From Psychroserpens luteolus (GTDB lineage: Bacteria; Bacteroidota; Bacteroidia; Flavobacteriales; Flavobacteriaceae): a stretch of DNA of 64,000 nt. A model generated the notes under the pieces. The model was given only the letters and a program-made list of their open reading frames with translations, was not told the origin of the DNA and did not search any database. Of this stretch, positions 1 through 64,000 are shown piece after piece (the stretch's first letter is position 1; every line of letters starts with the position of its first letter). Position numbers and translations under genes: made by a program. Location: positions 1-64,000 of the forward strand of contig NZ_JAHVXI010000003.1 in the NCBI RefSeq assembly GCF_021032705.1, written 5' to 3'.

Positions 1-819
1 ATTGAGTGTTCTGGTGATGATAACGAACAATTAGCTAACGATTGGAATGCAGCCAATATCGCTGCCCTTGAAGCTTGTGCTGCTGATTCTTGTGATACAG
101 ACTTAAATACGCAAGTCACTTCTGATTACAACTTTACTAACTTAGTATCTACTTGTGGTCTTGGTGGAACAATTGCTGTTGTCTATACCATTACTGATGA
201 CTGTGGTAACACAACAACATTGAATGCAACACTAACACTTGAGGATACAGTTGCGCCAGACCTTTCAAATTGTACTGTAGAAAATACGTCGTTAGAATGT
301 TCTGATACTGAAAATGAATCCCTTGCTGATGCTTGGAATGCGGCTAATATTGCAGCGCTTGAGGCTTGTGCTACTGATTCTTGTGATACAGACTTTACTG
401 GTCAGGTGACTTCTGATTATGATTTTAATAACCTTAATACAACTTGTGGTCCTTGTGGAACAATTAGTGTGACTTATACCGTTACTGATGATTGTGGTAA
501 TGCAACAACGCTTACTGCAGTATTAACTTTTGGAGATGAAACAATTCCTGATTTATCAGATTGTGATATTCAAGATATAACATTAGAATGTTCAGGTGAT
601 GAAAATGAAACATTAGCGAACGATTGGAATCAAAATAACATTGTGACACTTCAAGCTTGTGCAGATGATTTAGCTGTAACTGTGACTTCAGATTATGATT
701 ATACAAATTTTGTATCATCTTGTGGATTAAGTGGAAGCATCTCTGCAACCTATACGATTTCAGATGAGTGTGGAAACTCAGCTACACTTCAAGCGACATT
801 AACGATTGAAGACACAACG
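1..819 (+). repeat. Three diverged repeats of about 91-97 codons in the adhesin
   Basis: The units begin with P-D-L-S-x-C and share LECS, LA-DWN/AWN, L-AC and TSDYDF/Y motifs. Unit 1 is cut by the window edge and ends at about 255, unit 2 is about 256-546, unit 3 about 547-819. They are much more diverged from each other than the 249-bp units that follow, so they look older. Confidence 0.75.
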
Positions 820-3639
820 CCTCCAACGTTTACTGTTCCTGAGAGTATTACAATTGAATGTGATCAAGACCCATTAGATTTAACACTTACTGGTGATGTA
901 ACTGATGAAACCGATGTCTGTTCTGGTCTTTTAGAAGCCACATATGTTGACACTGTTGCTGATGGTTCATGTCCTAGTGAGTCTATTATTACAAGAACAT
1001 GGACTTTGACGGATGACTGTGGTAATACAACGACTTTAGTTCAAACAATTACAATTCAAGATACAACACCGCCTACGTTTACAGTACCTGAAAGTATAAC
1101 CTTAGAATGTGATCAAGATAGTTCTGATCTAACCTTAACTGGTGATGTGACTGATGAAGCAGATAACTGTTCTACTGGTTTAGAAGCGACATTTACAGAT
1201 ACTGTTGCTGATGGTTCATGTCCTAGTGAATCTATAATTACTAGAACATGGACATTAACGGATGACTGTGATAATACAACGACTTTAGTTCAAACAATTA
1301 CAATTCAAGATACAACACCGCCTACGTTTACAGTACCTGAAAGTATAACCTTAGAATGTGATCAAGATAGTTCTGATCTAACCTTAACTGGTGATGTGAC
1401 TGATGAAGCAGATAACTGCTCTACAGGCTTAGAAGCTACATTTACAGATACTGTTGCTCAAGGTGATTGTCCTAGTGAATCTATTATTACTAGAACATGG
1501 ACTTTAACGGATGACTGTGATAATACAACGACTTTAGTTCAAACGATTACTGTTCAAGATACAACACCACCTACGTTTACAGTACCTGAAAGTATAACCT
1601 TAGAATGTGATCAAGATAGTTCTGATCTATCCTTAACTGGTGACGTGACTGATGAAGCGGATAACTGTTCTACTGGTTTAGAAGCTACATTTACAGATAC
1701 TGTTGCTCAAGGTGATTGTCCTAATGCGTCTATCATTACTAGAACATGGACATTAACTGATGATTGTGATAATACAACAACTTTAGTACAAACGATCACT
1801 GTTCAAGATACAACGCCTCCTACATTTACAGTACCTGAAAATGTAACGCTAGAATGTGATGAAGATAGTTCTAATTTAACCTTAACTGGTGATGTGACTG
1901 ATGAAGCAGATAACTGCTCTACAGGCTTAGAAGCTACATTTACAGATACTGTTGCTCAAGGTGATTGTCCTAATGCGTCTATCATTACTAGAACATGGAC
2001 ATTAACTGATGATTGTGATAACACGACCACTTTAGTACAAACAATTACAATTGATGATACAATTCCGCCTACGTTTACAGTACCTGAAAGCATAACCTTA
2101 GAATGTGATCAAGATAGTTCTGATTTAACCTTAACTGGTGATGTGACTGATGAAGCAGATAACTGTTCTACTGGTTTAGAAGCGACATTTACAGATACTG
2201 TTGCTCAAGGTGATTGTCCTAATGCGTCTATCATTACTAGAGTATGGACTGTTACTGACGATTGTGGAAATGCAACTGCTTTAATACAAACAATTACTAT
2301 TGAAGATACGACAGCACCAACATTTACTGTTCCTGCAGATGTAAACCTAGATTGTAATGCAGATATTTCAGATATAACCTTAACAGGTGATGTTACAGAT
2401 GAAGCAGATAACTGTTCTACTGGTTTAGAAGCGACATTTACAGATACTGTTGCTCAAGGTGATTGTCCAAATTCATCTATTATTACTAGAACATGGACCT
2501 TAACGGATGACTGTGATAATACAACGACTTTAGTTCAAACCATTACAGTACAAGATACGACTGCGCCTACATTTACAGTTCCAGAAAATATTACACTGGA
2601 GTGTGACCAAGATGCTACTGATATTACTTTAACTGGTGATGTTACTGATGAAGCCGATAACTGCTCATTAGATTTAGAAGCTGTATTTACTGATGTTATT
2701 TCGGAAGGTGATTGTCCAAACGAATCTACCATCACTAGAACATGGACATTAACTGATGAGTGTGACAATACAACAAGTCTTGTACAAACAATTAGCATTA
2801 TAGATTCTACTGCTCCAACTCTAGTTGGTGAGCTAGAAGAAGTAATCAATGTGGTTTGTAGTGATATTCCTGAAGTTCCAGAGTTAGTATTTGAAGATGC
2901 ATGTTCTACAAATATTACAGTAGAGTTTAATGAAACATCAACTTCTGACGGAACTGAAACGGATTACACTATCATCAGAGATTGGTTTGTAAGTGACGAA
3001 TGTGGGAATGAGGCTTTATATACACAAACTGTAAATGTTACAGTACAAAGTGAAATTCCTACAGATGATGCAGATTTATGTATTACTGAAGATATTGATT
3101 TTGATCTATTTGATTTACTATTAGGCGATTATGATATTGATGGTGTTTGGACTGTTACTACAGGGAACGCAACTATAAATGGTAGTATTTTTAATCCATC
3201 GTCATTATTAGACTTCAATGATGATTATACGCAAGACCAGCTTGGTGATTATGTGTTCACATATACTTACGAAGGCGAATGTCCTGGAATGGTATCAGTC
3301 ACTATCACATTAAATGATGAATGTGTAGTATTCCCTTGTGGTGAAGATGATGTTGAAATTTCTAAAGCAGTAACTGCTAACTTCGATGGTATTAATGAAT
3401 TCTTTACGATTACTGGAGTTGAAGAATGTGGATTTACATACGAACTACAAATCTTTAATCGTTGGGGAGCAAAAATATATGAGAATTTCAATTACCAAAA
3501 TGATTGGAATGGTACATCATCTAAAGCTTCAATTGGAAACTCAGACTTTGTACCAACAGGAACCTATTATTACGTTATAAATATAAAGAACAGTGGACTA
3601 AAACCGTTTACGGGCCCAATCTACGTTTCAACAAAATAA
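1..3639 (+). CDS. Cysteine-rich repeat adhesin with T9SS type B sorting domain (5' end outside window)
   Basis: The reading frame is open from base 1, so the protein starts before the window; the first internal ATG (220) lies inside a repeat and is not a start. The visible 1212 residues hold three repeats of about 91-97 residues (Asp/Asn/Thr-rich, ending in TDDCGN-type motifs), eight near-identical 83-residue HYR-like repeats (bases 820-2811), a linker, and a C-terminal domain with NFDGINEFF, IFNRWG and GTYYYVI motifs. This last part matches the gliding-motility-associated C-terminal (type B) sorting signal that directs export through the type IX secretion system. Each 83-residue repeat has four cysteines, suggesting disulfides in an extracellular stalk. 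It is probably a surface adhesin. A PorP/SprF gene follows after 12 bases, the usual partner for type B cargo. Function is inferred; no ligand can be named. Confidence 0.88.
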   Translation: MECSGDDNEQLANDWNAANIAALEACAADSCDTDLNTQVTSDYNFTNLVSTCGLGGTIAVVYTITDDCGNTTTLNATLTLEDTVAPDLSNCTVENTSLECSDTENESLADAWNAANIAALEACATDSCDTDFTGQVTSDYDFNNLNTTCGPCGTISVTYTVTDDCGNATTLTAVLTFGDETIPDLSDCDIQDITLECSGDENETLANDWNQNNIVTLQACADDLAVTVTSDYDYTNFVSSCGLSGSISATYTISDECGNSATLQATLTIEDTTPPTFTVPESITIECDQDPLDLTLTGDVTDETDVCSGLLEATYVDTVADGSCPSESIITRTWTLTDDCGNTTTLVQTITIQDTTPPTFTVPESITLECDQDSSDLTLTGDVTDEADNCSTGLEATFTDTVADGSCPSESIITRTWTLTDDCDNTTTLVQTITIQDTTPPTFTVPESITLECDQDSSDLTLTGDVTDEADNCSTGLEATFTDTVAQGDCPSESIITRTWTLTDDCDNTTTLVQTITVQDTTPPTFTVPESITLECDQDSSDLSLTGDVTDEADNCSTGLEATFTDTVAQGDCPNASIITRTWTLTDDCDNTTTLVQTITVQDTTPPTFTVPENVTLECDEDSSNLTLTGDVTDEADNCSTGLEATFTDTVAQGDCPNASIITRTWTLTDDCDNTTTLVQTITIDDTIPPTFTVPESITLECDQDSSDLTLTGDVTDEADNCSTGLEATFTDTVAQGDCPNASIITRVWTVTDDCGNATALIQTITIEDTTAPTFTVPADVNLDCNADISDITLTGDVTDEADNCSTGLEATFTDTVAQGDCPNSSIITRTWTLTDDCDNTTTLVQTITVQDTTAPTFTVPENITLECDQDATDITLTGDVTDEADNCSLDLEAVFTDVISEGDCPNESTITRTWTLTDECDNTTSLVQTISIIDSTAPTLVGELEEVINVVCSDIPEVPELVFEDACSTNITVEFNETSTSDGTETDYTIIRDWFVSDECGNEALYTQTVNVTVQSEIPTDDADLCITEDIDFDLFDLLLGDYDIDGVWTVTTGNATINGSIFNPSSLLDFNDDYTQDQLGDYVFTYTYEGECPGMVSVTITLNDECVVFPCGEDDVEISKAVTANFDGINEFFTITGVEECGFTYELQIFNRWGAKIYENFNYQNDWNGTSSKASIGNSDFVPTGTYYYVINIKNSGLKPFTGPIYVSTK
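820..2811 (+). repeat. Eight tandem 249-bp (83-codon) repeats in the adhesin
   Basis: Units start at 820, 1069, 1318, 1567, 1816, 2065, 2314 and 2563, each beginning with P/A-P-T-F-T-V-P and ending with a D-T-T type motif. Length is exactly 83 codons in every copy. Units 2-6 are nearly identical at the DNA level, while units 1, 7 and 8 are more diverged. This is the usual picture of a repeat array that expands and contracts by recombination in its middle. Confidence 0.93.
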
Positions 3640-3651
3640 ACCTTAACCTAT

Positions 3652-4569
3652 ATGAAATTAGTCAAGTTTAATATTATAGCATTTATACTATTCAGTAGCT
3701 GGATGGGAGTTGCACAACAGCTTCCGCAGTTTACTCAGTATATGTACAATACTATTTCTATAAATCCCGCTTATGCAGGAAGTAGAGAAACTTTGAGTGT
3801 TGTAGGTCTGCATAGAAGTCAGTGGGTTGGTCTAGAAGGAGGACCGCAAACGCAAACCCTTTCTATACATACTCCAATGAGAAATGAAAGAGTTGGTCTA
3901 GGCTTGTCATTTATTAATGACGAACTCGGATATCAAAACTTCTCTTACCTCTACGGCGATTTTTCATATACGATCCCAACAGGTGAGAATAGCAAACTAG
4001 CATTTGGTATCAAAGCTGGATTCACAAGTTATAGTCTAGATAGTGATTTTCAACAATCACAAGCAAATGATCCTGTTATTTTTGGTTTTGAAGACCGCTG
4101 GAAACCCAATATTGGAACTGGCATCTATTGGCACAGTAATAAATGGTATGTAGGACTATCTGCTCCTCGACTTTTAAATACAGATTATACTGGTGACGCA
4201 GAGTTTGAGTCTTTAGAAAGAATTAGCTATTATTTCACAGGTGGTTATGTATTTGACTTAAGTGAAAACACAAAATTTAAACCTGCAACACTTTTAAAAG
4301 CAACTAATGGTGCGCCTTTATCTTTTGACCTTACAGCCAACTTTTTATTTTATGAAAAGTTTTGGGTTGGTGCTGGTTACAGAATAAATGAACGTGCTGC
4401 TGCTATTGGTGGTATTGCAGATTTTCAAATATCAAAACAATTACGAATTGGTTACGCATACGAATATCCAATTTCAGACCTTAGACCATATACGAGTGGA
4501 ACTCACGAAGTTCTATTAATGTTTGAAATATTTAAAAGTAAGCGTATTAAATCACCACGATATTTCTAA
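3652..4569 (+). CDS. PorP/SprF family type IX secretion membrane protein
   Basis: A 305-residue outer-membrane protein with an N-terminal signal peptide ending near VAQQ. The start of the mature part (QFTQYMYN, then NPAYAGSRE) and GLHRSQWVGLEG are hallmarks of the PorP/SprF family. These barrels are paired with T9SS cargo carrying type B sorting domains and help export or anchor them; SprF does this for the adhesin SprB in Flavobacterium johnsoniae. It starts 12 bases after the adhesin stop and ends 11 bases before the OmpA-type gene, so the three are very likely one transcript. The family call is firm; pairing with the adjacent adhesin is inferred from position. Confidence 0.9.
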   Translation: MKLVKFNIIAFILFSSWMGVAQQLPQFTQYMYNTISINPAYAGSRETLSVVGLHRSQWVGLEGGPQTQTLSIHTPMRNERVGLGLSFINDELGYQNFSYLYGDFSYTIPTGENSKLAFGIKAGFTSYSLDSDFQQSQANDPVIFGFEDRWKPNIGTGIYWHSNKWYVGLSAPRLLNTDYTGDAEFESLERISYYFTGGYVFDLSENTKFKPATLLKATNGAPLSFDLTANFLFYEKFWVGAGYRINERAAAIGGIADFQISKQLRIGYAYEYPISDLRPYTSGTHEVLLMFEIFKSKRIKSPRYF

Positions 4570-4580
4570 AAAACAAATCA

Positions 4581-6515
4581 ATGATGAAATCAAAGTTTTT
4601 AATCTTAATATTTGCGCTTAGTAGCACAATTATGATTGCCCAAGAAAAACTTGCTGATAAGTTTTTTAGCAATTTTGGGTATGTAAAAGCCACAGAACTC
4701 TATGAAGAAGTTCTGAAAAAAGGTGATACTAGCCTTCATGTCCTGACACGCTTAGGTGATTGTTATTATAACAATTCTAAATCTGAAAAAGCAGCATTTT
4801 GGTATGGCAAAGCTTTAGATAAGTATGGAAAAGATGATATCAATCCAGAATATATCTATAAGCATATACAATCTTTACGTAGTTTAGGTCAATATGAAGA
4901 AGCTGATACATGGATGAAGGCATTCATGGAAATTCAAAATAATGATACGCGTATTAAAGGTTATAATCCTGAGAATATAGCGAAGTATAATGAATTAGCT
5001 AGTGCAGATAAAAATAAAGTGGTAAAACTTCAAAATTTACCATTTAACTCTAAGTATTCAGATTTTGGATCTTACATTCATAATGATCAGCTTTATTTTG
5101 CGTCGTCTAGAAATACAGATGAAAAGAAATTGTATAGCTGGAATAAGGAGCCATTTTTGGATATCTATCAAGTATCCGTTGACAAAAGTGTAGATACAAC
5201 AACTTATGGTACTCCAGATTTTATAGCTGCTGAAAAATTAAATACAGATTTTCACGAAGCTTCTATAGCTATTACCAATGATGGAAATACAATGTATTTC
5301 ACAAGAGATAATGTAGGCAAGAGTACTAAAAAAGTAAAATACGATAAAAAAGGAACGACACATCTTAAATTATACAAAGCAACTCTAGTAGATAATCAAT
5401 GGACCAACATAGTAGAATTGCCATTTAACGACGATGTATTTTCTACAGGTCATCCTGCACTAAGTCCAGATAACAAGCAACTATACTTTGTTTCTGATCG
5501 TGAAGGTGGATTAGGAAGTACTGATATATATGTTGTTGATATTAATGGCGGAAACGAATATTCTGAGCCAAGAAATTTAGGAGAACAAATTAATACGGAA
5601 GGTCGAGAGATGTTCCCATTTATAGCTAAAGACAGCACCTTTTATTTCTCTTCAGATGGTCATTTAAATTTAGGGCTATTAGATATTTTTAAATCTAACC
5701 TTCTAAAAGATGAATCGGCCGAACCAGAAAATTTAGGAGCGCCATATAATAGTGGCTCCGATGATTTTGCATATTTCAAAAATACTTCTGAAGCAGAAAA
5801 TGAACACACCGGATATTTCTCTTCAAATAGGCCAGGCGGACAAGGAAGTGATGATATATACGGTTTTGATGCTTCAATTTGCATTCAAACCATTAAAGGA
5901 ATCACTAGAGATAGAAATACTAATGAAATACTGCCAGGTGCAACTGTAAAACTTATTAATGAAGTTGGAAAAGTTATCGCCGAAATAGAATCTGGTGAAG
6001 ATGGAAGCTATGAATTTACTGCAGATTGTAATACTAGCTATACCGTTATTGCTAGCAAAGAAGACTTTAAAGACGATCAAAAGAAAGTGACTACAGATAA
6101 TGAACATGAAAAGGTAACAGAAGCCGATTTATACCTAGAACCACTAATTACTGATAGTCAGATTGTAATTAACCCTATTTTCTTTGATTTTGATAAATGG
6201 AATATTAGAACAGATGCTCAGTATGAGCTTGAGAATATTGTAGATGTTATGCGTGCGCATCCAACTATGGTGATTAAAATTGAATCACATACAGATAGTC
6301 GTGGACGTGATAAGTACAATATGAAATTATCAGATCGAAGAGCGAAATCTACAATGGAATATATTATTTCAAGAGGCATTGCTCCTGAGCGTATAGAAAG
6401 TGCCATTGGATATGGAGAATCTCAATTACTAAATGAGTGTTCTAATGGTGTCAAATGTAGCGAAGAAAAACATCAGTTAAATAGAAGATCATATTTCTAT
6501 ATATTAAAAGAATAA
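4581..6515 (+). CDS. OmpA family protein with TPR, PD40-type and carboxypeptidase-regulatory-like domains
   Basis: A 644-residue exported protein (signal peptide ending near MIAQ). Domain order: TPR-like helices (about 25-130), a beta-propeller-like part with PD40/WD40-like motifs (HPALSPDNKQLYFVSD; FSSNRPGGQGSDDIYGFD; about 150-430), a carboxypeptidase-regulatory-like beta-sandwich (GITRDRNTNEILPGATV, about 440-520) and a C-terminal OmpA peptidoglycan-binding domain (FFDFDKWNIR to SHTDSRG, then LSDRRA; about 530-640). The architecture is that of the lipoprotein/OmpA partners (PorE-like) that tie T9SS parts to peptidoglycan. Third gene of the adhesin operon; a strong terminator follows. Confidence 0.88.
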   Translation: MMKSKFLILIFALSSTIMIAQEKLADKFFSNFGYVKATELYEEVLKKGDTSLHVLTRLGDCYYNNSKSEKAAFWYGKALDKYGKDDINPEYIYKHIQSLRSLGQYEEADTWMKAFMEIQNNDTRIKGYNPENIAKYNELASADKNKVVKLQNLPFNSKYSDFGSYIHNDQLYFASSRNTDEKKLYSWNKEPFLDIYQVSVDKSVDTTTYGTPDFIAAEKLNTDFHEASIAITNDGNTMYFTRDNVGKSTKKVKYDKKGTTHLKLYKATLVDNQWTNIVELPFNDDVFSTGHPALSPDNKQLYFVSDREGGLGSTDIYVVDINGGNEYSEPRNLGEQINTEGREMFPFIAKDSTFYFSSDGHLNLGLLDIFKSNLLKDESAEPENLGAPYNSGSDDFAYFKNTSEAENEHTGYFSSNRPGGQGSDDIYGFDASICIQTIKGITRDRNTNEILPGATVKLINEVGKVIAEIESGEDGSYEFTADCNTSYTVIASKEDFKDDQKKVTTDNEHEKVTEADLYLEPLITDSQIVINPIFFDFDKWNIRTDAQYELENIVDVMRAHPTMVIKIESHTDSRGRDKYNMKLSDRRAKSTMEYIISRGIAPERIESAIGYGESQLLNECSNGVKCSEEKHQLNRRSYFYILKE

Positions 6516-6536
6516 CCACCCTCTAAACTAAACTTG

Positions 6537-6571
6537 AAAAAGCAGACTTGTCGTGAGTCTGCTTTTTTTTT
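6537..6571 (+). terminator. Rho-independent terminator after the adhesin-porP-ompA operon
   Basis: Perfect 8-bp stem (6541-6548 with 6556-6563), 7-nt loop, preceded by A's and followed by nine T's. It lies 25 bases after the OmpA stop. Confidence 0.9.
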
Positions 6572-6621
6572 GATAAAACTCAGCAAAGGTCAATACATTA
6601 TAATAATCTCATTATATTTAA

Positions 6622-6936
6622 TTGTCTATAATAAAATTAATATTGAGATCATTAAGAGAAGATATCAAACAAGAAGTAAAACACCTGTTCGAGGATGATT
6701 ATATGACTGTAATGTCTATATTATCAACGTTTTTGTTGAAACACGAACAGATCAATACATCACGTGTTATACGCTGTGTTATTTTTTTGAGTGAAGGTAA
6801 TATTGTTGCCTTTAAAAACTATCTTGAATGCGCCAGAATAGATCCAAGAGATGTTATTTTTTGGGCAGAATACGAAAATTTAGAAGGGTCAAATCTTAAA
6901 AGACTAAGAGATTTCTCAAAACCATTCGGTAACTAA
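6622..6936 (+). CDS. Small conserved-looking hypothetical protein, TTG start
   Basis: A 104-residue soluble, helical, charged protein without signal peptide or membrane segment; I do not recognise a named family. An in-frame TAA (6619-6621) lies directly before the TTG, so 6622 is the longest possible start. A later ATG at 6703 would give 78 residues, but the segment before it (R-S-L-R-E-D, then K-H-L-F-E-D-D-Y) reads like real helical protein. It stands alone between two terminators. Confidence 0.6.
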   Translation: MSIIKLILRSLREDIKQEVKHLFEDDYMTVMSILSTFLLKHEQINTSRVIRCVIFLSEGNIVAFKNYLECARIDPRDVIFWAEYENLEGSNLKRLRDFSKPFGN

Positions 6937-6940
6937 AACT

Positions 6941-6975
6941 AAAAAAGCCACAGTTAAAAACTGTGGCCTAAAAAT
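6941..6975 (+). terminator. Bidirectional terminator between the small hypothetical and the CAP gene
   Basis: Perfect 9-bp stem (6947-6955 with 6959-6967), short A loop, A's on the left and a C-T then A's on the right. The A-run on the left gives a U-tract only for minus-strand transcription, so it fits best as the end of the convergent CAP gene (stop at 7007), but it may stop both. Confidence 0.7.
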
Positions 6976-7006
6976 AACGATTTGCTATTAATCAATTTTT
7001 AAGTCA

Positions 7007-7501
7007 TTATCGTTTAATAAAGATATTGGTGAAATACCATTTACCTTCATCGTTTTGTTCTGCTGAAATATCAAAGTCGGTAAAATCGCCTTCAATATTG
7101 TCTCTATGTCCGTCACTATTGATCCACGCATTGACTACAGATTCTGCAGAGCTATATGCATAAGCAACATTTTCTGATACTCTTGTAGCAGATGCATTTT
7201 GCATTAAACTGTTTTTACGTTGGAAAAAATTATCATGACCAACATTATTAGATTCAACCATATAATCTGTATGTGTGTAAGCAACAGCTTTAATGGTATT
7301 GTGATTATTTAATGGTGTAAGTCCTTCATTTATTCTATGAGCATTGATAAGCTCTAAGATTTCTATTTCGATTGTTTTAGCAGCTGGTGGGACTGGTAAT
7401 GCCATTGTATCAATGGTCTCATCAGGAATACTTTCTGTAGAACATGAAAACGATAGCAACGCTACTAATGCCATAATTGGCAAGTGTTTAAAGGGTCTCA
7501 T
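7007..7501 (-). CDS. CAP-domain (SCP/PR-1-like) lipoprotein
   Basis: 164 residues. A lipoprotein signal peptide ends at the lipobox SFSC (Cys20). A CAP domain follows: ILELINAHRINEGL helix, HTDYM, the central VGHDNF, SENVAYAY and the GHRDNI motif near the C-terminus. This is the small bacterial form of the family. Bacterial CAP proteins are secreted and their biochemical role is mostly unknown. It is probably attached to the cell surface or periplasmic face of the outer membrane. Confidence 0.85.
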   Translation of the reverse strand: MRPFKHLPIMALVALLSFSCSTESIPDETIDTMALPVPPAAKTIEIEILELINAHRINEGLTPLNNHNTIKAVAYTHTDYMVESNNVGHDNFFQRKNSLMQNASATRVSENVAYAYSSAESVVNAWINSDGHRDNIEGDFTDFDISAEQNDEGKWYFTNIFIKR

Positions 7502-7577
7502 AAGCGGTTATTATAGATTTGGGATTACTAAAATAGAGACCTGCTTATGTAAAAAATGTTAATGAATTGTTAAAATC

Positions 7578-7689
7578 GATGAAAAGCATGCATTTCATCG
7601 AAAAATTATGCAAAACATCGATGAAATGCACGTTTGGAAACAAAAAAAATGCATTTAAACGTTTTTTAAATGCATTTCATCGATGTTTT
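7578..7689. repeat. Compound inverted repeat between pdxH and the CAP gene
   Basis: A perfect 19-bp inverted repeat (7612-7630 with 7671-7689) encloses a second inverted repeat (7647-7659 with 7665-7677). A third copy of the core TGCATTTCATCGA lies at 7589-7601, itself in a small palindrome (7578-7585 with 7593-7600). The region 7502-7699 holds no gene. The inner hairpin explains transcription termination; the outer repeats and the third copy are unexplained. Confidence 0.8.
7642..7677 (-). terminator. Terminator of pdxH
   Basis: Perfect 13-bp AT-rich stem (7647-7659 with 7665-7677) with a 5-nt loop. Read on the minus strand it is followed by eight U's (A's at 7642-7649). It lies 23 bases past the pdxH stop. 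Confidence 0.75.
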
Positions 7690-7699
7690 AATTATAGCT

Positions 7700-8347
7700 T
7701 TAAGGAGATAATCGATCCATATTCCAATTAAAATCCTTATCCAATTGATAGCGTAATCTATCGTGAAGTCTATTTGGGCGACCTTGCCAAAATTCAATTT
7801 CTTGAGGTTTAACTATAAATCCTCCCCAAAACTCAGGTCTTGGAATATCTTTACCTTCATATTCCTTTTCTAATGCTTTAAGACGTTCTTCTAAAACTGT
7901 CCTATCTGCTATAGTTTCACTTTGATTTGAGACCAAAGCTCCTAGTTGACTTCCGCGAGGTCTAGATTCAAAGTAACCGTCACTTAAATTATCTGCTATT
8001 TTTTCTGCTTTGCCTTTAATTATAATTTGACGTTCGGCAGCTGGCCAGAAGAATGATAAGCAAACATTGGGATTATTAAGTATGGCTTTACCTTTTTCAC
8101 TGTCATAATTCGTGTAGAAAATAAAACCTTCATAAGTATATTTTTTAAGAAGTACTACTCTACTTTTTGGAAACCCATCCAATCCTAAAGTGCTTATAGT
8201 CATCGCATTTGTTTCCGCAATATCAAAATTATGATCAACCTCATGAAACCATTTTTGAAACAATTCCATCGGATTGTCGCTCACGTTTTCTTCGAGTAAT
8301 TCTTGCTTCTCATATGACTTTCTGTAACTCCCTAAGTCTGTATTCAT
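7700..8347 (-). CDS. pdxH: Pyridoxamine 5'-phosphate oxidase
   Basis: 215 residues, FMN-dependent; makes pyridoxal 5'-phosphate from pyridoxamine or pyridoxine 5'-phosphate in the cytoplasm. Seen: N-terminal DLGSYRKSYEK, MTISTLGLDGFPKSRVVLLK, FYTNYDSEKG, FFWPAAERQIIIKG, SRPRGSQLGALVSNQS and the C-terminal WQGRPNRLHDRLRY, all typical, at normal family length. A TTG three codons upstream (8356) is open, but the ATG at 8347 matches the usual N-terminus. Monocistronic by its neighbours. Confidence 0.95.
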   Translation of the reverse strand: MNTDLGSYRKSYEKQELLEENVSDNPMELFQKWFHEVDHNFDIAETNAMTISTLGLDGFPKSRVVLLKKYTYEGFIFYTNYDSEKGKAILNNPNVCLSFFWPAAERQIIIKGKAEKIADNLSDGYFESRPRGSQLGALVSNQSETIADRTVLEERLKALEKEYEGKDIPRPEFWGGFIVKPQEIEFWQGRPNRLHDRLRYQLDKDFNWNMDRLSP

Positions 8348-8429
8348 TAGATTCAAATATAAAATTTAACATGGCTTTTCTTTTCTAGCCTTAGATATTT
8401 ACTATAAATTTAAGCAATAATCCCTACTA

Positions 8430-8861
8430 ATGAAATTTGAAAACAGTAAATATTCTAAACTTTTAGAATACAAAAAAATTGAGTTTCCGTTCGGAACAAT
8501 CTATACCACTAAACATTTTGTAGTGTCAGAACTAAACGAAGGTATTCATGTTGACTATACTATAGTAAGTGAACTAATTAGTAAGTTTTCAGAGTATATT
8601 AGAAAAGGAATTAAAATTGGCTACATCGCCAATCGTATAAACTCTTATTCTTTTGAACCACAATTATGGTTAGACTTTAATAATGAATACGATTTCATGG
8701 TAGCTAGTGCCATTGTCTCTTATAGTGACTTTAGTTATCTCAATTCTTCGTTAGAAAAACATTTCTTCCAAAAAAGTTTAAAACGCTGTCATAGTCTGGA
8801 CGAAGCTATCGAATGGATGACCAATCTCGACGAGTTTAAAAAAGAAACCAAACTTAAATAG
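8430..8861 (+). CDS. Hypothetical protein, possible SpoIIAA/STAS-like fold
   Basis: 143 residues, soluble, no signal peptide. I do not recognise a named family. The pattern (beta strands around FGTIYTTKHFVVSEL, a helix KFSEYIRKG, strand KIGYIANRINSYS, then helices and a SLDEAIEWM segment) resembles the small SpoIIAA/STAS-like proteins of flavobacteria, but this is a weak inference. Confidence 0.7.
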   Translation: MKFENSKYSKLLEYKKIEFPFGTIYTTKHFVVSELNEGIHVDYTIVSELISKFSEYIRKGIKIGYIANRINSYSFEPQLWLDFNNEYDFMVASAIVSYSDFSYLNSSLEKHFFQKSLKRCHSLDEAIEWMTNLDEFKKETKLK

Positions 8862-8946
8862 TTTATTATTTTTCTTCTTTCTTAAAGCCTTAAAGTAAGT
8901 TGAGTTAGATTTCTGTATTTTTATAGGAATTAAAAAACAACCACTT

Positions 8947-9381
8947 ATGAAGTTTAGCTGCGAAATTATTATAAATGCGCCTATAGATCATACAGCAGCC
9001 GTGTTTGAAAATCCAGACAATCTAAAGCATTTTCAAGATGGTTTTATTTCTAAAGAACTTATTAGCGGAACTGAAGGATCAGAAGGAGCTATTTCAAAAA
9101 TGATATATAAAAAGCTTGAGCTCAAAGAAACAATAATCACCAATAATCTACCAGCAGAGTTTAAAGCGCTTTATGAACATAAGCATATGACCAATACTAT
9201 GAGCGTGCAATTTAAAGCTCTTGCTGACGATAAAACACAATATATTTCTGAGATAGATTACACTAAATTTAATGGACTGTTCATCAAACTCATGGCAACT
9301 TTATTTCCAGGGATGTTTAAGAAGCAAGTCTATAAATGGATGACACAATTTAAGACCTATACCGAATCTCTTCTAGACTAA
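8947..9381 (+). CDS. SRPBCC (START/polyketide-cyclase-like) family protein
   Basis: 144 residues. It begins CEIIINAPIDHTAAVFENPDNLKHFQDGF, the typical first strand and helices of the SRPBCC fold, and ends with a long C-terminal helix (GMFKKQVYKWMTQFKTYTE). It probably binds a hydrophobic ligand; the ligand is unknown. Its 3' end overlaps the convergent rnz gene by four bases. Confidence 0.8.
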   Translation: MKFSCEIIINAPIDHTAAVFENPDNLKHFQDGFISKELISGTEGSEGAISKMIYKKLELKETIITNNLPAEFKALYEHKHMTNTMSVQFKALADDKTQYISEIDYTKFNGLFIKLMATLFPGMFKKQVYKWMTQFKTYTESLLD

Positions 9382-10283
9382 AATTCAAAGGTCTTTCCGT
9401 CTTTAGCTAATTCTACCTTAGGAAAAATTGTTTCCGCTTCTGTTTTAAATGGAGTCAAATCATCATATCGCGTAGAGTAATGCCCCAAAATTAACTGACC
9501 AACATTTGCCTTTTTTGCAATAGTGGCCGCCTGTTTGGCAGTAGAATGCTTTGTTGGTAAGGCTAGAGCTTCATTCTTTTCAATAAATGTAGATTCATGA
9601 TATAGAGCGTTTACACCCTTTATGATGGGCACAATGGATTCGTTATATGCTGTGTCACTGCAAAATGCATAACTCTTCGGCGGTTTTGGATCCAGTGTAA
9701 CTGATGCATTGCTTACCATATTTCCATTATTATCAGGAACATCAGCACCTTGCTTTAATTTTCGATAATAGGCAACGTCAATATTGGCATTTAATACTGC
9801 ATTCATATCTAATTTGCGTTCTCCAAGTTTCTCTTTAAATAGAAATCCGTTGGTATATATACGATGATCTAAAGGAATAGTGTACACTTCAACTTTATCA
9901 TCTTCGAAAATTAACTCTGATGATTTTGAAGACAATTCATGAAAAATCAATTTGTAATTAGTCCAAGACTCTGAGAGTTTCATTTGCAGCGTTATAACCT
10001 CCTTAAGTCCTTTTGGTGCATAGATATGCAAATCGGCCTCACGTGTTAACAATCTAAATGTAGAAATCAAACCAGCAAGACCAAAGCAATGGTCACCATG
10101 TAAATGTGAAATAAAAATGTGTTTTATACGACCAAACTTTACTTTGTTTCTGCGCAACTCAACCTGAGTTCCCTCTCCACAATCTATTAGAAAGGTATGG
10201 TTCTTTATGTCAAGAACTTGAGCAGTGGGATTGGTATGTATCAATGGTGTAGCGCTATAACAGCCAAGTATTCTTAGTTTCAA
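9378..10283 (-). CDS. rnz: Ribonuclease Z
   Basis: 301 residues, normal for the short bacterial form. A metallo-beta-lactamase-fold endonuclease that cuts 3' trailers from tRNA precursors. The Zn-binding SHLHGDH motif is at 59-65, preceded by FLIDCGEGTQ; also visible are CSDTAYNES and the late HST and LGHYSTRY motifs. Start ATG at 10283 is one base after the stop of the upstream small gene, so it is probably co-transcribed with the two small genes before it. Confidence 0.95.
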   Translation of the reverse strand: MKLRILGCYSATPLIHTNPTAQVLDIKNHTFLIDCGEGTQVELRRNKVKFGRIKHIFISHLHGDHCFGLAGLISTFRLLTREADLHIYAPKGLKEVITLQMKLSESWTNYKLIFHELSSKSSELIFEDDKVEVYTIPLDHRIYTNGFLFKEKLGERKLDMNAVLNANIDVAYYRKLKQGADVPDNNGNMVSNASVTLDPKPPKSYAFCSDTAYNESIVPIIKGVNALYHESTFIEKNEALALPTKHSTAKQAATIAKKANVGQLILGHYSTRYDDLTPFKTEAETIFPKVELAKDGKTFEF

Positions 10284-10284
10284 A

Positions 10285-10716
10285 TTATTGTATTCTTAAA
10301 TGACTTTTTATTAATTCCAGTTCTTTCAAAGCAGGATTTTTATTTGGTAATGTTATAAAAATAAAATCTGTGCCATTTTTTCTTTTGGCTGTAATTTCGA
10401 AATAAAGTTCCTCATTTTGGTTTAAGATAACATCCTCTATTTCTGAAATAGGAAAATGTACCATTTTTTTTATAGATCCTAGGAATAAAGTATGCAAATC
10501 TTTTACAACAAAACCATTATGAATAGAAACTCGTTTTGAGATTTTAATAGCAGAAATGACTACCAATATTAGGATGTAATATATAGCTTTATTTAGAATT
10601 TCGTTCTCCACTAGATCTTCAAACGAAAATAAAGGAATGAACGACAAGAAAAAAAACAGTGTTTGATAAATAGCATCAAACAATTGTTCATCATAAAGGA
10701 CTATTCTTTTATTCAT
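10285..10716 (-). CDS. Small membrane protein of unknown function upstream of rnz
   Basis: 143 residues with two closely spaced hydrophobic helices (about 14-30 and 45-60: TLFFFLSFIPLF and AIYYILILVVIS) followed by a soluble beta-rich tail resembling a short PH-like domain (VVKDLHTLFLGSIKKMVHFPISEIEDVILN). I do not recognise a named family. It abuts the 110-residue gene (stop 10717) and rnz (one base gap), so it is part of that transcript. Confidence 0.65.
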   Translation of the reverse strand: MNKRIVLYDEQLFDAIYQTLFFFLSFIPLFSFEDLVENEILNKAIYYILILVVISAIKISKRVSIHNGFVVKDLHTLFLGSIKKMVHFPISEIEDVILNQNEELYFEITAKRKNGTDFIFITLPNKNPALKELELIKSHLRIQ

Positions 10717-11049
10717 TTAAAACCCTAAATCGCGCTCAATTTCCTCCATTTCGATAATATCGCGGGCTTCTTGCATAGTTGGGACTACTATGATTTCATC
10801 TGGAGTTTCATTAAGATTAGCCTTAGAAGTAACAATAACAAACGAATGTTTCGCTCTACGATGTTTATTAGATAGCTGTAAAAACTCTACAATATCTTGG
10901 AGTGACACCTTATTCAAAGTCGTAAGATTAACAATGATATTGTCATTTTTAAAACGTTCGTATAACACATCAATCTTTTTTACAAGTTCTATTATAGACG
11001 CTTTTTCCTGTGTGATTATGGATGTATTTCCATCTTTATCAAAAATCAT
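10717..11049 (-). CDS. Small STAS-like protein of the rnz-pyrB region
   Basis: 110 residues, no membrane segment. Pattern: strands ASIIELV and NIIVNLTTLNKVS, helix DIVEFLQLSNKHRRAK, strand HSFVIVTS, then VVPTMQEARDIIEMEEIERDLGF. The acidic C-terminus is very characteristic of a flavobacterial family next to rnz. Database entries of this type are sometimes called ribonuclease Z by position, but there is no metallo-beta-lactamase motif here. The fold looks like STAS (anti-sigma-factor antagonist-like); function unknown. Confidence 0.7.
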   Translation of the reverse strand: MIFDKDGNTSIITQEKASIIELVKKIDVLYERFKNDNIIVNLTTLNKVSLQDIVEFLQLSNKHRRAKHSFVIVTSKANLNETPDEIIVVPTMQEARDIIEMEEIERDLGF

Positions 11050-11053
11050 AATC

Positions 11054-11983
11054 CTAGTGTTTTATTTTTGAAGCTAATAAATAAATTACTGCCATTCTAA
11101 TCGCTACACCATTTTGAACTTGATCCAAAATAATTGCTTGATCAGAATCGGCAACATCACTCGTAATCTCTACACCTCTATTTATAGGCCCTGGATGCAT
11201 GATTGTGATGTCTTTATCCAACGAATTCAGCAATGCTTTATTAACTCCGTATTGTTGTGTATATTCTCGTGTTGATGGGAAATAACTAATATCCATTCGC
11301 TCATTTTGAACACGTAACATATTAGCTACATCACACCAATTTAAAGCTTTTCGCAAATTGGTTTCTACCTTAACCCCTAAATCTTTTATATACTTCGGAA
11401 GTAAGGTTTTTGGTCCACAAACCATCACATTTGCACCTTGTAATTGCAAGGCATAAATATTTGATAAAGCTACTCTACTATGTAGAATATCACCAACGAT
11501 AACTACATTTTTACCTTTAACATCACCTAAGCGTTCTCTTATAGAGTAACTGTCTAATAGTGCTTGTGTTGGGTGCTCATGAGCGCCATCTCCAGCATTA
11601 ATAATACTGGCATCTACATGCTGAGACAAAAACACACCTGCTCCCGGATTTGGATGCCTCATCACAACCATATCTACTTTCATAGACAAGATGTTATTTA
11701 CAGTATCAATAAGTGTTTCTCCTTTTTTTACTGAAGATTGCGAAGCCGAAAAGTTGATTACATCTGCAGATAGTCGCTTTTCTGCAAGTTCGAAAGATAA
11801 CTTGGTACGTGTTGAGTTTTCAAAGAATAAATTAGCTATAGTAATATCTCTAAGCGAAGGCACTTTTTTAATTGGTCTATTAATCACCTCTTTGAAATGA
11901 TCGGCTGTTTCAAAAATTAATTGAATATCCTTTTTATTAAGGTATTTAATTCCCAATAAGTGATTAACACTTAATTCGCTCAT
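11054..11983 (-). CDS. pyrB: Aspartate carbamoyltransferase catalytic subunit
   Basis: 309 residues. Joins carbamoyl phosphate and aspartate to make carbamoyl aspartate, the second step of pyrimidine synthesis. Carbamoyl-phosphate-binding STRTKLSFE is at 57-65, SSVKKGE at 83-89, and HPTQALLD and MHPGPINRGVEI follow, all family hallmarks. It sits five bases downstream of pyrR. No pyrI regulatory subunit is adjacent. Confidence 0.96.
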   Translation of the reverse strand: MSELSVNHLLGIKYLNKKDIQLIFETADHFKEVINRPIKKVPSLRDITIANLFFENSTRTKLSFELAEKRLSADVINFSASQSSVKKGETLIDTVNNILSMKVDMVVMRHPNPGAGVFLSQHVDASIINAGDGAHEHPTQALLDSYSIRERLGDVKGKNVVIVGDILHSRVALSNIYALQLQGANVMVCGPKTLLPKYIKDLGVKVETNLRKALNWCDVANMLRVQNERMDISYFPSTREYTQQYGVNKALLNSLDKDITIMHPGPINRGVEITSDVADSDQAIILDQVQNGVAIRMAVIYLLASKIKH

Positions 11984-11988
11984 AACTA

Positions 11989-12528
11989 TTAATTATTTAT
12001 CAAGTACACTGAGTCTTCACCTTCATTTTCAACCCAATTAACTTTTACTTTTTCTTTATTTATAGCATCTACCTGACGACCTCTATAATTAGGTTGAATT
12101 GGTAAATGTCTACTAAAACGTCTGTCTATCAACGTCAATAACTCTATTTCATTTGGTCTTCCAAAAGATTGAATCGCTGTTAATGCTGCTCTTATACTAC
12201 GTCCTGTATGCAGCACATCATCTATAAAAACAATATTCTTGTTCTCTACAATAAAATCAATTTCGGTAGTATTGGCTTCTAATATCTTTTCGCCACGTCT
12301 AAAATCGTCTCTAAAAAACGTGATATCTAAATGTCCTAGTTGGATATTTTTAATCTTATAATCATTTTTTAGCATGACTGCTAAGCGATTGGCAAGAAAT
12401 TTTCCTCTTGGTTGCAATCCGATAAGTACTGTATTAGAAAAATCGTTGTGATTTTCAATAAGTTGACAAGCCAGTCGATGAAGAATGATGTTTACCTCTT
12501 TAGCATTAAGTAAAACTTTTTGACTCAT
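11989..12528 (-). CDS. pyrR: PyrR: pyrimidine regulator / uracil phosphoribosyltransferase
   Basis: 179 residues. The PRPP-binding signature VFIDDVLHTGRSIRAAL is at about 100-116; other PyrR features are GLQPRGKFLA, DITFFRDD and LIDRRFSRHLPIQPNYRGR. PyrR regulates pyr genes in other bacteria by binding nascent RNA, and can have UPRTase activity. Here it directly precedes pyrB, which supports a pyrimidine role. I saw no clear attenuator hairpin in the 79 bases between the rpsA terminator and the start. Confidence 0.93.
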   Translation of the reverse strand: MSQKVLLNAKEVNIILHRLACQLIENHNDFSNTVLIGLQPRGKFLANRLAVMLKNDYKIKNIQLGHLDITFFRDDFRRGEKILEANTTEIDFIVENKNIVFIDDVLHTGRSIRAALTAIQSFGRPNEIELLTLIDRRFSRHLPIQPNYRGRQVDAINKEKVKVNWVENEGEDSVYLINN

Positions 12529-12602
12529 ATGGTTTCCAAACGTGTTTGGTTGGCAAAGTTAAGTTAAAAAATCAGGGTTTGCAATCGTTTTTATATATCA
12601 AT

Positions 12603-12632
12603 AAAAAAGCCTCTCATTTCTGAGAGGCTTTT
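12603..12632 (-). terminator. Terminator of rpsA
   Basis: Perfect 10-bp stem (12607-12616 with 12621-12630), 4-nt loop, six U's on the minus strand (A's at 12603-12608). It lies 24 bases after the rpsA stop and before pyrR. Confidence 0.9.
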
Positions 12633-12653
12633 CAATATCTAAAATTCAAGGAA

Positions 12654-14489
12654 TTATTTCTTCCCGTCCATTTTATCTTTAAGTGCTTGTAAAGCGTCAT
12701 TAGCATCACCTAAAGTTGGTTTTGCTTCTGCTGCTTGAGCTTCTTGCTTCTTAACAGCTGCTTTTACATTTGCCATTTCTTCTTCTTTAAAGATAGCAGT
12801 ATGAGAGGCTACAACTCTTTTGAATTCTTTATTGAATTCAATGATTTTAAAGTCTGCACCTTCACCTTTTTTAAGCTTGCTTCCGTCTTCTTTTTCTAAG
12901 TGACGAGATGGTACAAATGCAACGATATCATCGTTGAAATTGATTGTAGCACCTTTATCTACGATTTCAGCAATCTCAGCAGTATGCGTTGTTCCTAAAG
13001 CGAACTCAGTTTCATACTTATCCCAAGGGTTATCAGTAGTTTGTTTGTGACCTAAAGATAATTTACGTCCTTCAACATCTAATTCTAATACCACTACATC
13101 TAACTTGTCGCCTACATTAGTAAACTCACTTGGATGCTTGATTTTCTTAGTCCAAGATAAATCAGAGATATAAATCAATCCGTCGATACCTTCTTCTAAT
13201 TCAACAAAAACACCAAAGTTTGTAAAGTTACGTACGATACCTGAATGTTTAGAACCTACAGGATATTTAGATGTAATATCTGTCCATGGGTCTGGAGTTA
13301 ATTGTTTGATACCAAGAGACATTTTACGATCTTCTCTATCAAGAGTTAAGATCACAGCTTCGATTTCATCTCCAACAGATACGAAATCTTGAGCTGAACG
13401 TAAATGAGTTGACCAAGACATTTCACTAACGTGAACTAATCCTTCTACACCTTCTTCTACTTCAACAAATGCACCGTAATCAGCAATAACAACAACTTTA
13501 CCTTTCACTTTATCGCCAACTTTTACAGTTTCACCTAAAGCTTCCCAAGGATGCTTGCTTAATTGCTTAAGACCTAATTGGATTCTAGACTTATCTTCAT
13601 CGAAGTCTAAGATTACCACATTTAATTTTTGGTCTAATTCTACGATCTCATTTGGATGATTAATTCTAGACCAAGATAAATCTGTGATATGAACTAAACC
13701 GTCAACACCTCCAAGATCAATAAACACACCGTAAGACGTAATATTCTTCACGATACCTTCTAATACTTGACCTTTTTCTAATTGACCAATGATTTCTTTC
13801 TTTTGTTCCTCAATATCAGCCTCGATAAGCGCTTTATGAGATACAACAATGTTTTTGAATTCGTGGTTGATTTTCACCACTTTAAATTCCATTGTTTTAT
13901 TTACGTACTGATCGTAATCTCTAATTGGTTTCACATCGATTTGAGAACCTGGTAAGAATGCTTCAATACCAAATACGTCAACGATCATACCACCTTTAGT
14001 TCTGCATTTTACAAAACCATTAACGATTTCACCAGTTTCGTGTGCATTGTTTACACGATCCCATGCTTTAATTACACGAGCTTTTCTGTGAGATAATACT
14101 AATTGACCAGTTGCATCTTCACGAACATCAATTAATACTTCTACTTTGTCACCAACTTTTAAATCTGGATTGTAACGAAATTCATTAAGAGAGATTACAC
14201 CTTCAGATTTAGCATTGATGTCAATGATAGCATCGCGATCTGTAATATGGATAACTTCACCTTCTACAACTTCATCATCTAAAGTATCTACAAAATTTTC
14301 TGATACTAATTTTTCAAATTCTTCTAATTGTTTGTCATCAACAGGATCAATTCCTTCTTCGTAATTGTGCCAATTGAAATCTTTTAAGAATTTTTCTGGG
14401 TTTGCCTGAGCCTCAGAGACTTGAGGAGCTTCAGTTTGAGGAGCTTCAGTAGTTGCTACTTCAGCTTGTTTTGTTTCTTTTTCAGACAT
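12654..14489 (-). CDS. rpsA: 30S ribosomal protein S1
   Basis: 611 residues with a Q/A/E-rich N-terminal extension (1-50) and six S1 RNA-binding repeats, seen as recurring GVFIDLGG-DGLVHITDLSW, GAFVEVEEGVEGLVHVSEMSW and GVFVELEEGIDGLIYISDLSW motifs. S1 recruits mRNA to the 30S subunit, which matters in Bacteroidota where Shine-Dalgarno pairing is little used. The ATG at 14489 is supported by the extension typical of the phylum. It has its own promoter and terminator. Confidence 0.97.
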   Translation of the reverse strand: MSEKETKQAEVATTEAPQTEAPQVSEAQANPEKFLKDFNWHNYEEGIDPVDDKQLEEFEKLVSENFVDTLDDEVVEGEVIHITDRDAIIDINAKSEGVISLNEFRYNPDLKVGDKVEVLIDVREDATGQLVLSHRKARVIKAWDRVNNAHETGEIVNGFVKCRTKGGMIVDVFGIEAFLPGSQIDVKPIRDYDQYVNKTMEFKVVKINHEFKNIVVSHKALIEADIEEQKKEIIGQLEKGQVLEGIVKNITSYGVFIDLGGVDGLVHITDLSWSRINHPNEIVELDQKLNVVILDFDEDKSRIQLGLKQLSKHPWEALGETVKVGDKVKGKVVVIADYGAFVEVEEGVEGLVHVSEMSWSTHLRSAQDFVSVGDEIEAVILTLDREDRKMSLGIKQLTPDPWTDITSKYPVGSKHSGIVRNFTNFGVFVELEEGIDGLIYISDLSWTKKIKHPSEFTNVGDKLDVVVLELDVEGRKLSLGHKQTTDNPWDKYETEFALGTTHTAEIAEIVDKGATINFNDDIVAFVPSRHLEKEDGSKLKKGEGADFKIIEFNKEFKRVVASHTAIFKEEEMANVKAAVKKQEAQAAEAKPTLGDANDALQALKDKMDGKK

Positions 14490-14535
14490 GTGCTGAATAA
14501 AATTTGTATTCTGTATGTTTAGAAAGAATTAAGCG

Positions 14536-14555
14536 ATAACACACAGAAGTGTTAT
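14536..14555 (-). other. Hairpin in the rpsA 5' leader
   Basis: A 7-bp perfect inverted repeat (14536-14542 with 14549-14555) with a 6-nt loop lies between the predicted rpsA promoter and its ATG, in a leader of about 110 nt. S1 genes are often autoregulated through their leader, so this could be part of such a site; that is inference. Confidence 0.4.
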
Positions 14556-14607
14556 TGTTTGTTATTATTTGTTCCTTTTATCTTTCTTTATTTCGCTAAA
14601 AGGAGTG

Positions 14608-14637
14608 CAAAAATACGTTTTATTTACAATAAAACAA
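14608..14637 (-). promoter_or_regulatory. Predicted rpsA promoter
   Basis: On the minus strand: TTG (14637-14635, within TTTTG), 19-nt spacer, then TATTTTTG (14615-14608). This exactly fits the Bacteroidota housekeeping consensus TTG-N19/20-TAnnTTTG. Transcription would start near 14601. The rest of the 284-base gap 14490-14773 holds the leader hairpin and the LysM gene's upstream region. Confidence 0.75.
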
Positions 14638-14773
14638 AATAAATACAATATTGTCTAATCATTTGAGTTTCAGAAACTAAAAATGTTAAAAATTCTTACT
14701 TGGCTTGCTTAATTTTTGGCACATAAATTGGTATATTTACAATAGTATTAACACTAAATTAAAAACAAAAATT

Positions 14774-15151
14774 ATGGTAAGATCAAAATACCAAAGTGTA
14801 TTAGACTTAGGAGAATCGTTGAACATCGAAAATGGTGATGTAAAAGAAGAGAATGGCGTATTAAAAGTAACAGGAACTGCAAAAACTCAATACGAAAAGA
14901 ATCTTTTATGGGATGCAATAAAAGCCGCTGGTGGTGATAACCCAAGCGATATTATGGCAGATATTCAAGTAGCAGACACGTCTGTTTATGCAAGACACAC
15001 AGTGAAAAGTGGAGAAACATTAGGAAAGATTGCTAAGCACTATTATGGTGATGCAATGAAATACAAAGATATTTTTGCTGCAAACAATGACATCTTAAAG
15101 AATCCTGATTTAATTCATCCAGATCAAGAATTAATTATACCAAATTTATAA
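14774..15151 (+). CDS. LysM-domain peptidoglycan-binding protein
   Basis: 125 residues, no signal peptide. The N-terminal half looks BON-like (NIENGDVKEENGVLKVTGTAKTQYEKN); the C-terminal half is one LysM domain (HTVKSGETLGKIAKHYYGDAMKYKDIFAANN to PDQELIIP). This is the YgaU/kbp-type layout; Kbp in E. coli binds potassium. The ATG at 14774 is chosen because upstream in-frame codons give an implausible N-terminus. Its own terminator follows. Confidence 0.85.
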   Translation: MVRSKYQSVLDLGESLNIENGDVKEENGVLKVTGTAKTQYEKNLLWDAIKAAGGDNPSDIMADIQVADTSVYARHTVKSGETLGKIAKHYYGDAMKYKDIFAANNDILKNPDLIHPDQELIIPNL

Positions 15152-15170
15152 AAGTGGTAGATTAAAAAAG

Positions 15171-15198
15171 TAAAAGCGACCTAGTGTCGCTTTTTTTT
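15171..15198 (+). terminator. Terminator shared by the LysM gene and convergent cmk
   Basis: 8-bp stem (15173-15180 with 15186-15193) with a 5-nt loop followed by a T-run. The cmk stop codon (15181-15183) lies in the loop, so the hairpin overlaps the end of cmk. Confidence 0.85.
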
Positions 15199-15891
15199 AT
15201 GAAGTGAATTTATTTTGTCTTTCGCAAGTGACACTATAAATTCAAATTGTTCGTCTAAAGTCATATTAGAATTATCAACCTCAATTGCATCTTCTGCCAT
15301 GGTTAAAGGCGAATCTTCTCTTGTAGAATCTATATGATCTCGAGACTGTACATTTGCTAAAACCTCTTCGTAACAGACATCATCTCCCCTTTCCAGAAGT
15401 TCATCATAACGACGTTGAGCTCTTTTTTCTGCGGAAGCTGTCATGAATAATTTTAATTCGGCTTCTGGAAATACTACAGTGCCAATATCACGACCATCCA
15501 TGACCACACCTTTATCTTTTCCAAAACTTTGCTGTTGCTTAACCAACTGCTCTCGTACTTCTGATATGGTAGATACCTGACTCACAAACTGGGAGACTTC
15601 AAGTGTTCTAATTTCTTTTTCAACATTCTCTCCATTTAGATATACCTCAGCAAACCCTAAGTCTTCATTGAGTTTAAAACTAATTTCGATATGCTCCAAT
15701 TGAGAAATAAGACCTTCAACATCAAAACAATCACTTTCGATAAATCCATTTTGCATCGTATATAATGTGACTGCGCGATACATTGCTCCTGAATCTACAT
15801 ATACATAACCTAATGCTTTAGCTAATCGTTTGGCCACAGTACTTTTCCCTGTAGATGAAAATCCGTCAATTGCAATGGTAATTTTGGTCAT
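15181..15891 (-). CDS. cmk: Cytidylate kinase
   Basis: 236 residues. Phosphorylates CMP/dCMP with ATP. P-loop GFSSTGKS at 10-17, then DSGAMYRAVTLY, the MDGRDIGTVVFPEAELKLFMTAS block and the R-Y-D-E-L lid region. Start ATG (15891-15889) overlaps the porQ stop by one base (TAATG), pointing to translational coupling with porQ, a common flavobacterial arrangement. Confidence 0.96.
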   Translation of the reverse strand: MTKITIAIDGFSSTGKSTVAKRLAKALGYVYVDSGAMYRAVTLYTMQNGFIESDCFDVEGLISQLEHIEISFKLNEDLGFAEVYLNGENVEKEIRTLEVSQFVSQVSTISEVREQLVKQQQSFGKDKGVVMDGRDIGTVVFPEAELKLFMTASAEKRAQRRYDELLERGDDVCYEEVLANVQSRDHIDSTREDSPLTMAEDAIEVDNSNMTLDEQFEFIVSLAKDKINSLHKKKRH

Positions 15892-16910
15892 TATCTTAAA
15901 TCTATTTGTACACCAAAGAAATTGGCATTACTTGCGCCAGAGTATCTAGCATGTGTATAACTAAATCGTGTTTTATTAAGTTTAATACCTACACCAAATG
16001 ATAATCCTGAAAAATTTCGTTGTTCTAAGATACGTAATTCTTCAGCTCGTCTAAAGTTATATGCCATTCTTATATTGAAACCTTTGTCTGGAAACAATTC
16101 TGCACCTATAATGGTATGACGCAACAATTCGCCTAAAAAACCAACCTTTTCTTGAGTTTGATTACCATCTAAGTCTGTTGTAGCTCTTGCAGGATTAGAA
16201 AATCGAATTGGCCAAGCTTGTAAGTTCTCAAAAGTTAAATGCCAACGTAATGGCATATTTTCTAAAGTTTGTGACAATCCCAAATTAATTTCTAATGGGA
16301 GTTTTTCATTTTGACCAGCATAGGTTACTATTTGAGTACCAAGATTTCTAACTACTAATGCCATTTGAAACTCTAGACGTTCATTAATATACATTGCTCC
16401 TAGATCTGTAGCTACACCAATAGAATTATATTGTTCTAATTTGGAAGTGATTAATTTTAAGTTAGCACCTAAATAAAAATCCGTAAACGGAATTTGATAA
16501 GCATAACCTGCAGAAAGTGCCGCTTCATTGCCTGTGAATGATCCTGTAGAAACACCATTAAGGTCATATCCTTCAAAACTTCCGTAGTTGATATAGGTCA
16601 TTCCAACATGTAACGTTTGCACATGTCTATCCCATGTATAAGCATATGCTGCCGAACCATAGCTTATACCACCTAAATAACTTGAATAGTTAATCGCAAG
16701 TTGGTTATCCATTTCCGAATTGATAGTCGCTGGATTAAACAAACCTCCTGTAACATCATAATCATAGTTAGTAATCACTTTTCCACCCAAAGCAGCTTGC
16801 CTTGGTGATGCTATTAAGTTAAGAAATTGGTATGTAGACTCACCACCAACTTGGGCATAAAAAGTTGTTGTCAAGAATAGACAAAAAATAGTGGCAATTT
16901 TCTTTAGCAT
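15891..16910 (-). CDS. porQ: Type IX secretion system protein PorQ
   Basis: 339 residues, outer-membrane barrel of the FadL-like superfamily. A signal peptide ends near FYAQ; the mature protein starts with GGESTYQFLNLIASPRQAALGG, the PorQ/PorV-type N-terminus. PorQ belongs to the T9SS sortase/attachment machinery (with PorU, PorV and PorZ). A TTG four codons upstream (16922) is open, but ATG 16910 gives a normal signal peptide. It lies just before cmk with a one-base overlap. Confidence 0.88.
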   Translation of the reverse strand: MLKKIATIFCLFLTTTFYAQVGGESTYQFLNLIASPRQAALGGKVITNYDYDVTGGLFNPATINSEMDNQLAINYSSYLGGISYGSAAYAYTWDRHVQTLHVGMTYINYGSFEGYDLNGVSTGSFTGNEAALSAGYAYQIPFTDFYLGANLKLITSKLEQYNSIGVATDLGAMYINERLEFQMALVVRNLGTQIVTYAGQNEKLPLEINLGLSQTLENMPLRWHLTFENLQAWPIRFSNPARATTDLDGNQTQEKVGFLGELLRHTIIGAELFPDKGFNIRMAYNFRRAEELRILEQRNFSGLSFGVGIKLNKTRFSYTHARYSGASNANFFGVQIDLR

Positions 16911-16984
16911 ATAAGTGTGCAAAGTAACTAAATCTATCTTAAAACGACTATATGTGTATTTTATTTTTTTTAAAGGGACGAATT

Positions 16985-17734
16985 CTATTTTAATTGAAGT
17001 TTTTGTCCAATTTTAATCAAGTTACTTGTTAAACCATTTAAAGCTTTTATTCCTGCAACTGTAGTATTCGTTTTTTTTGCAATGCTATATAGTGTGTCTC
17101 CCTTTACTACAATCCAAACGTCTGAATTATAAAGGTCTTCGAAGTTTCTTACTCTTAACTCTTGCCCTATTTTTATAAGTGTTGTATCTAAATTATTGGC
17201 ACGCTTGAGTTCATCTAAGCTCGTATTGTAACGTTTAGATAACGCGTATAAGGTCTCTCCTTTTTTTACTGTATGATAATTAGAATCATTAGTTTCTGTG
17301 GTAACTGGTTGAGAAATATCATAAACCAAAGTGGTTGCCTTTTTTGCTTTTTCTGATAGTTTTGGCTCTAGCTGTTCAGGAATGGATTTAGTCTGTAATG
17401 AATCTGTAGTTGTAGTAGCTAATGTATTTTTCTTTTTAAAATAGTTTGTTAATGTATCTGGCCTATTTGTTACGATCACTAATGTACTATCGTTTTTATT
17501 AGTGTTGGGTGTATTAGTAATTAGATTAGCTTGTATTTCTGTTTTACCTACTATACTGTCTTTGGCTTTTATAGATGATGCCTCTACTAAAATTATTTCT
17601 CCTGTTTTTATATTGAGTTTTGCTGGCTTTCCGTTGAGAAGTACATCTTTATAAGTGTTAGTTTGTGCAACAGCCCCAAAACTTGAAGCTGTTAACACTA
17701 AGACTAATACTATTAATTTAAAGCTTTTTAGCAT
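16985..17734 (-). CDS. Exported protein with two LysM domains
   Basis: 249 residues. Signal peptide (residues 1-23, ending FGAVAQ), a low-complexity Thr/Lys/Asn-rich middle, then two LysM domains near the C-terminus (about 157-199, [17 protein letters not shown]..., and 207-249, [17 protein letters not shown]...). It binds peptidoglycan in the periplasm. The start overlaps the 3' end of lon by 17 bases. Confidence 0.85.
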
Positions 17735-20171
17735 TTTTAACTTTTTGATTTGTTAGTGCAAGCTTTAAGACATCACTCATGTCCTTAACATAATGAAACG
17801 TAAGTCCTTTCAAATATTCTGGCTTAATCTCATCTATATCACGCTTGTTATCTTCACATAACAAAATCTCTTTAATTCTTGCACGTTTAGCAGCTAATAT
17901 TTTTTCTTTGATACCACCAACTGGCAATACTTTACCTCTTAAAGTAATCTCACCAGTCATTGCCAAACTATTTTTGACTTTGCGCTGTGTAAACAAAGAT
18001 ACTAAAGAAGTTAACATAGTCACACCTGCACTTGGACCATCTTTTGGAGTTGCTCCTTCAGGGACATGAATATGCACATTGTATTTTCCAAAAACATCAG
18101 AATCAATTCCAAATTCATCTGCATTTGCCTTAATGTATTCCATGGCAATGGTCGCCGACTCCTTCATCACCTTTCCTAAGTTACCAGTAATGGTCAAATT
18201 CCCTTTGCCTTTAGACAATATCGATTCAATAAATAAAATATCTCCTCCTACTCTTGTCCATGCCAATCCTGTAACAACACCAGCAACATTATTATTTTCA
18301 TATTTATCGCGCTCAAGTCTAGGTGCACCTAAAACCTCTATCACATCTTCATTAGTAACTTTAAGGTTATAGTCTTCCTCCATCGCAATATTCTTAGCTG
18401 CGTGACGCACTAATTTGGCGATTTGTTTTTCTAATCCTCTAACACCAGATTCTCGGGTATATCCTTCAACAACTTTTTCCAGTTGTGGTTTAGCTACTTT
18501 GAGGTGTTTATCAGATAAACCATGTTCTTTTAATTGTTTAGGTAATAAGTGACGCTTACCTATTTCTACTTTTTCTTCAATAGTATATCCAGTCACATTA
18601 ATAATTTCCATACGGTCTCTTAACGCAGGCTGAATTGTATTCAAACTATTAGACGTTGCGATGAACATCACTTTAGACAAATCAAATCCCATTTCTAGGA
18701 AATTATCATAGAATTCGCTGTTTTGCTCAGGATCTAAAACTTCTAGTAACGCAGAAGAAGGATCACCTTGATGTGTATTAGATAATTTATCAATTTCATC
18801 TAAAACAAAAACAGGGTTGGATGTACCAGCTTTTTTCAAACTTTGAATAATTCGTCCAGGCATAGCACCAATGTAGGTTTTTCTATGTCCGCGAATTTCA
18901 GCTTCATCACGTAAACCACCTAAAGACATACGCACATATTCTCTACCTAAAGCTTCGGCAATTGATTTCCCTAAAGATGTTTTACCAACACCTGGAGGTC
19001 CGTACAAACAAAGAATTGGTGACTTCATATCATTACGCAATTTTAGAACAGCTAGATACTCAATGATACGCTTCTTTACATCATCTAGACCATAATGGTC
19101 ACGATCTAAAATCTTCATAGCGCGTTTTAGATCAAACTTATCTTCGCTAAACTCGTTCCAAGGTAAATCTAAGAACAGGTCAAGGTAATTACGTTGTATG
19201 GAGTATTCTGCAACTTGCGGATTCATACGCTGCATTTTGGCTAATTCTTTGTCAAAATGTTCGGAAACTTTATCATCCCATTTTTTAGTCTTTGCACGTT
19301 GTCGCATATCTTCAATCTCTTCTCCTGAAGACACACCACCTCCAAGTTCTTCCTGAATGGTTTTCATTTGCTGATGCAAGAAATACTCACGTTGTTGTTG
19401 GTTCATATCACTTTGAACCTTAGACTGAATATCATTTTTAAGCTCCAATTTTTGAAGCTCAGTATTCATGTACTTTAAAGTGGTAAGTGCACGCTCTTTA
19501 AGATCGTTAATCTCTAATAATTGTTGCTTTTCTTTTACAGAAAGATTCATATTAGACGATACAAAATTCACCAAAAATGAGTTGCTTTCAATATTTTTAA
19601 TCGCAAAAGACGCTTCTGTCGGAATATTTGGACTGTCCTTTATAATTTGTAACGACATATCCTTTATAGAATCAATGATTGCGGTAAACTCTTCATTATC
19701 GATTGCAGGTTTTGCTTCAGGAACATCTTTTACAGTAGCAGTTAAATAGGGTTGCTCTGCAACCACATCTTGAATTTCAAAACGCTTTTTGCCCTGAATA
19801 ATAATTGTTGTATTACCATCAGGCATTTTAAGAACTTTCAAAATACGGGCAACCGTTCCTTTTTTGAAAATATCTTTAGCAGAAGGATCTTCTACCGTTT
19901 CATCTTTTTGAGATACAACACCAATAACCTTACTGCCATTATTAGCATCATTTATAAGCTTAATAGATTTATCTCTACCAGCTGTAATTGGAATCACCAC
20001 ACCAGGAAACAAAACGGTATTACGCAATGGTAAAATAGGTAATGATTCGGGGAGGAGTTCGTTATTTATTTCTGCTTCATCTTCAGGTGTCATTAAAGGA
20101 ATTAATTCTGAGTTTTCATCAAAATCCTGAAATGACAAACTGTCAAGCTTTAAAAATTTAGACTTTGCCAT
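17718..20171 (-). CDS. lon: ATP-dependent protease Lon (LonA)
   Basis: 817 residues, full LonA length. N-terminal substrate domain ([22 protein letters not shown]), coiled coil, AAA+ module with Walker [10 protein letters not shown] and Walker [10 protein letters not shown], then the serine protease domain with the catalytic Ser in [11 protein letters not shown] and Lys in [13 protein letters not shown]. It degrades misfolded and regulatory proteins in the cytoplasm. First gene of a run lon-LysM-porQ-cmk on the minus strand. Confidence 0.97.
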
Positions 20172-20205
20172 ATTATTTTTTTAGTCATTCTGTCATTAAA
20201 AACAA

Positions 20206-20213
20206 CAAAACTA
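20206..20213 (-). promoter_or_regulatory. Possible -7 element of the lon promoter
   Basis: TAGTTTTG on the minus strand fits TAnnTTTG, 34 bases upstream of the lon ATG. A TTG at the right distance is missing (the nearest is only about 16 nt away), so the call is weak. The rest of the 230-base gap 20172-20401 shows no gene. Confidence 0.3.
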
Positions 20214-20401
20214 TAGATTTATAATTATTCAAATAATTGCTAAACATTTTGAAAATCAATCGTTTACAATGTCGAAGCAATTATATACCTTTATATAATT
20301 TCAATAGTTATGCCATTACACGTTTTCAGATTAAAAACTTTTTTTACTAAAAGTGTAACAAACATAATGCACTTTCATCTTTACATTAAAGCATTTGTTT
20401 T

Positions 20402-20962
20402 TTGACACTAACCAATCAAAATATAGAGCAGTTATTGCAGCTTTGTAAATCGGGCAACCAACATGCGCAAATGGAAGTCTATAATAGGTATTACAAAGCG
20501 ATGTATAACACAGCACACAGAATTGTAAAAGACAATTTTGAAGCTGAAGACATCATGCAAGATTCATTTTTAACCGCTTTCACAAAGTTGGATAGTCTTA
20601 AAGAGATTAAAACATTTGGTTCATGGTTAAAACGAATTGTAATCAATAACAGTATACATCATTACAAGAAAAATAGTAAATATCAAGATTTGCCTTTAGA
20701 TGATGTGTTATATAAAATTGAAGACTGCTCAGGAATAACTGAAGATTATAAATTTAATACTCTTAAAGCGAATCTAGTTCTGGAGACAATGAAAACGCTT
20801 AAAGATAATTATCGTATGAGCTTAACGCTCCATTTAATCGAAGGTTATGATTATGATGAGATTTGTGAAATTATGAATATTTCATCTGCAAATTGTAGAA
20901 CAATGATCTCACGTGCAAAAGACAGCTTAAGAAAAAAACTTGAACCTTTAGCACACTATTAA
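20402..20962 (+). CDS. ECF-type RNA polymerase sigma factor, TTG start
   Basis: 186 residues. Region 2 is seen as YNRYYKAMYNTAHRIV and EDIMQDSFLTAFTKLD, with the region-4 HTH GYDYDEICEIMNISSANCRTMISRAKDSLRK at the C-terminus. No in-frame ATG lies near the family's normal N-terminus (MTLTNQNIEQLLQLC), so TTG at 20402 is the likely start. The next gene looks like its membrane anti-sigma factor. The four genes 20402-23387 form one sigma-controlled unit. Confidence 0.9.
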   Translation: MTLTNQNIEQLLQLCKSGNQHAQMEVYNRYYKAMYNTAHRIVKDNFEAEDIMQDSFLTAFTKLDSLKEIKTFGSWLKRIVINNSIHHYKKNSKYQDLPLDDVLYKIEDCSGITEDYKFNTLKANLVLETMKTLKDNYRMSLTLHLIEGYDYDEICEIMNISSANCRTMISRAKDSLRKKLEPLAHY

Positions 20963-20999
20963 GTAATGACAGTCTAAACATAGACTATAAGTAAGGCTT

Positions 21000-21566
21000 A
21001 TGAAAAAAGATACTATAAATGAATTATTCAAATCACTAGAAGGCGGCTTCGATACCGAAATGCCAAACTCTGGTCATGAGAATAGGTTTTTGGACAAACT
21101 TAAGCAGCAAAATAACCCTGTTGTTTTAAGTGAATCTAAGAAACGAACTTACTGGAAACCGTTTTTGGCGGTTGCAGCATCCCTAATATTATGCTTTAGT
21201 GTATTTACTATGATGCAACAACAAGAACCAGAATTAATGGATTTAGCGAGTGTATCTCCAGAATTATCACAAACACAATCCTTTTTTACTGCTGCTATCG
21301 AGCAAGAAATAACACTGTTGGAAGCCGAGCGTACTCCAGAAACTGAGCAAATGATTTATTCAGCAATGAGAGAACTAAAGATTCTCGAAGGTGAATACGA
21401 ATCACTTAAAATAGATTTAACCGAAAGTGGTAATGATCAACGCGTTATTTATGCAATGATTACCAATTTTCAAAATAGAATAAACGTATTAAAAACCGTT
21501 TTAGAACACATTGAAGAAGTCAAAAATTTTAAAAACAACCAAAATGAAAACACAACTACTATATAA
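21000..21566 (+). CDS. Membrane protein, probable anti-sigma factor
   Basis: 188 residues. A cytoplasmic N-terminus of about 56 residues, one membrane helix (FLAVAASLILCFSVFTMM, about 57-74) and an extracytoplasmic helical tail with coiled-coil character (EQEITLLEAERTPETEQM...). Position 37 bases after the sigma gene and the single-pass layout support an anti-sigma role. No classical zinc-finger motif is present. The end overlaps the next gene by 23 bases. Confidence 0.75.
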   Translation: MKKDTINELFKSLEGGFDTEMPNSGHENRFLDKLKQQNNPVVLSESKKRTYWKPFLAVAASLILCFSVFTMMQQQEPELMDLASVSPELSQTQSFFTAAIEQEITLLEAERTPETEQMIYSAMRELKILEGEYESLKIDLTESGNDQRVIYAMITNFQNRINVLKTVLEHIEEVKNFKNNQNENTTTI

Positions 21567-22641
21567 GCTAATTTTTGCTTTTATTTTAATTCCTTCAATA
21601 TCATGTGCAAATGGAGCACACGATAAATGGAATGGCAAACACACTAAGGAAAAAACCATAAAAAAGGAATTTTCAGTAAGCTCTGATGCCACATTAAAAG
21701 TTAATAATAGCTACGGAAATATTAATATTACCACCTATGAAGGCTCTACCATTACTTTTGAAGTAAAAATAAAAACCAATGGTAACAACCTTGAGAAAGT
21801 TCAGAAAAAACTAGACAACATCGACGTAGAGTTTAATGCATCAAGTTCTATGGTATCGGCAAAAACACTGTTTAGTAAGAATAAGTCAAAATCTATATGG
21901 AATTGGGGTAAAAATAATAATGTAAACATGGAAATCAACTACATTATTAAAATGCCAATAACGAATAGTGTAGATCTAAACAATGACTACGGAAGTATTG
22001 ATCTCGATAAACTTGAAGGGCGTGCAACAATTAACTGTGACTATGGAAAAATTACCACTAAAGAATTAATGGCGAGTAATAACTCTATCTCTTTCGATTA
22101 CACGAATAACTGTTACTTTGAATTTATTGATAGTGGAAAAATCAATGCAGATTACAGTAGTTATACGGTTGGAAAAACAAAAACCTTAGATATTAATGCA
22201 GACTATACAAAATCTGAAATCGAGATAGCAGAAAACATTAATTACAACTGCGACTATGGCACTTTAAAAGTCGATAACGCTAACAATGTTGTAGGTAATG
22301 GTGATTATTTGACCTTAAGATTGGGAACGATTTATAAAAATGTTGGTATTAAGGCCGATTATGGATCGATTAAAATAGAAAAGATGGCTGCAAATGCAGG
22401 AAATATTGACATCGAATCAGATTACAATGGGATTACAATTGGTTATGATTCTGGGTATCAATTTAGTTTTGACATTGATTTAGAATATGCGTCGTTACGT
22501 GATACAGATGCTTTCGAATTTACCAAGAGACGTATCGAATCATCAGATAAATATTACCAAGGTTACCGAGGAAATGCCAATAGCGGAAACATGATTAGAA
22601 TCAAATCTGAGTATGGCAGCGTAACATTCAAAAGAAAATAA
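21544..22641 (+). CDS. Exported DUF4097-like beta-repeat protein
   Basis: 365 residues. Signal peptide ending near SISCANG; the Cys could make it a lipoprotein. The rest is a repetitive beta protein with the motif N-x-D/S-Y-G/S-x-I/L recurring about every 20-40 residues (NSYGNINI, NDYGSIDL, CDYGKITT, ADYGSIKI, SEYGSVTF), consistent with a beta-helix or solenoid like DUF4097. TTG at 21511 is open, but ATG 21544 gives a standard signal peptide. Third gene of the sigma unit; role unknown, possibly envelope stress. Confidence 0.75.
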   Translation: MKTQLLYKLIFAFILIPSISCANGAHDKWNGKHTKEKTIKKEFSVSSDATLKVNNSYGNINITTYEGSTITFEVKIKTNGNNLEKVQKKLDNIDVEFNASSSMVSAKTLFSKNKSKSIWNWGKNNNVNMEINYIIKMPITNSVDLNNDYGSIDLDKLEGRATINCDYGKITTKELMASNNSISFDYTNNCYFEFIDSGKINADYSSYTVGKTKTLDINADYTKSEIEIAENINYNCDYGTLKVDNANNVVGNGDYLTLRLGTIYKNVGIKADYGSIKIEKMAANAGNIDIESDYNGITIGYDSGYQFSFDIDLEYASLRDTDAFEFTKRRIESSDKYYQGYRGNANSGNMIRIKSEYGSVTFKRK

Positions 22642-22670
22642 CATAATAACACACAATAAAATTTAGGACA

Positions 22671-23387
22671 ATGAAACATTCAATAATATTAATAGCTGCT
22701 TTGTTAAGCTTTACAGTTTCTCAAGCGCAATGGAAGAAAATAAAAGGTAACGGAAATATGACTACAGTTACGAGATCAACTTCAGATTATGACACCGTTA
22801 AATGTGCAGGGAGTTTTGATTATATCCTCGTTGCAGGAACCGAAGGTCAAATTACATTAGAAGGCGAATCAAATCTTTTAGAATACGTGGTAACCGAAGT
22901 TAAAAATGGAAGTTTACACATCAAGACAAAAAAAGGCAAAAATATAAGTCCGAGCAGAAATAAAACCATAAAGGTCACCATCCCATTTAAAGACCTTGAT
23001 AAAGTATCATTATCAGGTTCAGGAGATTTATGGAATGAAGATCGAATTACATCAGATAATCTCGAAGTATCATTATCGGGTTCAGGAGATGTTGTTTTAG
23101 ACGTACAAACGAGAAGTGTATCAGGAAAAGTAACAGGATCTGGTGATCTAACGTTAAAAGGAGCTACTACCGATTTAAGAGCTGGTGTTACTGGTTCTGG
23201 TGACTTTCACGGTTTTAACCTAAAATCAACAAACACAGATGTTTCAGTAACAGGATCTGGTGATGCTGAAGTGGTTTGTAACGGAAAGTTTAAGGCACGA
23301 GTTACGGGTTCTGGAGATATCGAGTACAGAGGAAATCCAACAAATTCTGACACTAAAGTATCTGGTTCTGGAAGTATAGAGAATTAA
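22671..23387 (+). CDS. Exported head-GIN domain (DUF2807) protein
   Basis: 238 residues. Signal peptide ending near VSQAQ, then the DUF2807 fold with seven S/T-G-S-G-D/S repeats (LSGSGDL, LSGSGDV, VTGSGDL, VTGSGDF, VTGSGDA, VTGSGDI, VSGSGSI), likely turns of a beta-solenoid. Start ATG is 29 bases after the preceding stop. Such proteins commonly sit behind ECF sigma factors in flavobacteria; biochemical function unknown. Confidence 0.88.
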   Translation: MKHSIILIAALLSFTVSQAQWKKIKGNGNMTTVTRSTSDYDTVKCAGSFDYILVAGTEGQITLEGESNLLEYVVTEVKNGSLHIKTKKGKNISPSRNKTIKVTIPFKDLDKVSLSGSGDLWNEDRITSDNLEVSLSGSGDVVLDVQTRSVSGKVTGSGDLTLKGATTDLRAGVTGSGDFHGFNLKSTNTDVSVTGSGDAEVVCNGKFKARVTGSGDIEYRGNPTNSDTKVSGSGSIEN

Positions 23388-23404
23388 ACTTATCACATCT
23401 AATT

Positions 23405-23444
23405 AAAAAGCCACTCGTAATTACTTACCAGTGGCTTTTTTTTT
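23405..23444 (+). terminator. Terminator of the sigma-factor unit
   Basis: 8-bp stem (23408-23415 with 23430-23437) with a 14-nt loop, five A's before and nine T's after. It lies 17 bases past the DUF2807 stop and could also stop the convergent lipoprotein gene. Confidence 0.88.
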
Positions 23445-23460
23445 GTGGTTAGATAGTTAT

Positions 23461-24189
23461 TTATTGTTTTGTGTAAACAAAGGTTAAATCCTGAGTTATA
23501 ATGATACTTCCATCTTCATTTGACGAACTAAAACCATCTGGAATTGTAATAGATAATTCGTTACCGTTTAAGGTCCAATCTGTAGTTCCGAAAACATCAG
23601 TAATTGAGACTGTATTTCCAGACTGCGTCCAAGTTATATCTGTATTTTCTATTTCATCAATACATTCTATGGTATAATTATATTCATCTGTTGTACCAAC
23701 AACAATTTCAAAAGTGAATTCGGCATATGACGTACTCATCACTGTTCCAGTTCCATCATTACTAAAGACAATAGTTTCATTATTATAGCAATCCATTTCA
23801 TCTAAAAAGTTAGCACTCTCAGTGTCATCATTATTTAAATCAATAGGTTCTTCACCAATCCATGCCGTTAGCAACCATGTTCCTTCAACTTCAGTAGGTT
23901 CAACATCATTTGTACAATCGCCAAGCGTATCAACTAGAGCCTGGAGCGTTCCGTCGTCGTCTCCACAAGCTTGTATTTGTGCTTCAAGAGCGTTGCGATA
24001 AGCAATACATAATTGTGTATAATTATCAACATTTACACCTAAAAAATTTAAAGCAGCTTGAGCTGTATTGGCAGTAGCTGTTTCACAAGTCAATCCACCT
24101 TGAACAAAGTCTCCTTCTAAGGCTTCATCTTCACAGGATACAAAACTTAAGATAGCTATGCAGGTTAAGATCGTCAGAATTTTTTTCAT
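23461..24189 (-). CDS. Lipoprotein with lipocalin-like C-terminal domain
   Basis: 242 residues. Lipobox LSFVSC at residue 19. An N-terminal helical part (about 30-95) contains several cysteines (LTCETA, LCIAYR, ACGDDDG, DCTND), followed by a beta-rich region starting EGTWLLTAW and continuing with FSNDGTGTVMS and WTQSGNTVSITD, which resembles the lipocalin-like families of flavobacteria. Its start resembles the neighbouring lipoprotein (SCEDEALEGDF versus TCEDEPLEGDF), so the two look like paralogues in their first part. Confidence 0.72.
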   Translation of the reverse strand: MKKILTILTCIAILSFVSCEDEALEGDFVQGGLTCETATANTAQAALNFLGVNVDNYTQLCIAYRNALEAQIQACGDDDGTLQALVDTLGDCTNDVEPTEVEGTWLLTAWIGEEPIDLNNDDTESANFLDEMDCYNNETIVFSNDGTGTVMSTSYAEFTFEIVVGTTDEYNYTIECIDEIENTDITWTQSGNTVSITDVFGTTDWTLNGNELSITIPDGFSSSNEDGSIIITQDLTFVYTKQ

Positions 24190-24260
24190 AATAAACTAAA
24201 TTGGGTTTATACAAACATACTAATTTATTGCATAATAGGTTTTTAGGCGCTCAATAAAAC

Positions 24261-24286
24261 AAAAAGACCAGAGTCTCCTCTGGTCT
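24261..24286 (-). terminator. Terminator of the 193-residue lipoprotein gene
   Basis: Perfect 9-bp stem (24265-24273 with 24278-24286), 4-nt loop, U-tract on the minus strand (A's at 24259-24265). It is 25 bases past the stop. Confidence 0.85.
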
Positions 24287-24310
24287 ATTTACTAATTTTG
24301 GGTTTATTCT

Positions 24311-24892
24311 CTATTCAACTTTTTGCCAAACCGAAGTTGCTACGGTTGACACTGTAACGTTAGCTCCTCCTCCATTTTCAGTCTGTACAATATCTTGGAA
24401 AAAAGTTAATGTTTGCCCATCTGCACTTAAAGAAAACTCTGCCATTTGTTCGCCTTGATCAACTTCCATTGGCATATCTTCAAAATCAAATTCAATAAAT
24501 GAACCATCTACAGTCATAATATTTCCGTTAGTAGAATAAGTTCCAGAACCATTCACATTGGTATAGGCATCTGAATAACTTGTTGTTTCACCTTCAAACG
24601 TTGTTGATACTTGTAATTCATAATCTCCAGAAACCGTATAATCAGATTCTGCAAAAACTAATTCATAATCTGCCTCAACCATTTCAGCTGTAAAATCAAC
24701 AACAAAGTCTATACCTCCAAAACTTGATTCCGAAGTAATGTCTGCATTAAACTCAATTAAAGACCATGTTCCAACTAATGTCGCATTGTTGTTTGAATTC
24801 TCATTTTGAAAGTCCCCTTCTAACGGTTCATCTTCACAAGTAAATGCTGTAAGTAATATAAATAAGGCAAAAAGAAAGCTAAGTTTTTTCAT
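24311..24892 (-). CDS. Lipoprotein with lipocalin-like beta domain
   Basis: 193 residues from ATG 24892; an upstream TTG (24916) would add a poor N-terminus. Lipobox TAFTC, then EDEPLEGDF and a single beta-rich domain (GTWSLIEFNADIT to GQTLTFFQD). It lacks the Cys-rich helical insert of its neighbour. It lies on the outer or periplasmic side of a membrane. Function unknown. Confidence 0.72.
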   Translation of the reverse strand: MKKLSFLFALFILLTAFTCEDEPLEGDFQNENSNNNATLVGTWSLIEFNADITSESSFGGIDFVVDFTAEMVEADYELVFAESDYTVSGDYELQVSTTFEGETTSYSDAYTNVNGSGTYSTNGNIMTVDGSFIEFDFEDMPMEVDQGEQMAEFSLSADGQTLTFFQDIVQTENGGGANVTVSTVATSVWQKVE

Positions 24893-24925
24893 TATAAATT
24901 GATTTAGTTTTAACAAACATAGTAA

Positions 24926-26260
24926 TTATTTACTTTCCTTAGGTACTCTATACAATAAAACTATTCCTACAAAAAAGAAAATGAATAAAAACAAGATTGC
25001 ATTACGCATACTTCCTGTTATTTGATCTATGGTAGCAAAAATGACCATACCTATAACGATTCCTATTTTTTCGGCAACATCGTAAAAACTGAAATAAGAT
25101 GTCGTATCATCTGTTTCCGGTAAAAATTTAGAATAAGTTGAACGCGCCAATGCTTGAATTCCTCCCATCACTAAACCAACTAAGGAAGCAGCTATGTAAA
25201 ACTGTACAGGTGTTTTCATGAAATAGGCATAAACACAAAGTGACATCCATATAAAGTTGATGACGATTAGTGTTTTAATATTTCCAAATTTGGATGATGC
25301 TCTTGATGTTAAGATAGCACCTAGAACAGCAACTAATTGAATGACTAAGATACTTACAATCAATCCTTGTGTTTTAGCATCAGAATCGCCCCATAAAATT
25401 TCTTCTTCTCCGAAGTAGACTGCTACTAACATAATAGTTTGTACGGCCATACTAAATACGAAAAAGGCGACGAGATAGCGTTTTAAACGTAGGTTTTGTT
25501 TAAGTTGATTCCAAACCAGCTTCAATTCTTTTAGACCATTAAACACGACAGCCTTTGTCACCTTATGACCATTAGAGACACCCTTTGGTAGGATGTAAAA
25601 GGTATATTGACTAAAGAGAATCCACCATAAACCAACAGTGATAAATGCAACACGCATAGCCTCAAGTGAAGCCAAATCTTTATCCTCCTGAGTTGTACCA
25701 ACATCAAAGCCAAACCAGCTAGGTTTCATTACCATAGCGAGGTTTAGAAGCAATAAAATCACACTCCCTATATAACCTAAACTAAAACCTTTAGCACTTA
25801 TACTATCTTGTTGTTCGGGATAAGCAATATCTGGTAAATAAGAATTATAGAATACTAGACTACCCCAATATCCAATCAATCCCATGAAATAAAATAATAA
25901 ACTTAAATGAATATGATCTAGACTAAAATAATAGAGGCCAATACACCCAATGCCACCAACATAGCAGAAGAATTTCATAAAACTCTTTTTATTTCCCACA
26001 TAATCAGCAATACCCGAAAGTATAGGTGATGTAAATGCTACTACCAAAAAAGTAAATGCAGTCACATAAGTGATGAGCGCAGTACTTTTAAAGACCATTC
26101 CAAAGGCTGGAACAGTTTTCTCTACTTGTGAAACAAATAAAGCAGAATAAAATATTGGAAATATTGATGACGCAATGGTAAGCGTATAAACAGAATTAGC
26201 CCAATCATAAAATGCCCAAGCATTAAGCAGTTTTTTACTGCCTTTTTCTAGGTTTGCCAT
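24926..26260 (-). CDS. MFS transporter, UMF1/Atg22-like
   Basis: 444 residues with about 11-12 hydrophobic helices. The start (KKLLNAWAFYDWANSVYTLTIASSIFPIF) and the G-G-I-Q-A-L-A-R-S-T-Y-S block are hallmarks of the UMF1 (Atg22-like) subfamily of the major facilitator superfamily. Substrate is unknown; Atg22 in yeast exports vacuolar amino acids. ATG 26260. Confidence 0.88.
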   Translation of the reverse strand: MANLEKGSKKLLNAWAFYDWANSVYTLTIASSIFPIFYSALFVSQVEKTVPAFGMVFKSTALITYVTAFTFLVVAFTSPILSGIADYVGNKKSFMKFFCYVGGIGCIGLYYFSLDHIHLSLLFYFMGLIGYWGSLVFYNSYLPDIAYPEQQDSISAKGFSLGYIGSVILLLLNLAMVMKPSWFGFDVGTTQEDKDLASLEAMRVAFITVGLWWILFSQYTFYILPKGVSNGHKVTKAVVFNGLKELKLVWNQLKQNLRLKRYLVAFFVFSMAVQTIMLVAVYFGEEEILWGDSDAKTQGLIVSILVIQLVAVLGAILTSRASSKFGNIKTLIVINFIWMSLCVYAYFMKTPVQFYIAASLVGLVMGGIQALARSTYSKFLPETDDTTSYFSFYDVAEKIGIVIGMVIFATIDQITGSMRNAILFLFIFFFVGIVLLYRVPKESK

Positions 26261-26273
26261 ATAGTTAAGTTAA

Positions 26274-26297
26274 AAGCTGCCCTTTAGTGGACAGCTT
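26274..26297 (-). terminator. Weak terminator between the M48 protease and the MFS gene
   Basis: 9-bp stem with one wobble pair (26274-26282 with 26289-26297) and a short U-run on the minus strand. It is 30 bases after the M48 stop and 13 bases before the MFS start, so the two genes may be only partly coupled. Confidence 0.5.
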
Positions 26298-26327
26298 CTA
26301 AATTACTATAATTTTTAATCTTTACAA

Positions 26328-27158
26328 TTAAAAGTTACCTAAAGGTCTAAATGAATCCACTCCAAACTTTTTTGCTTCAGCTTTAGCCTTTGGAGCCCAT
26401 TGCTGTAAATTACTGATTCTGGTGTCATTAGACGGATGTGTACTCAAGAACTCTGGCGGAGCTTGTCCTCCACTATTTGCTTTCATACGTTTCCATAATT
26501 CGGCAGCTTCTTCTGGATTATAACCTGCTATTGCCATTAAATACAATCCAATTTCATCAGATTGTGTTTCATGACTCCTGCTAAAAGGTAGCATTACTCC
26601 TACTGTGCTTCCAACACCATAGGCTTGATTAAATATGTTACGTGTTTGCTCGTCTTTAATTGCGACATTTCCTGCTACAGCGCCTAGCTGTTGCAACATT
26701 CCTGCACTCATACGCTGTTGACCATGATTTGCTAGCGCATGAGCTACCTCATGCCCCATAATTGCAGCAATTCCTGTTTCGTTTTGTGCTATAGGCAAGA
26801 TTCCCGTATAGAATACTATTTTACCACCAGGCATACACCAAGCGTTCACCGTTTTATCATTTACTAAATTGTATTCCCATTTATAGTCATCTAAATAACC
26901 TTGATGTCCATTGGCATTTAACCAACGTTCGGCAGCTACAGCAATACGCTGACCCACTCGCTTTATCATGTCGGCATCGGCCGTACCTGTAACAACGTTA
27001 TTTTCGGTTAAAAATTGATTATACTGTGCAAAAGCAGTCGGGAATAATTGGGAATTTGGTACTAATGCTAACGTCTTTTTTCCTGTAAAAGGATTTGTTG
27101 TGCACGATAGAAATAGAGCTATTGTACCTATGAGAACTATGTTATTTTTTATACGCAT
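26328..27158 (-). CDS. M48 family zinc metalloprotease, lipoprotein
   Basis: 276 residues. Signal peptide with lipobox LFLSC (about residue 19), then NPFTGKKTLALVP, typical of the periplasmic BepA/LoiP-like M48 group. The zinc motif HEVAH is at 136-140 and the downstream Glu is in SHETQSDEIGLYLM. Members degrade misfolded outer-membrane proteins in the periplasm; that role here is inferred. No TPR domain is present, unlike BepA. Confidence 0.92.
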   Translation of the reverse strand: MRIKNNIVLIGTIALFLSCTTNPFTGKKTLALVPNSQLFPTAFAQYNQFLTENNVVTGTADADMIKRVGQRIAVAAERWLNANGHQGYLDDYKWEYNLVNDKTVNAWCMPGGKIVFYTGILPIAQNETGIAAIMGHEVAHALANHGQQRMSAGMLQQLGAVAGNVAIKDEQTRNIFNQAYGVGSTVGVMLPFSRSHETQSDEIGLYLMAIAGYNPEEAAELWKRMKANSGGQAPPEFLSTHPSNDTRISNLQQWAPKAKAEAKKFGVDSFRPLGNF

Positions 27159-27254
27159 TGTTAATGGGTTTTAAGTGTAAGCTAAATTTACAAAATGATT
27201 CTATTTATTTTGACACAAAACAATAGAATTTTGTCACATTTAAGCACAAAAAAA

Positions 27255-29660
27255 TTATTCTCCTATAAAATGCAACTCTGTAAACTCCTTATCTATAATC
27301 ATATTAGAAACACCATTTGTTTTTACATGATCTAAAGGAACTATTACATTATCCAATTGGATTTCTTTAATTTCAAAAGGCAAACCATGAATTCTAAGTT
27401 CGAAGGTTTTGTATTTAGCATTAAATTTTCCTTCTTTATGTTGCTGAATAATTAGCTCGTTAGACTTTCCTAAAAGCTTAAAACTACGCAAACTGTAACG
27501 CCCTTTAGTATAATCATAGCCATCATGAGCATCATCAAACAACTGTGACCGCTCCTTTCCCTTTTTATAATATACGTCCAAAATAACAGAATCGATCTTT
27601 TTTTCACCAACATATTGTTGTTTTGGGTACTTCGGAATAATAGCGCCTTCTTTAATATAGATTGGCATACTATCAATATCTGCATCAACCCACATCTCCT
27701 TGCCTCCTTTTACAACAGCATCGGTCCAAAAGTCATACCAATTGCCTCTAGGAATATACATACGACGTCCCTTAGCATTAGGCTCTAAAACTGGACATGC
27801 CAAGATTTGATTTCCAAAAACAAACTCATCTGTTCTATAATGTGTATGCACATCTTCTTGATCGTATAGTACAAGCGATTTTAGCAATGGTGTACCATCT
27901 TCGACATAATTCCAAAATGCAGTATATAAATAAGGAAGTAATTCGTAACGTATTTCAATAAACTTCCGTACAATATCTGTTACATCTGTATCAAAAGCCC
28001 AAGGTTCTTGATCTCCATGATCTCCCGAAGAATGAACTCTAAAAAACGGATGAAAGATTCCTAGTTGAATCCAACGTGTAAATAATTCGCCTTGAGGTTG
28101 CTCTGCAAATCCTCCAATGTCACTTCCTGCAAAACTAAATCCAGACATTGCCATACGTTGCGCTTGTACATTTGCTATCCATAAATGTTCCCATGTCGCC
28201 ACATTATCACCTGTCCATGTGGATGTATAGCGTTGAGTACCAGAATATGCTGCACGAGTAATCACGAAAGGTCGCTTTGGGTAGGCAAACTTTTTTAAAC
28301 CTTGATAGGTCGCTCGAGCCATTTGCATTCCGTATATATTATGTGCTTTTCTATGACTGCAAGGATTTCCATCGTAATCGTGACGTACATCATCTGGAAA
28401 TGTTTTATTAGGAACTTCCATAACAGCAGGCTCATTCATATCGTTCCAAACCCCTTTTACTCCAATGTCTTCTATAAGTTCCTTAAACAATCCTGACCAC
28501 CAGTCTCTTACTTCTGGTTTAGTAAAATCTGGGAAATAACAATCTCCTGGCCATACTTTACCCTTCATGTAAGGCCCATCTGCACGTTTACAGAAGTAAT
28601 CCTTATCTAGCGCCTCTTTGAATACTGAATAATCTTTATCTATTTTAATTCCTGGATCAATTATAACTACGGTCTTAAATCCATCATCAGCCAACTCTTT
28701 TACCATGCGTTTAGGATCAGGAAAATAATCTTTATTCCATGTAAAACACCTAAAACCCTCCATGTAATCTATATCTAAATAAATAGCATCACAAGGGATT
28801 TTCAACTTTCGGAATGTAGAAGTTATATCTTTGACCTTGCTCTCTGGATAGTAACTCCATTTACATTGATGAAACCCTAACGCCCATAAAGGTGGTAATA
28901 AGTGTGGTTTCCCAGTCAAGTCTGTATAGCTCTCAACGACTTCTGTCATTTTAGGTCCGTAGATAAAATAATAATTCATCTCTCCGCCTTGAGCCCAAAA
29001 ACTAGTCACATTACGACGTTCGTGTGCAAAATCAAAAAACGAACGAAACGAATTATCAAAGAAAATACCATAAGCTCTATTGTGGTGTAATCCCGTATAA
29101 AAAGGAATGGCCTTATAAATTGGATCTGTTTCTTTTCCGTAGGCATATGAATCAGTGACCCAATTCTCATAGCGTTTCCCTTTTAAATTAAGATGATTGG
29201 GTTTATCACCTAAACCAAAATAACTTTCACCATCATGGGAGCGTTTGCTCATTTTGACAATATCTCCTCCATATTCATAGCTCTCTTCCCAGTGGAATCC
29301 AATTTCATCTTGATTGATTTCTAAACCATCTTTTGCATCAAATAACGTCACCTTAAGGTTACGTTTATTAACGTGGCAAATTAATTTAGAGGTTGTGATC
29401 TTATAAAATTCATTAGTATCATCAATATCAAGATGATTATAGCCTGTACTGGCATATTTGGTAATAGCATAAGAGAAGTCATTTTCGAACTTCCCAGTTG
29501 TTGAATATCTAAAACGCAATACACTATCACGTAATACTGTAAGCTGAAGCACTACATCATTTTTGGTAGTGAAATACAACGTATCAACGTCTTTCTTAAA
29601 ATCTATGATTTTGGACGGAAATAAGTTTCCTTTACTTTCTAATTCTGTATTGACTATCAT
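27255..29660 (-). CDS. Glycoside hydrolase family 31 (alpha-glucosidase-like)
   Basis: 801 residues, no signal peptide, so probably cytoplasmic. N-terminal beta domain, then the (beta/alpha)8 barrel with PLWALGFHQCKWSY and the catalytic nucleophile Asp407 in GVWNDMNEP; the acid/base Asp is in TWTGDNVATWEH; then GSDIGGF and FFRVHS. Cleaves alpha-glucosides such as maltose or malto-oligosaccharides; exact specificity is not visible. It follows glgB but has its own upstream region with a motif shared with glgE. Residues and length fit full function. Confidence 0.92.
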   Translation of the reverse strand: MIVNTELESKGNLFPSKIIDFKKDVDTLYFTTKNDVVLQLTVLRDSVLRFRYSTTGKFENDFSYAITKYASTGYNHLDIDDTNEFYKITTSKLICHVNKRNLKVTLFDAKDGLEINQDEIGFHWEESYEYGGDIVKMSKRSHDGESYFGLGDKPNHLNLKGKRYENWVTDSYAYGKETDPIYKAIPFYTGLHHNRAYGIFFDNSFRSFFDFAHERRNVTSFWAQGGEMNYYFIYGPKMTEVVESYTDLTGKPHLLPPLWALGFHQCKWSYYPESKVKDITSTFRKLKIPCDAIYLDIDYMEGFRCFTWNKDYFPDPKRMVKELADDGFKTVVIIDPGIKIDKDYSVFKEALDKDYFCKRADGPYMKGKVWPGDCYFPDFTKPEVRDWWSGLFKELIEDIGVKGVWNDMNEPAVMEVPNKTFPDDVRHDYDGNPCSHRKAHNIYGMQMARATYQGLKKFAYPKRPFVITRAAYSGTQRYTSTWTGDNVATWEHLWIANVQAQRMAMSGFSFAGSDIGGFAEQPQGELFTRWIQLGIFHPFFRVHSSGDHGDQEPWAFDTDVTDIVRKFIEIRYELLPYLYTAFWNYVEDGTPLLKSLVLYDQEDVHTHYRTDEFVFGNQILACPVLEPNAKGRRMYIPRGNWYDFWTDAVVKGGKEMWVDADIDSMPIYIKEGAIIPKYPKQQYVGEKKIDSVILDVYYKKGKERSQLFDDAHDGYDYTKGRYSLRSFKLLGKSNELIIQQHKEGKFNAKYKTFELRIHGLPFEIKEIQLDNVIVPLDHVKTNGVSNMIIDKEFTELHFIGE

Positions 29661-29752
29661 GTAGCAATTTATTTTGTAAGATGAATGTAAAAAAACGGAA
29701 AAAAAGGCGTGAAAAAAAGCATTGTAATTACTTATTACAGTGAATTATTAAC

Positions 29753-29765
29753 TACAACGTTTGCG
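29753..29765. promoter_or_regulatory. Shared 13-bp motif upstream of the GH31 gene
   Basis: TACAACGTTTGCG, with a CG-centred AACGTT core as in LacI-family operators. The same 13 bases occur at 35393-35405. The motif is 92 nt upstream of the GH31 ATG, in the 157-base gap after glgB. ATTATTAA lies just to its left, as at the other site, at slightly different spacing. Confidence 0.5.
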
Positions 29766-29817
29766 GTTTTGAATAGTTTAAAAAAAATGAGATTTTTATC
29801 TTAAAAATTAGAACCTC

Positions 29818-31725
29818 TTATTCATATTTGAAGGCTATCATTCCTAATGGTGGAATTGTAATTTCTGTAGAATGCTCTCTAAATTGCCATGCAATTTTAT
29901 CAGATGTCAACACCTCATTTTTAAAATCTCCTGTTCCAAAATAAGCTTTTAAATCACTATTGAACACTTCTTTAAGTTTTCCTTTCTTCGGAAGGCCAAT
30001 ACGATAACTTTCTCTTGCCATTGGTGTCATATTACATGCTATTACAAGATCATCCTTTCGCTTCTCTCCTTTTCTGATATAAACCAAAACAGAATTCTCG
30101 GCATCATTATAATCTATCCATTCAAAACCTTCAGCTGAAAATTGCTTTTGGTGCAATGCAGGCTCAGTTGTATACAATAAATTTAAGGCTTTTAATAACT
30201 CTTGAACACCTTTATGAGGTGCATGATCTAATAAATGCCAAGCTAAGCTTTGTTGAAAATTCCATTCTTCACTTTGTCCAAATTCTGCACCTTGAAATAA
30301 CAAGTTAGTTCCAGGATGTGTAAACATATAACTATACAATAATCTTAGATTAGCAAAGCGTTGCCATTCATCACCAGGCATTCTACCTAAAATGGAGCGT
30401 TTTCCATACACAACTTCGTCATGACTTAAAGGCAACATGAAATTTTCAGTAAACGCATAGGTCATTGAAAAGGTAAGATCGTTTTGATGATGTTTTCTAT
30501 ATATAGGTTCTTTAGCAAAATATTGCAAGGTATCATGCATCCATCCCATCATCCATTTCATACCGAACCCTAAACCACCTAAAAAAGTTGGTTTTGACAC
30601 CATTGGAAAGGATGTGGACTCTTCGGCTATGGTTTGAACATCTGGAAACATGCTATAGACCGCTTCATTCATTTCTCTTAGAAACGCCATCGCTTCAAGA
30701 TTTTCTCTACCTCCATACATATTTGGCTCCCATTCCCCTTCATTTCTACTGTAATCTAAAAATAACATTGATGCAACAGCGTCAACGCGTAGCCCATCTG
30801 CATGGAATTGGTCTAACCAAAACACAGCGTTACTTATAAGAAAGGATTTAACCTCATTTCTTCCGTAGTTAAAAATAAGGCTCTTCCAATCTGGATGATA
30901 CCCTTTTCGCTTATCGGGATGCTCATATAGGTTTGAACCATCAAAGAATCCTAAACCATGTGCATCTTCAGGAAAATGAGAAGGTACCCAATCTAGGATT
31001 ATTCCAATATCATTTTGATGGAGTTTATCTACCAGCAATTTAAAATCTTCAGGGTAACCAAATCGTGATGTTGGTGCAAAGTAACCTGTAAGCTGATAGC
31101 CCCAACTCGGATCATAAGGATACTCCATAACTGGCATAAGCTCGACATGCGTAAAGTTCATATCTTTAAGGTAGGCTACCAGTTCATCTGCCAACTCTTG
31201 ATAACTTAAGAAACGATTCTCGTCTAACTTGCGTTTCCATGAACCGAGATGAACTTCATAAACTGAAAATGGCGCATTAAGTGCATTATGTTTTTTACGC
31301 TTTTTCATCCATTTACTATCATTCCATTTGTAGGGCTCATCCCAAACTACAGAAGCTGTTTTCGGCGGATGCTCGCAACGTCTTGCATATGGATCTGCTT
31401 TTTCAGTTTTAATATCGTTATTATGACTTTGAATCTTGTATTTATAAGTACTTCCTTTACCAGCTCCAGGAACAAAACCTTCCCATATACCGCTTTCGTC
31501 CCAACGAACATTAAGCTTATGAGTCCCTTCTACCCAAAAATTGAAATCGCCAATGACAGAAACCATTTTAGCACTTGGTGCCCAAACTGCAAAATAAGTG
31601 CCTTCCACACCATCTAATGTCATGATATGCGATCCCATTTTTTCATATAATTTATAATGCTTTCCTGCTTTGAATAAATCGATATCAAAGTCGGTAAAAA
31701 GACTATGTGCTATTACATCTGCCAT
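29818..31725 (-). CDS. glgB: 1,4-alpha-glucan branching enzyme (GH13)
   Basis: 635 residues. N-terminal CBM48 domain (YFAVWAPSAKMVSVIGDFNFW), then the GH13 barrel with nucleophile Asp315 in GLRVDAVAS, acid/base Glu368 in TIAEES and the third acid Asp436 in LSHDEVVYGK, and a C-terminal beta domain. It makes alpha-1,6 branches in glycogen-like glucan. It starts three bases after the maltokinase stop, in an operon with maltokinase and glgE. Confidence 0.96.
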   Translation of the reverse strand: MADVIAHSLFTDFDIDLFKAGKHYKLYEKMGSHIMTLDGVEGTYFAVWAPSAKMVSVIGDFNFWVEGTHKLNVRWDESGIWEGFVPGAGKGSTYKYKIQSHNNDIKTEKADPYARRCEHPPKTASVVWDEPYKWNDSKWMKKRKKHNALNAPFSVYEVHLGSWKRKLDENRFLSYQELADELVAYLKDMNFTHVELMPVMEYPYDPSWGYQLTGYFAPTSRFGYPEDFKLLVDKLHQNDIGIILDWVPSHFPEDAHGLGFFDGSNLYEHPDKRKGYHPDWKSLIFNYGRNEVKSFLISNAVFWLDQFHADGLRVDAVASMLFLDYSRNEGEWEPNMYGGRENLEAMAFLREMNEAVYSMFPDVQTIAEESTSFPMVSKPTFLGGLGFGMKWMMGWMHDTLQYFAKEPIYRKHHQNDLTFSMTYAFTENFMLPLSHDEVVYGKRSILGRMPGDEWQRFANLRLLYSYMFTHPGTNLLFQGAEFGQSEEWNFQQSLAWHLLDHAPHKGVQELLKALNLLYTTEPALHQKQFSAEGFEWIDYNDAENSVLVYIRKGEKRKDDLVIACNMTPMARESYRIGLPKKGKLKEVFNSDLKAYFGTGDFKNEVLTSDKIAWQFREHSTEITIPPLGMIAFKYE

Positions 31726-31728
31726 AAA

Positions 31729-33360
31729 TCAATTATTAATAATGTTTGAAATACCTTTTAGAGGAATTACTGCCCAACGCGGACGAGAGTTAAGTTCATA
31801 TCCTAGTTCATAGACTGCTTTTTCTAACATAGCATATTTCAGTAAAAAAATACGTTCTTGATGGTATCCAATATTTAAATTGGCATCTTGGATTTTTAAA
31901 ATATAAGTGCCTAAAAACACCCCTTTTAAGTATTGATATAAGATTTCTCCAGCATCAAAAAGTTCTTGCTGATCATGTTTATACAATTCGATATTATTAA
32001 ATATCGTCGCGTAAATCGCATAGTGGAACGAACGAAACAAACCAGCCACATCCTTTAAAGGTGGTTGTTTTACCTTACGGTCACGAATAGTGCTTTCTGG
32101 TTCACCTTCGAAGTCTAAAATATAAAAGTCGTCATCTTTGACGAGCACTTGCCCTAAATGATAATCTCCATGAACACGAATACGTTCACCTTTTAATTTC
32201 GTCCAATCAAAATTTACAAAGCGCTTTCTTATCTCATTTTTTTTGTCAAGAAACTCATGAGCTAGTTCTAAGGCCAAACCTTCTAGTTTATGCAAACTGT
32301 TTTCAATGGTGTTTAGTCTATTTTGAAATTGATATAAGAGCCTGTTTTTTAACCAAACTGTGTAGTCGCCATTAAAATGCGTTGGTGTAAATGAGTTGTC
32401 TTCAAACTCGCTACCCAAAGCAATATGCATTTCAGCTGTTCGCTTGGCTAAAGTTTGAATTTTAGTAAAGACATTAAGTCCTACCCAATCAATAATTTCT
32501 GGTGGCACATCTGCAATTTGAAATCGTCCAAAATCTTCAGTTTTAGGCAATTTTGAAATATCAATCTTTTTATATTCTAGGTTTGAAAACACCTTATGGA
32601 ATTCGGTAAGCATATACTCCCAAGCGTCCCCTTGATTTTCTACCATTTCTTGCATCAAACCAATAGTAATATTGACGTTTTCATGATCTTTAATTTGAAT
32701 ACTTCCGAGGTAAGCTGGTGTGTTTTTAAAATCTTTTTTATCAGATAAAAAACGGCTCATCTCATAATCTGGATTACGATCGGCATAGATACGTCTGAAA
32801 AATTTCAATACATACTTCTCATTATAAACAATGGATGTATTGCTTTGTTCCATTCCCATAAAACGAGACGATTCATAACTTACATTGGTAAATAATTCAC
32901 TTTTATGATAACTTACTCGAGTGCGATCTTTGGGTCGTGCTGTTAATATGCGTTCAAAAACAACTTTTCGAAAGGCTTCAAGATTTATGGCATCAATTAT
33001 AAACCCTTTTTGATCTTGAATACTTATAGGCAGAATCCTATCGTCTTTGGCAAAATTTTCATCTGAAACAAATGCAATGGGTAAAAAATAATGCTGATAG
33101 AAAGCTTCGGTAAAATTCACCTCTAGAATCAAGCCATAATAGACTTCATCATGCTGCTGAATTCTAAAGTACTCTGCAAGTTCAATGTATTTGAGCTGAC
33201 TCGCTTTCCCACCATACCAACGTTGCTTAATAATATAATCCTCCAAAATATCAGACAAGAACACCTTAATGAATTCTTCATTTTCGAGAAGTGTCTCCCA
33301 TGAATTGCTAAAATTATAGGGAGGTTTCAACACTGACGTTTTTGTAACTTTCTTAGCCAT
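31729..33360 (-). CDS. Maltokinase (Mak/Pep2-like)
   Basis: 543 residues. An N-terminal cap (KQRWYGGKASQLKYIELAEYF) and a kinase-like fold with the catalytic loop VHGDYHLGQVL and ILDFEGEP (DFG-like). It phosphorylates maltose to maltose-1-phosphate, the GlgE substrate. ATG 33360 is one base from the glgE stop (33362); the longer reading with an extra 18 residues upstream overlaps glgE and is unlikely. Assignment rests on motifs and on lying between glgE and glgB. Confidence 0.9.
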   Translation of the reverse strand: MAKKVTKTSVLKPPYNFSNSWETLLENEEFIKVFLSDILEDYIIKQRWYGGKASQLKYIELAEYFRIQQHDEVYYGLILEVNFTEAFYQHYFLPIAFVSDENFAKDDRILPISIQDQKGFIIDAINLEAFRKVVFERILTARPKDRTRVSYHKSELFTNVSYESSRFMGMEQSNTSIVYNEKYVLKFFRRIYADRNPDYEMSRFLSDKKDFKNTPAYLGSIQIKDHENVNITIGLMQEMVENQGDAWEYMLTEFHKVFSNLEYKKIDISKLPKTEDFGRFQIADVPPEIIDWVGLNVFTKIQTLAKRTAEMHIALGSEFEDNSFTPTHFNGDYTVWLKNRLLYQFQNRLNTIENSLHKLEGLALELAHEFLDKKNEIRKRFVNFDWTKLKGERIRVHGDYHLGQVLVKDDDFYILDFEGEPESTIRDRKVKQPPLKDVAGLFRSFHYAIYATIFNNIELYKHDQQELFDAGEILYQYLKGVFLGTYILKIQDANLNIGYHQERIFLLKYAMLEKAVYELGYELNSRPRWAVIPLKGISNIINN

Positions 33361-33361
33361 T

Positions 33362-35299
33362 TTACTTATGTATCTTAAATATATGAAATGGAAGTGTTGG
33401 ATGTAACTCAACAAAATTCCATTCGTTATGCCAATTATAACTACTGCCTGTTACCAAATCTTCAACTCTAATTTGTTGTCCATTATGACTATTTAAATCC
33501 TGCATTGGTAATTGAACATTGCCTTGCTGTGCATAATACTGATCTAAACTTATAATAATCAACACCTCATTTGTACGGTCGGTATTCCATTTATAAAAAG
33601 CAAGTAAATTGTCATTTTCTATGTTACAAAACTTAATGTTATTAGTTTGCTGTAAAGCTTCATTCTCGTGTCTAATGGCATTGATTTTTGAAATAAGCAA
33701 TGTTAATTTATTCTCTTTAAACCAATCATAATGTTTTAACTGAAATTTTTCAGACATGTAATATTCCTCTTTGCCAGGTATGGCATCACTAATCATGTGT
33801 TCAAATACAGGTCCGTAGATACCAATACTCGAACTTAAAGTTGCCGCCAGTGCATAACGCTGAAGGTATTTGGACTCATTAGCGCCTTGCAAATGAAAGG
33901 GATTGATATCTGGAGTATTTGGCCAAAAGTTTGGTTGCATATATTCACGTTGATCTGTTTGTGTCAACTCTGTCATATATTCAATAAGCTCGTGTTTATT
34001 ATCACGCCATGTAAAATACGTATATGACTGTGTGTAGCCTTCTTTTGCCAATCGCTGCATAACTTTTGGCTTCGTAAATGCCTCAGCTAAAAAGATTACA
34101 TCTGGATGCTGTTTTTTGACTTCTGAAATAAGCCAATTCCAAAAAAAATAAGGCTTAGTATGTGGATTATCAACCCTAAATACATTAATACCACAATCTA
34201 TCCAGTATAGCATTGTGTCTAAGCATTCTTTCCAAAGATTTTTATAATCACTACTTTCCCAATAAATAGGTAGAATATCTTGATATTTCTTAGGGGGATT
34301 CTCAGCATATTGAACAGTTCCGTCTGGTCTCCATTTAAACCAATCTGGATGCGAATTCACCCATGGATGGTCTGGAGCTGCCTGCAAGGCATAATCCATA
34401 GCGATTTCAATACCAAGAGTTTTTGCTTTCTTTACTAAACGTTTAAAGTCTGTTATAGATCCCAACTCTGGATGTAAATCTTTATGTCCACCATACTTAG
34501 AACCAATTCCCCAAGCAGATCCTACATCACCCTCTTTGGCTTCGGTAGTATTGTTTTTTCCTTTTCTATTTACTTCTCCAATAGGGTGAACAGGTGGAAA
34601 GTACAGCGTATCAAATCCCATTTCTGCTACTCTAGGCAAAAGACGTTCACAATCTTTGAAAGTTCCATGTTGTCCTTCGGTTTCAGATGAAGAACGCGGA
34701 AAGAATTCATACCATGTACTAAATCTCGCTTTTTTTCTATCCACATACACTTGAAAGTCTTGAGTTTCATTAATCAAATGCTTTTGAGGGTATTTAAAAA
34801 ATATATCGTGCAGTTTTTTGCTTTTAGCTGCTTTAATAGCAGCAGTATATTTAGAATCGTTCTTAAAATCTGAGATGCACTGTTCTAAATACGTCTTCTC
34901 CGTTTTTGTAGCCTTCTTTAAAAGTGGCACCAAATAAGTAACACCCTCTAAAAGTTCAGACTTCACATGCTGATTATCATCTATTTTTCGTTCAATTCCA
35001 TGTTGCCAATTCAATGCATAATCTACCCAACCTTGCACTTTATATGCATAAAACCCTTGTTTCTCCATTATAAAAGAAGATTTCCATTCGTCATTTTCAA
35101 CATGATGCATTCTGGTTTCGCTCCATTGGCGGTCTTTTTCATGCTTGAATAATACAGCGGCAGCAATTACATCATGACCATCAACTAGTACATGAGCATC
35201 GATGTTGACAATTTCATTTTTAATTCGCTTTATAAAAAAATCTCCGCAGTTAATTTGAGGTGATACTGCATCAATTACAACACGTCTTTGGTTTTGCAT
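33362..35299 (-). CDS. glgE: Alpha-1,4-glucan:maltose-1-phosphate maltosyltransferase
   Basis: 645 residues. N-terminal DUF3416/CBM-type domain (RVVIDAVSPQINCG...), helical insert, GH13 barrel with WYEFFPRS. Nucleophile Asp377 in FRVDNPHTK and acid/base Glu406 in FLAEAF; their 29-residue spacing equals that in Streptomyces GlgE. It extends alpha-1,4-glucan from maltose-1-phosphate. First gene of the operon glgE-maltokinase-glgB. Confidence 0.96.
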   Translation of the reverse strand: MQNQRRVVIDAVSPQINCGDFFIKRIKNEIVNIDAHVLVDGHDVIAAAVLFKHEKDRQWSETRMHHVENDEWKSSFIMEKQGFYAYKVQGWVDYALNWQHGIERKIDDNQHVKSELLEGVTYLVPLLKKATKTEKTYLEQCISDFKNDSKYTAAIKAAKSKKLHDIFFKYPQKHLINETQDFQVYVDRKKARFSTWYEFFPRSSSETEGQHGTFKDCERLLPRVAEMGFDTLYFPPVHPIGEVNRKGKNNTTEAKEGDVGSAWGIGSKYGGHKDLHPELGSITDFKRLVKKAKTLGIEIAMDYALQAAPDHPWVNSHPDWFKWRPDGTVQYAENPPKKYQDILPIYWESSDYKNLWKECLDTMLYWIDCGINVFRVDNPHTKPYFFWNWLISEVKKQHPDVIFLAEAFTKPKVMQRLAKEGYTQSYTYFTWRDNKHELIEYMTELTQTDQREYMQPNFWPNTPDINPFHLQGANESKYLQRYALAATLSSSIGIYGPVFEHMISDAIPGKEEYYMSEKFQLKHYDWFKENKLTLLISKINAIRHENEALQQTNNIKFCNIENDNLLAFYKWNTDRTNEVLIIISLDQYYAQQGNVQLPMQDLNSHNGQQIRVEDLVTGSSYNWHNEWNFVELHPTLPFHIFKIHK

Positions 35300-35392
35300 T
35301 TTGTTGGTTAATTGAGTGTTAAGAATGTGAAATTAATAAAATAAGATGCAATTTTCATCAATAATTTACTAATAAAAGCCGATTATTAAATT

Positions 35393-35405
35393 TACAACGT
35401 TTGCG
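35393..35405. promoter_or_regulatory. Shared 13-bp motif upstream of glgE
   Basis: The same TACAACGTTTGCG, in the same orientation, 93 nt upstream of the glgE ATG and 58 nt upstream of the divergent msrB ATG. The matching distance to that at GH31 (92 nt) argues for a functional operator rather than chance. Confidence 0.5.
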
Positions 35406-35463
35406 TAAGTTCAAGTTTTTTATTTCGACAGAAGAAAACATAAAAAAACCATATTTTTACTCT

Positions 35464-35946
35464 ATGAAAAAGATTATCACACTATTTACAATTATGCTAT
35501 TTTTTAGTTGTAATTCTTCAGCACAAAAAACAAAAGCCAAAGAAGAAAAAGTGTATCCAGTTACAAAAACTGATGCCGAATGGAAAAAAGAACTCACAAG
35601 TGAGCAATATTATGTATTGAGAGAAGCCGGAACAGAACGACGATACTCTAGTTCGTTAAATAAAGAAAGTCGCAAAGGTATCTATCATTGCGCTGCTTGC
35701 GATACACCGTTATTTAAAAGTGAACACAAATTTGATTCGGGTACCGGTTGGCCAAGTTTCGATAGAGAGATTGAGGGTAATGTAGACTATTCTGTAGATT
35801 ATAATTTAGGTTATGCCAGAAATGAGGAACATTGTGCGACCTGTGGAGGGCATCTTGGACATGTTTTCAATGATGGACCTAGAAAAACAACTGGAAAACG
35901 TCACTGCATTAATGGTGTAGCTTTAAAATTTGTTCCCGAAAAATAA
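35464..35946 (+). CDS. msrB: Methionine-R-sulfoxide reductase MsrB, exported
   Basis: 160 residues from ATG 35464 (an upstream TTG at 35401 is open but gives no better start). A lipoprotein-type signal peptide (TIMLFFSCNSS) precedes the MsrB fold. Zinc CxxC pairs in YHCAACD and CATCGGHLGHVF, SGTGWPSF, and catalytic Cys in RHCINGVALKF. Repairs oxidised methionine in envelope proteins. Divergent from glgE. Confidence 0.93.
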   Translation: MKKIITLFTIMLFFSCNSSAQKTKAKEEKVYPVTKTDAEWKKELTSEQYYVLREAGTERRYSSSLNKESRKGIYHCAACDTPLFKSEHKFDSGTGWPSFDREIEGNVDYSVDYNLGYARNEEHCATCGGHLGHVFNDGPRKTTGKRHCINGVALKFVPEK

Positions 35947-36047
35947 ATTAATAGTATTCATTACTTATAGCGATATAAAATCTAACTATGACTATTTATA
36001 GTTATAGCCATTTTGTATCGCTATTTTTATAGTACTAATTAAATATA

Positions 36048-36602
36048 ATGGAACACTCATATCTAAGTAGTATTCTCAAACAATTTGAGTATTACAAATC
36101 TCTGGGCGATGCGACCTTGAATCAATTAACTTTAGCAGAACTTAAGCACGAATTTGTTGAGGACACAAATTCTGTTGCTATCATTACAAAACATATTGCG
36201 GGAAATATGCTTAGTCGTTGGACAAATTTCTTAACTGAAGATGGCGAAAAAGAATGGAGACATCGCGATGGTGAATTTGAGGATACGTTTCAATCAAAAG
36301 AAGAACTATTCAATTATTGGAATACGGGATGGGATTGTTTATTTAATGCCATAAGGCCATTAACTGTAAACGATTTAGAGCGTGTCATTTACATAAGAAA
36401 TCAAGGCCATACAGTAACAGAAGCTATTAATAGGCAATTGGCACATTATGCCTATCACATAGGGCAATTGGTCTTTTTAGGGAAACTATCCAAAGGTCAA
36501 AACTGGGTATCTTTATCCATTCCAAAGGGCAAATCAACTACATATAACAAAGAAAAATTCAGTAAAGAAAAAGGTCGTAGACATTTTACAGATGACCTTT
36601 AA
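36048..36602 (+). CDS. DUF1572 (DinB-superfamily-like) protein
   Basis: 184 residues, soluble. Four-helix-bundle pattern with His residues spaced as in the DinB superfamily (KHIAGNMLSRW, then HYAYHIGQLVFLGK near the C-terminus). DUF1572 proteins have unknown function; some DinB-fold relatives bind metal and use thiol cofactors. The 5' and 3' gaps are short. The call is by pattern. Confidence 0.8.
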   Translation: MEHSYLSSILKQFEYYKSLGDATLNQLTLAELKHEFVEDTNSVAIITKHIAGNMLSRWTNFLTEDGEKEWRHRDGEFEDTFQSKEELFNYWNTGWDCLFNAIRPLTVNDLERVIYIRNQGHTVTEAINRQLAHYAYHIGQLVFLGKLSKGQNWVSLSIPKGKSTTYNKEKFSKEKGRRHFTDDL

Positions 36603-36658
36603 TATTACAATAAGGTTTTGTAACTTCGTAACCTTAAAAATTAGACAAAAATAGACTC

Positions 36659-38035
36659 ATGAGTAAATACGATATTATAGTACTTGGAAGTGGTCCTGGA
36701 GGCTACGTAACAGCAATTAGAGCATCACAATTAGGCTTTAAGACTGCTATTGTGGAAAAAGAAAGCTTAGGTGGTGTTTGCCTAAATTGGGGATGTATAC
36801 CAACAAAAGCATTACTTAAATCTGCTCAAGTTTTTGAATATTTAAAACATGCGGAAGATTACGGTCTTAATGTAAAAGATGCTAGTCACGATTTTGGTGC
36901 TGTTGTAAAGCGTAGTCGTGGTGTTGCAGATGGCATGAGCAAAGGTGTTCAATTTTTAATGAAGAAAAATAAAATTGATGTCATTGAAGGTTATGGTACC
37001 TTAAAAACAGGGAAGAAAGTTGAAGTTGACGGAAAGGAATATAGTGCAGACCATATTATTATTGCTACTGGAGCTCGCTCACGTGAGTTACCAAGCTTAC
37101 CTCAAGATGGTAAAAAAGTGATAGGATATAGAGAGGCCATGACTTTAGATAAACAACCAAAGAAAATGATTGTCGTAGGATCTGGAGCTATTGGTGTAGA
37201 ATTTGCGTATTTCTACAACTCTATGGGAACAGAAGTTACAATTGTAGAGTATTTGCCAAACGTAGTACCTGTAGAAGATGAAGATGTTTCTAAGCAATTA
37301 GAGCGTTCATTTAAGAAAAGTGGCATTAAGATCATGACCTCTTCGGAAGTAACTAAAGTAGATACATCTGGAAAAGGTGTAAAAGCAACCGTAAAAACTA
37401 AAAAAGGTGAAGAAGTATTAGAGGCAGATTTAGTATTATCTGCGGTTGGTATAAAATCTAATATTGAGAACATCGGACTAGAAGATGTTGGTATTGCTGT
37501 TGATAGAGATAAAATCTTAGTGAATGATTACTATCAAACAAATATTCCTGGTTATTATGCTATTGGAGATGTTACTCCTGGTCAGGCTTTAGCCCATGTT
37601 GCTTCTGCAGAAGGTATTTTATGTGTAGAAAAAATTGCAGGACATCATGTCGAAGCAATAGACTACGGAAATGTACCTGGTTGCACCTATTGTTCACCAG
37701 AAATTGCAAGTGTAGGATTAACAGAAAAACAAGCTAAAGAGCAAGGTATAGATATTAAAGTTGGTAAATTTCCTTTCTCTGCTTCTGGAAAAGCTAGTGC
37801 AGGAGGAAACAAAGACGGTTTCGTAAAAGTAATTTTTGATGCAAAATATGGAGAATGGTTAGGTTGTCATATGATTGGTGCTGGAGTTACTGATATGATT
37901 GCTGAAGCTGTGCTAGGACGTAAACTTGAAACGACGGGACATGAAGTATTAAAAGCCATTCACCCTCACCCAACCATGAGTGAAGCGGTTATGGAAGCTG
38001 TTGCAGATGCTTATGATGAAGTGATTCATCTTTAA
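36659..38035 (+). CDS. lpdA: Dihydrolipoyl dehydrogenase (E3)
   Basis: 458 residues. FAD motif GSGPGG (10-15), redox disulfide Cys41/Cys46 in GGVCLNWGCIPTK, second NAD motif VGSGAIGVEFAYFY, FAD-ribose IGDVTPGQALAH, and catalytic His-Glu in HPHPTMSEAVMEA. Reoxidises lipoamide in pyruvate, 2-oxoglutarate or branched-chain dehydrogenase complexes; it is not beside E1/E2 genes here, so it is a free-standing copy. Confidence 0.96.
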   Translation: MSKYDIIVLGSGPGGYVTAIRASQLGFKTAIVEKESLGGVCLNWGCIPTKALLKSAQVFEYLKHAEDYGLNVKDASHDFGAVVKRSRGVADGMSKGVQFLMKKNKIDVIEGYGTLKTGKKVEVDGKEYSADHIIIATGARSRELPSLPQDGKKVIGYREAMTLDKQPKKMIVVGSGAIGVEFAYFYNSMGTEVTIVEYLPNVVPVEDEDVSKQLERSFKKSGIKIMTSSEVTKVDTSGKGVKATVKTKKGEEVLEADLVLSAVGIKSNIENIGLEDVGIAVDRDKILVNDYYQTNIPGYYAIGDVTPGQALAHVASAEGILCVEKIAGHHVEAIDYGNVPGCTYCSPEIASVGLTEKQAKEQGIDIKVGKFPFSASGKASAGGNKDGFVKVIFDAKYGEWLGCHMIGAGVTDMIAEAVLGRKLETTGHEVLKAIHPHPTMSEAVMEAVADAYDEVIHL

Positions 38036-38054
38036 ACTTCTTAAATGGATATAT

Positions 38055-38088
38055 AAAAAAAGCGATTCTTTTAGAATCGCTTTTTTTA
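38055..38088. terminator. Bidirectional terminator between lpdA and the convergent barrel gene
   Basis: Perfect 9-bp stem (38061-38069 with 38073-38081), 3-nt loop, A-run before and T-run after. It reaches the stop codon of the convergent gene at 38086. Confidence 0.9.
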
Positions 38089-38568
38089 TAATCTATACCC
38101 TAACCCTATAAAGAGACCATTGGGAGAAATCTCTTCAAAGCCAATAGTGTATTTCATATGTATATCTAAGGGTTTTATAATATGATAAGCGACACTCACA
38201 TCGCCTCTTACTTTAAATTTATTCGAAAAAAAATCAAAAAAATAATTTAGACTTGGTCCAACAAGAATATCAAAATTATTTGCCACTTCATATTTTGCAT
38301 AAATTGGTGCATTCAAAAACTCAAAGTCGCCAAGACCAATATAGAGTAATTCTGGTTGTATCGAAAGTGACTCATCAATATGCACATCAACAAAAATGCC
38401 ACCATAATAACCAACTTCAGTTTCAGCATTTGGGCCAAAGTTAGCTTGTTCGACATTAAAAAAAGTGAGGTTTAATCCACCCTTAATACCAAATTCGGCA
38501 TTAGACTGTGCAAATACATAAAGATTAGAAAGCAAAATACTCAGAAAAACAAACACAGCTTTTTTCAT
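38086..38568 (-). CDS. Small outer-membrane beta-barrel protein
   Basis: 160 residues. Signal peptide ending near VFAQSN, then alternating strands starting AEFGIKGGLNLTFF, typical of the PorT/OmpW-like outer-membrane barrels of flavobacteria. Probably an 8-strand barrel; role unknown. It is one of three such genes within 2.4 kb. Confidence 0.78.
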   Translation of the reverse strand: MKKAVFVFLSILLSNLYVFAQSNAEFGIKGGLNLTFFNVEQANFGPNAETEVGYYGGIFVDVHIDESLSIQPELLYIGLGDFEFLNAPIYAKYEVANNFDILVGPSLNYFFDFFSNKFKVRGDVSVAYHIIKPLDIHMKYTIGFEEISPNGLFIGLGYRL

Positions 38569-38618
38569 ATTATTATAATCGTTAAGAATATTTAGAATCT
38601 ATTAATTTTAGTCTTATG

Positions 38619-39038
38619 TCAATCAAAAAAGCTTTGAATAGCCAACTCATAGCTTTGTAATCCAAAACCTAGAATAACACCTCTGGCATTAGGTGAAATA
38701 TAGGATTGATGTCTAAACTCTTCTCTAGAGAATGTATTAGAGATATGCACTTCTACAACAGGAGTTTCTATTGCTTTTACAACATCACCAATACCAATTG
38801 ATGTATGTGTATAAGCAGCAGCATTTAAAATAATTCCGTCATAGCTATATCCAACCTCCTGAAGTTTATCTATGAGTTCTCCTTCAATATTTGATTGATA
38901 GTGTTCTAACGCGATATTTGGATACTTATTGACAACGCGCTCAAAAAAGTCGGTAAATGATAAGTTTCCGTAGATATTGGTTTCACGCTTTCCTAATAAA
39001 TTCAAGTTAGGACCATTAATAATGATGAGTTTTTTCAT
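38619..39038 (-). CDS. aroQ: Type II 3-dehydroquinate dehydratase
   Basis: 139 residues, family length. Dehydrates 3-dehydroquinate in the shikimate pathway. Start IIINGPNLNLLGKRETNIYG contains the catalytic Tyr; the His is in VVEVHISN; the NAAAYTHTSIG motif is also seen. It stands alone among barrel genes. Confidence 0.96.
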   Translation of the reverse strand: MKKLIIINGPNLNLLGKRETNIYGNLSFTDFFERVVNKYPNIALEHYQSNIEGELIDKLQEVGYSYDGIILNAAAYTHTSIGIGDVVKAIETPVVEVHISNTFSREEFRHQSYISPNARGVILGFGLQSYELAIQSFFD

Positions 39039-39065
39039 AAAGTAAAGATATTAAAATTTGAGTAC

Positions 39066-39093
39066 AAAAAAACCGAAGCAAAAGGCTCCGGTT
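39066..39093 (-). terminator. Terminator of the 210-residue barrel gene
   Basis: 9-bp stem with one G-U wobble (39071-39079 with 39085-39093), U-tract on the minus strand (A's at 39066-39072), 24 bases past the stop. The sequence AAACCGAAGC is shared with the next terminator at 39840-39870. Confidence 0.83.
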
Positions 39094-39116
39094 TGAATTT
39101 ATTAAGGAAGTAATCT

Positions 39117-39749
39117 TTATAAATTATTTAAAATAACACCAATATTAAAACTACTTCTACCGTTTCGTACAGAAGAGCCAAGGTTGTTACTAAAAACATC
39201 TGATAAACCAGATTGTGCATCGTATTCTACAAAGAATTTAGTGTTTTCGCCAACATTGAATTTATAACCAATACCTAAAGCTATACCAAAATCTGTAGAA
39301 TTAAAAGCGTCCTTTACATCTGTTCCTCCTCTATCCTCTTCAGCATTTAAAAGGAATCCAACATAAGGACCAAAATTCAAATACCATTTTCTTGTCGACC
39401 CAAAATGCCAATTTGCCATTACTGGAACAGTTAAATACGTCACATTAAAGTCTGTAATATAAGACTCATTTGTAAGTTCGTTATCAAAAAAACCATCTCC
39501 CCATCCTTTTGAATCATAGATAAGTTTTGCCTTTATTCCCCAACGATTTGAGAAATAATATTCACCAGACACTCCAAGGTTAACGCCTGTTTTTGATCGG
39601 GTTCCATTATTAGAATCCGATCCTACAACGACATTAGATATATTTAAACCAAGTCCAGTTCCAATTTCAATATCACCTTTATCAGCTTGAGCATTAAGAT
39701 TTAAGTTACAGCATAGAGCTATAAAGACAATTGTAATTATTTTTTTCAT
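39117..39749 (-). CDS. Outer-membrane beta-barrel protein (PorT-like)
   Basis: 210 residues. Signal peptide ending near LNAQAD, then beta strands (IEIGTGLGLNISNVV, GVSGEYYFSNRWGIKAKLIYDSKGW, WYLNFGPYVGFLLNAEED) of the PorT-family/OM-beta-barrel type, ending in a barrel strand (FNIGVILNNL). No specific T9SS role can be assigned. Confidence 0.8.
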   Translation of the reverse strand: MKKIITIVFIALCCNLNLNAQADKGDIEIGTGLGLNISNVVVGSDSNNGTRSKTGVNLGVSGEYYFSNRWGIKAKLIYDSKGWGDGFFDNELTNESYITDFNVTYLTVPVMANWHFGSTRKWYLNFGPYVGFLLNAEEDRGGTDVKDAFNSTDFGIALGIGYKFNVGENTKFFVEYDAQSGLSDVFSNNLGSSVRNGRSSFNIGVILNNL

Positions 39750-39838
39750 AATAGATTTAAAGTTTTGTTAGGCTACGAATCTAAAATTTTACTTACAATT
39801 AAAAGTGTAAAAAATCGTAAAATATAAGCTTTAGACAT

Positions 39839-39873
39839 AAAAAAAACCGAAGCGATATCACTTCGGTTTTTTT
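39839..39873 (-). terminator. Terminator of the 195-residue barrel gene
   Basis: 8-bp stem (39845-39852 with 39861-39868), A-run on the left and T-run on the right, 16 bases past the stop on the minus strand. Confidence 0.85.
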
Positions 39874-39889
39874 ATGTGGTTAATACCAA

Positions 39890-40477
39890 TTAGAATTTAT
39901 AAGTAACTCCGAAATTGATATCAGATAAATCTAAGTTTAATCCGAAAGAATTTGCAGATTCAGCACCATCAGCATCTGGTTTAGCACTGATATAAGATAA
40001 TGCACCAACTGATGCTCTTAAAGCGAAGCAATCTGATACAAAATAGTTAAGACCTGGCCCTACAGCAATAGCAAATACATCAAGCTTAGACTCTCCTCCT
40101 CCATTTGGCTCAAATTTAGAATTTGCATAAGAAACTCCTGCACCTACTGTGAAAGAAAATTGATTTGCTGGAGTAAAGAAATATGTAGCTCCTAAACCTC
40201 CACCAAACGTCGTAGTTTTATCATCGGCAGCATTTTCAGCAGAACCAATAGACAAATTTGCTTCTAAAGCGATATTTTCGCTTACAAAGTATCCTACTGT
40301 AGGCATAAAATCAAATCTGTTAGTTTTTAAATCTCCTTCTTTAGTACTATTATATCCAACTGTACCAGACACATAAACATCTCCTTCTTCAAAACCACCT
40401 GTAGTGTTTTCATCTTGAGCATTTACGTTTGTAAATCCGAAAACTGCAACTGCAGCTATTAGTAATAATTTTTTCAT
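39890..40477 (-). CDS. Outer-membrane beta-barrel protein
   Basis: 195 residues. Clear signal peptide ending VNAQD; then barrel strands (VYVSGTVGYNSTKEGD, MPTVGYFVSENIALEANLSIG, FGGGLGATYFFTPANQFSFTVGAGVSY) and a final strand INFGVTYKF that ends in Phe as in OMP beta-signals. It has the best-matching promoter in this part of the window, so probably an abundant porin-like barrel. Confidence 0.83.
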   Translation of the reverse strand: MKKLLLIAAVAVFGFTNVNAQDENTTGGFEEGDVYVSGTVGYNSTKEGDLKTNRFDFMPTVGYFVSENIALEANLSIGSAENAADDKTTTFGGGLGATYFFTPANQFSFTVGAGVSYANSKFEPNGGGESKLDVFAIAVGPGLNYFVSDCFALRASVGALSYISAKPDADGAESANSFGLNLDLSDINFGVTYKF

Positions 40478-40522
40478 AATTGTTAAGTTTAAATAATTTT
40501 GGTTTTTATTTTATTTGGTCGG

Positions 40523-40553
40523 CAAACATAATAGATAATTTTTAGTCTCACAA
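40523..40553 (-). promoter_or_regulatory. Predicted promoter of the 195-residue barrel gene
   Basis: TTG (40553-40551), 20-nt spacer, TATGTTTG (40530-40523) on the minus strand: full match to TTG-N19/20-TAnnTTTG. Start near 40516, giving a leader of about 40 nt. The remainder of the 323-base gap 40478-40800 has no gene; the part 40700-40800 would hold the divergent xerD promoter. Confidence 0.72.
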
Positions 40554-40800
40554 GAAAAAACATATAATTCTATGTATTTCATCGGCAAAATAGTGTATTT
40601 CAACGAATTATTAGTAAAAATGAATATTTTTAAGGCTCCTCTATTTTTTTAACTATAACTGATAATAAATATTGATCACATGCTATTAGTACTACTTAAA
40701 ATTTCAGTCTTAAATATCATTAATTTAAGATGCCTTCAACTTAATATTTTGCAGTATTTTTGAAGTGAATTATCACGAGACTCAAAACCAAGTTTGTTCA

Positions 40801-41709
40801 ATGAAATGGCAAAACGCACTCCATGATTATAAATACTATCTCAAAATTGAGAGAGGTTTATCTGCAAATTCAATTGCCAACTATGAGTTAGATGTTGAAA
40901 AGTTAATTAATTATTTAACTGTTAATGACATTTCAATTTCTCCTATACAAATTGAGCATGAAACTGTACAAGCTTTTATTTATGATGCTTCGAAACAATT
41001 AAACTCTAGATCACAATCTCGCTTAATATCAGGTTTGCGAAGTTTTTTTGGCTACTTAGTATTTGAAGATTACAGAACAACCAATCCGTTAGATCATATT
41101 GAATCTCCTAAAATAGGGCGTAAATTGCCAGATACGCTTTCCATTGATGAAATTGATGCCTTAATTAATGCCATAGATCTAAATAGAGAGTTTAATCGTG
41201 TACGAATTGGGGAACGAAATAGAGCTATTCTTGAAACCTTGTATAGCTGTGGGCTTCGTGTTAGTGAACTTGTTAATTTAAAACTATCAGATTTATTCTT
41301 TGATGAAGGTTTTATTAAAGTTACTGGAAAGGGAGATAAACAACGCTTTGTCCCTATTGGAACAAACACACAGAACTACATTAATATTTGGAAAGACATA
41401 AGAGTGCACATAAGCGTAGATCCAGAATACAAAGACACCTTGTTTCTTAATAACAGAGGAAAGCAACTCACTAGAGCAATGATTTTTACCATTATAAAAG
41501 ATTTAGCAAAAGCTATTAATCTAAATAAAGTAATTTCACCGCATACGTTCAGACACTCCTTTGCTACACATCTATTAGAAAATGGGGCCGACCTTAGAGC
41601 TATTCAACTCATGCTAGGTCATGAAAGCATTACGACCACAGAAATATATATGCATGTAGACCGTTCACATCTTAAAGATGTGTTGATGTCTTATCATCCT
41701 AGAAAATAA
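40801..41709 (+). CDS. xerD: Site-specific tyrosine recombinase XerD
   Basis: 302 residues from ATG 40801; a GTG at 40765 would add 12 residues. N-terminal SAM-like core-binding domain (YKYYLKIERGLSANSIANYELDV), then the catalytic domain with Arg in SCGLRVSEL, Lys in GKGDKQRFVP, HTFRHSFATHL, LGHESITTTEIYMHV with catalytic His and Tyr. It resolves chromosome dimers. No partner or dif-like site can be assigned here. Confidence 0.94.
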   Translation: MKWQNALHDYKYYLKIERGLSANSIANYELDVEKLINYLTVNDISISPIQIEHETVQAFIYDASKQLNSRSQSRLISGLRSFFGYLVFEDYRTTNPLDHIESPKIGRKLPDTLSIDEIDALINAIDLNREFNRVRIGERNRAILETLYSCGLRVSELVNLKLSDLFFDEGFIKVTGKGDKQRFVPIGTNTQNYINIWKDIRVHISVDPEYKDTLFLNNRGKQLTRAMIFTIIKDLAKAINLNKVISPHTFRHSFATHLLENGADLRAIQLMLGHESITTTEIYMHVDRSHLKDVLMSYHPRK

Positions 41710-41778
41710 TATTCTTAATTTTGTAGTAAAAAAGTGACAACTTTACAATTCATGTGTCTTATTTATAAAATTTAGTCT

Positions 41779-42954
41779 ATGAAAAAGCTAATAAAAAAGC
41801 TTCTTAATTTACCATCAACTACACAAGAAATAGATTCAAAATTTTCTGAAGTAAAAAAGTGGGAACTGGCCTTAGAGTACTCCAGTATTGGTCTTTGGGA
41901 ATACGATGCAGAGCTAGACAGTGTGTTTTTCTCTGAAGGTTCCAAACAAATAATAGGTGTTGAAGATCATAATTTTGGTAAAAACCCAAATGATTGGAAT
42001 GATCGCGTTCATACCGAAGATAAAGTCAAATATTTCAAAGATTTTCAAGACCACCTTAGTAACGGTAAATCGATGTATGAAAATGAACATCGCGTTTTAT
42101 GTGAAGACGGAAGCTATAAATGGATAAGAGATCGTGGAAAAGTTGTTGAATGGACTTCAGAAGGAAAGCACAAACGGGTTATTGGAACTCATACCGATAT
42201 TACGTCAAGAATTGAAAAAGAAGAGCAATTGGAGAAGTATCTTCAGTTAATTACTAGTCAGAATAAGAGACTTCACAATTTTACACATATTGTCTCTCAC
42301 AATTTAAAAACACACATTGGAAATTTTAAAAATATACTTGAGTTCTATGACGAGTCTAACTCTGAAAATGAAAAAGAAGAACTCATGAATCATTTAAAGA
42401 CGATTTCTGAAGCATTGACGACGACCATTGTGGATTTGGATGACATCATTAGTATAAAATCGAAATCTGATACCAGTGAACTTAATGAAAAGATAAATAT
42501 TTTTGATTGTACCGGAAAAATTATTGAAAGTCTTGAAATTGAAAGCACAAGCAATGATATAACACTTTATAATTCGGTTGATAAAAATGACTTTCTGGTT
42601 GCCAATAGATCCTATTTAGAAAGCGTACTTTACAACCTCATTTCAAACGGAATAAAATATAGCCATCCACTACGGAAGTCTAAAGTTGTAATACAAACTC
42701 TACATACAGAAGAAACACTTAAGATTTTGATATCTGATAATGGCATAGGTATAGATATCAAAAAGTTTAAAAATCAACTATTTGAAATGTATCAAACATT
42801 TCATGGTACAGATAGAGAAGACTCAAGAGGTGTAGGTTTATACATAACTAAAACACAAGTTGAAGCTATGGGTGGTACTATTGACGTTGATAGTGAGCTT
42901 AATGAAGGGACAACGTTTAGTCTAATTTTTAAAAAACAAAAGCACTCTAAATAG
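41779..42954 (+). CDS. PAS-domain sensor histidine kinase, soluble
   Basis: 391 residues, no membrane segments, so a cytoplasmic sensor. PAS (about 31-145; FSEGSKQIIG, HEHRVLCEDGSYKWIRDRG) then a dimerisation/phosphoacceptor helix with His174 in THIVSHNLKTH, and a catalytic ATPase with N box YNLISNGIKYS, ISDNGIGID and GVGLYITKTQVEAMGG. The ligand is unknown. No response regulator gene is beside it, so the partner is elsewhere. A terminator overlaps its stop codon. Confidence 0.9.
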   Translation: MKKLIKKLLNLPSTTQEIDSKFSEVKKWELALEYSSIGLWEYDAELDSVFFSEGSKQIIGVEDHNFGKNPNDWNDRVHTEDKVKYFKDFQDHLSNGKSMYENEHRVLCEDGSYKWIRDRGKVVEWTSEGKHKRVIGTHTDITSRIEKEEQLEKYLQLITSQNKRLHNFTHIVSHNLKTHIGNFKNILEFYDESNSENEKEELMNHLKTISEALTTTIVDLDDIISIKSKSDTSELNEKINIFDCTGKIIESLEIESTSNDITLYNSVDKNDFLVANRSYLESVLYNLISNGIKYSHPLRKSKVVIQTLHTEETLKILISDNGIGIDIKKFKNQLFEMYQTFHGTDREDSRGVGLYITKTQVEAMGGTIDVDSELNEGTTFSLIFKKQKHSK

Positions 42955-42966
42955 AGTGCTTTATTA
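42937..42966. terminator. Terminator overlapping the histidine-kinase stop codon
   Basis: 8-bp stem (42941-42948 with 42953-42960), 4-nt loop; the TAG stop (42952-42954) is within it. A-run before and weak T-run after. It may stop both this gene and the convergent rny. Confidence 0.75.
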
Positions 42967-42984
42967 TCATATTTATTAAAGTTC

Positions 42985-44562
42985 CTACTTCGCAATATTT
43001 ACCGCTCTAGTCTCTCTAATAACAGTTACTTTTACTTGACCCGGATAAGTCATATCTGTTTGAATCTTTTGAGAGATCTCAAAAGACAAGTTTGCTGCCT
43101 GTTCATCTGAAACCTTCTCGCTTTCAACCATAACACGTAATTCACGACCCGCTTGAATGGCATAAGCCTTATTAACACCATTGAAACCAAAAGCAACCTC
43201 CTCTAAATCTTTGAGTCTTTGAATATAAGAATCTAGTACCTGACGTCTTGCTCCTGGTCTTGCTCCTGAAATAGCATCACACACTTGAACTATAGGTGAT
43301 AACAATGTTGTCATTTCTATTTCATCGTGGTGTGCTCCAATGGCATTACATACTTCAGACTTTTCTCCATGCTTTTCGGCCCATTGCATTCCTAAAATAG
43401 CATGAGGTGTTTCCATATCTGATTCAGAAGATGGCACCTTACCAATATCATGTAATAGTCCAGCACGTTTAGCTAATTTTGGATTTAATCCAAGTTCTGC
43501 AGCCATAACACCACATAGTTTAGCTACTTCTCGTGAATGCTGCAGTAAGTTTTGACCATAAGACGAACGATACTTCATACGACCTACCATTTTTATTAAC
43601 TCTGGATGTAATCCATGAATTCCTAAATCGATAACAGTTCGTTTACCAACTTCAGCGATTTCCTGTTCAATCTGTTTTTGTGTTTTTCTAACAATTTCTT
43701 CAATTCGTGCAGGGTGGATTCGTCCATCTGTTACAAGCTTATGAAGTGATAATCGTGCCACTTCACGTCTCACCGAATCAAAGCAAGATAAAATAATGGC
43801 TTCAGGTGTATCATCAACAATAATTTCAACGCCAGTAGCAGCTTCAATGGCTCGAATATTTCGTCCTTCTCGTCCGATAATTCGTCCTTTAACATCATCA
43901 GACTCAATATTAAATACAGAAACGCAATTATCAATAGCTTCTTCTGTTCCTATTCGCTGAATAGTATTAATAATCACCTTTTTGGCTTCCTGTTGGGCTG
44001 TAAGTTTTGCTTCTTCAAGAGTATCTTGAATATAACTCATCGCATCAGTTTTTGCTTCACCTTTGAGTGATTCTACCAACTGGGTTTTGGCATCTTCTGC
44101 AGATAATCCAGAGATGACCTCAAGTTGCTTAATTTGACTTTTATGAGCTTTTTCGACTTCATCTTTCTTTTTCTCCAGAAACTCGAGTCTAAAATCGTAG
44201 TCTTTTATCTTACTTTCCAAAGACTGATTTGCTTTTTTATTTTTTGACAACTCACTAGAGATTTGTGATTCTTTATCTCTAGTTCGCTTTTCTGCCTCAG
44301 CCATTTTCTTGTCACGAGATAAGATGACTTTCTCGTGTTCTGCTTTGAGCTCTATAAATTTTTCTTTAGCTTGAAGAATCTTATCTTTTTTAATTGTTTC
44401 TCCTTCGCTCTTAGCATTTTTTAAAATTGAATTTGCTTCATTCTTTGCTTCTTTTATGAGTTTGGAAGCATTATTTTTTTCTAATGCTTTTGCAATAATA
44501 TACCCGAGTACTATACCTAGTACCACGCCTCCTACAATCATTAAAATTGTGTTCGTATCCAT
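42985..44562 (-). CDS. rny: Ribonuclease Y
   Basis: 525 residues. N-terminal membrane anchor ([21 protein letters not shown]), long coiled coil (about 30-200), KH RNA-binding domain ([23 protein letters not shown]) and HD hydrolase domain ([11 protein letters not shown]). Endoribonuclease that starts mRNA decay at the membrane. It lies downstream of the 6S-like RNA on the same strand. Confidence 0.96.
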
Positions 44563-44582
44563 GTTAGTTAGTGTTTATATAT

Positions 44583-44776
44583 AAAAAAAGCCTACATCAG
44601 TTTTGGATTCTGTATAAACTCCTTAAAAACAAGTTTAGGGCTAACAAGCTGATCAAAAATCTGCCTAAATACTAAAATAAATTAGTATTAGCAGCACGGT
44701 TTTACAACTTCAACTCACCCTTTTTAAAGAATTAACGTTGAGTTTATCAAAAATAAATAACTAATGTAGGCAGTAA
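44583..44776 (-). ncRNA. ssrS: 6S RNA candidate (ssrS)
   Basis: In the 237-base gap between zapA and rny. On the minus strand an 11-bp closing stem with one wobble (44761-44771 with 44590-44600) is followed by seven U's (A's 44583-44589). In between lie an open, AT-rich region and a strong apical hairpin (44661-44694). About 190 nt, closed stem, large central bubble, apical hairpin, and linkage to zapA (as in E. coli, where ssrS follows zapA) are all features of 6S RNA, which binds RNA polymerase holoenzyme. No covariance search was possible. Confidence 0.65.
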
Positions 44777-44799
44777 CCTATTGTTTATTTTAAAGAACG

Positions 44800-45093
44800 T
44801 TATGCACTTATATGTTCGTGAAGTAATTGGTTTAAAGCATTAAGCTTCTCCTCTACTTCTTCACTTACATTGGCTTTATCTATTGTTTTCTGTTCTACTT
44901 GAGATGCAAACTGTAAAGCGCACATGGCTAGTACATCTTGTTTATCTCTCACAGAATAGTTTTGCTCAAACTGTGTTATCATGGCTTCAATCTTTTTAGC
45001 GGCCTTGCGCAACCCTTCTTCTTGGCTTGGCGCAATGGTAAGAGGATAAACTCTATTTGCTATAGATAGCTTTATTTTAAGCTGTTCTGCCAT
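44800..45093 (-). CDS. zapA: Cell division protein ZapA
   Basis: 97 residues. Start LKIKLSIANRVYPLTIAPSQEEGLRKAAKKIEAMI is the ZapA globular head; the rest is a helical coiled coil, including DVLAMCALQFASQVEQ. ZapA bundles FtsZ filaments at the division ring. It shares a promoter with the upstream coiled-coil gene, 15 bases apart. Confidence 0.93.
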   Translation of the reverse strand: MAEQLKIKLSIANRVYPLTIAPSQEEGLRKAAKKIEAMITQFEQNYSVRDKQDVLAMCALQFASQVEQKTIDKANVSEEVEEKLNALNQLLHEHISA

Positions 45094-45108
45094 TAATTGT
45101 AATTAGCA

Positions 45109-45399
45109 TTATTCAGATAATTGAGCAATACAATGGTCAATATCTCTGATTAATGTGTTTATTTTGAGCTTTGTTTCTCTGTTATTCTCGTCACTGCCCA
45201 GTAATGAATTTGCCATTTTGAGTGATTCATATTTTTCAACCCAAGAACTTAATTCTTCTTGCTGCTGAAGGTTTTTCTGTTGTTGTATTGCTAATTCTTC
45301 AGAGATTTTAGCATTAGTTTGCTTTAAAACTTCTAGTTTGTGCAAAACTTTGCTGATTTTGTTCTCTAAAGAATCTACAATATCTTCAATTTTACTCAT
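45109..45399 (-). CDS. Small coiled-coil protein upstream of zapA
   Basis: 96 residues, almost all coiled coil: heptad pattern around SLENKISKVLHKLEVLKQTNAKISEELAIQQQ, then EELSSWVEKYESLK. No signal peptide. It resembles ZapB in size and style and sits in the same transcript as zapA, so a division-related role is plausible, but there is no sequence signature that proves it. Confidence 0.72.
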   Translation of the reverse strand: MSKIEDIVDSLENKISKVLHKLEVLKQTNAKISEELAIQQQKNLQQQEELSSWVEKYESLKMANSLLGSDENNRETKLKINTLIRDIDHCIAQLSE

Positions 45400-45423
45400 T
45401 TACAAATTTCAATACTGATGTAA

Positions 45424-45454
45424 CAAAGTTAACATACTAAGTGAAAAATCGCAA
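45424..45454 (-). promoter_or_regulatory. Predicted promoter of the zapA operon
   Basis: TTG (45454-45452), 20-nt spacer, TAACTTTG (45431-45424) on the minus strand. Full match to the Bacteroidota consensus; start near 45417, only about 18 nt before the first ATG. The 287-base gap 45400-45686 otherwise shows no gene. Confidence 0.72.
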
Positions 45455-45686
45455 TTGTTTTCATATTAATTTTGAAATTTATGACACTTCTTTAGTCATA
45501 ATGGCTCATGACTAACAATTTACAAATACTTCTAATTCCTTTTTTATAAGTTTTTGTTTATTATTTTCAGTTTTTTTCAGATATTCACTCACCAATATTA
45601 AAAACAACATATGTAGAATATTTTCTATATTCAATTTTAATCAATATTTTTACGTTATATAACTTTTGACGTAAACTCATAACCAC

Positions 45687-47378
45687 ATGAAGTACCTAAT
45701 TTTACTTTTCTTTGTTTGCACTTTTGCTTTTGGTCAATCAGAAACGCCTTATCCTCAAGACTATTTTAGAAACCCCTTAGATATTACACTCGTACTCTCT
45801 GGTACATTCGCCGAATTACGTTCAAATCATTTTCACTCTGGTTTAGATATCAAAACACAACAACGCACAGGTCTAAAGGTATATGCTGCGGCTCAAGGTT
45901 ATGTAAGTCGTATTAAAATATCTCATTATGGCTACGGAAAAGCGCTATACATCACACACCCAAATGGTTATGTTAGTGTTTATGCACATTTAAGTAAGTT
46001 TTCTCCTAAAATTCAAAAATATATCAAAGCGTGTCAGTACGAAAAGGAAAGTTATGAAGTTGAAATGTTTCCGTCTCCCGACGAGCTTCCTATTTCATCA
46101 GATGAAGTTGTAGCCTTTTCAGGAAACACTGGAGGTTCTGGTGGTCCGCATCTCCATTTTGAAATTCGTGACAATGAAGAACGCCCTATAAACCCTATGC
46201 TCTTTGGTATTGATATAAAAGACACGAAAAGTCCTTTTCTATTGGCTGCCTATGCCTATCCAAAAGACAGAAACTCTCACGTAGATGATGAAAAAAATCG
46301 AAAAGAACTACGATTAATACCAAATAAAAATGGCGATTACAGTACAGAACCTATTGAAGCACTAGGTGATATTGGTTTTGGAATTGTGAGTTATGACCAG
46401 CAAGATCTTGCCAACAATAAAAATGGTGTAAGTAATATTCAAACATTTTATAATGGCAATAAGAGTTTTGAAATGGATTTTAAACGTTTCAGTTTTAGCG
46501 AATCTAAACACATCAATCGCTTTATAGACTTTGAAGTATTTAAAGAGAAAAAATCAAGAATTCAGAAACTCTTTGTTCAATCTGGAAACACCTTAAGCAT
46601 GCTTAAAGATGTTGACAGTTATGGTTATATAAAAGTTGAGGACAGCACTAATACGGTATATAAAGTACGAATTAGAGATTTTAAAGGGAATGAGTCATGG
46701 TTGACAATTCCAATAAAAGGAAGGCCTGCTAAAGAAATCTTAGAGGCTCCAGAATTAAAACCAGACCATTTCATCTATGCAGATCAAGTTAACGAATTAG
46801 AAAGCGAAAATATCTCAGTATACTTTCCAAAACAAAGCTTTTATGAAGATTTTTATATTGATTTTGGTGTGGATAGTGATACCTTAAAATTGCATAGAGA
46901 TGTTGTACCTATGCTTAAAAGCTACACCATCACTTATGATGTAAGTAGTTACAGTGAAGAAGATAAAAGCAAATTATTTATTGCCAAATTATACGGTTAT
47001 TATAAAAATCCGAGTTATATCAGTACGAAACGTCTTGGCGACAAGTTATCTGCAAGAACAAAATCATTAGGAACCTTTGCTCTTGCAAGAGACACGGTGA
47101 ACCCGACTATCATTCCTATTAATTTTCAGGATGGAAAATGGTTAAGCAAACTCAACTATCTGAAAGTTAAGATTGATGATGATCTCTCTGGCATTAGTAA
47201 TTACAGAGCAACTATAAACGGAAAGTGGATTTTAATGGAGTACGATTATAAAAAAGATACCTTGACCTATGACTTTGATGATAATGTCAATACAGAGACC
47301 GAAAATAATCTTAAAATAATTGTTACAGATAATGTTGGAAATAGTACTACATTTGAAGCAACCTTTTTTAGAAAATAA
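45687..47378 (+). CDS. M23 family peptidase (LytM-type), exported
   Basis: 563 residues. Signal peptide ending FAFGQ; the M23 domain is near the N-terminus with zinc motif HxxxD at 50-54 (NHFHSGLDI), H101 and HLH at 155-157 (GGPHLHFEIR). The long C-terminal part is beta-sandwich-like (LFVQSGNTLSMLKD..., IRDFKGNESWLTIP). All metal ligands are present, so activity on peptidoglycan cross-links is likely. Directly precedes the TonB-dependent receptor. Confidence 0.9.
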   Translation: MKYLILLFFVCTFAFGQSETPYPQDYFRNPLDITLVLSGTFAELRSNHFHSGLDIKTQQRTGLKVYAAAQGYVSRIKISHYGYGKALYITHPNGYVSVYAHLSKFSPKIQKYIKACQYEKESYEVEMFPSPDELPISSDEVVAFSGNTGGSGGPHLHFEIRDNEERPINPMLFGIDIKDTKSPFLLAAYAYPKDRNSHVDDEKNRKELRLIPNKNGDYSTEPIEALGDIGFGIVSYDQQDLANNKNGVSNIQTFYNGNKSFEMDFKRFSFSESKHINRFIDFEVFKEKKSRIQKLFVQSGNTLSMLKDVDSYGYIKVEDSTNTVYKVRIRDFKGNESWLTIPIKGRPAKEILEAPELKPDHFIYADQVNELESENISVYFPKQSFYEDFYIDFGVDSDTLKLHRDVVPMLKSYTITYDVSSYSEEDKSKLFIAKLYGYYKNPSYISTKRLGDKLSARTKSLGTFALARDTVNPTIIPINFQDGKWLSKLNYLKVKIDDDLSGISNYRATINGKWILMEYDYKKDTLTYDFDDNVNTETENNLKIIVTDNVGNSTTFEATFFRK

Positions 47379-47389
47379 AAAATAACCTT

Positions 47390-49867
47390 TTGAAACTAAA
47401 TATTACGCTACTTATAGCCTTGTTAGGCTTTTCATTCTTCGGAATATCTCAAACCGCAACCATAAGAGGTGTCATTTTAGACGATGCTAAATTACCAATC
47501 TCTAGTGTTAGTATAAAAGCTGGTAATGACGGAACTACAACTAATGAGAACGGATTCTACATCCTCAAAATTCCAGCTGACACTAATGTTACAGTTATTT
47601 TTACTCACTTAGGACATAAACGTGTTGAAGCAACCTTCAATTTGAAAAATGGCCAGGAGATTGAATTCAATCCAGTGATGAGTATAGAAATTGAACAAAT
47701 AACAACTGTTGTTATAAATGGTAATACAAGACAATCGGTTGATGGCGTCACTACAATTACTCCTGAAATAATAAGAACCATTAAAGGTGCTAATCCTGGT
47801 GTGGAAAATCTATTAAAAACCTTACCTGGTGTTAATATTTCTAACGAGTTAAGTACACAATACTCTGTTCGTGGTGGTAACTTTGATGAAAATCTTGTGT
47901 ATGTAAATGATATTGAAGTCTATCGTCCATTTCTTATTCGCTCTGGTCAACAAGAAGGCTTGAGTTTTGTGAATACAAACATGGTACAAAACGTAGATTT
48001 TTCGGCAGGTGGATTTCAAGCAAAGTATGGTGATAAATTGTCATCAGTTCTAGACATTACCTATAGAAACCCAGTATCATTTGGTGTACGAGCAGATGCT
48101 AGCCTTCTAGGAGGAAGCGTTACTGCCGAAGCTGTAAGTAAAGACTCTAAATTCTCTGGAATTGTAGGTTTACGCTATAGAGATAATAGCTTGTTAATTA
48201 ACTCTCTTGAAACTGAAACCAACGTAACTCCAGTTTTTGCTGATGCTCAAACCTATTTGACTTACAAGTTTAGTGATAAGTTTCATTTAAATTTCCTTGG
48301 AAATATCTCTTTAAATAAATATGACTTTCAACCAAAGAATAGGCAAACCAATTTTGGAACTTTAGATGAACCTGTAGCGCTTTTGGTATTTTATGAAGGT
48401 CAGGAAAAAGATCAGTATTTAACCACGTTTGGTGCATTTAAAGCTAATTATTTTGTTAATGATGATCTTTCACTAAAACTTATTGCTTCAGCGTATCACA
48501 CTACTGAAGAGGAATATTTTGACATCTTAGCACAATACCGTCTTGGTGAAGTTAATAGTAATATTGGTGATGAAAACTTAGGAGAAGTTGAGTTTTCCGA
48601 AGGTATTGGTTCGCAATTGACTCATGCACGAAATGATTTGGATGCTGTCATTGTTAATATTGAGCATAAAGGCGATTATAAACTCGATGAAGAAAGCACG
48701 CTAGAATGGTCTGTAAAATATACACATGAAGATATTAGAGACCGTTTGGTAGAATGGGAAGTTATTGATAGTGCTGGGTTTTCGGTACGACCTCCAATTT
48801 TTGATATCCCGAACAATCAACCCTATGAGCCATTTGAAGGTCCTCTTGTCGCGTTTCAAAATGTTAGGGCTACCAATGCTGTACAAATTGATAGGCTCCA
48901 AGCCTATGCACAATGGAGCAAGCGAACAATGCTAGGTAGTAACGAAGTGTTTTATAATGCTGGTGTGAGAATTCACAACTGGACTGTAAATAGCGACATA
49001 CCAAATCAAAATGGTGTCTCCTCCTCTACCCAAACCGTGTTTAGCCCGAGAGCTCAATTTGCAATAAAACCAGATTGGGACAAAGACATGTTGTTTCGTA
49101 TTGCAGGAGGCGTGTATTATCAACCGCCTTTTTATCGCGAATTACGAGATTCTTCAGGAACAGTTCAACCTGATGTAAAAGCTCAAAAATCATTTCATAT
49201 TGTTCTTGGAAACGAGTACAGTTTTGAGATTTGGGGTCGTCCATTCAAGTTGGTGTCTGAGGCATACTATAAAGGCTTAAGTGATGTAAATCCGTATACC
49301 TTAGAAAATGTTAGAATACGGTATCGAGCAAAAAATAATGCAAAAGCCTATGCCTATGGTGTAGACCTTCGACTTAATGGAGAATTTGTGCCAGGTACAG
49401 AAAGCTGGTTTAGTTTCGGGTATTTAAAAACCGAAGAAAATATTGATGATAGAGGTTACATTTCTAGACCAACAGATCAACGCCTGAAGTTTGGTGTGCT
49501 TTTTCAAGATTATGTGCCTAATATTCCAGATTTAAAAATGTATTTAAACCTAGTTTATAATACTGGAGTTCCAGGAGGCTCGCCAAGCTATGCAGATCCT
49601 TACGATTTCCAAACGCGTCTTCGTGATTATAAACGTGCCGATTTGGGAATTTCATATGTCATAGTTGATAAAAATAAAACGTACACATCGAAATGGAAAC
49701 AAAAATTTAAAGAACTCACTTTAGGAGTTGAGATCTTTAATATGTTTAATGCTCAAAATACGATAACCAATACTTGGGTTCGTGATGTATATAGTAAACG
49801 TCAATTTGCGATTCCTAACTTTTTAACACCACGTGTATTTAATGTAAGACTGTCTACACGGTTCTAG
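47390..49867 (+). CDS. TonB-dependent receptor with N-terminal carboxypeptidase-regulatory-like domain, TTG start
   Basis: 825 residues. TTG start (47390), 11 bases after the M23 stop; it begins MKLNITLLIALLGFSFFGISQ, a good signal peptide. Then a CarboxypepD-reg-like domain (ATIRGVILDDAKLPISSVSIKAG, about 23-100), plug (VENLLKTLPGVNISNELSTQYSVRGGNFDENLVYVND) and a 22-strand-type barrel ending VFNVRLSTRF. No SusD gene follows, so it is not a glycan-uptake SusC/D pair. Substrate unknown. Confidence 0.9.
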   Translation: MKLNITLLIALLGFSFFGISQTATIRGVILDDAKLPISSVSIKAGNDGTTTNENGFYILKIPADTNVTVIFTHLGHKRVEATFNLKNGQEIEFNPVMSIEIEQITTVVINGNTRQSVDGVTTITPEIIRTIKGANPGVENLLKTLPGVNISNELSTQYSVRGGNFDENLVYVNDIEVYRPFLIRSGQQEGLSFVNTNMVQNVDFSAGGFQAKYGDKLSSVLDITYRNPVSFGVRADASLLGGSVTAEAVSKDSKFSGIVGLRYRDNSLLINSLETETNVTPVFADAQTYLTYKFSDKFHLNFLGNISLNKYDFQPKNRQTNFGTLDEPVALLVFYEGQEKDQYLTTFGAFKANYFVNDDLSLKLIASAYHTTEEEYFDILAQYRLGEVNSNIGDENLGEVEFSEGIGSQLTHARNDLDAVIVNIEHKGDYKLDEESTLEWSVKYTHEDIRDRLVEWEVIDSAGFSVRPPIFDIPNNQPYEPFEGPLVAFQNVRATNAVQIDRLQAYAQWSKRTMLGSNEVFYNAGVRIHNWTVNSDIPNQNGVSSSTQTVFSPRAQFAIKPDWDKDMLFRIAGGVYYQPPFYRELRDSSGTVQPDVKAQKSFHIVLGNEYSFEIWGRPFKLVSEAYYKGLSDVNPYTLENVRIRYRAKNNAKAYAYGVDLRLNGEFVPGTESWFSFGYLKTEENIDDRGYISRPTDQRLKFGVLFQDYVPNIPDLKMYLNLVYNTGVPGGSPSYADPYDFQTRLRDYKRADLGISYVIVDKNKTYTSKWKQKFKELTLGVEIFNMFNAQNTITNTWVRDVYSKRQFAIPNFLTPRVFNVRLSTRF

Positions 49868-50013
49868 ATAAAGACTTTTGTTATTGCCAGCATGCTTAAT
49901 TAGCTTTTCGATTTATAGTTTCACCCATTTATAAAGACTTGACTTTTTAATCTTTTTAAAAAGACTTATTTTTATGGATAGAATTAGCTATCAACCATTT
50001 AATAAGTCTCACA

Positions 50014-51855
50014 ATGCATATCTCTAGAATCTCTTGGATTATTTTATTCTGCCTTTCCTATGTCGTATGTAATTCTCAAAATGAAATTTATGATCAAACC
50101 GCTTTGGATAGTATTTATGAACATTTCAAAGCTGATTTAGGAAATGCGAATGCTGATTCCAAGTTTTTTGAAGCCTTAGATTCCTCCATACAACGCTTAG
50201 AGGTTGATACTACCGCTGCACTTTATTATCACAAATTTGCCAATCTAAGACTTAATATGGGCCATTGGGATAGTATAGCTGAACAAATGCATAAGAATGG
50301 CTATGAACGATTAAAATCTACTGAATATCAATGTAAACTAGCGATAAGCCAATTTAATCTTACACGTTTTTCATTATTTCAAAATCATCCAAATACACTT
50401 GAACGTGCAAAACACAGCTTAGAGATTGCCAAAAAATGCGGAGAACTAGAACGTATTGCTCATGCTCAATCCTATATTGGAGCTGCGTACATTAATATAA
50501 ACGACTATAAAAATGCCTTAACAAACTTATTAGAATCTGAAAAAAATTATACTACAATAAAAGACTCGACAGGTATTGCAATGGTCAATTTAGACTTAGC
50601 AATTGTTTATACACATTTTCAAGAAGATTTAAAGTCTATTGCTGCCACTAAAAAAGCAGCAATGATATATAAAAAGGCAGGTAGAACCATGAATTATGCT
50701 GTAGCACTAATAGATATGTCTTCTACTTATTTAGATATGGAAGAAACCGATAGCGTTTTAAAGTATTTACCTGTTGCACACAAAATAGTCAAAGACAAAC
50801 ATCAGCTTGCTAATGCCTACGTATACCAACATTACGGTAATCTATATGGGCAATTAGGCAGATATGATGAAGCCATAGACAATTTAAAGACTGGTCTAAA
50901 AATTAATGAAGGTATTGATGACCGTGGCCTAAATATTAATTTCTATAGTTTCTTAGTAGACAACTACAAGAAAAAAGGTAACAATGCAATTGCCTATAAG
51001 TATGCGCTTAAATCTGATTCGGTTTCAAAACTTATTGATGACAAATACGAGAAATTAAAAAGCTTGCTAACGCTAGCGAACACAAGCCACGATGTTAATA
51101 AACATGAAGAAAGTCGTAATGCGTTTTTAGAATACATTAAACTAAAAGACAGCATTTTGGGAGCCGAAAAACAAAAAGAGGTCGCTGCTCTTGAAAAATT
51201 CTACGAAGCTGAAAAACGAGACAATCAAATCAAAATCCAACAACAGGAAAATGATCTCCTAACGACTAAAAATACCGCTGCAAATAACCGGAACATAGCC
51301 TTAATCATCTCTTTGCTCCTTCTAGCTGCCATAGCTTACGCATTGATAAATAAATTTAGATTAAAAGCGACAAAACAAGAGGCTATCACTAAAGTAACAG
51401 AATTAGAGAACGATAATCTCAATCAAAAAATTGAATATCAAAAAAGAGAACTTGCCTCTAAAGCGCTTCATATAGCTCAAAAGAATGAAATGTTAATAGA
51501 ACTCAAAGAGGATCTCACAACCATAAAAAAAGATAACACTAATAATACTAGGGTGAACCATCTGATTAACAAACTACATATTGACAAACAAATAGATGAT
51601 AACTGGGAACAGTTTACTACTCAGTTTATTGAAATGAATCCAAGTTTCTATAAAAGTATCACTGAGCTTCATAGTGACCTTACAAAAAATGATATTAGAT
51701 TGATTGCTTTATTGAAAATGAAATACGATTCAAACTCAATTGCGTCTTTACTTAACATATCACTCGAAGGTGTTAAAAAGGCGAGGTACAGACTTCGAAA
51801 AAAGCTCAATCTTTCTTCCGAAGAAAATTTAGAAAAACATATTATGAGTTTCTAA
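50014..51855 (+). CDS. TPR membrane protein with C-terminal helix-turn-helix (regulator)
   Basis: 613 residues. Signal peptide (ILFCLSYVVCNSQ), five or more TPR repeats (about 100-380; e.g. GNLYGQLGRYDEAIDNLKTGLKIN), one membrane helix (ALIISLLLLAAIAYALINKF, about 428-447), coiled coil, and a cytoplasmic LuxR-like HTH (LIALLKMKYDSNSIASLLNISLEGVKKARYRLRKKLNL). This is the Bacteroidota design of periplasmic TPR sensor fused to a DNA-binding domain. Targets unknown; the TonB receptor just upstream is one candidate. Confidence 0.87.
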   Translation: MHISRISWIILFCLSYVVCNSQNEIYDQTALDSIYEHFKADLGNANADSKFFEALDSSIQRLEVDTTAALYYHKFANLRLNMGHWDSIAEQMHKNGYERLKSTEYQCKLAISQFNLTRFSLFQNHPNTLERAKHSLEIAKKCGELERIAHAQSYIGAAYININDYKNALTNLLESEKNYTTIKDSTGIAMVNLDLAIVYTHFQEDLKSIAATKKAAMIYKKAGRTMNYAVALIDMSSTYLDMEETDSVLKYLPVAHKIVKDKHQLANAYVYQHYGNLYGQLGRYDEAIDNLKTGLKINEGIDDRGLNINFYSFLVDNYKKKGNNAIAYKYALKSDSVSKLIDDKYEKLKSLLTLANTSHDVNKHEESRNAFLEYIKLKDSILGAEKQKEVAALEKFYEAEKRDNQIKIQQQENDLLTTKNTAANNRNIALIISLLLLAAIAYALINKFRLKATKQEAITKVTELENDNLNQKIEYQKRELASKALHIAQKNEMLIELKEDLTTIKKDNTNNTRVNHLINKLHIDKQIDDNWEQFTTQFIEMNPSFYKSITELHSDLTKNDIRLIALLKMKYDSNSIASLLNISLEGVKKARYRLRKKLNLSSEENLEKHIMSF

Positions 51856-51862
51856 ATCCTTA

Positions 51863-53005
51863 TCAATCAACAAATTCCTTTAAAACATCAATCACATAGT
51901 CGACATCCGCTTTCGTATTATACTTACTAAAAGAAAAACGGATAGATGGTCGCTGCAAATGGTCATTATCAAGAATTTCAGTCAACACATGCGAATTTTG
52001 AGAACTTCCGCTTTGACACGCACTACCCTTAGAGCAAGCAATACCTTTTAAATCTAATTGAAATTGTAACAGATTAGCCTTATCTGCTGAAATAGGTAAA
52101 CACACATTAACAAGCGTGTACGTACTTTTATCTAAGTCTCCAGATTGACCGTTAAAAGTCACATTTGGAAGAACTTGCTTTAGTTTTTCGATAAAATAGG
52201 ATTTTATATCCAAAATATAAGCGGCTTCTGTTTCTAAATACTTATAAGACAAGTGCAACGCTTCATCCAATCCTACAATATTGTGAATAGATTCTGTTCC
52301 AGCTCGCAACCCTCGCTCCTGCTCACCTCCAAATATCAAAGCTCGAAGTCCGCTATTTTTCCTCAGAAAAGCAAAACCAACACCTTTTGGCCCATGAAAC
52401 TTATGAGCGCTAGCAGCCAAATAATCAATAGGAATATCTTGTAGATCCAGCTTATAATGACCTACCGATTGAACGGTATCACTATGAAATAAGGCGTTGT
52501 TAGTCTTACACAATTCTGCCACAAGCTTGAGATTTAATTTGTTCCCTATTTCGTTATTGATATGCATTAACGATACTAATTGTTTGGTTTTAGATGTCAA
52601 CAATGTTTCCAGATGAGATATATCTACATCTCCTTTGTCGTTTAGCTTTACATATTTAACTGAAATGTCATACTCCTCTCTAAGTTGGTCTATGGTATGC
52701 AAAATAGCATGATGTTCAATTTTTGAAGTGATAACCTCTGCAATTTCCAAATCTCTTACAGCACTTCTCAATACGAGATTATCGGCTTCTGTGCCACCTG
52801 AAGTGAATACAATTTCTGAAGCTGACACATTAAAATGAGATGCAATACGTTTTCTTGAAGACTCAATTAATGATTTAGATTGTCTACCATAACTATGTGT
52901 AGATGAGGGATTTCCATAGTTAGTTTTCATCACTTCGCCCATGCGATCAATGACTTCATCTCGCAGTTGGGTGGTTGCAGCATTATCAAAATAAACAGTC
53001 TTCAT
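51863..53005 (-). CDS. Cysteine desulfurase (NifS/IscS family)
   Basis: 380 residues from ATG 53005 (an upstream reading from 53035 is less likely). PLP enzyme that takes sulfur from cysteine for Fe-S clusters and thiolation. Start VYFDNAATTQLR, PLP lysine in AASAHKFHGPKG, active-site Cys in KGSACQSGSSQNSH, and RAGTESIHN. It lies 7 bases from the convergent TPR gene. Family firm; IscS- or NifS-type role open. Confidence 0.93.
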   Translation of the reverse strand: MKTVYFDNAATTQLRDEVIDRMGEVMKTNYGNPSSTHSYGRQSKSLIESSRKRIASHFNVSASEIVFTSGGTEADNLVLRSAVRDLEIAEVITSKIEHHAILHTIDQLREEYDISVKYVKLNDKGDVDISHLETLLTSKTKQLVSLMHINNEIGNKLNLKLVAELCKTNNALFHSDTVQSVGHYKLDLQDIPIDYLAASAHKFHGPKGVGFAFLRKNSGLRALIFGGEQERGLRAGTESIHNIVGLDEALHLSYKYLETEAAYILDIKSYFIEKLKQVLPNVTFNGQSGDLDKSTYTLVNVCLPISADKANLLQFQLDLKGIACSKGSACQSGSSQNSHVLTEILDNDHLQRPSIRFSFSKYNTKADVDYVIDVLKEFVD

Positions 53006-53133
53006 ATCAATTAAAATTCTGATGCAAAGATGCAACTTTCTAAGGGTTTTTAAAACTCCTTAGCTATGCGTTCAAAATTATTTGTTAAAGCGACATATTA
53101 AACAATCAAATCTTTTATTTTTGTTTAAAATCT

Positions 53134-54072
53134 ATGATAATGCGACAACTACTTTATATATGTTTAATTGGATTATTAGCTCTATCTTGTGATGATGGTG
53201 ATGTATTTGAAGTTAACCTTGAGTTTGATCAAACACTTGAGCTTTGTCTTGATGCTAATGTAGGCGACTATTTGTTATACGATACCAAGGTAGATCCTAA
53301 TGAATCGTTATCGCTACTTTTTCCAATTGCTGGTAATGACGATATTTTTAATCCGCCTTCAAATAATTACGAAAAGACTATTCCTATTAACGGTACATCG
53401 ACTATGTTCAACTATAGAACCTACAGTGGTGATCCAAACGACTTAATCTGTCAAATCATTCCAAATCCAGGTACAACTATTACTAATGATTATGCTGCAG
53501 GCTCTGGAGCTGAAGCAAAATTCGTTACATCATTTGATGATGATGATGAGGATGGTATCTTATCAGAATTTGAAGGTCGCGGCGCACAGGCTGCAGATGG
53601 CACATATCCTGATGCCATAGATACTGATGGTGATGGTATTCCTGATTATATCGACCAAGACGACGACAATGACAATATACTCACGATTAATGAAAATGCC
53701 GACCCTGATGGTGATGGTGACCCTTCTGATGCAGTAAACACAGATCTTAATTTTACTAATGGTGACACTAAACCAAACTATTTAGACAACGATGATGATG
53801 GTGACGGTGTTCCTACCATTAACGAAGATGAAAACAGTAACTCTTCATTAACTGATGATTTTGATGAAACTGGCACTGATCCAAATACTGCACGTTATTT
53901 AAATCCAAATGCTGCAGAATCCTTTACGGCTGGTGAAATGTCGGAAAATGAATACACAAGAACCATAGTTGTGACGGTAGATATCATGAATGCAAACATT
54001 AGTATTGCTAGTATTGATGACCAAACTTTAGGCACTTACACATTTACCATAACACTCCCAGAAGATAATTAA
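53134..54072 (+). CDS. Lipoprotein with thrombospondin type 3-like calcium-binding repeats
   Basis: 312 residues. Lipobox LLALSC near residue 19 (start ATG 53134, or 53140). The middle region (about 135-250) has repeated D-x-D-x-D-G motifs (DDDDEDGILSEFE, DTDGDGIPDYIDQDDDND, DPDGDGDPSDAVN, DNDDDGDGVPTINED), typical of Ca-binding type 3 repeats in extracellular flavobacterial proteins. The C-terminus is a beta domain (TIVVTVDIMNANISIASIDD). Location: cell surface or periplasm. Function unknown. Confidence 0.82.
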   Translation: MIMRQLLYICLIGLLALSCDDGDVFEVNLEFDQTLELCLDANVGDYLLYDTKVDPNESLSLLFPIAGNDDIFNPPSNNYEKTIPINGTSTMFNYRTYSGDPNDLICQIIPNPGTTITNDYAAGSGAEAKFVTSFDDDDEDGILSEFEGRGAQAADGTYPDAIDTDGDGIPDYIDQDDDNDNILTINENADPDGDGDPSDAVNTDLNFTNGDTKPNYLDNDDDGDGVPTINEDENSNSSLTDDFDETGTDPNTARYLNPNAAESFTAGEMSENEYTRTIVVTVDIMNANISIASIDDQTLGTYTFTITLPEDN

Positions 54073-54073
54073 A

Positions 54074-54625
54074 CTAGGATTTTACATTCTGAAAAATATA
54101 GACTTCTGTAGCGCCAGCGCCATATTTCTGGTAATCGGCTGCATAGTACTTCACATTATCATAGCGACTAAACAGATATTCTAATTCGGTTTTGAGAACC
54201 CCTTCGCCAACGCCATGAATAAAGACTACTTTCTGTATGCGTTTTTTTATAGCGAATTCTAACTTATGCCTTGCGGTATCTAACTGTAAGTTGAGCATAT
54301 CAAAATTATTCATATGCTTATTCTGTGTTGTGATTTGGTGGATATGCAAATCTACTTCCATTGCAGGCAGTGTTCGCGCTTTAGGTTTTACTCTTACAGA
54401 CCTAGGTTTATGTGATTGTTCCTTTTCGTTTATAACCGCATTAGTATCTGTATTCGAGAATATTTGAGAAGAAAATGATTGTGTTTTTATAACCTCTGAA
54501 GACAAAAACTCCATATCAAAACCATCTTCTGTTTCAATAGTTATCGTAGTACCAGAAATTTGTATGATGACACCTTTAATATCTTCATCTAAAACCGAAA
54601 CAAGATCACCAATTTTCAAATGCAT
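54074..54625 (-). CDS. Smr-domain protein with DUF2027-like N-terminus
   Basis: 183 residues from ATG 54625; a GTG at 54628 is also possible. N-terminal small beta domain (KIGDLVSVLDEDIKGVIIQISGTTITIETEDGFD), disordered linker, then a C-terminal Smr domain (AMEVDLHIHQITTQ, KRIQKVVFIHGVGEGVLKTELEYLF). Free-standing Smr domains are usually nucleases acting on RNA or DNA; this one is not fused to a MutS2 ATPase. Its ATG overlaps the stop of the upstream gene by one base (TGATG). Confidence 0.85.
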   Translation of the reverse strand: MHLKIGDLVSVLDEDIKGVIIQISGTTITIETEDGFDMEFLSSEVIKTQSFSSQIFSNTDTNAVINEKEQSHKPRSVRVKPKARTLPAMEVDLHIHQITTQNKHMNNFDMLNLQLDTARHKLEFAIKKRIQKVVFIHGVGEGVLKTELEYLFSRYDNVKYYAADYQKYGAGATEVYIFQNVKS

Positions 54626-54819
54626 CACTCAAGGTTTTCATTATCTGTATTGTCTTGGTCATTCTTACTCGGAATATTACGAGATATATTGTAAATACCT
54701 ACCATTAAAACAACAATACCTCCAATTAAGATATATTGATTTTGTTCCTCTTGAGCTTGAGCGTAAATGGCAATTATCCCTCCTATTAGGATTAAAATGT
54801 AGCTAAGTGTTCTCGGCAT
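54625..54819 (-). CDS. Small two-helix membrane protein
   Basis: 64 residues with two hydrophobic segments (TLSYILILIGGIIAIYA and YILIGGIVVLMVGIYNI) and an acidic tail. It is coupled to the Smr gene (one-base overlap). I do not recognise a family. Confidence 0.7.
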   Translation of the reverse strand: MPRTLSYILILIGGIIAIYAQAQEEQNQYILIGGIVVLMVGIYNISRNIPSKNDQDNTDNENLE

Positions 54820-54966
54820 TGATTTTTAAATTATCGTGTATCACTTTAATTAATCGAAAATACAATTTTAGAAACTTAATTAATAGGTCTAATCTGTTTT
54901 TTTTATCATTTTTGGTAATTGGCAGAAACTCTGTGAGCACTTATCCTTCAATTTTATTATTTTTGA

Positions 54967-55269
54967 ATGAAATTTTATAGAATGATGTCTCCAGAAGATT
55001 ACATGCTCCCTTGTATCAACAAAAAGATTTTTGGTCTTGATTGCATGGGTTGTGGTATGCAAAGATCACTCGCATTAATTCTAGAAGGAGACCTTATTGC
55101 TGCATTCTATATGTATCCAGCAATCTACAGTCTAATGGCTTTATTAGGCGTGATTTTATTAAATTACTTTAGAAATTTTAAGCATGCCTATAAAATTATT
55201 ATTACTTTGGCAATCGTAAATGCCGTTTTAATTTTAGGCAATTTCATTTATAAAACTTTTTTAAATTAA
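54967..55269 (+). CDS. DUF2752 membrane protein
   Basis: 100 residues with two membrane helices. N-terminal cysteine motif: Cys16, then GLDCMGCGMQRS with Cys26 and Cys29, the typical P-C-x(9)-C-x-x-C-G of DUF2752. Function unknown. Just upstream of the CCC-motif protein (11 bases). Confidence 0.87.
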   Translation: MKFYRMMSPEDYMLPCINKKIFGLDCMGCGMQRSLALILEGDLIAAFYMYPAIYSLMALLGVILLNYFRNFKHAYKIIITLAIVNAVLILGNFIYKTFLN

Positions 55270-55280
55270 CATATACTACC

Positions 55281-55625
55281 ATGAACGAATATCAACCACA
55301 AGAACAATTACAAAACGCAACACTAATTTTAATTTTAGGAATCCTATCTATAATAGGATGTTTCTGTTATGGAATTCTAGGGATAATTCTAGCAATTGTC
55401 GCCTTAATCTTAGCACAAAAAGCGACAAAAACATATGCGCAAAACCCAGAAATGTACCTAGGTTATCAAAATGTGAAAATTGGTAAGATTTTAGCCATTA
55501 TAGGATTGGTAATAAGTGTGATTTACTTGTGTTTAGTGATTTGGTTGATTGTTACATTTGGAATGGAAGCACTTCAAGATCAAGAATTAATGCAACAAAG
55601 ACTAGAAGAAATGATGGGACAATAA
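55281..55625 (+). CDS. CCC-motif-like membrane protein (DUF4190-like)
   Basis: 114 residues with two membrane segments. The motif IIGCFCYGILGIILAIVALILA, with cysteines in the first helix, matches the small membrane-protein family found after DUF2752 in flavobacteria. Probably one operon with the upstream gene. Function unknown. Confidence 0.83.
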   Translation: MNEYQPQEQLQNATLILILGILSIIGCFCYGILGIILAIVALILAQKATKTYAQNPEMYLGYQNVKIGKILAIIGLVISVIYLCLVIWLIVTFGMEALQDQELMQQRLEEMMGQ

Positions 55626-55640
55626 TAGATACCCATATTA

Positions 55641-55678
55641 ATAAAAAACCTCAATAGTAACTATTGAGGTTTTTTATT
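55641..55678. terminator. Bidirectional terminator between the CCC-motif gene and rocD
   Basis: 15-bp perfect inverted repeat (55643-55657 with 55661-55675) with a 3-nt loop, A-run at left and T-run at right. It lies 15 bases past the CCC-motif stop and 16 bases past the convergent rocD stop. Confidence 0.92.
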
Positions 55679-55693
55679 AATATTTAAAACTAA

Positions 55694-56974
55694 TTAAACT
55701 TCAAATTGCTTTAAAGTTTTAGTAATAATCGATACACAGTCTAATAATTGCTCTTTAGTCATCACCAATGGAGGCGCAAATCTAATTATATTACCATGCG
55801 TTGGTTTGGCTAGCAATCCATTATCACGAAGTGCTAAACAAATATTCCAAGCCGTATCACTATCTTCATCATCATTAATAACAATCGCATTAAGCAAGCC
55901 TTTTCCTCTTACTAAATTAACTATAGAACTTGTTTCTATATATCTATTTAATTCACTTCTGAATAATTCTCCTAGCTGAAATGCGTTCTCTGCAAGATCC
56001 TCATCACGAACAACCTCAAGAGCAGCGACTGCAACAGCTGCAGCAATTGGATTACCTCCAAATGTACTACCATGATTTCCAGGTTTGATGACATTCATTA
56101 CAGCATCATTTGCCAATACAGCACTCACAGGATAAGCTCCTCCAGACAATGCTTTACCAAGAATTAAAACATCTGGTTTTACTTCTGGAGTACCTGAACA
56201 ATTTTTATTTTCACAACTACAGTTTCCACAAGTCGCTAATAAACGACCTGTTCTAGCAATACCTGTTTGTACTTCATCTGCAATAAACAATACATTATGT
56301 TGTTCACACAACGCTTTTGCTTTTGCTAAATAACCTTCGCTAGGCACATAAACTCCAGCCTCTCCTTGAATAGGCTCAACTAAAAACCCTGCAACATTTT
56401 TATTATTTACTAACGCATCTTCTAATGCTTGAAGGTTATCGTATTCAATTTTGATAAACCCATCAGTATAAGGTCCAAAGTTTTTTCTTGCCACTGGATC
56501 ATTGCTAAATGATATAATCGTTGTAGTTCGTCCGTGGAAATTATTCTCACATACGATGATTTCAGCTTCATTCTCATCAATTCCTTTGACTTCATAAGCC
56601 CATTTTCTACAAAGCTTTAAAGCTGTCTCTACAGCTTCAGCTCCTGTATTCATTGGTAATAACTTATCAAAGTGAAAATACTCTGAAGCAAATTTTTCAT
56701 ACTTTCCAAGCATGTCATTGTAAAACGCTCTAGACGTTAAACTTAATGTTTGTGCTTGTTGTGTCATCGCATTCACAATCTTTGGATGACAATGTCCTTG
56801 GTTTACTGCGGAGTAAGCCGATAAAAAATCATAATACTTCTTACCTTCTACATCCCAAACATACACACCTTCTCCTCTACTCAATACTACTGGTAACGGA
56901 TGGTAATTGTGTGCACCATACTTGTTTTCTAAATCGATCGCTTGTTGCGAAGTTAATTGGTCTAAAACAGCCAT
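55694..56974 (-). CDS. rocD: Ornithine-oxo-acid transaminase
   Basis: 426 residues from ATG 56974; an 18-residue longer form (from 57028) is less likely. Class III aminotransferase that turns ornithine into glutamate semialdehyde. PLP Lys274 in [14 protein letters not shown], Asp233 in [13 protein letters not shown], and [15 protein letters not shown] four-cysteine insertion (Cys249, 252, 254, 259) just after the PLP Asp region is unusual compared with textbook enzymes but looks like a flavobacterial trait. Confidence 0.92.
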
Positions 56975-57131
56975 TTTAAAATAATTTAAAGGTTCATATC
57001 CAAACAAATGGATATCTAAAATGTCCATTCCTTCTGTACCTTTATTCTTTCAAAGACTTGAAAAAGCAGCGTGGGAGAGAAATCATCCCTAGGGCTCGCA
57101 AATTAATAAATATTAGTTGCTTCTAAAAATG

Positions 57132-57518
57132 TTATGATGAGATTTTTCCAGAGAGCGAAGAAACCTGCAACTCTAAACGCTTCATCTCTCTTAAGATCGC
57201 ATTTTTATCCATTTGCATCCAGACAAATATTTTGAGCATGCTCACGCCAAGTAAAAACACTACGCAACCCATTCCCCATTTTAATAATTCATTGGTTTCG
57301 GTGGCATCAAAAAAGTTTACAGCACAATAGATAGATAGGCCAAAGAATATCAAAGTCATAATATTCATTAAGATGATAATCCATTTATGCTTTCCTCTGA
57401 ACAAACCCCAGATCATATCAAAAACGTTTTGTTCATCCAAGTCATCATAAAACTTCGCTTCTTCTTCTGTTAATGTCTCTTTTATTAATTTGTCAATGTC
57501 TTTCATATTAGTTTTCAT
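57132..57518 (-). CDS. DUF6768 membrane protein
   Basis: 128 residues. Cytoplasmic N-terminus, two membrane helices (WIIILMNIMTLIFFGLSIYCAV, WGMGCVVFLLGVSMLKIFVW) and a short helical tail. DUF6768 proteins follow ECF sigma factors in flavobacteria; its start overlaps the sigma gene by 11 bases, so it may be a cognate membrane regulator. Confidence 0.8.
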   Translation of the reverse strand: MKTNMKDIDKLIKETLTEEEAKFYDDLDEQNVFDMIWGLFRGKHKWIIILMNIMTLIFFGLSIYCAVNFFDATETNELLKWGMGCVVFLLGVSMLKIFVWMQMDKNAILREMKRLELQVSSLSGKISS

Positions 57519-58059
57519 AATATTCTGTTTTAATTATTTTTTTTAATTTTTCTCTGGCGTGAAACAATCTCGATTTGACTGTACCCACAGATACATGCAA
57601 TATTTTGCTTATGTCTTTTAACGAATAGTTTTCTGTATAAAATAGTTTAATCACTATTTGTTGATGCTCAGGCAACTCATTAATAGCTTTTATAAGCATC
57701 TTCTTTATTGGTTCATTTTCTGTATAGATCTCATCATCTGCAATAAGAGTCTTTTCAAACTCGTTTGTCTTTGACCGCTTTATATTTTGCTTTCGCAATT
57801 CATCGAAAGATTTAGAACAAACAATACGTAAGGCCCAACTACCAAAACTACTTGTGTTATTAAGCGCTTCTATTTTGTTTATAACCACTCGCCAGGTGTC
57901 CTGAGCAATATCTTTTGACAAATCGGGATCTTTAAGAATCCAAAAAGCCTTTTGACAAAATACCAGATGCCATCGTTTTACTAACATAGCCAAAGCATTG
58001 TCATCACCATTCTTATAATCTTCTACTAGTTTAGCGTCTAAATATTTGTCTCTTTTCAC
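57508..58059 (-). CDS. ECF-type RNA polymerase sigma factor
   Basis: 183 residues. Region 2 (VFCQKAFWILKDPDLSKDIAQDTWRVVINKI, SSFGSWALRIV) and region-4 HTH (FYTENYSLKDISKILHVSVGTVKSRLFHAREKLKK). The stop overlaps DUF6768, and the gene directly follows an SRPBCC protein. Confidence 0.92.
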   Translation of the reverse strand: MKRDKYLDAKLVEDYKNGDDNALAMLVKRWHLVFCQKAFWILKDPDLSKDIAQDTWRVVINKIEALNNTSSFGSWALRIVCSKSFDELRKQNIKRSKTNEFEKTLIADDEIYTENEPIKKMLIKAINELPEHQQIVIKLFYTENYSLKDISKILHVSVGTVKSRLFHAREKLKKIIKTEYYEN

Positions 58060-58566
58060 TTAAGCGTGTTTTGTTTTAAATGAGGTACTTTTATAATACG
58101 CTCTTAATAACGTCACCCAAACATTATATGATGTTGTTTTTTTCTCTTTGGAAAAGTAATTCTCTACATTATCAAAAGCATCTTCAATTAAAGCATCATG
58201 CAACCATCTAATCATAAATACCCAAAGTACGCTAGCTTTTAAAGATGTCTTCATGTCAATTTTATGAATGATTTCTGAAGTATTCTCACTAACAGCATTA
58301 ATAGATAGTTCGTGAGTCCCATAAAATCCATCTGGCTGTGTAAATTTAAATTTGACAAAACTTTGGTCATTAAACTCAACAACTGTATAACGAATTCTTC
58401 CGTGACCGCCTTTACTTCCTAACTTTAACCCTTCTTTAAATCGCATGGATGGCCATTTCCTATAAGGCCAAATTTGATCATTAGAAGTGGCTAAGGTTTT
58501 AAATAAAAGAGACACCTTTTCTTTAGGCTGACTAATTTTTCGTTTATGAATATTAATGACTTTCAT
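58060..58566 (-). CDS. SRPBCC family protein upstream of the second sigma factor
   Basis: 168 residues. SRPBCC-type beta pattern (ISQPKEKVSLLFKTL, GRIRYTVVEFNDQSFVKFKF, GTHELSINAVSENTSEIIHKIDMKT) and a long C-terminal helix. Its stop adjoins the sigma start with no gap, so it is part of the same transcript. Ligand unknown. Confidence 0.72.
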   Translation of the reverse strand: MKVINIHKRKISQPKEKVSLLFKTLATSNDQIWPYRKWPSMRFKEGLKLGSKGGHGRIRYTVVEFNDQSFVKFKFTQPDGFYGTHELSINAVSENTSEIIHKIDMKTSLKASVLWVFMIRWLHDALIEDAFDNVENYFSKEKKTTSYNVWVTLLRAYYKSTSFKTKHA

Positions 58567-58659
58567 ACTCTAAAGACGTAGAAAACCTAAAAAGGTTCAT
58601 TTATTAATAAAAATAATAACTATTGTTTGGGTTTAAGACATTCAAACCATAACTTTTTC

Positions 58660-58667
58660 TAATTTTG
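58660..58667 (+). promoter_or_regulatory. Possible -7 element of rlmD
   Basis: TAATTTTG, 23 bases before the rlmD ATG. No TTG lies at the right spacing, so the call is weak. Confidence 0.35.
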
Positions 58668-58690
58668 CAAACATTAAATTCTGATATATA

Positions 58691-60145
58691 ATGCCTCGAA
58701 GAGAACGAAATAAATTTGTAAAACGCGGACAAATAATTGAATTGCTTATTGAAGACTATGCCTTTGGAGGTAAAGGGATTGCTCGAATAAGAAATGAGCA
58801 TGGTGAATTTGTAGTGTTTGTTCCCAATACACTGCCTGGTCAATTAGTTAAGGGACAGGTGAAAAAAACCAGCAAAAAATATGCTGAATGCAAACTTATT
58901 GAAGTTTTAAAACCATCTGAAGATGAGGTCGAGGTACCTTTTCAAGATATTCCAGGAGCGCCATATATTCAGCTTCCTATAGAATTGCAACACAAATACA
59001 AAAAAGAGAGTACTTTATCTTTATTTAAACGTATTGGAAAAGTAGAGCATATTGAATCGTTATTTGATGAATTTATAAGCTCTCCCAATGTGTTTCACTA
59101 CAGAAACAAAATGGAATATGGTTTTTCAGCCATTGGATATGACAGAGCTCAAAAAACAGATATTGACGAATTCACTCTTGGTTTTAAAAGACGAGGCACT
59201 TGGTGGATGGGAGATAATCTAAATAAAGATTCGGGGTTATTTGATAAGGCTGTAGAAGATAATTTAAAACGTATTAGACAGTACTGTGAACGTACTGGCT
59301 TATCACCATGGCATGGTCCAAAAAAAGAAGGCTTCTTTAGATATTTTGTCGTTCGCAAATCATATAAAACCAATGAACTATTATTTAACCTAGTAACTAC
59401 ATCTTATGAGTTGGATAAGTTCGATTTAAATAAATTTGCGAGCCTATTAGTTGATATTTTCGGAGAACGATTTGCTGGATTACTACATACCATAAATGAT
59501 GAAATTGGTGATCGAACGATTGCTACTTCTGGAAGCATAACACTCATTCATGGAAAAGATAAAATTGTTGAGAAGTTGTTAGGGTTGAATTTTGAAATTA
59601 GTATGAAGAGCTTTTTTCAAACCAACCCAAAATCTGCAGAAAAACTATATTCAAAAGTAGTTGACTATGCTCTTGAAAAAAAAGAGGCTATAGATAATTC
59701 GGTTGTACTCGATCTTTTTTGTGGCACAGGAACTATCGGACAAATTATAGCATCTAAGGCTCATAACACAAAAATCATTGGTGTAGATATCGTTGCATCT
59801 GCAATAGAAGATGCAAAAGAAAATGCCAAACGCAATAATATAGACGGTTTAAAGTTTTATGCTGCAGACGTTGGCAAGTTTTTAAGTGAACACCCAGAAT
59901 ATATTAATAAAATTAGAACAATAATTCTGGATCCTGCCCGAGCAGGAATCACACCAAAAACGCTTAAAAAAATCATAAACCTAAATGCAGAACGTTTGGT
60001 TTATGTATCTTGCAATCCAGCAACACAGGCAAGAGACGTCGAGCAATTGACGATAGCTGGTTATGATGTTAAAAAATTGAGTTTGGTGGACCAATTTCCA
60101 CATACGGCTCATATTGAGACCGTTTTGCTTTTAGAAAAGCATTAA
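58691..60145 (+). CDS. rlmD: 23S rRNA (uracil-C5)-methyltransferase, RlmD type
   Basis: 484 residues. TRAM domain at 8-65 (GQIIELLIEDYAFGGKGIARI), central domain, AdoMet motif VLDLFCGTGTIGQI, DPARAG, and catalytic Cys441 in YVSCNPAT. It makes 5-methyluridine in 23S rRNA. The N-terminal cysteine cluster for the 4Fe-4S site of E. coli RlmD is not seen (only lone Cys), so this is an Fe-S-less relative. Confidence 0.93.
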   Translation: MPRRERNKFVKRGQIIELLIEDYAFGGKGIARIRNEHGEFVVFVPNTLPGQLVKGQVKKTSKKYAECKLIEVLKPSEDEVEVPFQDIPGAPYIQLPIELQHKYKKESTLSLFKRIGKVEHIESLFDEFISSPNVFHYRNKMEYGFSAIGYDRAQKTDIDEFTLGFKRRGTWWMGDNLNKDSGLFDKAVEDNLKRIRQYCERTGLSPWHGPKKEGFFRYFVVRKSYKTNELLFNLVTTSYELDKFDLNKFASLLVDIFGERFAGLLHTINDEIGDRTIATSGSITLIHGKDKIVEKLLGLNFEISMKSFFQTNPKSAEKLYSKVVDYALEKKEAIDNSVVLDLFCGTGTIGQIIASKAHNTKIIGVDIVASAIEDAKENAKRNNIDGLKFYAADVGKFLSEHPEYINKIRTIILDPARAGITPKTLKKIINLNAERLVYVSCNPATQARDVEQLTIAGYDVKKLSLVDQFPHTAHIETVLLLEKH

Positions 60146-60164
60146 ACGCAAATACTGAAAAGAA

Positions 60165-60716
60165 TTGAAACGATTTATAGTACTACTTAGCATAACAATC
60201 CTCACCACATTTATTGTATGGAGTTGTGAACGCGACGATATTTGTGCTGAAGGCACAGCTACAACACCACATCTTATCATTAGGTTTTATGATGTCAATA
60301 ATCAAAACAATTTTAAAGATGTAAGACAATTGGAAATTAAAGGTCTGGGTGATGATGGTCTACCGTTTTCAGAAACACCTATTTTAAGTAGAGTTAATAC
60401 AGACTCTATTGTGCTCCCATTACGATTTCAAGAAGAAGGTGAAGAAACTATAACGCGATTTCAACTTGAAAAAGATGCTGATTTTGCTGACAATATGGAT
60501 CCTAATAACGATTCTAATATAGACATTATAGAAATTAAATATACTCCTGAATTTATATACGTATCTAGAGCTTGTGGCTATAAAAGTATTTTCAACTTTG
60601 GCCCAACTGGTGGTATTACCAGAGAAGTGGATAGTGAAATCTGGATTACCAATACCGAAATTGTAAACGAAACCATAGACAATGAAAATGCAGCACAGAT
60701 TATTATTTATCATTAG
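60165..60716 (+). CDS. DUF6452 lipoprotein, TTG start
   Basis: 183 residues from TTG 60165. Lipobox-like FIVWSC then ERDDICAEGTATTPHLIIRFYD, and near the C-terminus FIYVSRACGYKSIFNF. These match DUF6452, a lipoprotein family found next to rlmD and DUF6048 in flavobacteria. No ATG gives the same signal peptide. Overlaps the next gene by 35 bases. Confidence 0.82.
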   Translation: MKRFIVLLSITILTTFIVWSCERDDICAEGTATTPHLIIRFYDVNNQNNFKDVRQLEIKGLGDDGLPFSETPILSRVNTDSIVLPLRFQEEGEETITRFQLEKDADFADNMDPNNDSNIDIIEIKYTPEFIYVSRACGYKSIFNFGPTGGITREVDSEIWITNTEIVNETIDNENAAQIIIYH

Positions 60717-61434
60717 TATGATAATCGTGATGTTGCTTCCATTGACATCACTAGCACAAACAGAAACCAACGAAACTACAACAGACACCCTTGTCTATAA
60801 GCAAAAGTATGGCCTCAGACTTGGAGGTGATATTGGAAAACTAGTACGCGCTGCTATAGATGATGATTATTCTGGCTTTGAAATTAACGGTGATTACAGA
60901 CTAACTAAAAAACTATATATAGCTGGAGAATTAGGTACTGAAGAGCGCAGAATTACAAATGATTTTCTAGATGTTACAGCCAAAGGAAGTTATTTCAAGG
61001 CTGGTGTAGATTACAACACTTACAAAAACTGGTTAGACATGCAAAACATGATTTATACTGGATTTAGAGTTGGTGTGAGTAGTTTTAGTCAAACTCAAAA
61101 TAGTATCACCATTTTTAACACAGACCAATATTGGGAAGCGCCTTTTACTGATAATACTGAGCGAGAGTTTAATGGACTTACAGCTATTTGGGCGGAATTA
61201 ATTATCGGACTCAAAGCTGAGTTATTTACAAACTTTTACGCAGGACTAAATGTTCAATTAAAAGGAATGCTTAGTGAAGATCAACCTTCAGATTTTGAAA
61301 ACCTTTATGTTCCAGGATTCAATAGAACCTATGACAGCGGACGATTTGGAATTGGATTTGGTTACACCGTGTCTTATATGATACCTATTTACAAAAAGGA
61401 TAAAAAGGTAGTTGTAGAAAAAGAAGACAACTAA
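60682..61434 (+). CDS. DUF6048 outer-membrane protein
   Basis: 250 residues. Signal peptide ending TSLAQ, then LRLGGDIGKLVRAAIDDDYSGFEINGDYRL, barrel-like strands, a GLNVQLKG block and GIGFGYTVSYMIPIYKK near the end. DUF6048 is a barrel-like family; role unknown. Third gene of the rlmD-DUF6452-DUF6048 run. Confidence 0.82.
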   Translation: MKMQHRLLFIISMIIVMLLPLTSLAQTETNETTTDTLVYKQKYGLRLGGDIGKLVRAAIDDDYSGFEINGDYRLTKKLYIAGELGTEERRITNDFLDVTAKGSYFKAGVDYNTYKNWLDMQNMIYTGFRVGVSSFSQTQNSITIFNTDQYWEAPFTDNTEREFNGLTAIWAELIIGLKAELFTNFYAGLNVQLKGMLSEDQPSDFENLYVPGFNRTYDSGRFGIGFGYTVSYMIPIYKKDKKVVVEKEDN

Positions 61435-61510
61435 CTACTGATATATATCATAGTATTTTTCTGTAAGTATATAGACCTTTATGTCCTAGAAATCTCATAA
61501 AGTGTATCCA

Positions 61511-62059
61511 ATGAAAACCTTTCAATTACCTTATCTATTTATATTTTTACTTATTGTAAGCTGTGCAGCAACATCATCAATAGTTTTTGACTATGATATT
61601 GATGAGGACTTTAATAGCCACAGCACTTTTGTTATTTGTGAAGACGATTTATTGGTCGAACACTCCAATTATCCAGATTACGATAATGCTAGCATAAGAG
61701 AATATTTATCTCAAGAAGTGTCTTCACAAGTTGAAAATCTAGGATTAATTGTTGATAGCACTAATCCTGACGTTCAAGTTGGATTTAGATTGGTTATTTC
61801 AGAAGAAACCGCAACCTTTAGAGATTGTTCAGAATTTAGTGAATTTAACTACTGGAGAGAATGTACTATAGAAACAGAAACATATACCGACGAAACATTA
61901 ATCATTTATATGTCAAATTTGGAGAAAAATCAAATCATTTGGCAAGCATCAATGCCTTGTAATATGAATACATCTGACGCCAAACTAAAGTCACATATAG
62001 CAAAAACTGTCAAGACTCTTTTTGAAACCTATCCTAATATTGTAAAACCGATAGAATAA
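61511..62059 (+). CDS. DUF4136-like lipoprotein
   Basis: 182 residues from ATG 61511 (GTG 61502 is a longer option). Lipobox LLIVSC, then AATSSIVFDYDIDEDFNSHSTFVI, typical of the DUF4136 fold, ending in KLKSHIAKTVKTLFETYP. Periplasmic or outer-membrane lipoprotein of unknown function. Confidence 0.8.
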   Translation: MKTFQLPYLFIFLLIVSCAATSSIVFDYDIDEDFNSHSTFVICEDDLLVEHSNYPDYDNASIREYLSQEVSSQVENLGLIVDSTNPDVQVGFRLVISEETATFRDCSEFSEFNYWRECTIETETYTDETLIIYMSNLEKNQIIWQASMPCNMNTSDAKLKSHIAKTVKTLFETYPNIVKPIE

Positions 62060-62091
62060 TTAAAGTGCCACTATTTAAAGTGAACCTGCCA

Positions 62092-62511
62092 CTAGTAATC
62101 ATCACTAACTTTTATTTGATAACCATCTATTGGATACTCTTTTCCATTAAAAGTAGCTTTAGCTCTAAAGAACAAGGTGTCATTTACTGTTCTAAGCATC
62201 TCTACTCTTAGTCCTCCATTTTTATCGATAGCTTTATCAATATCTGTAATACGCTTTGCAGGCGTTTTTTCAACATTCGTTTTTAGGATGTAATTACAGT
62301 CATCAATCCATTCAATATCCAACACCATAAAATCATCTTTTGAGATGGATTCGAATTGAGATGTTTCAGATCGTTTTAGAGTTGACACAGGAACGACATC
62401 AGTAGCAGGAATAATAAAAGTGCCTGTTTTAAATTCTTTACATTTTAATTCTTGTCCGTAAGACATCACGCAAATAAACAGTAACAGAGCTAGACTTATA
62501 TGTTGTTTCAT
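62092..62511 (-). CDS. Secreted hypothetical protein
   Basis: 139 residues with signal peptide ending VMSYGQ. The mature part is beta-rich with two cysteines (KCKEF, DDCNYIL) that could form a disulfide. No family recognised. Its stop is 32 bases from the convergent DUF4136 gene. Confidence 0.68.
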   Translation of the reverse strand: MKQHISLALLLFICVMSYGQELKCKEFKTGTFIIPATDVVPVSTLKRSETSQFESISKDDFMVLDIEWIDDCNYILKTNVEKTPAKRITDIDKAIDKNGGLRVEMLRTVNDTLFFRAKATFNGKEYPIDGYQIKVSDDY

Positions 62512-62524
62512 TATTTTAGTGTAT

Positions 62525-63685
62525 TTAGTTATTCATATACTTACCCTTCTTACTTCCTTCGTACATAACGTATTTCACAAAACGGGACTCCAATTTAGCA
62601 TTAAATAAATGAATTTTACGTGAAGGACGCAAACCAACATGTTTTAAAGCATCTAAATTAGACGTAATAAACCACGCGTCTGTTCCTGGATATCCTTGCT
62701 TTAACGTGTCTCCTATTTCTTTATAAAACGTTTCCATATCAATATCTAAGCGTTCTCCATATGGCGGATTAAATACCATATGCAATTTATTGTCTCCTGC
62801 TTTTTGTGTCTTAAAAAAGTCTTCATGCTGAATAGTAATAAACTCATCTAAATGCGCATTTTTAATATTAGCCTTCGCTTTAGACACAGCACTTGGTGAT
62901 TTATCGTAACCAATCATTTTATGATGAAAGTCTCTAGTTTTACTAAGCAGAGATTCTTCAATTTTTTCAAACAGATCTACATCCCAATCTTGCCAGCGTT
63001 CAAAAGCAAATTCTTTCCGCATCAAATTTGGAGGAATATTACAAGCAATCATTGCTGCTTCAGCTAAAATCGTTCCACTACCACACATGGGATCCATAAA
63101 ATCTGACTGTCCGTCCCAACCTGAAAGCATCACTAAGCCTGCTGCCAAAACCTCATTAATTGGTGCGATATTGGTTGCAGATTTATAACCGCGTTTGTGT
63201 AACGACTCTCCAGACGTATCTAAAGAAATAGTGCATACTTGACGATCTATGTGCACGTTGATTTTTAAATCAGGAAAGCGCAAGTCTACATTAGGACGTT
63301 GCCCGTCGGTACTCCTAAATTTATCTACAATGGCATCCTTTGTTTTCAATGCTACATATTTGGAATGCGTAAATGCTTTAGAATGCACAGTAGCATCAAC
63401 AGCAAGACTACCTGTTGGTTTTAAATGTTTACTCCAGGACATTTTATAGACTTGATCGTAGAGATCTTGCTCGTTTAAAACACGGAATGTTTTTATAGGT
63501 TTTAAAATTTTAATAGCAGTGCGCAATGCTAGATTAGCTTTGTACATAAACCCCTTATCACCAACAAAACTCACATTTCTAACGCCTTTTTTAACTTCCA
63601 TTGCGCCTAATTGAATGAGTTCTCGCTCCAATAAATCTTCAAAACCATACAAGGTTTTTGCAACCATTTTATAATTATTCTCCAT
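62525..63685 (-). CDS. THUMP-domain class I rRNA methyltransferase (RlmL-like)
   Basis: 386 residues. N-terminal THUMP RNA-binding domain (about 5-165: KTLYGFEDLLERELIQLGAMEVKKG), AdoMet motif MDPMCGSGTILAEAA and the N-methyltransferase motif NPPYGER. This is the N-terminal half of E. coli RlmKL (G2445 m2G of 23S rRNA); the RlmK half is absent. Substrate is inferred. Confidence 0.9.
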   Translation of the reverse strand: MENNYKMVAKTLYGFEDLLERELIQLGAMEVKKGVRNVSFVGDKGFMYKANLALRTAIKILKPIKTFRVLNEQDLYDQVYKMSWSKHLKPTGSLAVDATVHSKAFTHSKYVALKTKDAIVDKFRSTDGQRPNVDLRFPDLKINVHIDRQVCTISLDTSGESLHKRGYKSATNIAPINEVLAAGLVMLSGWDGQSDFMDPMCGSGTILAEAAMIACNIPPNLMRKEFAFERWQDWDVDLFEKIEESLLSKTRDFHHKMIGYDKSPSAVSKAKANIKNAHLDEFITIQHEDFFKTQKAGDNKLHMVFNPPYGERLDIDMETFYKEIGDTLKQGYPGTDAWFITSNLDALKHVGLRPSRKIHLFNAKLESRFVKYVMYEGSKKGKYMNN

Positions 63686-63776
63686 GCTGTACGACTAATA
63701 GATTGCAAAAATAAAGTATTTTTGTGGCTTAGAAGAAGATTTAAAAATGAGATTCTTATTTAACTAGAAAGTTAAT

Positions 63777-64000
63777 ATGACAAAAGACACACAACATTGG
63801 TATGCTTCATGGTTTGATACGCCATTCTATCATATTTTATATAAAGATAGGGATCACAATGAAGCTCAGGTGTTTATGGATAATCTCACAGAATACCTCA
63901 ATATCCCAGAGCAAGGAGATATCTTAGATTTAGCTTGCGGAAAAGGAAGACACTCTGTATATCTCAATAGTTTGGGTTACAATGTCACTGGTGTAGATCT
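63777..64000 (+). CDS. Class I SAM-dependent methyltransferase (3' end outside window)
   Basis: Starts at ATG 63777 and runs off the right edge; 74 codons visible. ILDLACGKGRHSVYLNSLGYNVTGVDL is the SAM-binding motif I and the following strand. Substrate cannot be told from this part. Confidence 0.85.
   Translation, partial: MTKDTQHWYASWFDTPFYHILYKDRDHNEAQVFMDNLTEYLNIPEQGDILDLACGKGRHSVYLNSLGYNVTGVD

Follow-up and report, generated by a model that had tools for sequence, protein, structure and literature searches.

A 13-bp repeat before the GH31 and glgE genes of Psychroserpens luteolus as a candidate LacI-family operator of a Flavobacteriaceae central-carbon regulon

The repeated site and its genes

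The window analysed here, a 64,000-nucleotide stretch of the Psychroserpens luteolus genome, contains two minus-strand units of glucan genes and an msrB-like gene divergent from the second unit. The relevant genes and predicted sites are as follows.

27255..29660, minus strand: GH31 alpha-glucosidase-like enzyme, 801 aa (Pfam PF01055 and others)
29688..29695, minus strand: putative -7 box of the GH31 promoter, TTTTTTTA then C (weak match to TAnnTTTG)
29750..29765, minus strand: predicted LacI-type operator before GH31, CGCAAACGTTGTAGTT on the gene strand (pattern search, genus conservation)
29818..31725, minus strand: glgB, 1,4-alpha-glucan branching enzyme, 635 aa (TIGR01515, over cut-off)
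31729..33414, minus strand: putative maltokinase, 561 aa, start uncertain (Mak_N_cap; TIGR02457 at 354 bits, cut-off 375)
33362..35299, minus strand: glgE, maltose-1-phosphate maltosyltransferase, 645 aa (PF11896 and PF21702, over cut-off)
35328..35335, minus strand: putative -7 box of the glgE promoter, TAATTTCA (63 bp from the operator CpG centre)
35390..35405, minus strand: predicted LacI-type operator between glgE and msrB, CGCAAACGTTGTAAAT on the glgE strand (pattern search, genus conservation)
35452..35459, plus strand: putative -7 box of msrB, TATTTTTA (53 bp from the operator centre, on the msrB side)
35464..35946, plus strand: msrB-like methionine sulfoxide reductase, divergent from glgE (SelR PF01641; ATG at 35464)

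The GH31 protein scores 494 bits against the NCBIfam MalA model, under the cut-off of 800. Its putative -7 box lies 63 bp from the operator CpG centre and within the stretch upstream of GH31 that is most conserved in the genus. The putative glgE box likewise lies where the sequence ahead of glgE is most conserved across the genus.

The sequence TACAACGTTTGCG occurs exactly at 29753-29765 and 35393-35405, both on the plus strand. These positions, with 92 nt intervening before the GH31 ATG (29660, minus strand) and 93 nt before the glgE ATG (35299, minus strand), reproduce those of the initial annotation. Read on the gene strand, both sites are CGCAAACGTTGTA, starting 105 (GH31) and 106 (glgE) nt before the ATG. 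The two copies are the only ones in the window, as had been noted before; the 13 further matches found by pattern search each carry three mismatches, and the total of 15 compares with a chance mean of 14.6.

Repetition by itself means little, since the window holds 551 repeated 13-mers. Among the 200-nt regions upstream of the 57 longest non-overlapping open reading frames (ORFs) in the window, the GH31/glgE 13-mer is the sole one shared at equal offset (within 2 nt). Upstream regions were also randomised by a Markov model in 1000 sets of 56: no set had a 13-mer of six or more G/C in common at matching offsets, and 174 had one of any composition. The shared 13-mer is not chance, in agreement with the earlier judgement that coincidence was unlikely.

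Distribution of the motif and its target genes

The genome of this organism (3.84 Mb) contains three exact and two one-mismatch copies of TACAACGTTTGCG, and its reversed pattern is found there in no exact copy and in four with up to one mismatch. The 13-mer is one form of a wider motif, CGMAAWCGTTRTARTT. Among 299 Flavobacteriaceae genomes this motif has 255 copies against 72 for its reversed control, which has GC where the motif has CG and may overstate chance. Copies are present in 153 of the 299 genomes and in 117 of 203 genera. In a class-wide sample of 145 genomes outside the family, a hand count gave 8 copies against 22 for the control, no excess over it.

Copies precede fbp, pyk, fba, eno, pgk, pfkA, sdaA, glgE and GH31, as well as genes for a CBM48 protein and SusC-like proteins. 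When 90 family sites were read, 65 stood before genes with a target-class signature (fbp 23, IPExxxVDY-pyk 12, sdaA 7, SusC 7, GH31 4 and smaller classes), 17 were in other intergenic regions and 8 were in coding sequence; family models were checked on one example of each main enzyme. All ten sites with at most one mismatch in the genome of P. luteolus are upstream of genes, including fba, eno, pyk, fbp, glgE and GH31. Allowing two mismatches there yields 79 hits, fewer than the 177 of the reversed control, so weak sites in this genome cannot be called. Additional two-mismatch targets were accordingly dropped; of 69, 20 were read and 18 of these overlap an ORF. A 'SusE/F-like' label for three secreted proteins was also withdrawn, the one tested having no Pfam match.

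Across the genus, matches in the same orientation with up to three mismatches stand at -102 to -105 before 14 of the 16 GH31 orthologues and, before 10 of the 13 glgE orthologues, at -94 to -120, which bears out the proposal of a shared regulatory site. Conservation in related genomes, named at the outset as the critical check, holds for both genes at this level. It does not extend to glgE elsewhere in the family: a site within three mismatches is present at 3 of 19 named-collection Flavobacteriaceae glgE loci and absent at 16, and a Salinimicrobium glgE locus has none within that limit. The glgE copy of the site is local. GH31 sites are absent at 6 of 11 other GH31 loci examined.

The link to the glucan pathway drawn by the initial annotation stands in that both units carry the site, but the site is not specific to glucan genes, given its other copies before central-carbon genes across the family. 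Judged by the genes that follow it, the regulon looks like a family-wide central-carbon one rather than one confined to glucan. In the window, GH31 and the glgE-maltokinase-glgB unit would join this regulon. Co-members in the same genome would be fba, eno, pyk, fbp, a glycogen-binding CBM48 protein and a biotin-dependent carboxylase operon. The gene msrB, once suggested to share the second site, probably belongs as well, with its -7-like box 53 bp from the site centre. In one other genome a site lies between msrB-like and glgB-like genes, named by sequence signature (G083, locus L276).

Promoter geometry and candidate regulators

Spacing, taken from the CpG centre of the site to a -7-like box, recurs within target classes. 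It is 62-64 bp in 20 of 20 distinct pyk promoters, 63 at fba and pgk (one promoter each), 43 in both pfkA promoters and 22-24 in 35 of 36 fbp promoters. In the genus, 13 of 15 GH31 promoters have a spacing of 63, and glgE promoters divide between 62-63 (7 of 11) and 52-53 (4 of 11). The P. luteolus sites give 64 for pyk, 62 for fba, 62 for eno and 63 for glgE. In all 7 sdaA cases the site comes after the -7 box and would overlie the start site; at fbp, the position expected of a -33 element is taken by the TTG of the motif.

Not all promoters conform. The spacing at pdhA is 92, and in P. luteolus the carboxylase operon (12), a 2TM-DHFR gene (17 or 35) and a transporter pair (35 and 69) are misfits; two further sites there have no -7-like box. 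Of seven GH31 promoters from other genera, only that of F. stagni is phased (53), two have spacings of 48-49, one has 26 and three lack a box. In several promoters the choice of -7-like box is ambiguous, with more than one candidate. The probability that five random spacings are as concentrated in helical phase as those observed is p=0.004, a value for classes (63, 53, 43, 23 and -20) that were picked after viewing the data and that leave out the misfits.

For pyk, fba, eno, pgk and the glgE and GH31 genes of the genus, most predicted operators are centred 62-64 bp upstream of a -7-like box, which would place them near -75 relative to the start site, and some are roughly one helical turn closer to the box. 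This arrangement suggests activation from about -75, and the regulator may activate such promoters when sugar is plentiful. At sdaA, where the operator would sit over the start site, it probably represses. The predicted fbp operator overlaps the -33 region, from where it may activate or repress.

The 13-mer is probably the core of a 14-16-bp operator, CGMAAWC/GTTRTARTT, for a LacI-family dimer. Of the two half-sites, CGMAAWC is well conserved and CTAYAAC degenerate. Compared by eye with its own reverse complement, CGMAAWC/GTTRTAG agrees at 5 of 7 half-site positions if W is A, and is weakly symmetric. Fully symmetric versions, CGAAAACGTTTTCG or CGAAAACGTTTGCG, lie between LacI and SusC-like genes in this and other genomes, and symmetric operators stand at nearly the same GH31 position in Aureitalea and in a Flavobacteriaceae MAG (loci L313 and L302). 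A search for LacI-family genes near other copies, proposed with the original observation, found the asymmetric motif with a LacI gene on one side and a SusC-like gene on the other in two genomes (G168 and G126) and, in a third (G185), 137 bp before the LacI domain of that genome's only PF00356 gene, on the same strand.

Of the 251 genomes that have a close LacI homologue, 149 carry the motif, against 4 of the 48 without one (p=1.7e-11, genomes being taken as independent). The reversed control shows no such association (52 of 251 versus 8 of 48, p=0.69), and among genomes of at least 2.5 Mb the motif is in 143 of 231 with and 3 of 31 without. A genome counts as 'without' here if the type B query described below found nothing in it at E 1e-20, and 4 of 13 such genomes rescanned with PF00356 had a LacI-domain protein. 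Motif-bearing genomes in this class are G097 and G259 (inside ORFs), G160 and G270. G259 has a PF00356 gene and the G160 motif is away from known targets; G270 has a canonical fbp site, yet a PF00356 scan found no LacI domain. Conversely, 102 of the 251 genomes with a close homologue lack the exact motif, and G202 has three PF00356 proteins and no motif.

Two proteins of P. luteolus are candidate readers. LacI A (C11:294528) is divergent from a SusC-like gene near an alpha-glucan locus, and LacI B (C32:109566) is an orphan paralogue. In the genus, type B is found in 16 of 17 genomes and type A in 14 of 17. By E-value cuts that we set ourselves, the motif occurs in 58 of 79 genomes with B-like proteins, 84 of 150 with A-like only and 7 of 22 with weak matches only. 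Different paralogues in motif-bearing genomes pin down no single regulator, and the idea of one paralogue as sole regulator is unsupported. From co-occurrence, symmetric variants and operator replacement, we infer binding by a LacI-family protein, the best-supported reader and the family first guessed from the CG-centred core. A LytTR response regulator was also considered, as a LytS/LytTR set adjoins the CBM48 site of this genome. It was dropped: a LytS-like neighbour is visible in one of eight other 3-kb loci at the CBM48 site (G006), and the half-site is LacI-like.

Alternative readings and relation to known regulators

We consider it probable that the site is a LacI-family operator of a family-wide central-carbon regulon, with activation from upstream at glycolytic and glucan promoters. 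Many LacI-family proteins are repressors, and the same operator could instead serve to repress the window genes, for example by looping, with malto-oligosaccharide as the releasing ligand. Two identical sites 5.64 kb apart do flank the glgE-maltokinase-glgB unit, and the sdaA site past the -7 box has the placement of a repressor site. Repression of the window genes fits poorly with the recurrence of the 62-64-bp spacing at pyk, fba, eno and pgk, each with a single site seen, and with shifts of glgE spacing by about one-turn steps; we regard this reading as unlikely. A reader from another family, such as a direct-repeat or monomer binder, seems somewhat less likely still. It would make the LacI link a lifestyle correlation of sugar-using flavobacteria, and it draws on the asymmetry of the motif, on the G270 fbp site and on genomes where LacI proteins do not guarantee the motif. 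Against it are the symmetric LacI-type versions with the same half-site beside LacI genes, their replacement of the motif at GH31 in two other genomes and the asymmetric form itself, flanked by LacI and SusC-like genes in two genomes. That the motif is part of a core promoter or a chance repeat is scarcely credible. The TTG at fbp has the position of a -33 element, but at pyk, fba, eno, glgE and GH31 the motif is far upstream of the -7-like box, and spacing rules against a core promoter or sigma-factor element. Chance is countered by the randomised sets and by family-wide enrichment before the same genes.

The proposed LacI-family activator would work like CcpA of Firmicutes, whose targets include glycolytic, gluconeogenic and alpha-glucan genes, matching the classes with predicted sites here. 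Among solved structures, those nearest to LacI B are CcpA chains, which for LacI A share first place with 3ctp. The predicted operator resembles cre in being CpG-centred with one strong half-site, and the cre consensus, reportedly TGWAARCGYTWNCW, matches CGAAAWCGTTRTAG across most of the left half. However, the half-site here starts with CG and that of cre with TG, and the promoters are of the Bacteroidota -7/-33 type. The two LacI proteins score 148.0 and 153.8 bits against the CcpA equivalog TIGR01481, under its cut-off of 442.35, and higher (189 and 191 bits) against the RbsR model NF047341 (cut-off 382).

The FruR/Cra operator is asymmetric, so that the proposed regulator would share with FruR/Cra this feature as well as a global carbon role within the LacI family. 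LacI A (128.9 bits) and LacI B (141.9 bits) fall under the cut-off of 385 of the FruR/Cra model PRK11303, and at glycolytic genes the promoter geometry seen here points to regulation of the opposite sign. The portion of PMC4052901 drawn on here describes FruR/Cra as a LacI-family global regulator of glycolysis and gluconeogenesis in enterobacteria. It also describes PckR, GapR and GluR of Alphaproteobacteria, mutually non-orthologous LacI-family proteins with central-carbon regulons predicted from comparative genomics (PMC4052901). The pckR and gapR genes are mostly away from their targets, and the GapR and GluR motifs are 20-bp palindromes (PMC4052901). These regulators differ from the one proposed here in lineage and motif, and that portion of the source mentions no glgE or GH31 targets (PMC4052901).

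A fuller picture can be offered tentatively, at slightly less than even confidence. The reader may be an unnamed, Flavobacteriaceae-specific, CcpA-like global carbon regulator of the LacI family. From helically phased sites near -75 it would activate glycolysis and the GlgE-type storage of glucan, and sites over the promoter would serve to restrain gluconeogenesis and the deamination of serine. Its role would pass between interchangeable paralogues, a SusC-linked LacI and an orphan LacI, that use one operator code in more than 100 genera.

Flavobacteriaceae play a major part in degrading the polysaccharides of sea and soil. A literature search covering mostly open-access papers found no described regulator linking their polysaccharide loci with glycolysis and storage, and a search on the motif letters returned unrelated papers only. 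Judged by title, the papers found concern Bacteroides, SusD proteins or gut Bacteroidales. The GlgE pathway is best known from mycobacteria, and the sites described here tie it to a likely carbon-status regulator in Bacteroidota. A single operator code, a target list and two candidate proteins make the question directly testable. Through this code, central-carbon control may become readable from the genomes of more than 100 genera.

A 13-mer shared by two upstream regions

The sequence TACAACGTTTGCG occurs in the window only at 29753-29765 and 35393-35405; a search of the whole window bears out both the positions and the absence of further copies reported in the initial annotation. The gene-strand form, CGCAAACGTTGTA, begins 105 nt before the ATG of GH31 and 106 nt before that of glgE. 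One copy is upstream of GH31 and the other is upstream of the GlgE-pathway unit, where msrB faces it:

33362-35299, minus strand: glgE, first in the minus-strand gene order
After glgE and before glgB, minus strand: putative maltokinase
After the putative maltokinase and before GH31, minus strand: glgB
27255-29660, minus strand: GH31, last in the minus-strand order
From 35464, plus strand: msrB, in the opposite direction to glgE

A tyrosine recombinase gene (phage integrase family) is also found in the window (40765-41709, plus strand).

The window is AT-rich and has many repeated 13-mers (551). Among the upstream regions examined, CGCAAACGTTGTA is the sole 13-mer common to two of them at the same offset, and a comparable pair with at least six G/C bases arose in none of 1,000 randomised sets of 56 upstream regions. 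The glucan-cluster 13-mer is a real regulatory site and was correctly spotted.

Upstream regions of orthologues were compared with CGCAAACGTTGTA in the same orientation. For GH31, 14 of 16 orthologues in the genus carry a site with three or fewer mismatches at -102 to -105 (genome G003 has four mismatches and G015 has no site), and none is present at two orthologues examined outside the genus (G023 and G024). For glgE, such sites occur at -94 to -120 in 10 of 13 orthologues; G005 has four mismatches at -105, and G003 and G021 have no site. The motif is moderately more conserved than the remaining upstream region at both genes, with a mean identity of 0.87 versus 0.68 for the whole region at GH31 (rank 13 of 148 windows) and 0.75 versus 0.65 overall at glgE (rank 27 of 148). 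The most conserved upstream stretch is -7-like and lies near -40 from the ATG.

By glgE identity, Winogradskyella algicola (82%) is the closest named record, followed by an uncultured Psychroserpens (80%). The glgE copy of the motif is local: a site within three mismatches is found at 3 of the 19 loci read as L296-L314. Five of the 11 GH31 genes found at these loci have the site, two of them in symmetric form. Apart from a three-mismatch match in Dyadobacter (L331), no promoter-position glgE site is present in the non-family loci compared. The exact 13-mer occurs in 11 of 56 other genomes (11 copies). Eight copies share one intergenic region, between genes for a CBM48 small protein and 2TM-DHFR, and the remaining three are within ORFs.

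The wider motif and its target genes

Matches to the wider motif were counted against the same motif read reversed. In 13 genus genomes YKMAAWCGTTRTARWT has 69 matches versus 23 for this control, and in nine genomes from other families of the order it has 1 versus 7. In 299 Flavobacteriaceae genomes CGMAAWCGTTRTARTT has 255 matches versus 72, distributed over 153 genomes and 117 of 203 genera; a class-wide sample of 145 genomes outside the family yields 8 versus 22. Since the motif is enriched over control within the family and falls below it outside, it is real and widespread in the family and shows no excess in the outside sample.

Ninety family sites were read (30 taken one per genome and 60 mainly from multi-site genomes), with target classes assigned by short signatures of neighbouring proteins. 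The most frequent targets are fbp (23), IPExxxVDY-pyk (12), sdaA (7) and SusC-like genes (7, two of them divergent from a LacI gene), followed by GH31 (4), an unnamed secreted protein (3), CBM48 (2) and pfkA (2). Single sites precede pgk, pdhA, glgB, glgE and an MFS transporter gene; the rest are 17 other intergenic and eight coding sites. Later loci added eno and, from a further genus (G234), glgE. For sdaA, pfkA, pgk, eno, fba, pdhA, glgE, MFS and SusC, a single example of each was tested with family models, as were fbp, CBM48, pyk and IPExxxVDY.

P. luteolus itself has ten sites with one mismatch or none, and all of them precede genes: the pyk operon, fbp, GH31, a biotin-dependent carboxylase operon, fba, eno, CBM48/2TM-DHFR, glgE/msrB, a transporter/secreted protein pair and one secreted protein. 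Of the 69 two-mismatch matches, 20 were read and 18 of these overlap ORFs, the pattern that noise would give. The carboxylase site (C32:75826; L139, L415) is 50 nt before genes for biotin-carrier, biotin carboxylase and carboxyltransferase proteins, and the motif also precedes this operon in four more genomes of the genus (G004, G006, G008, G009). The P. luteolus gene aat, for leucyl/phenylalanyl-tRNA transferase, is preceded at 8 nt by CTATAACGTTATAG, a symmetric version of the other half-site (C11:398910; L433), and an aat-like gene in G316 has an asymmetric site 21 nt upstream (C34:160551; L242).

Position relative to the promoter

The flavobacterial -7 box, TAnnTTTG, is described as spanning -12 to -5 (PMC9723704). 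Spacing was measured between the CpG centre and the base at which the -7-like box nearest the ATG begins, using slightly wider box patterns for glgE, GH31 and eno. It is 62-64 in 20 of 20 distinct pyk promoters, 63 at one promoter each of fba and pgk, 22-24 in 35 of 36 fbp promoters and 43 in both pfkA promoters. With the wider patterns, genus glgE promoters give 62-63 (7 of 11) or 52-53 (4 of 11), genus GH31 promoters 63 (13 of 15), G234 glgE and G143 eno 63, and Flavobacterium stagni GH31 53. P. luteolus spacings are 64 (pyk), 62 (fba and eno), 63 (glgE), 23 (fbp), 44 (an acetyltransferase gene opposite fbp) and 53 (msrB). In all seven sdaA cases the site lies after the -7 box, where it would cover the transcription start. 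The fixed position, the use of either motif orientation and the steps of about one or two helical turns suggest that the regulator is a symmetric dimer, which would act on RNA polymerase from a single DNA face.

Misfits include six of the seven GH31 promoters of other genera (spacing of 48, 49 or 26, or no box), pdhA (92) and G342 glgE, which has no box at a phased distance with the wider patterns. In P. luteolus the spacing is 12 at the carboxylase operon, 17 or 35 at 2TM-DHFR, and 69 and 35 at the transporter/secreted protein pair; there is no box at CBM48 or at one secreted protein. The GH31 box, TTTTTTTAC, matches the consensus weakly, and several glgE promoters have two candidate boxes each.

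Candidate LacI-family regulators

Four lines of evidence point to a LacI-family protein as the probable reader of the motif. The half-site CGMAAWC with its central CpG resembles LacI-family operators. In P. luteolus, CGAAAACGTTTGCG lies between a LacI gene (type A, C11:294528), which has GH31 and GH13-like genes ~9 kb away, and a divergent SusC-like gene. Corresponding regions of G003, G013 and G014 contain the perfect palindrome CGAAAACGTTTTCG. In G168 and G126 a type A LacI gene and a SusC-like gene have the asymmetric motif itself between them. Four genomes (G012, G005, G009, G015; loci L188, L191, L193, L197) have two CGAAAACGTTTTCG palindromes 20-21 bp apart, likely a twin operator, near SusC-like genes and a third LacI type (C) marked by MKPVTLKxIAETLNIS or its position. 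G185 has a single PF00356 gene, and the motif starts 137 bp upstream of its LacI domain. At nearly the same place upstream of GH31, the sequence is CGAAAACGTTTTCA in Aureitalea (L313), CGAAATCGATTTCG in a Flavobacteriaceae MAG (L302) and the asymmetric CGCAAACGTTGTAGTT in F. stagni and a Robiginitalea MAG.

Close LacI homologues were defined by an E-value of 1e-20 or lower to type B, the orphan paralogue at C32:109566. The motif is present in 149 of the 251 genomes that have one versus 4 of the 48 without (p=1.7e-11), and the reversed control does not differ between these classes. The 'without' class is relative, given that a PF00356 rescan of 13 of the 48 found LacI-domain proteins in four (G026, G112, G202, G259); G202 has three and no motif. 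Among the four motif genomes in this class, G097 and G259 have matches within ORFs and the G160 match is away from any known target. G270 (L388), which is 99% complete, has a canonical fbp site and no PF00356 match, and is a true exception; it may have lost the gene recently, have a gap in its assembly or use a regulator of a second kind.

Among solved structures, CcpA is nearest to type B and ties with 3ctp for type A. Neither type passes an NCBIfam cut-off, and the best model for both is RbsR, not CcpA. Flavobacterial LacI paralogues read (L119, L186, L197, L270 and others) have near-identical recognition-helix stretches ([ST]TVSKA), and this may be why several paralogues could serve one operator.

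A LacI survey gives a single Bacteroides group for Bacteroidota and, where it treats global regulators, names CcpA, FruR, PckR, GapR and GluR (PMC4052901). Such regulators are already known as a kind; a literature search found nothing relevant on a flavobacterial equivalent or the motif letters, and no description for Flavobacteriaceae. The initial reading of a regulatory site was largely correct, and its reach is wider than the glucan cluster: judged from sequence, the site would belong to a family-wide central-carbon regulon of the LacI-family global-regulator kind.
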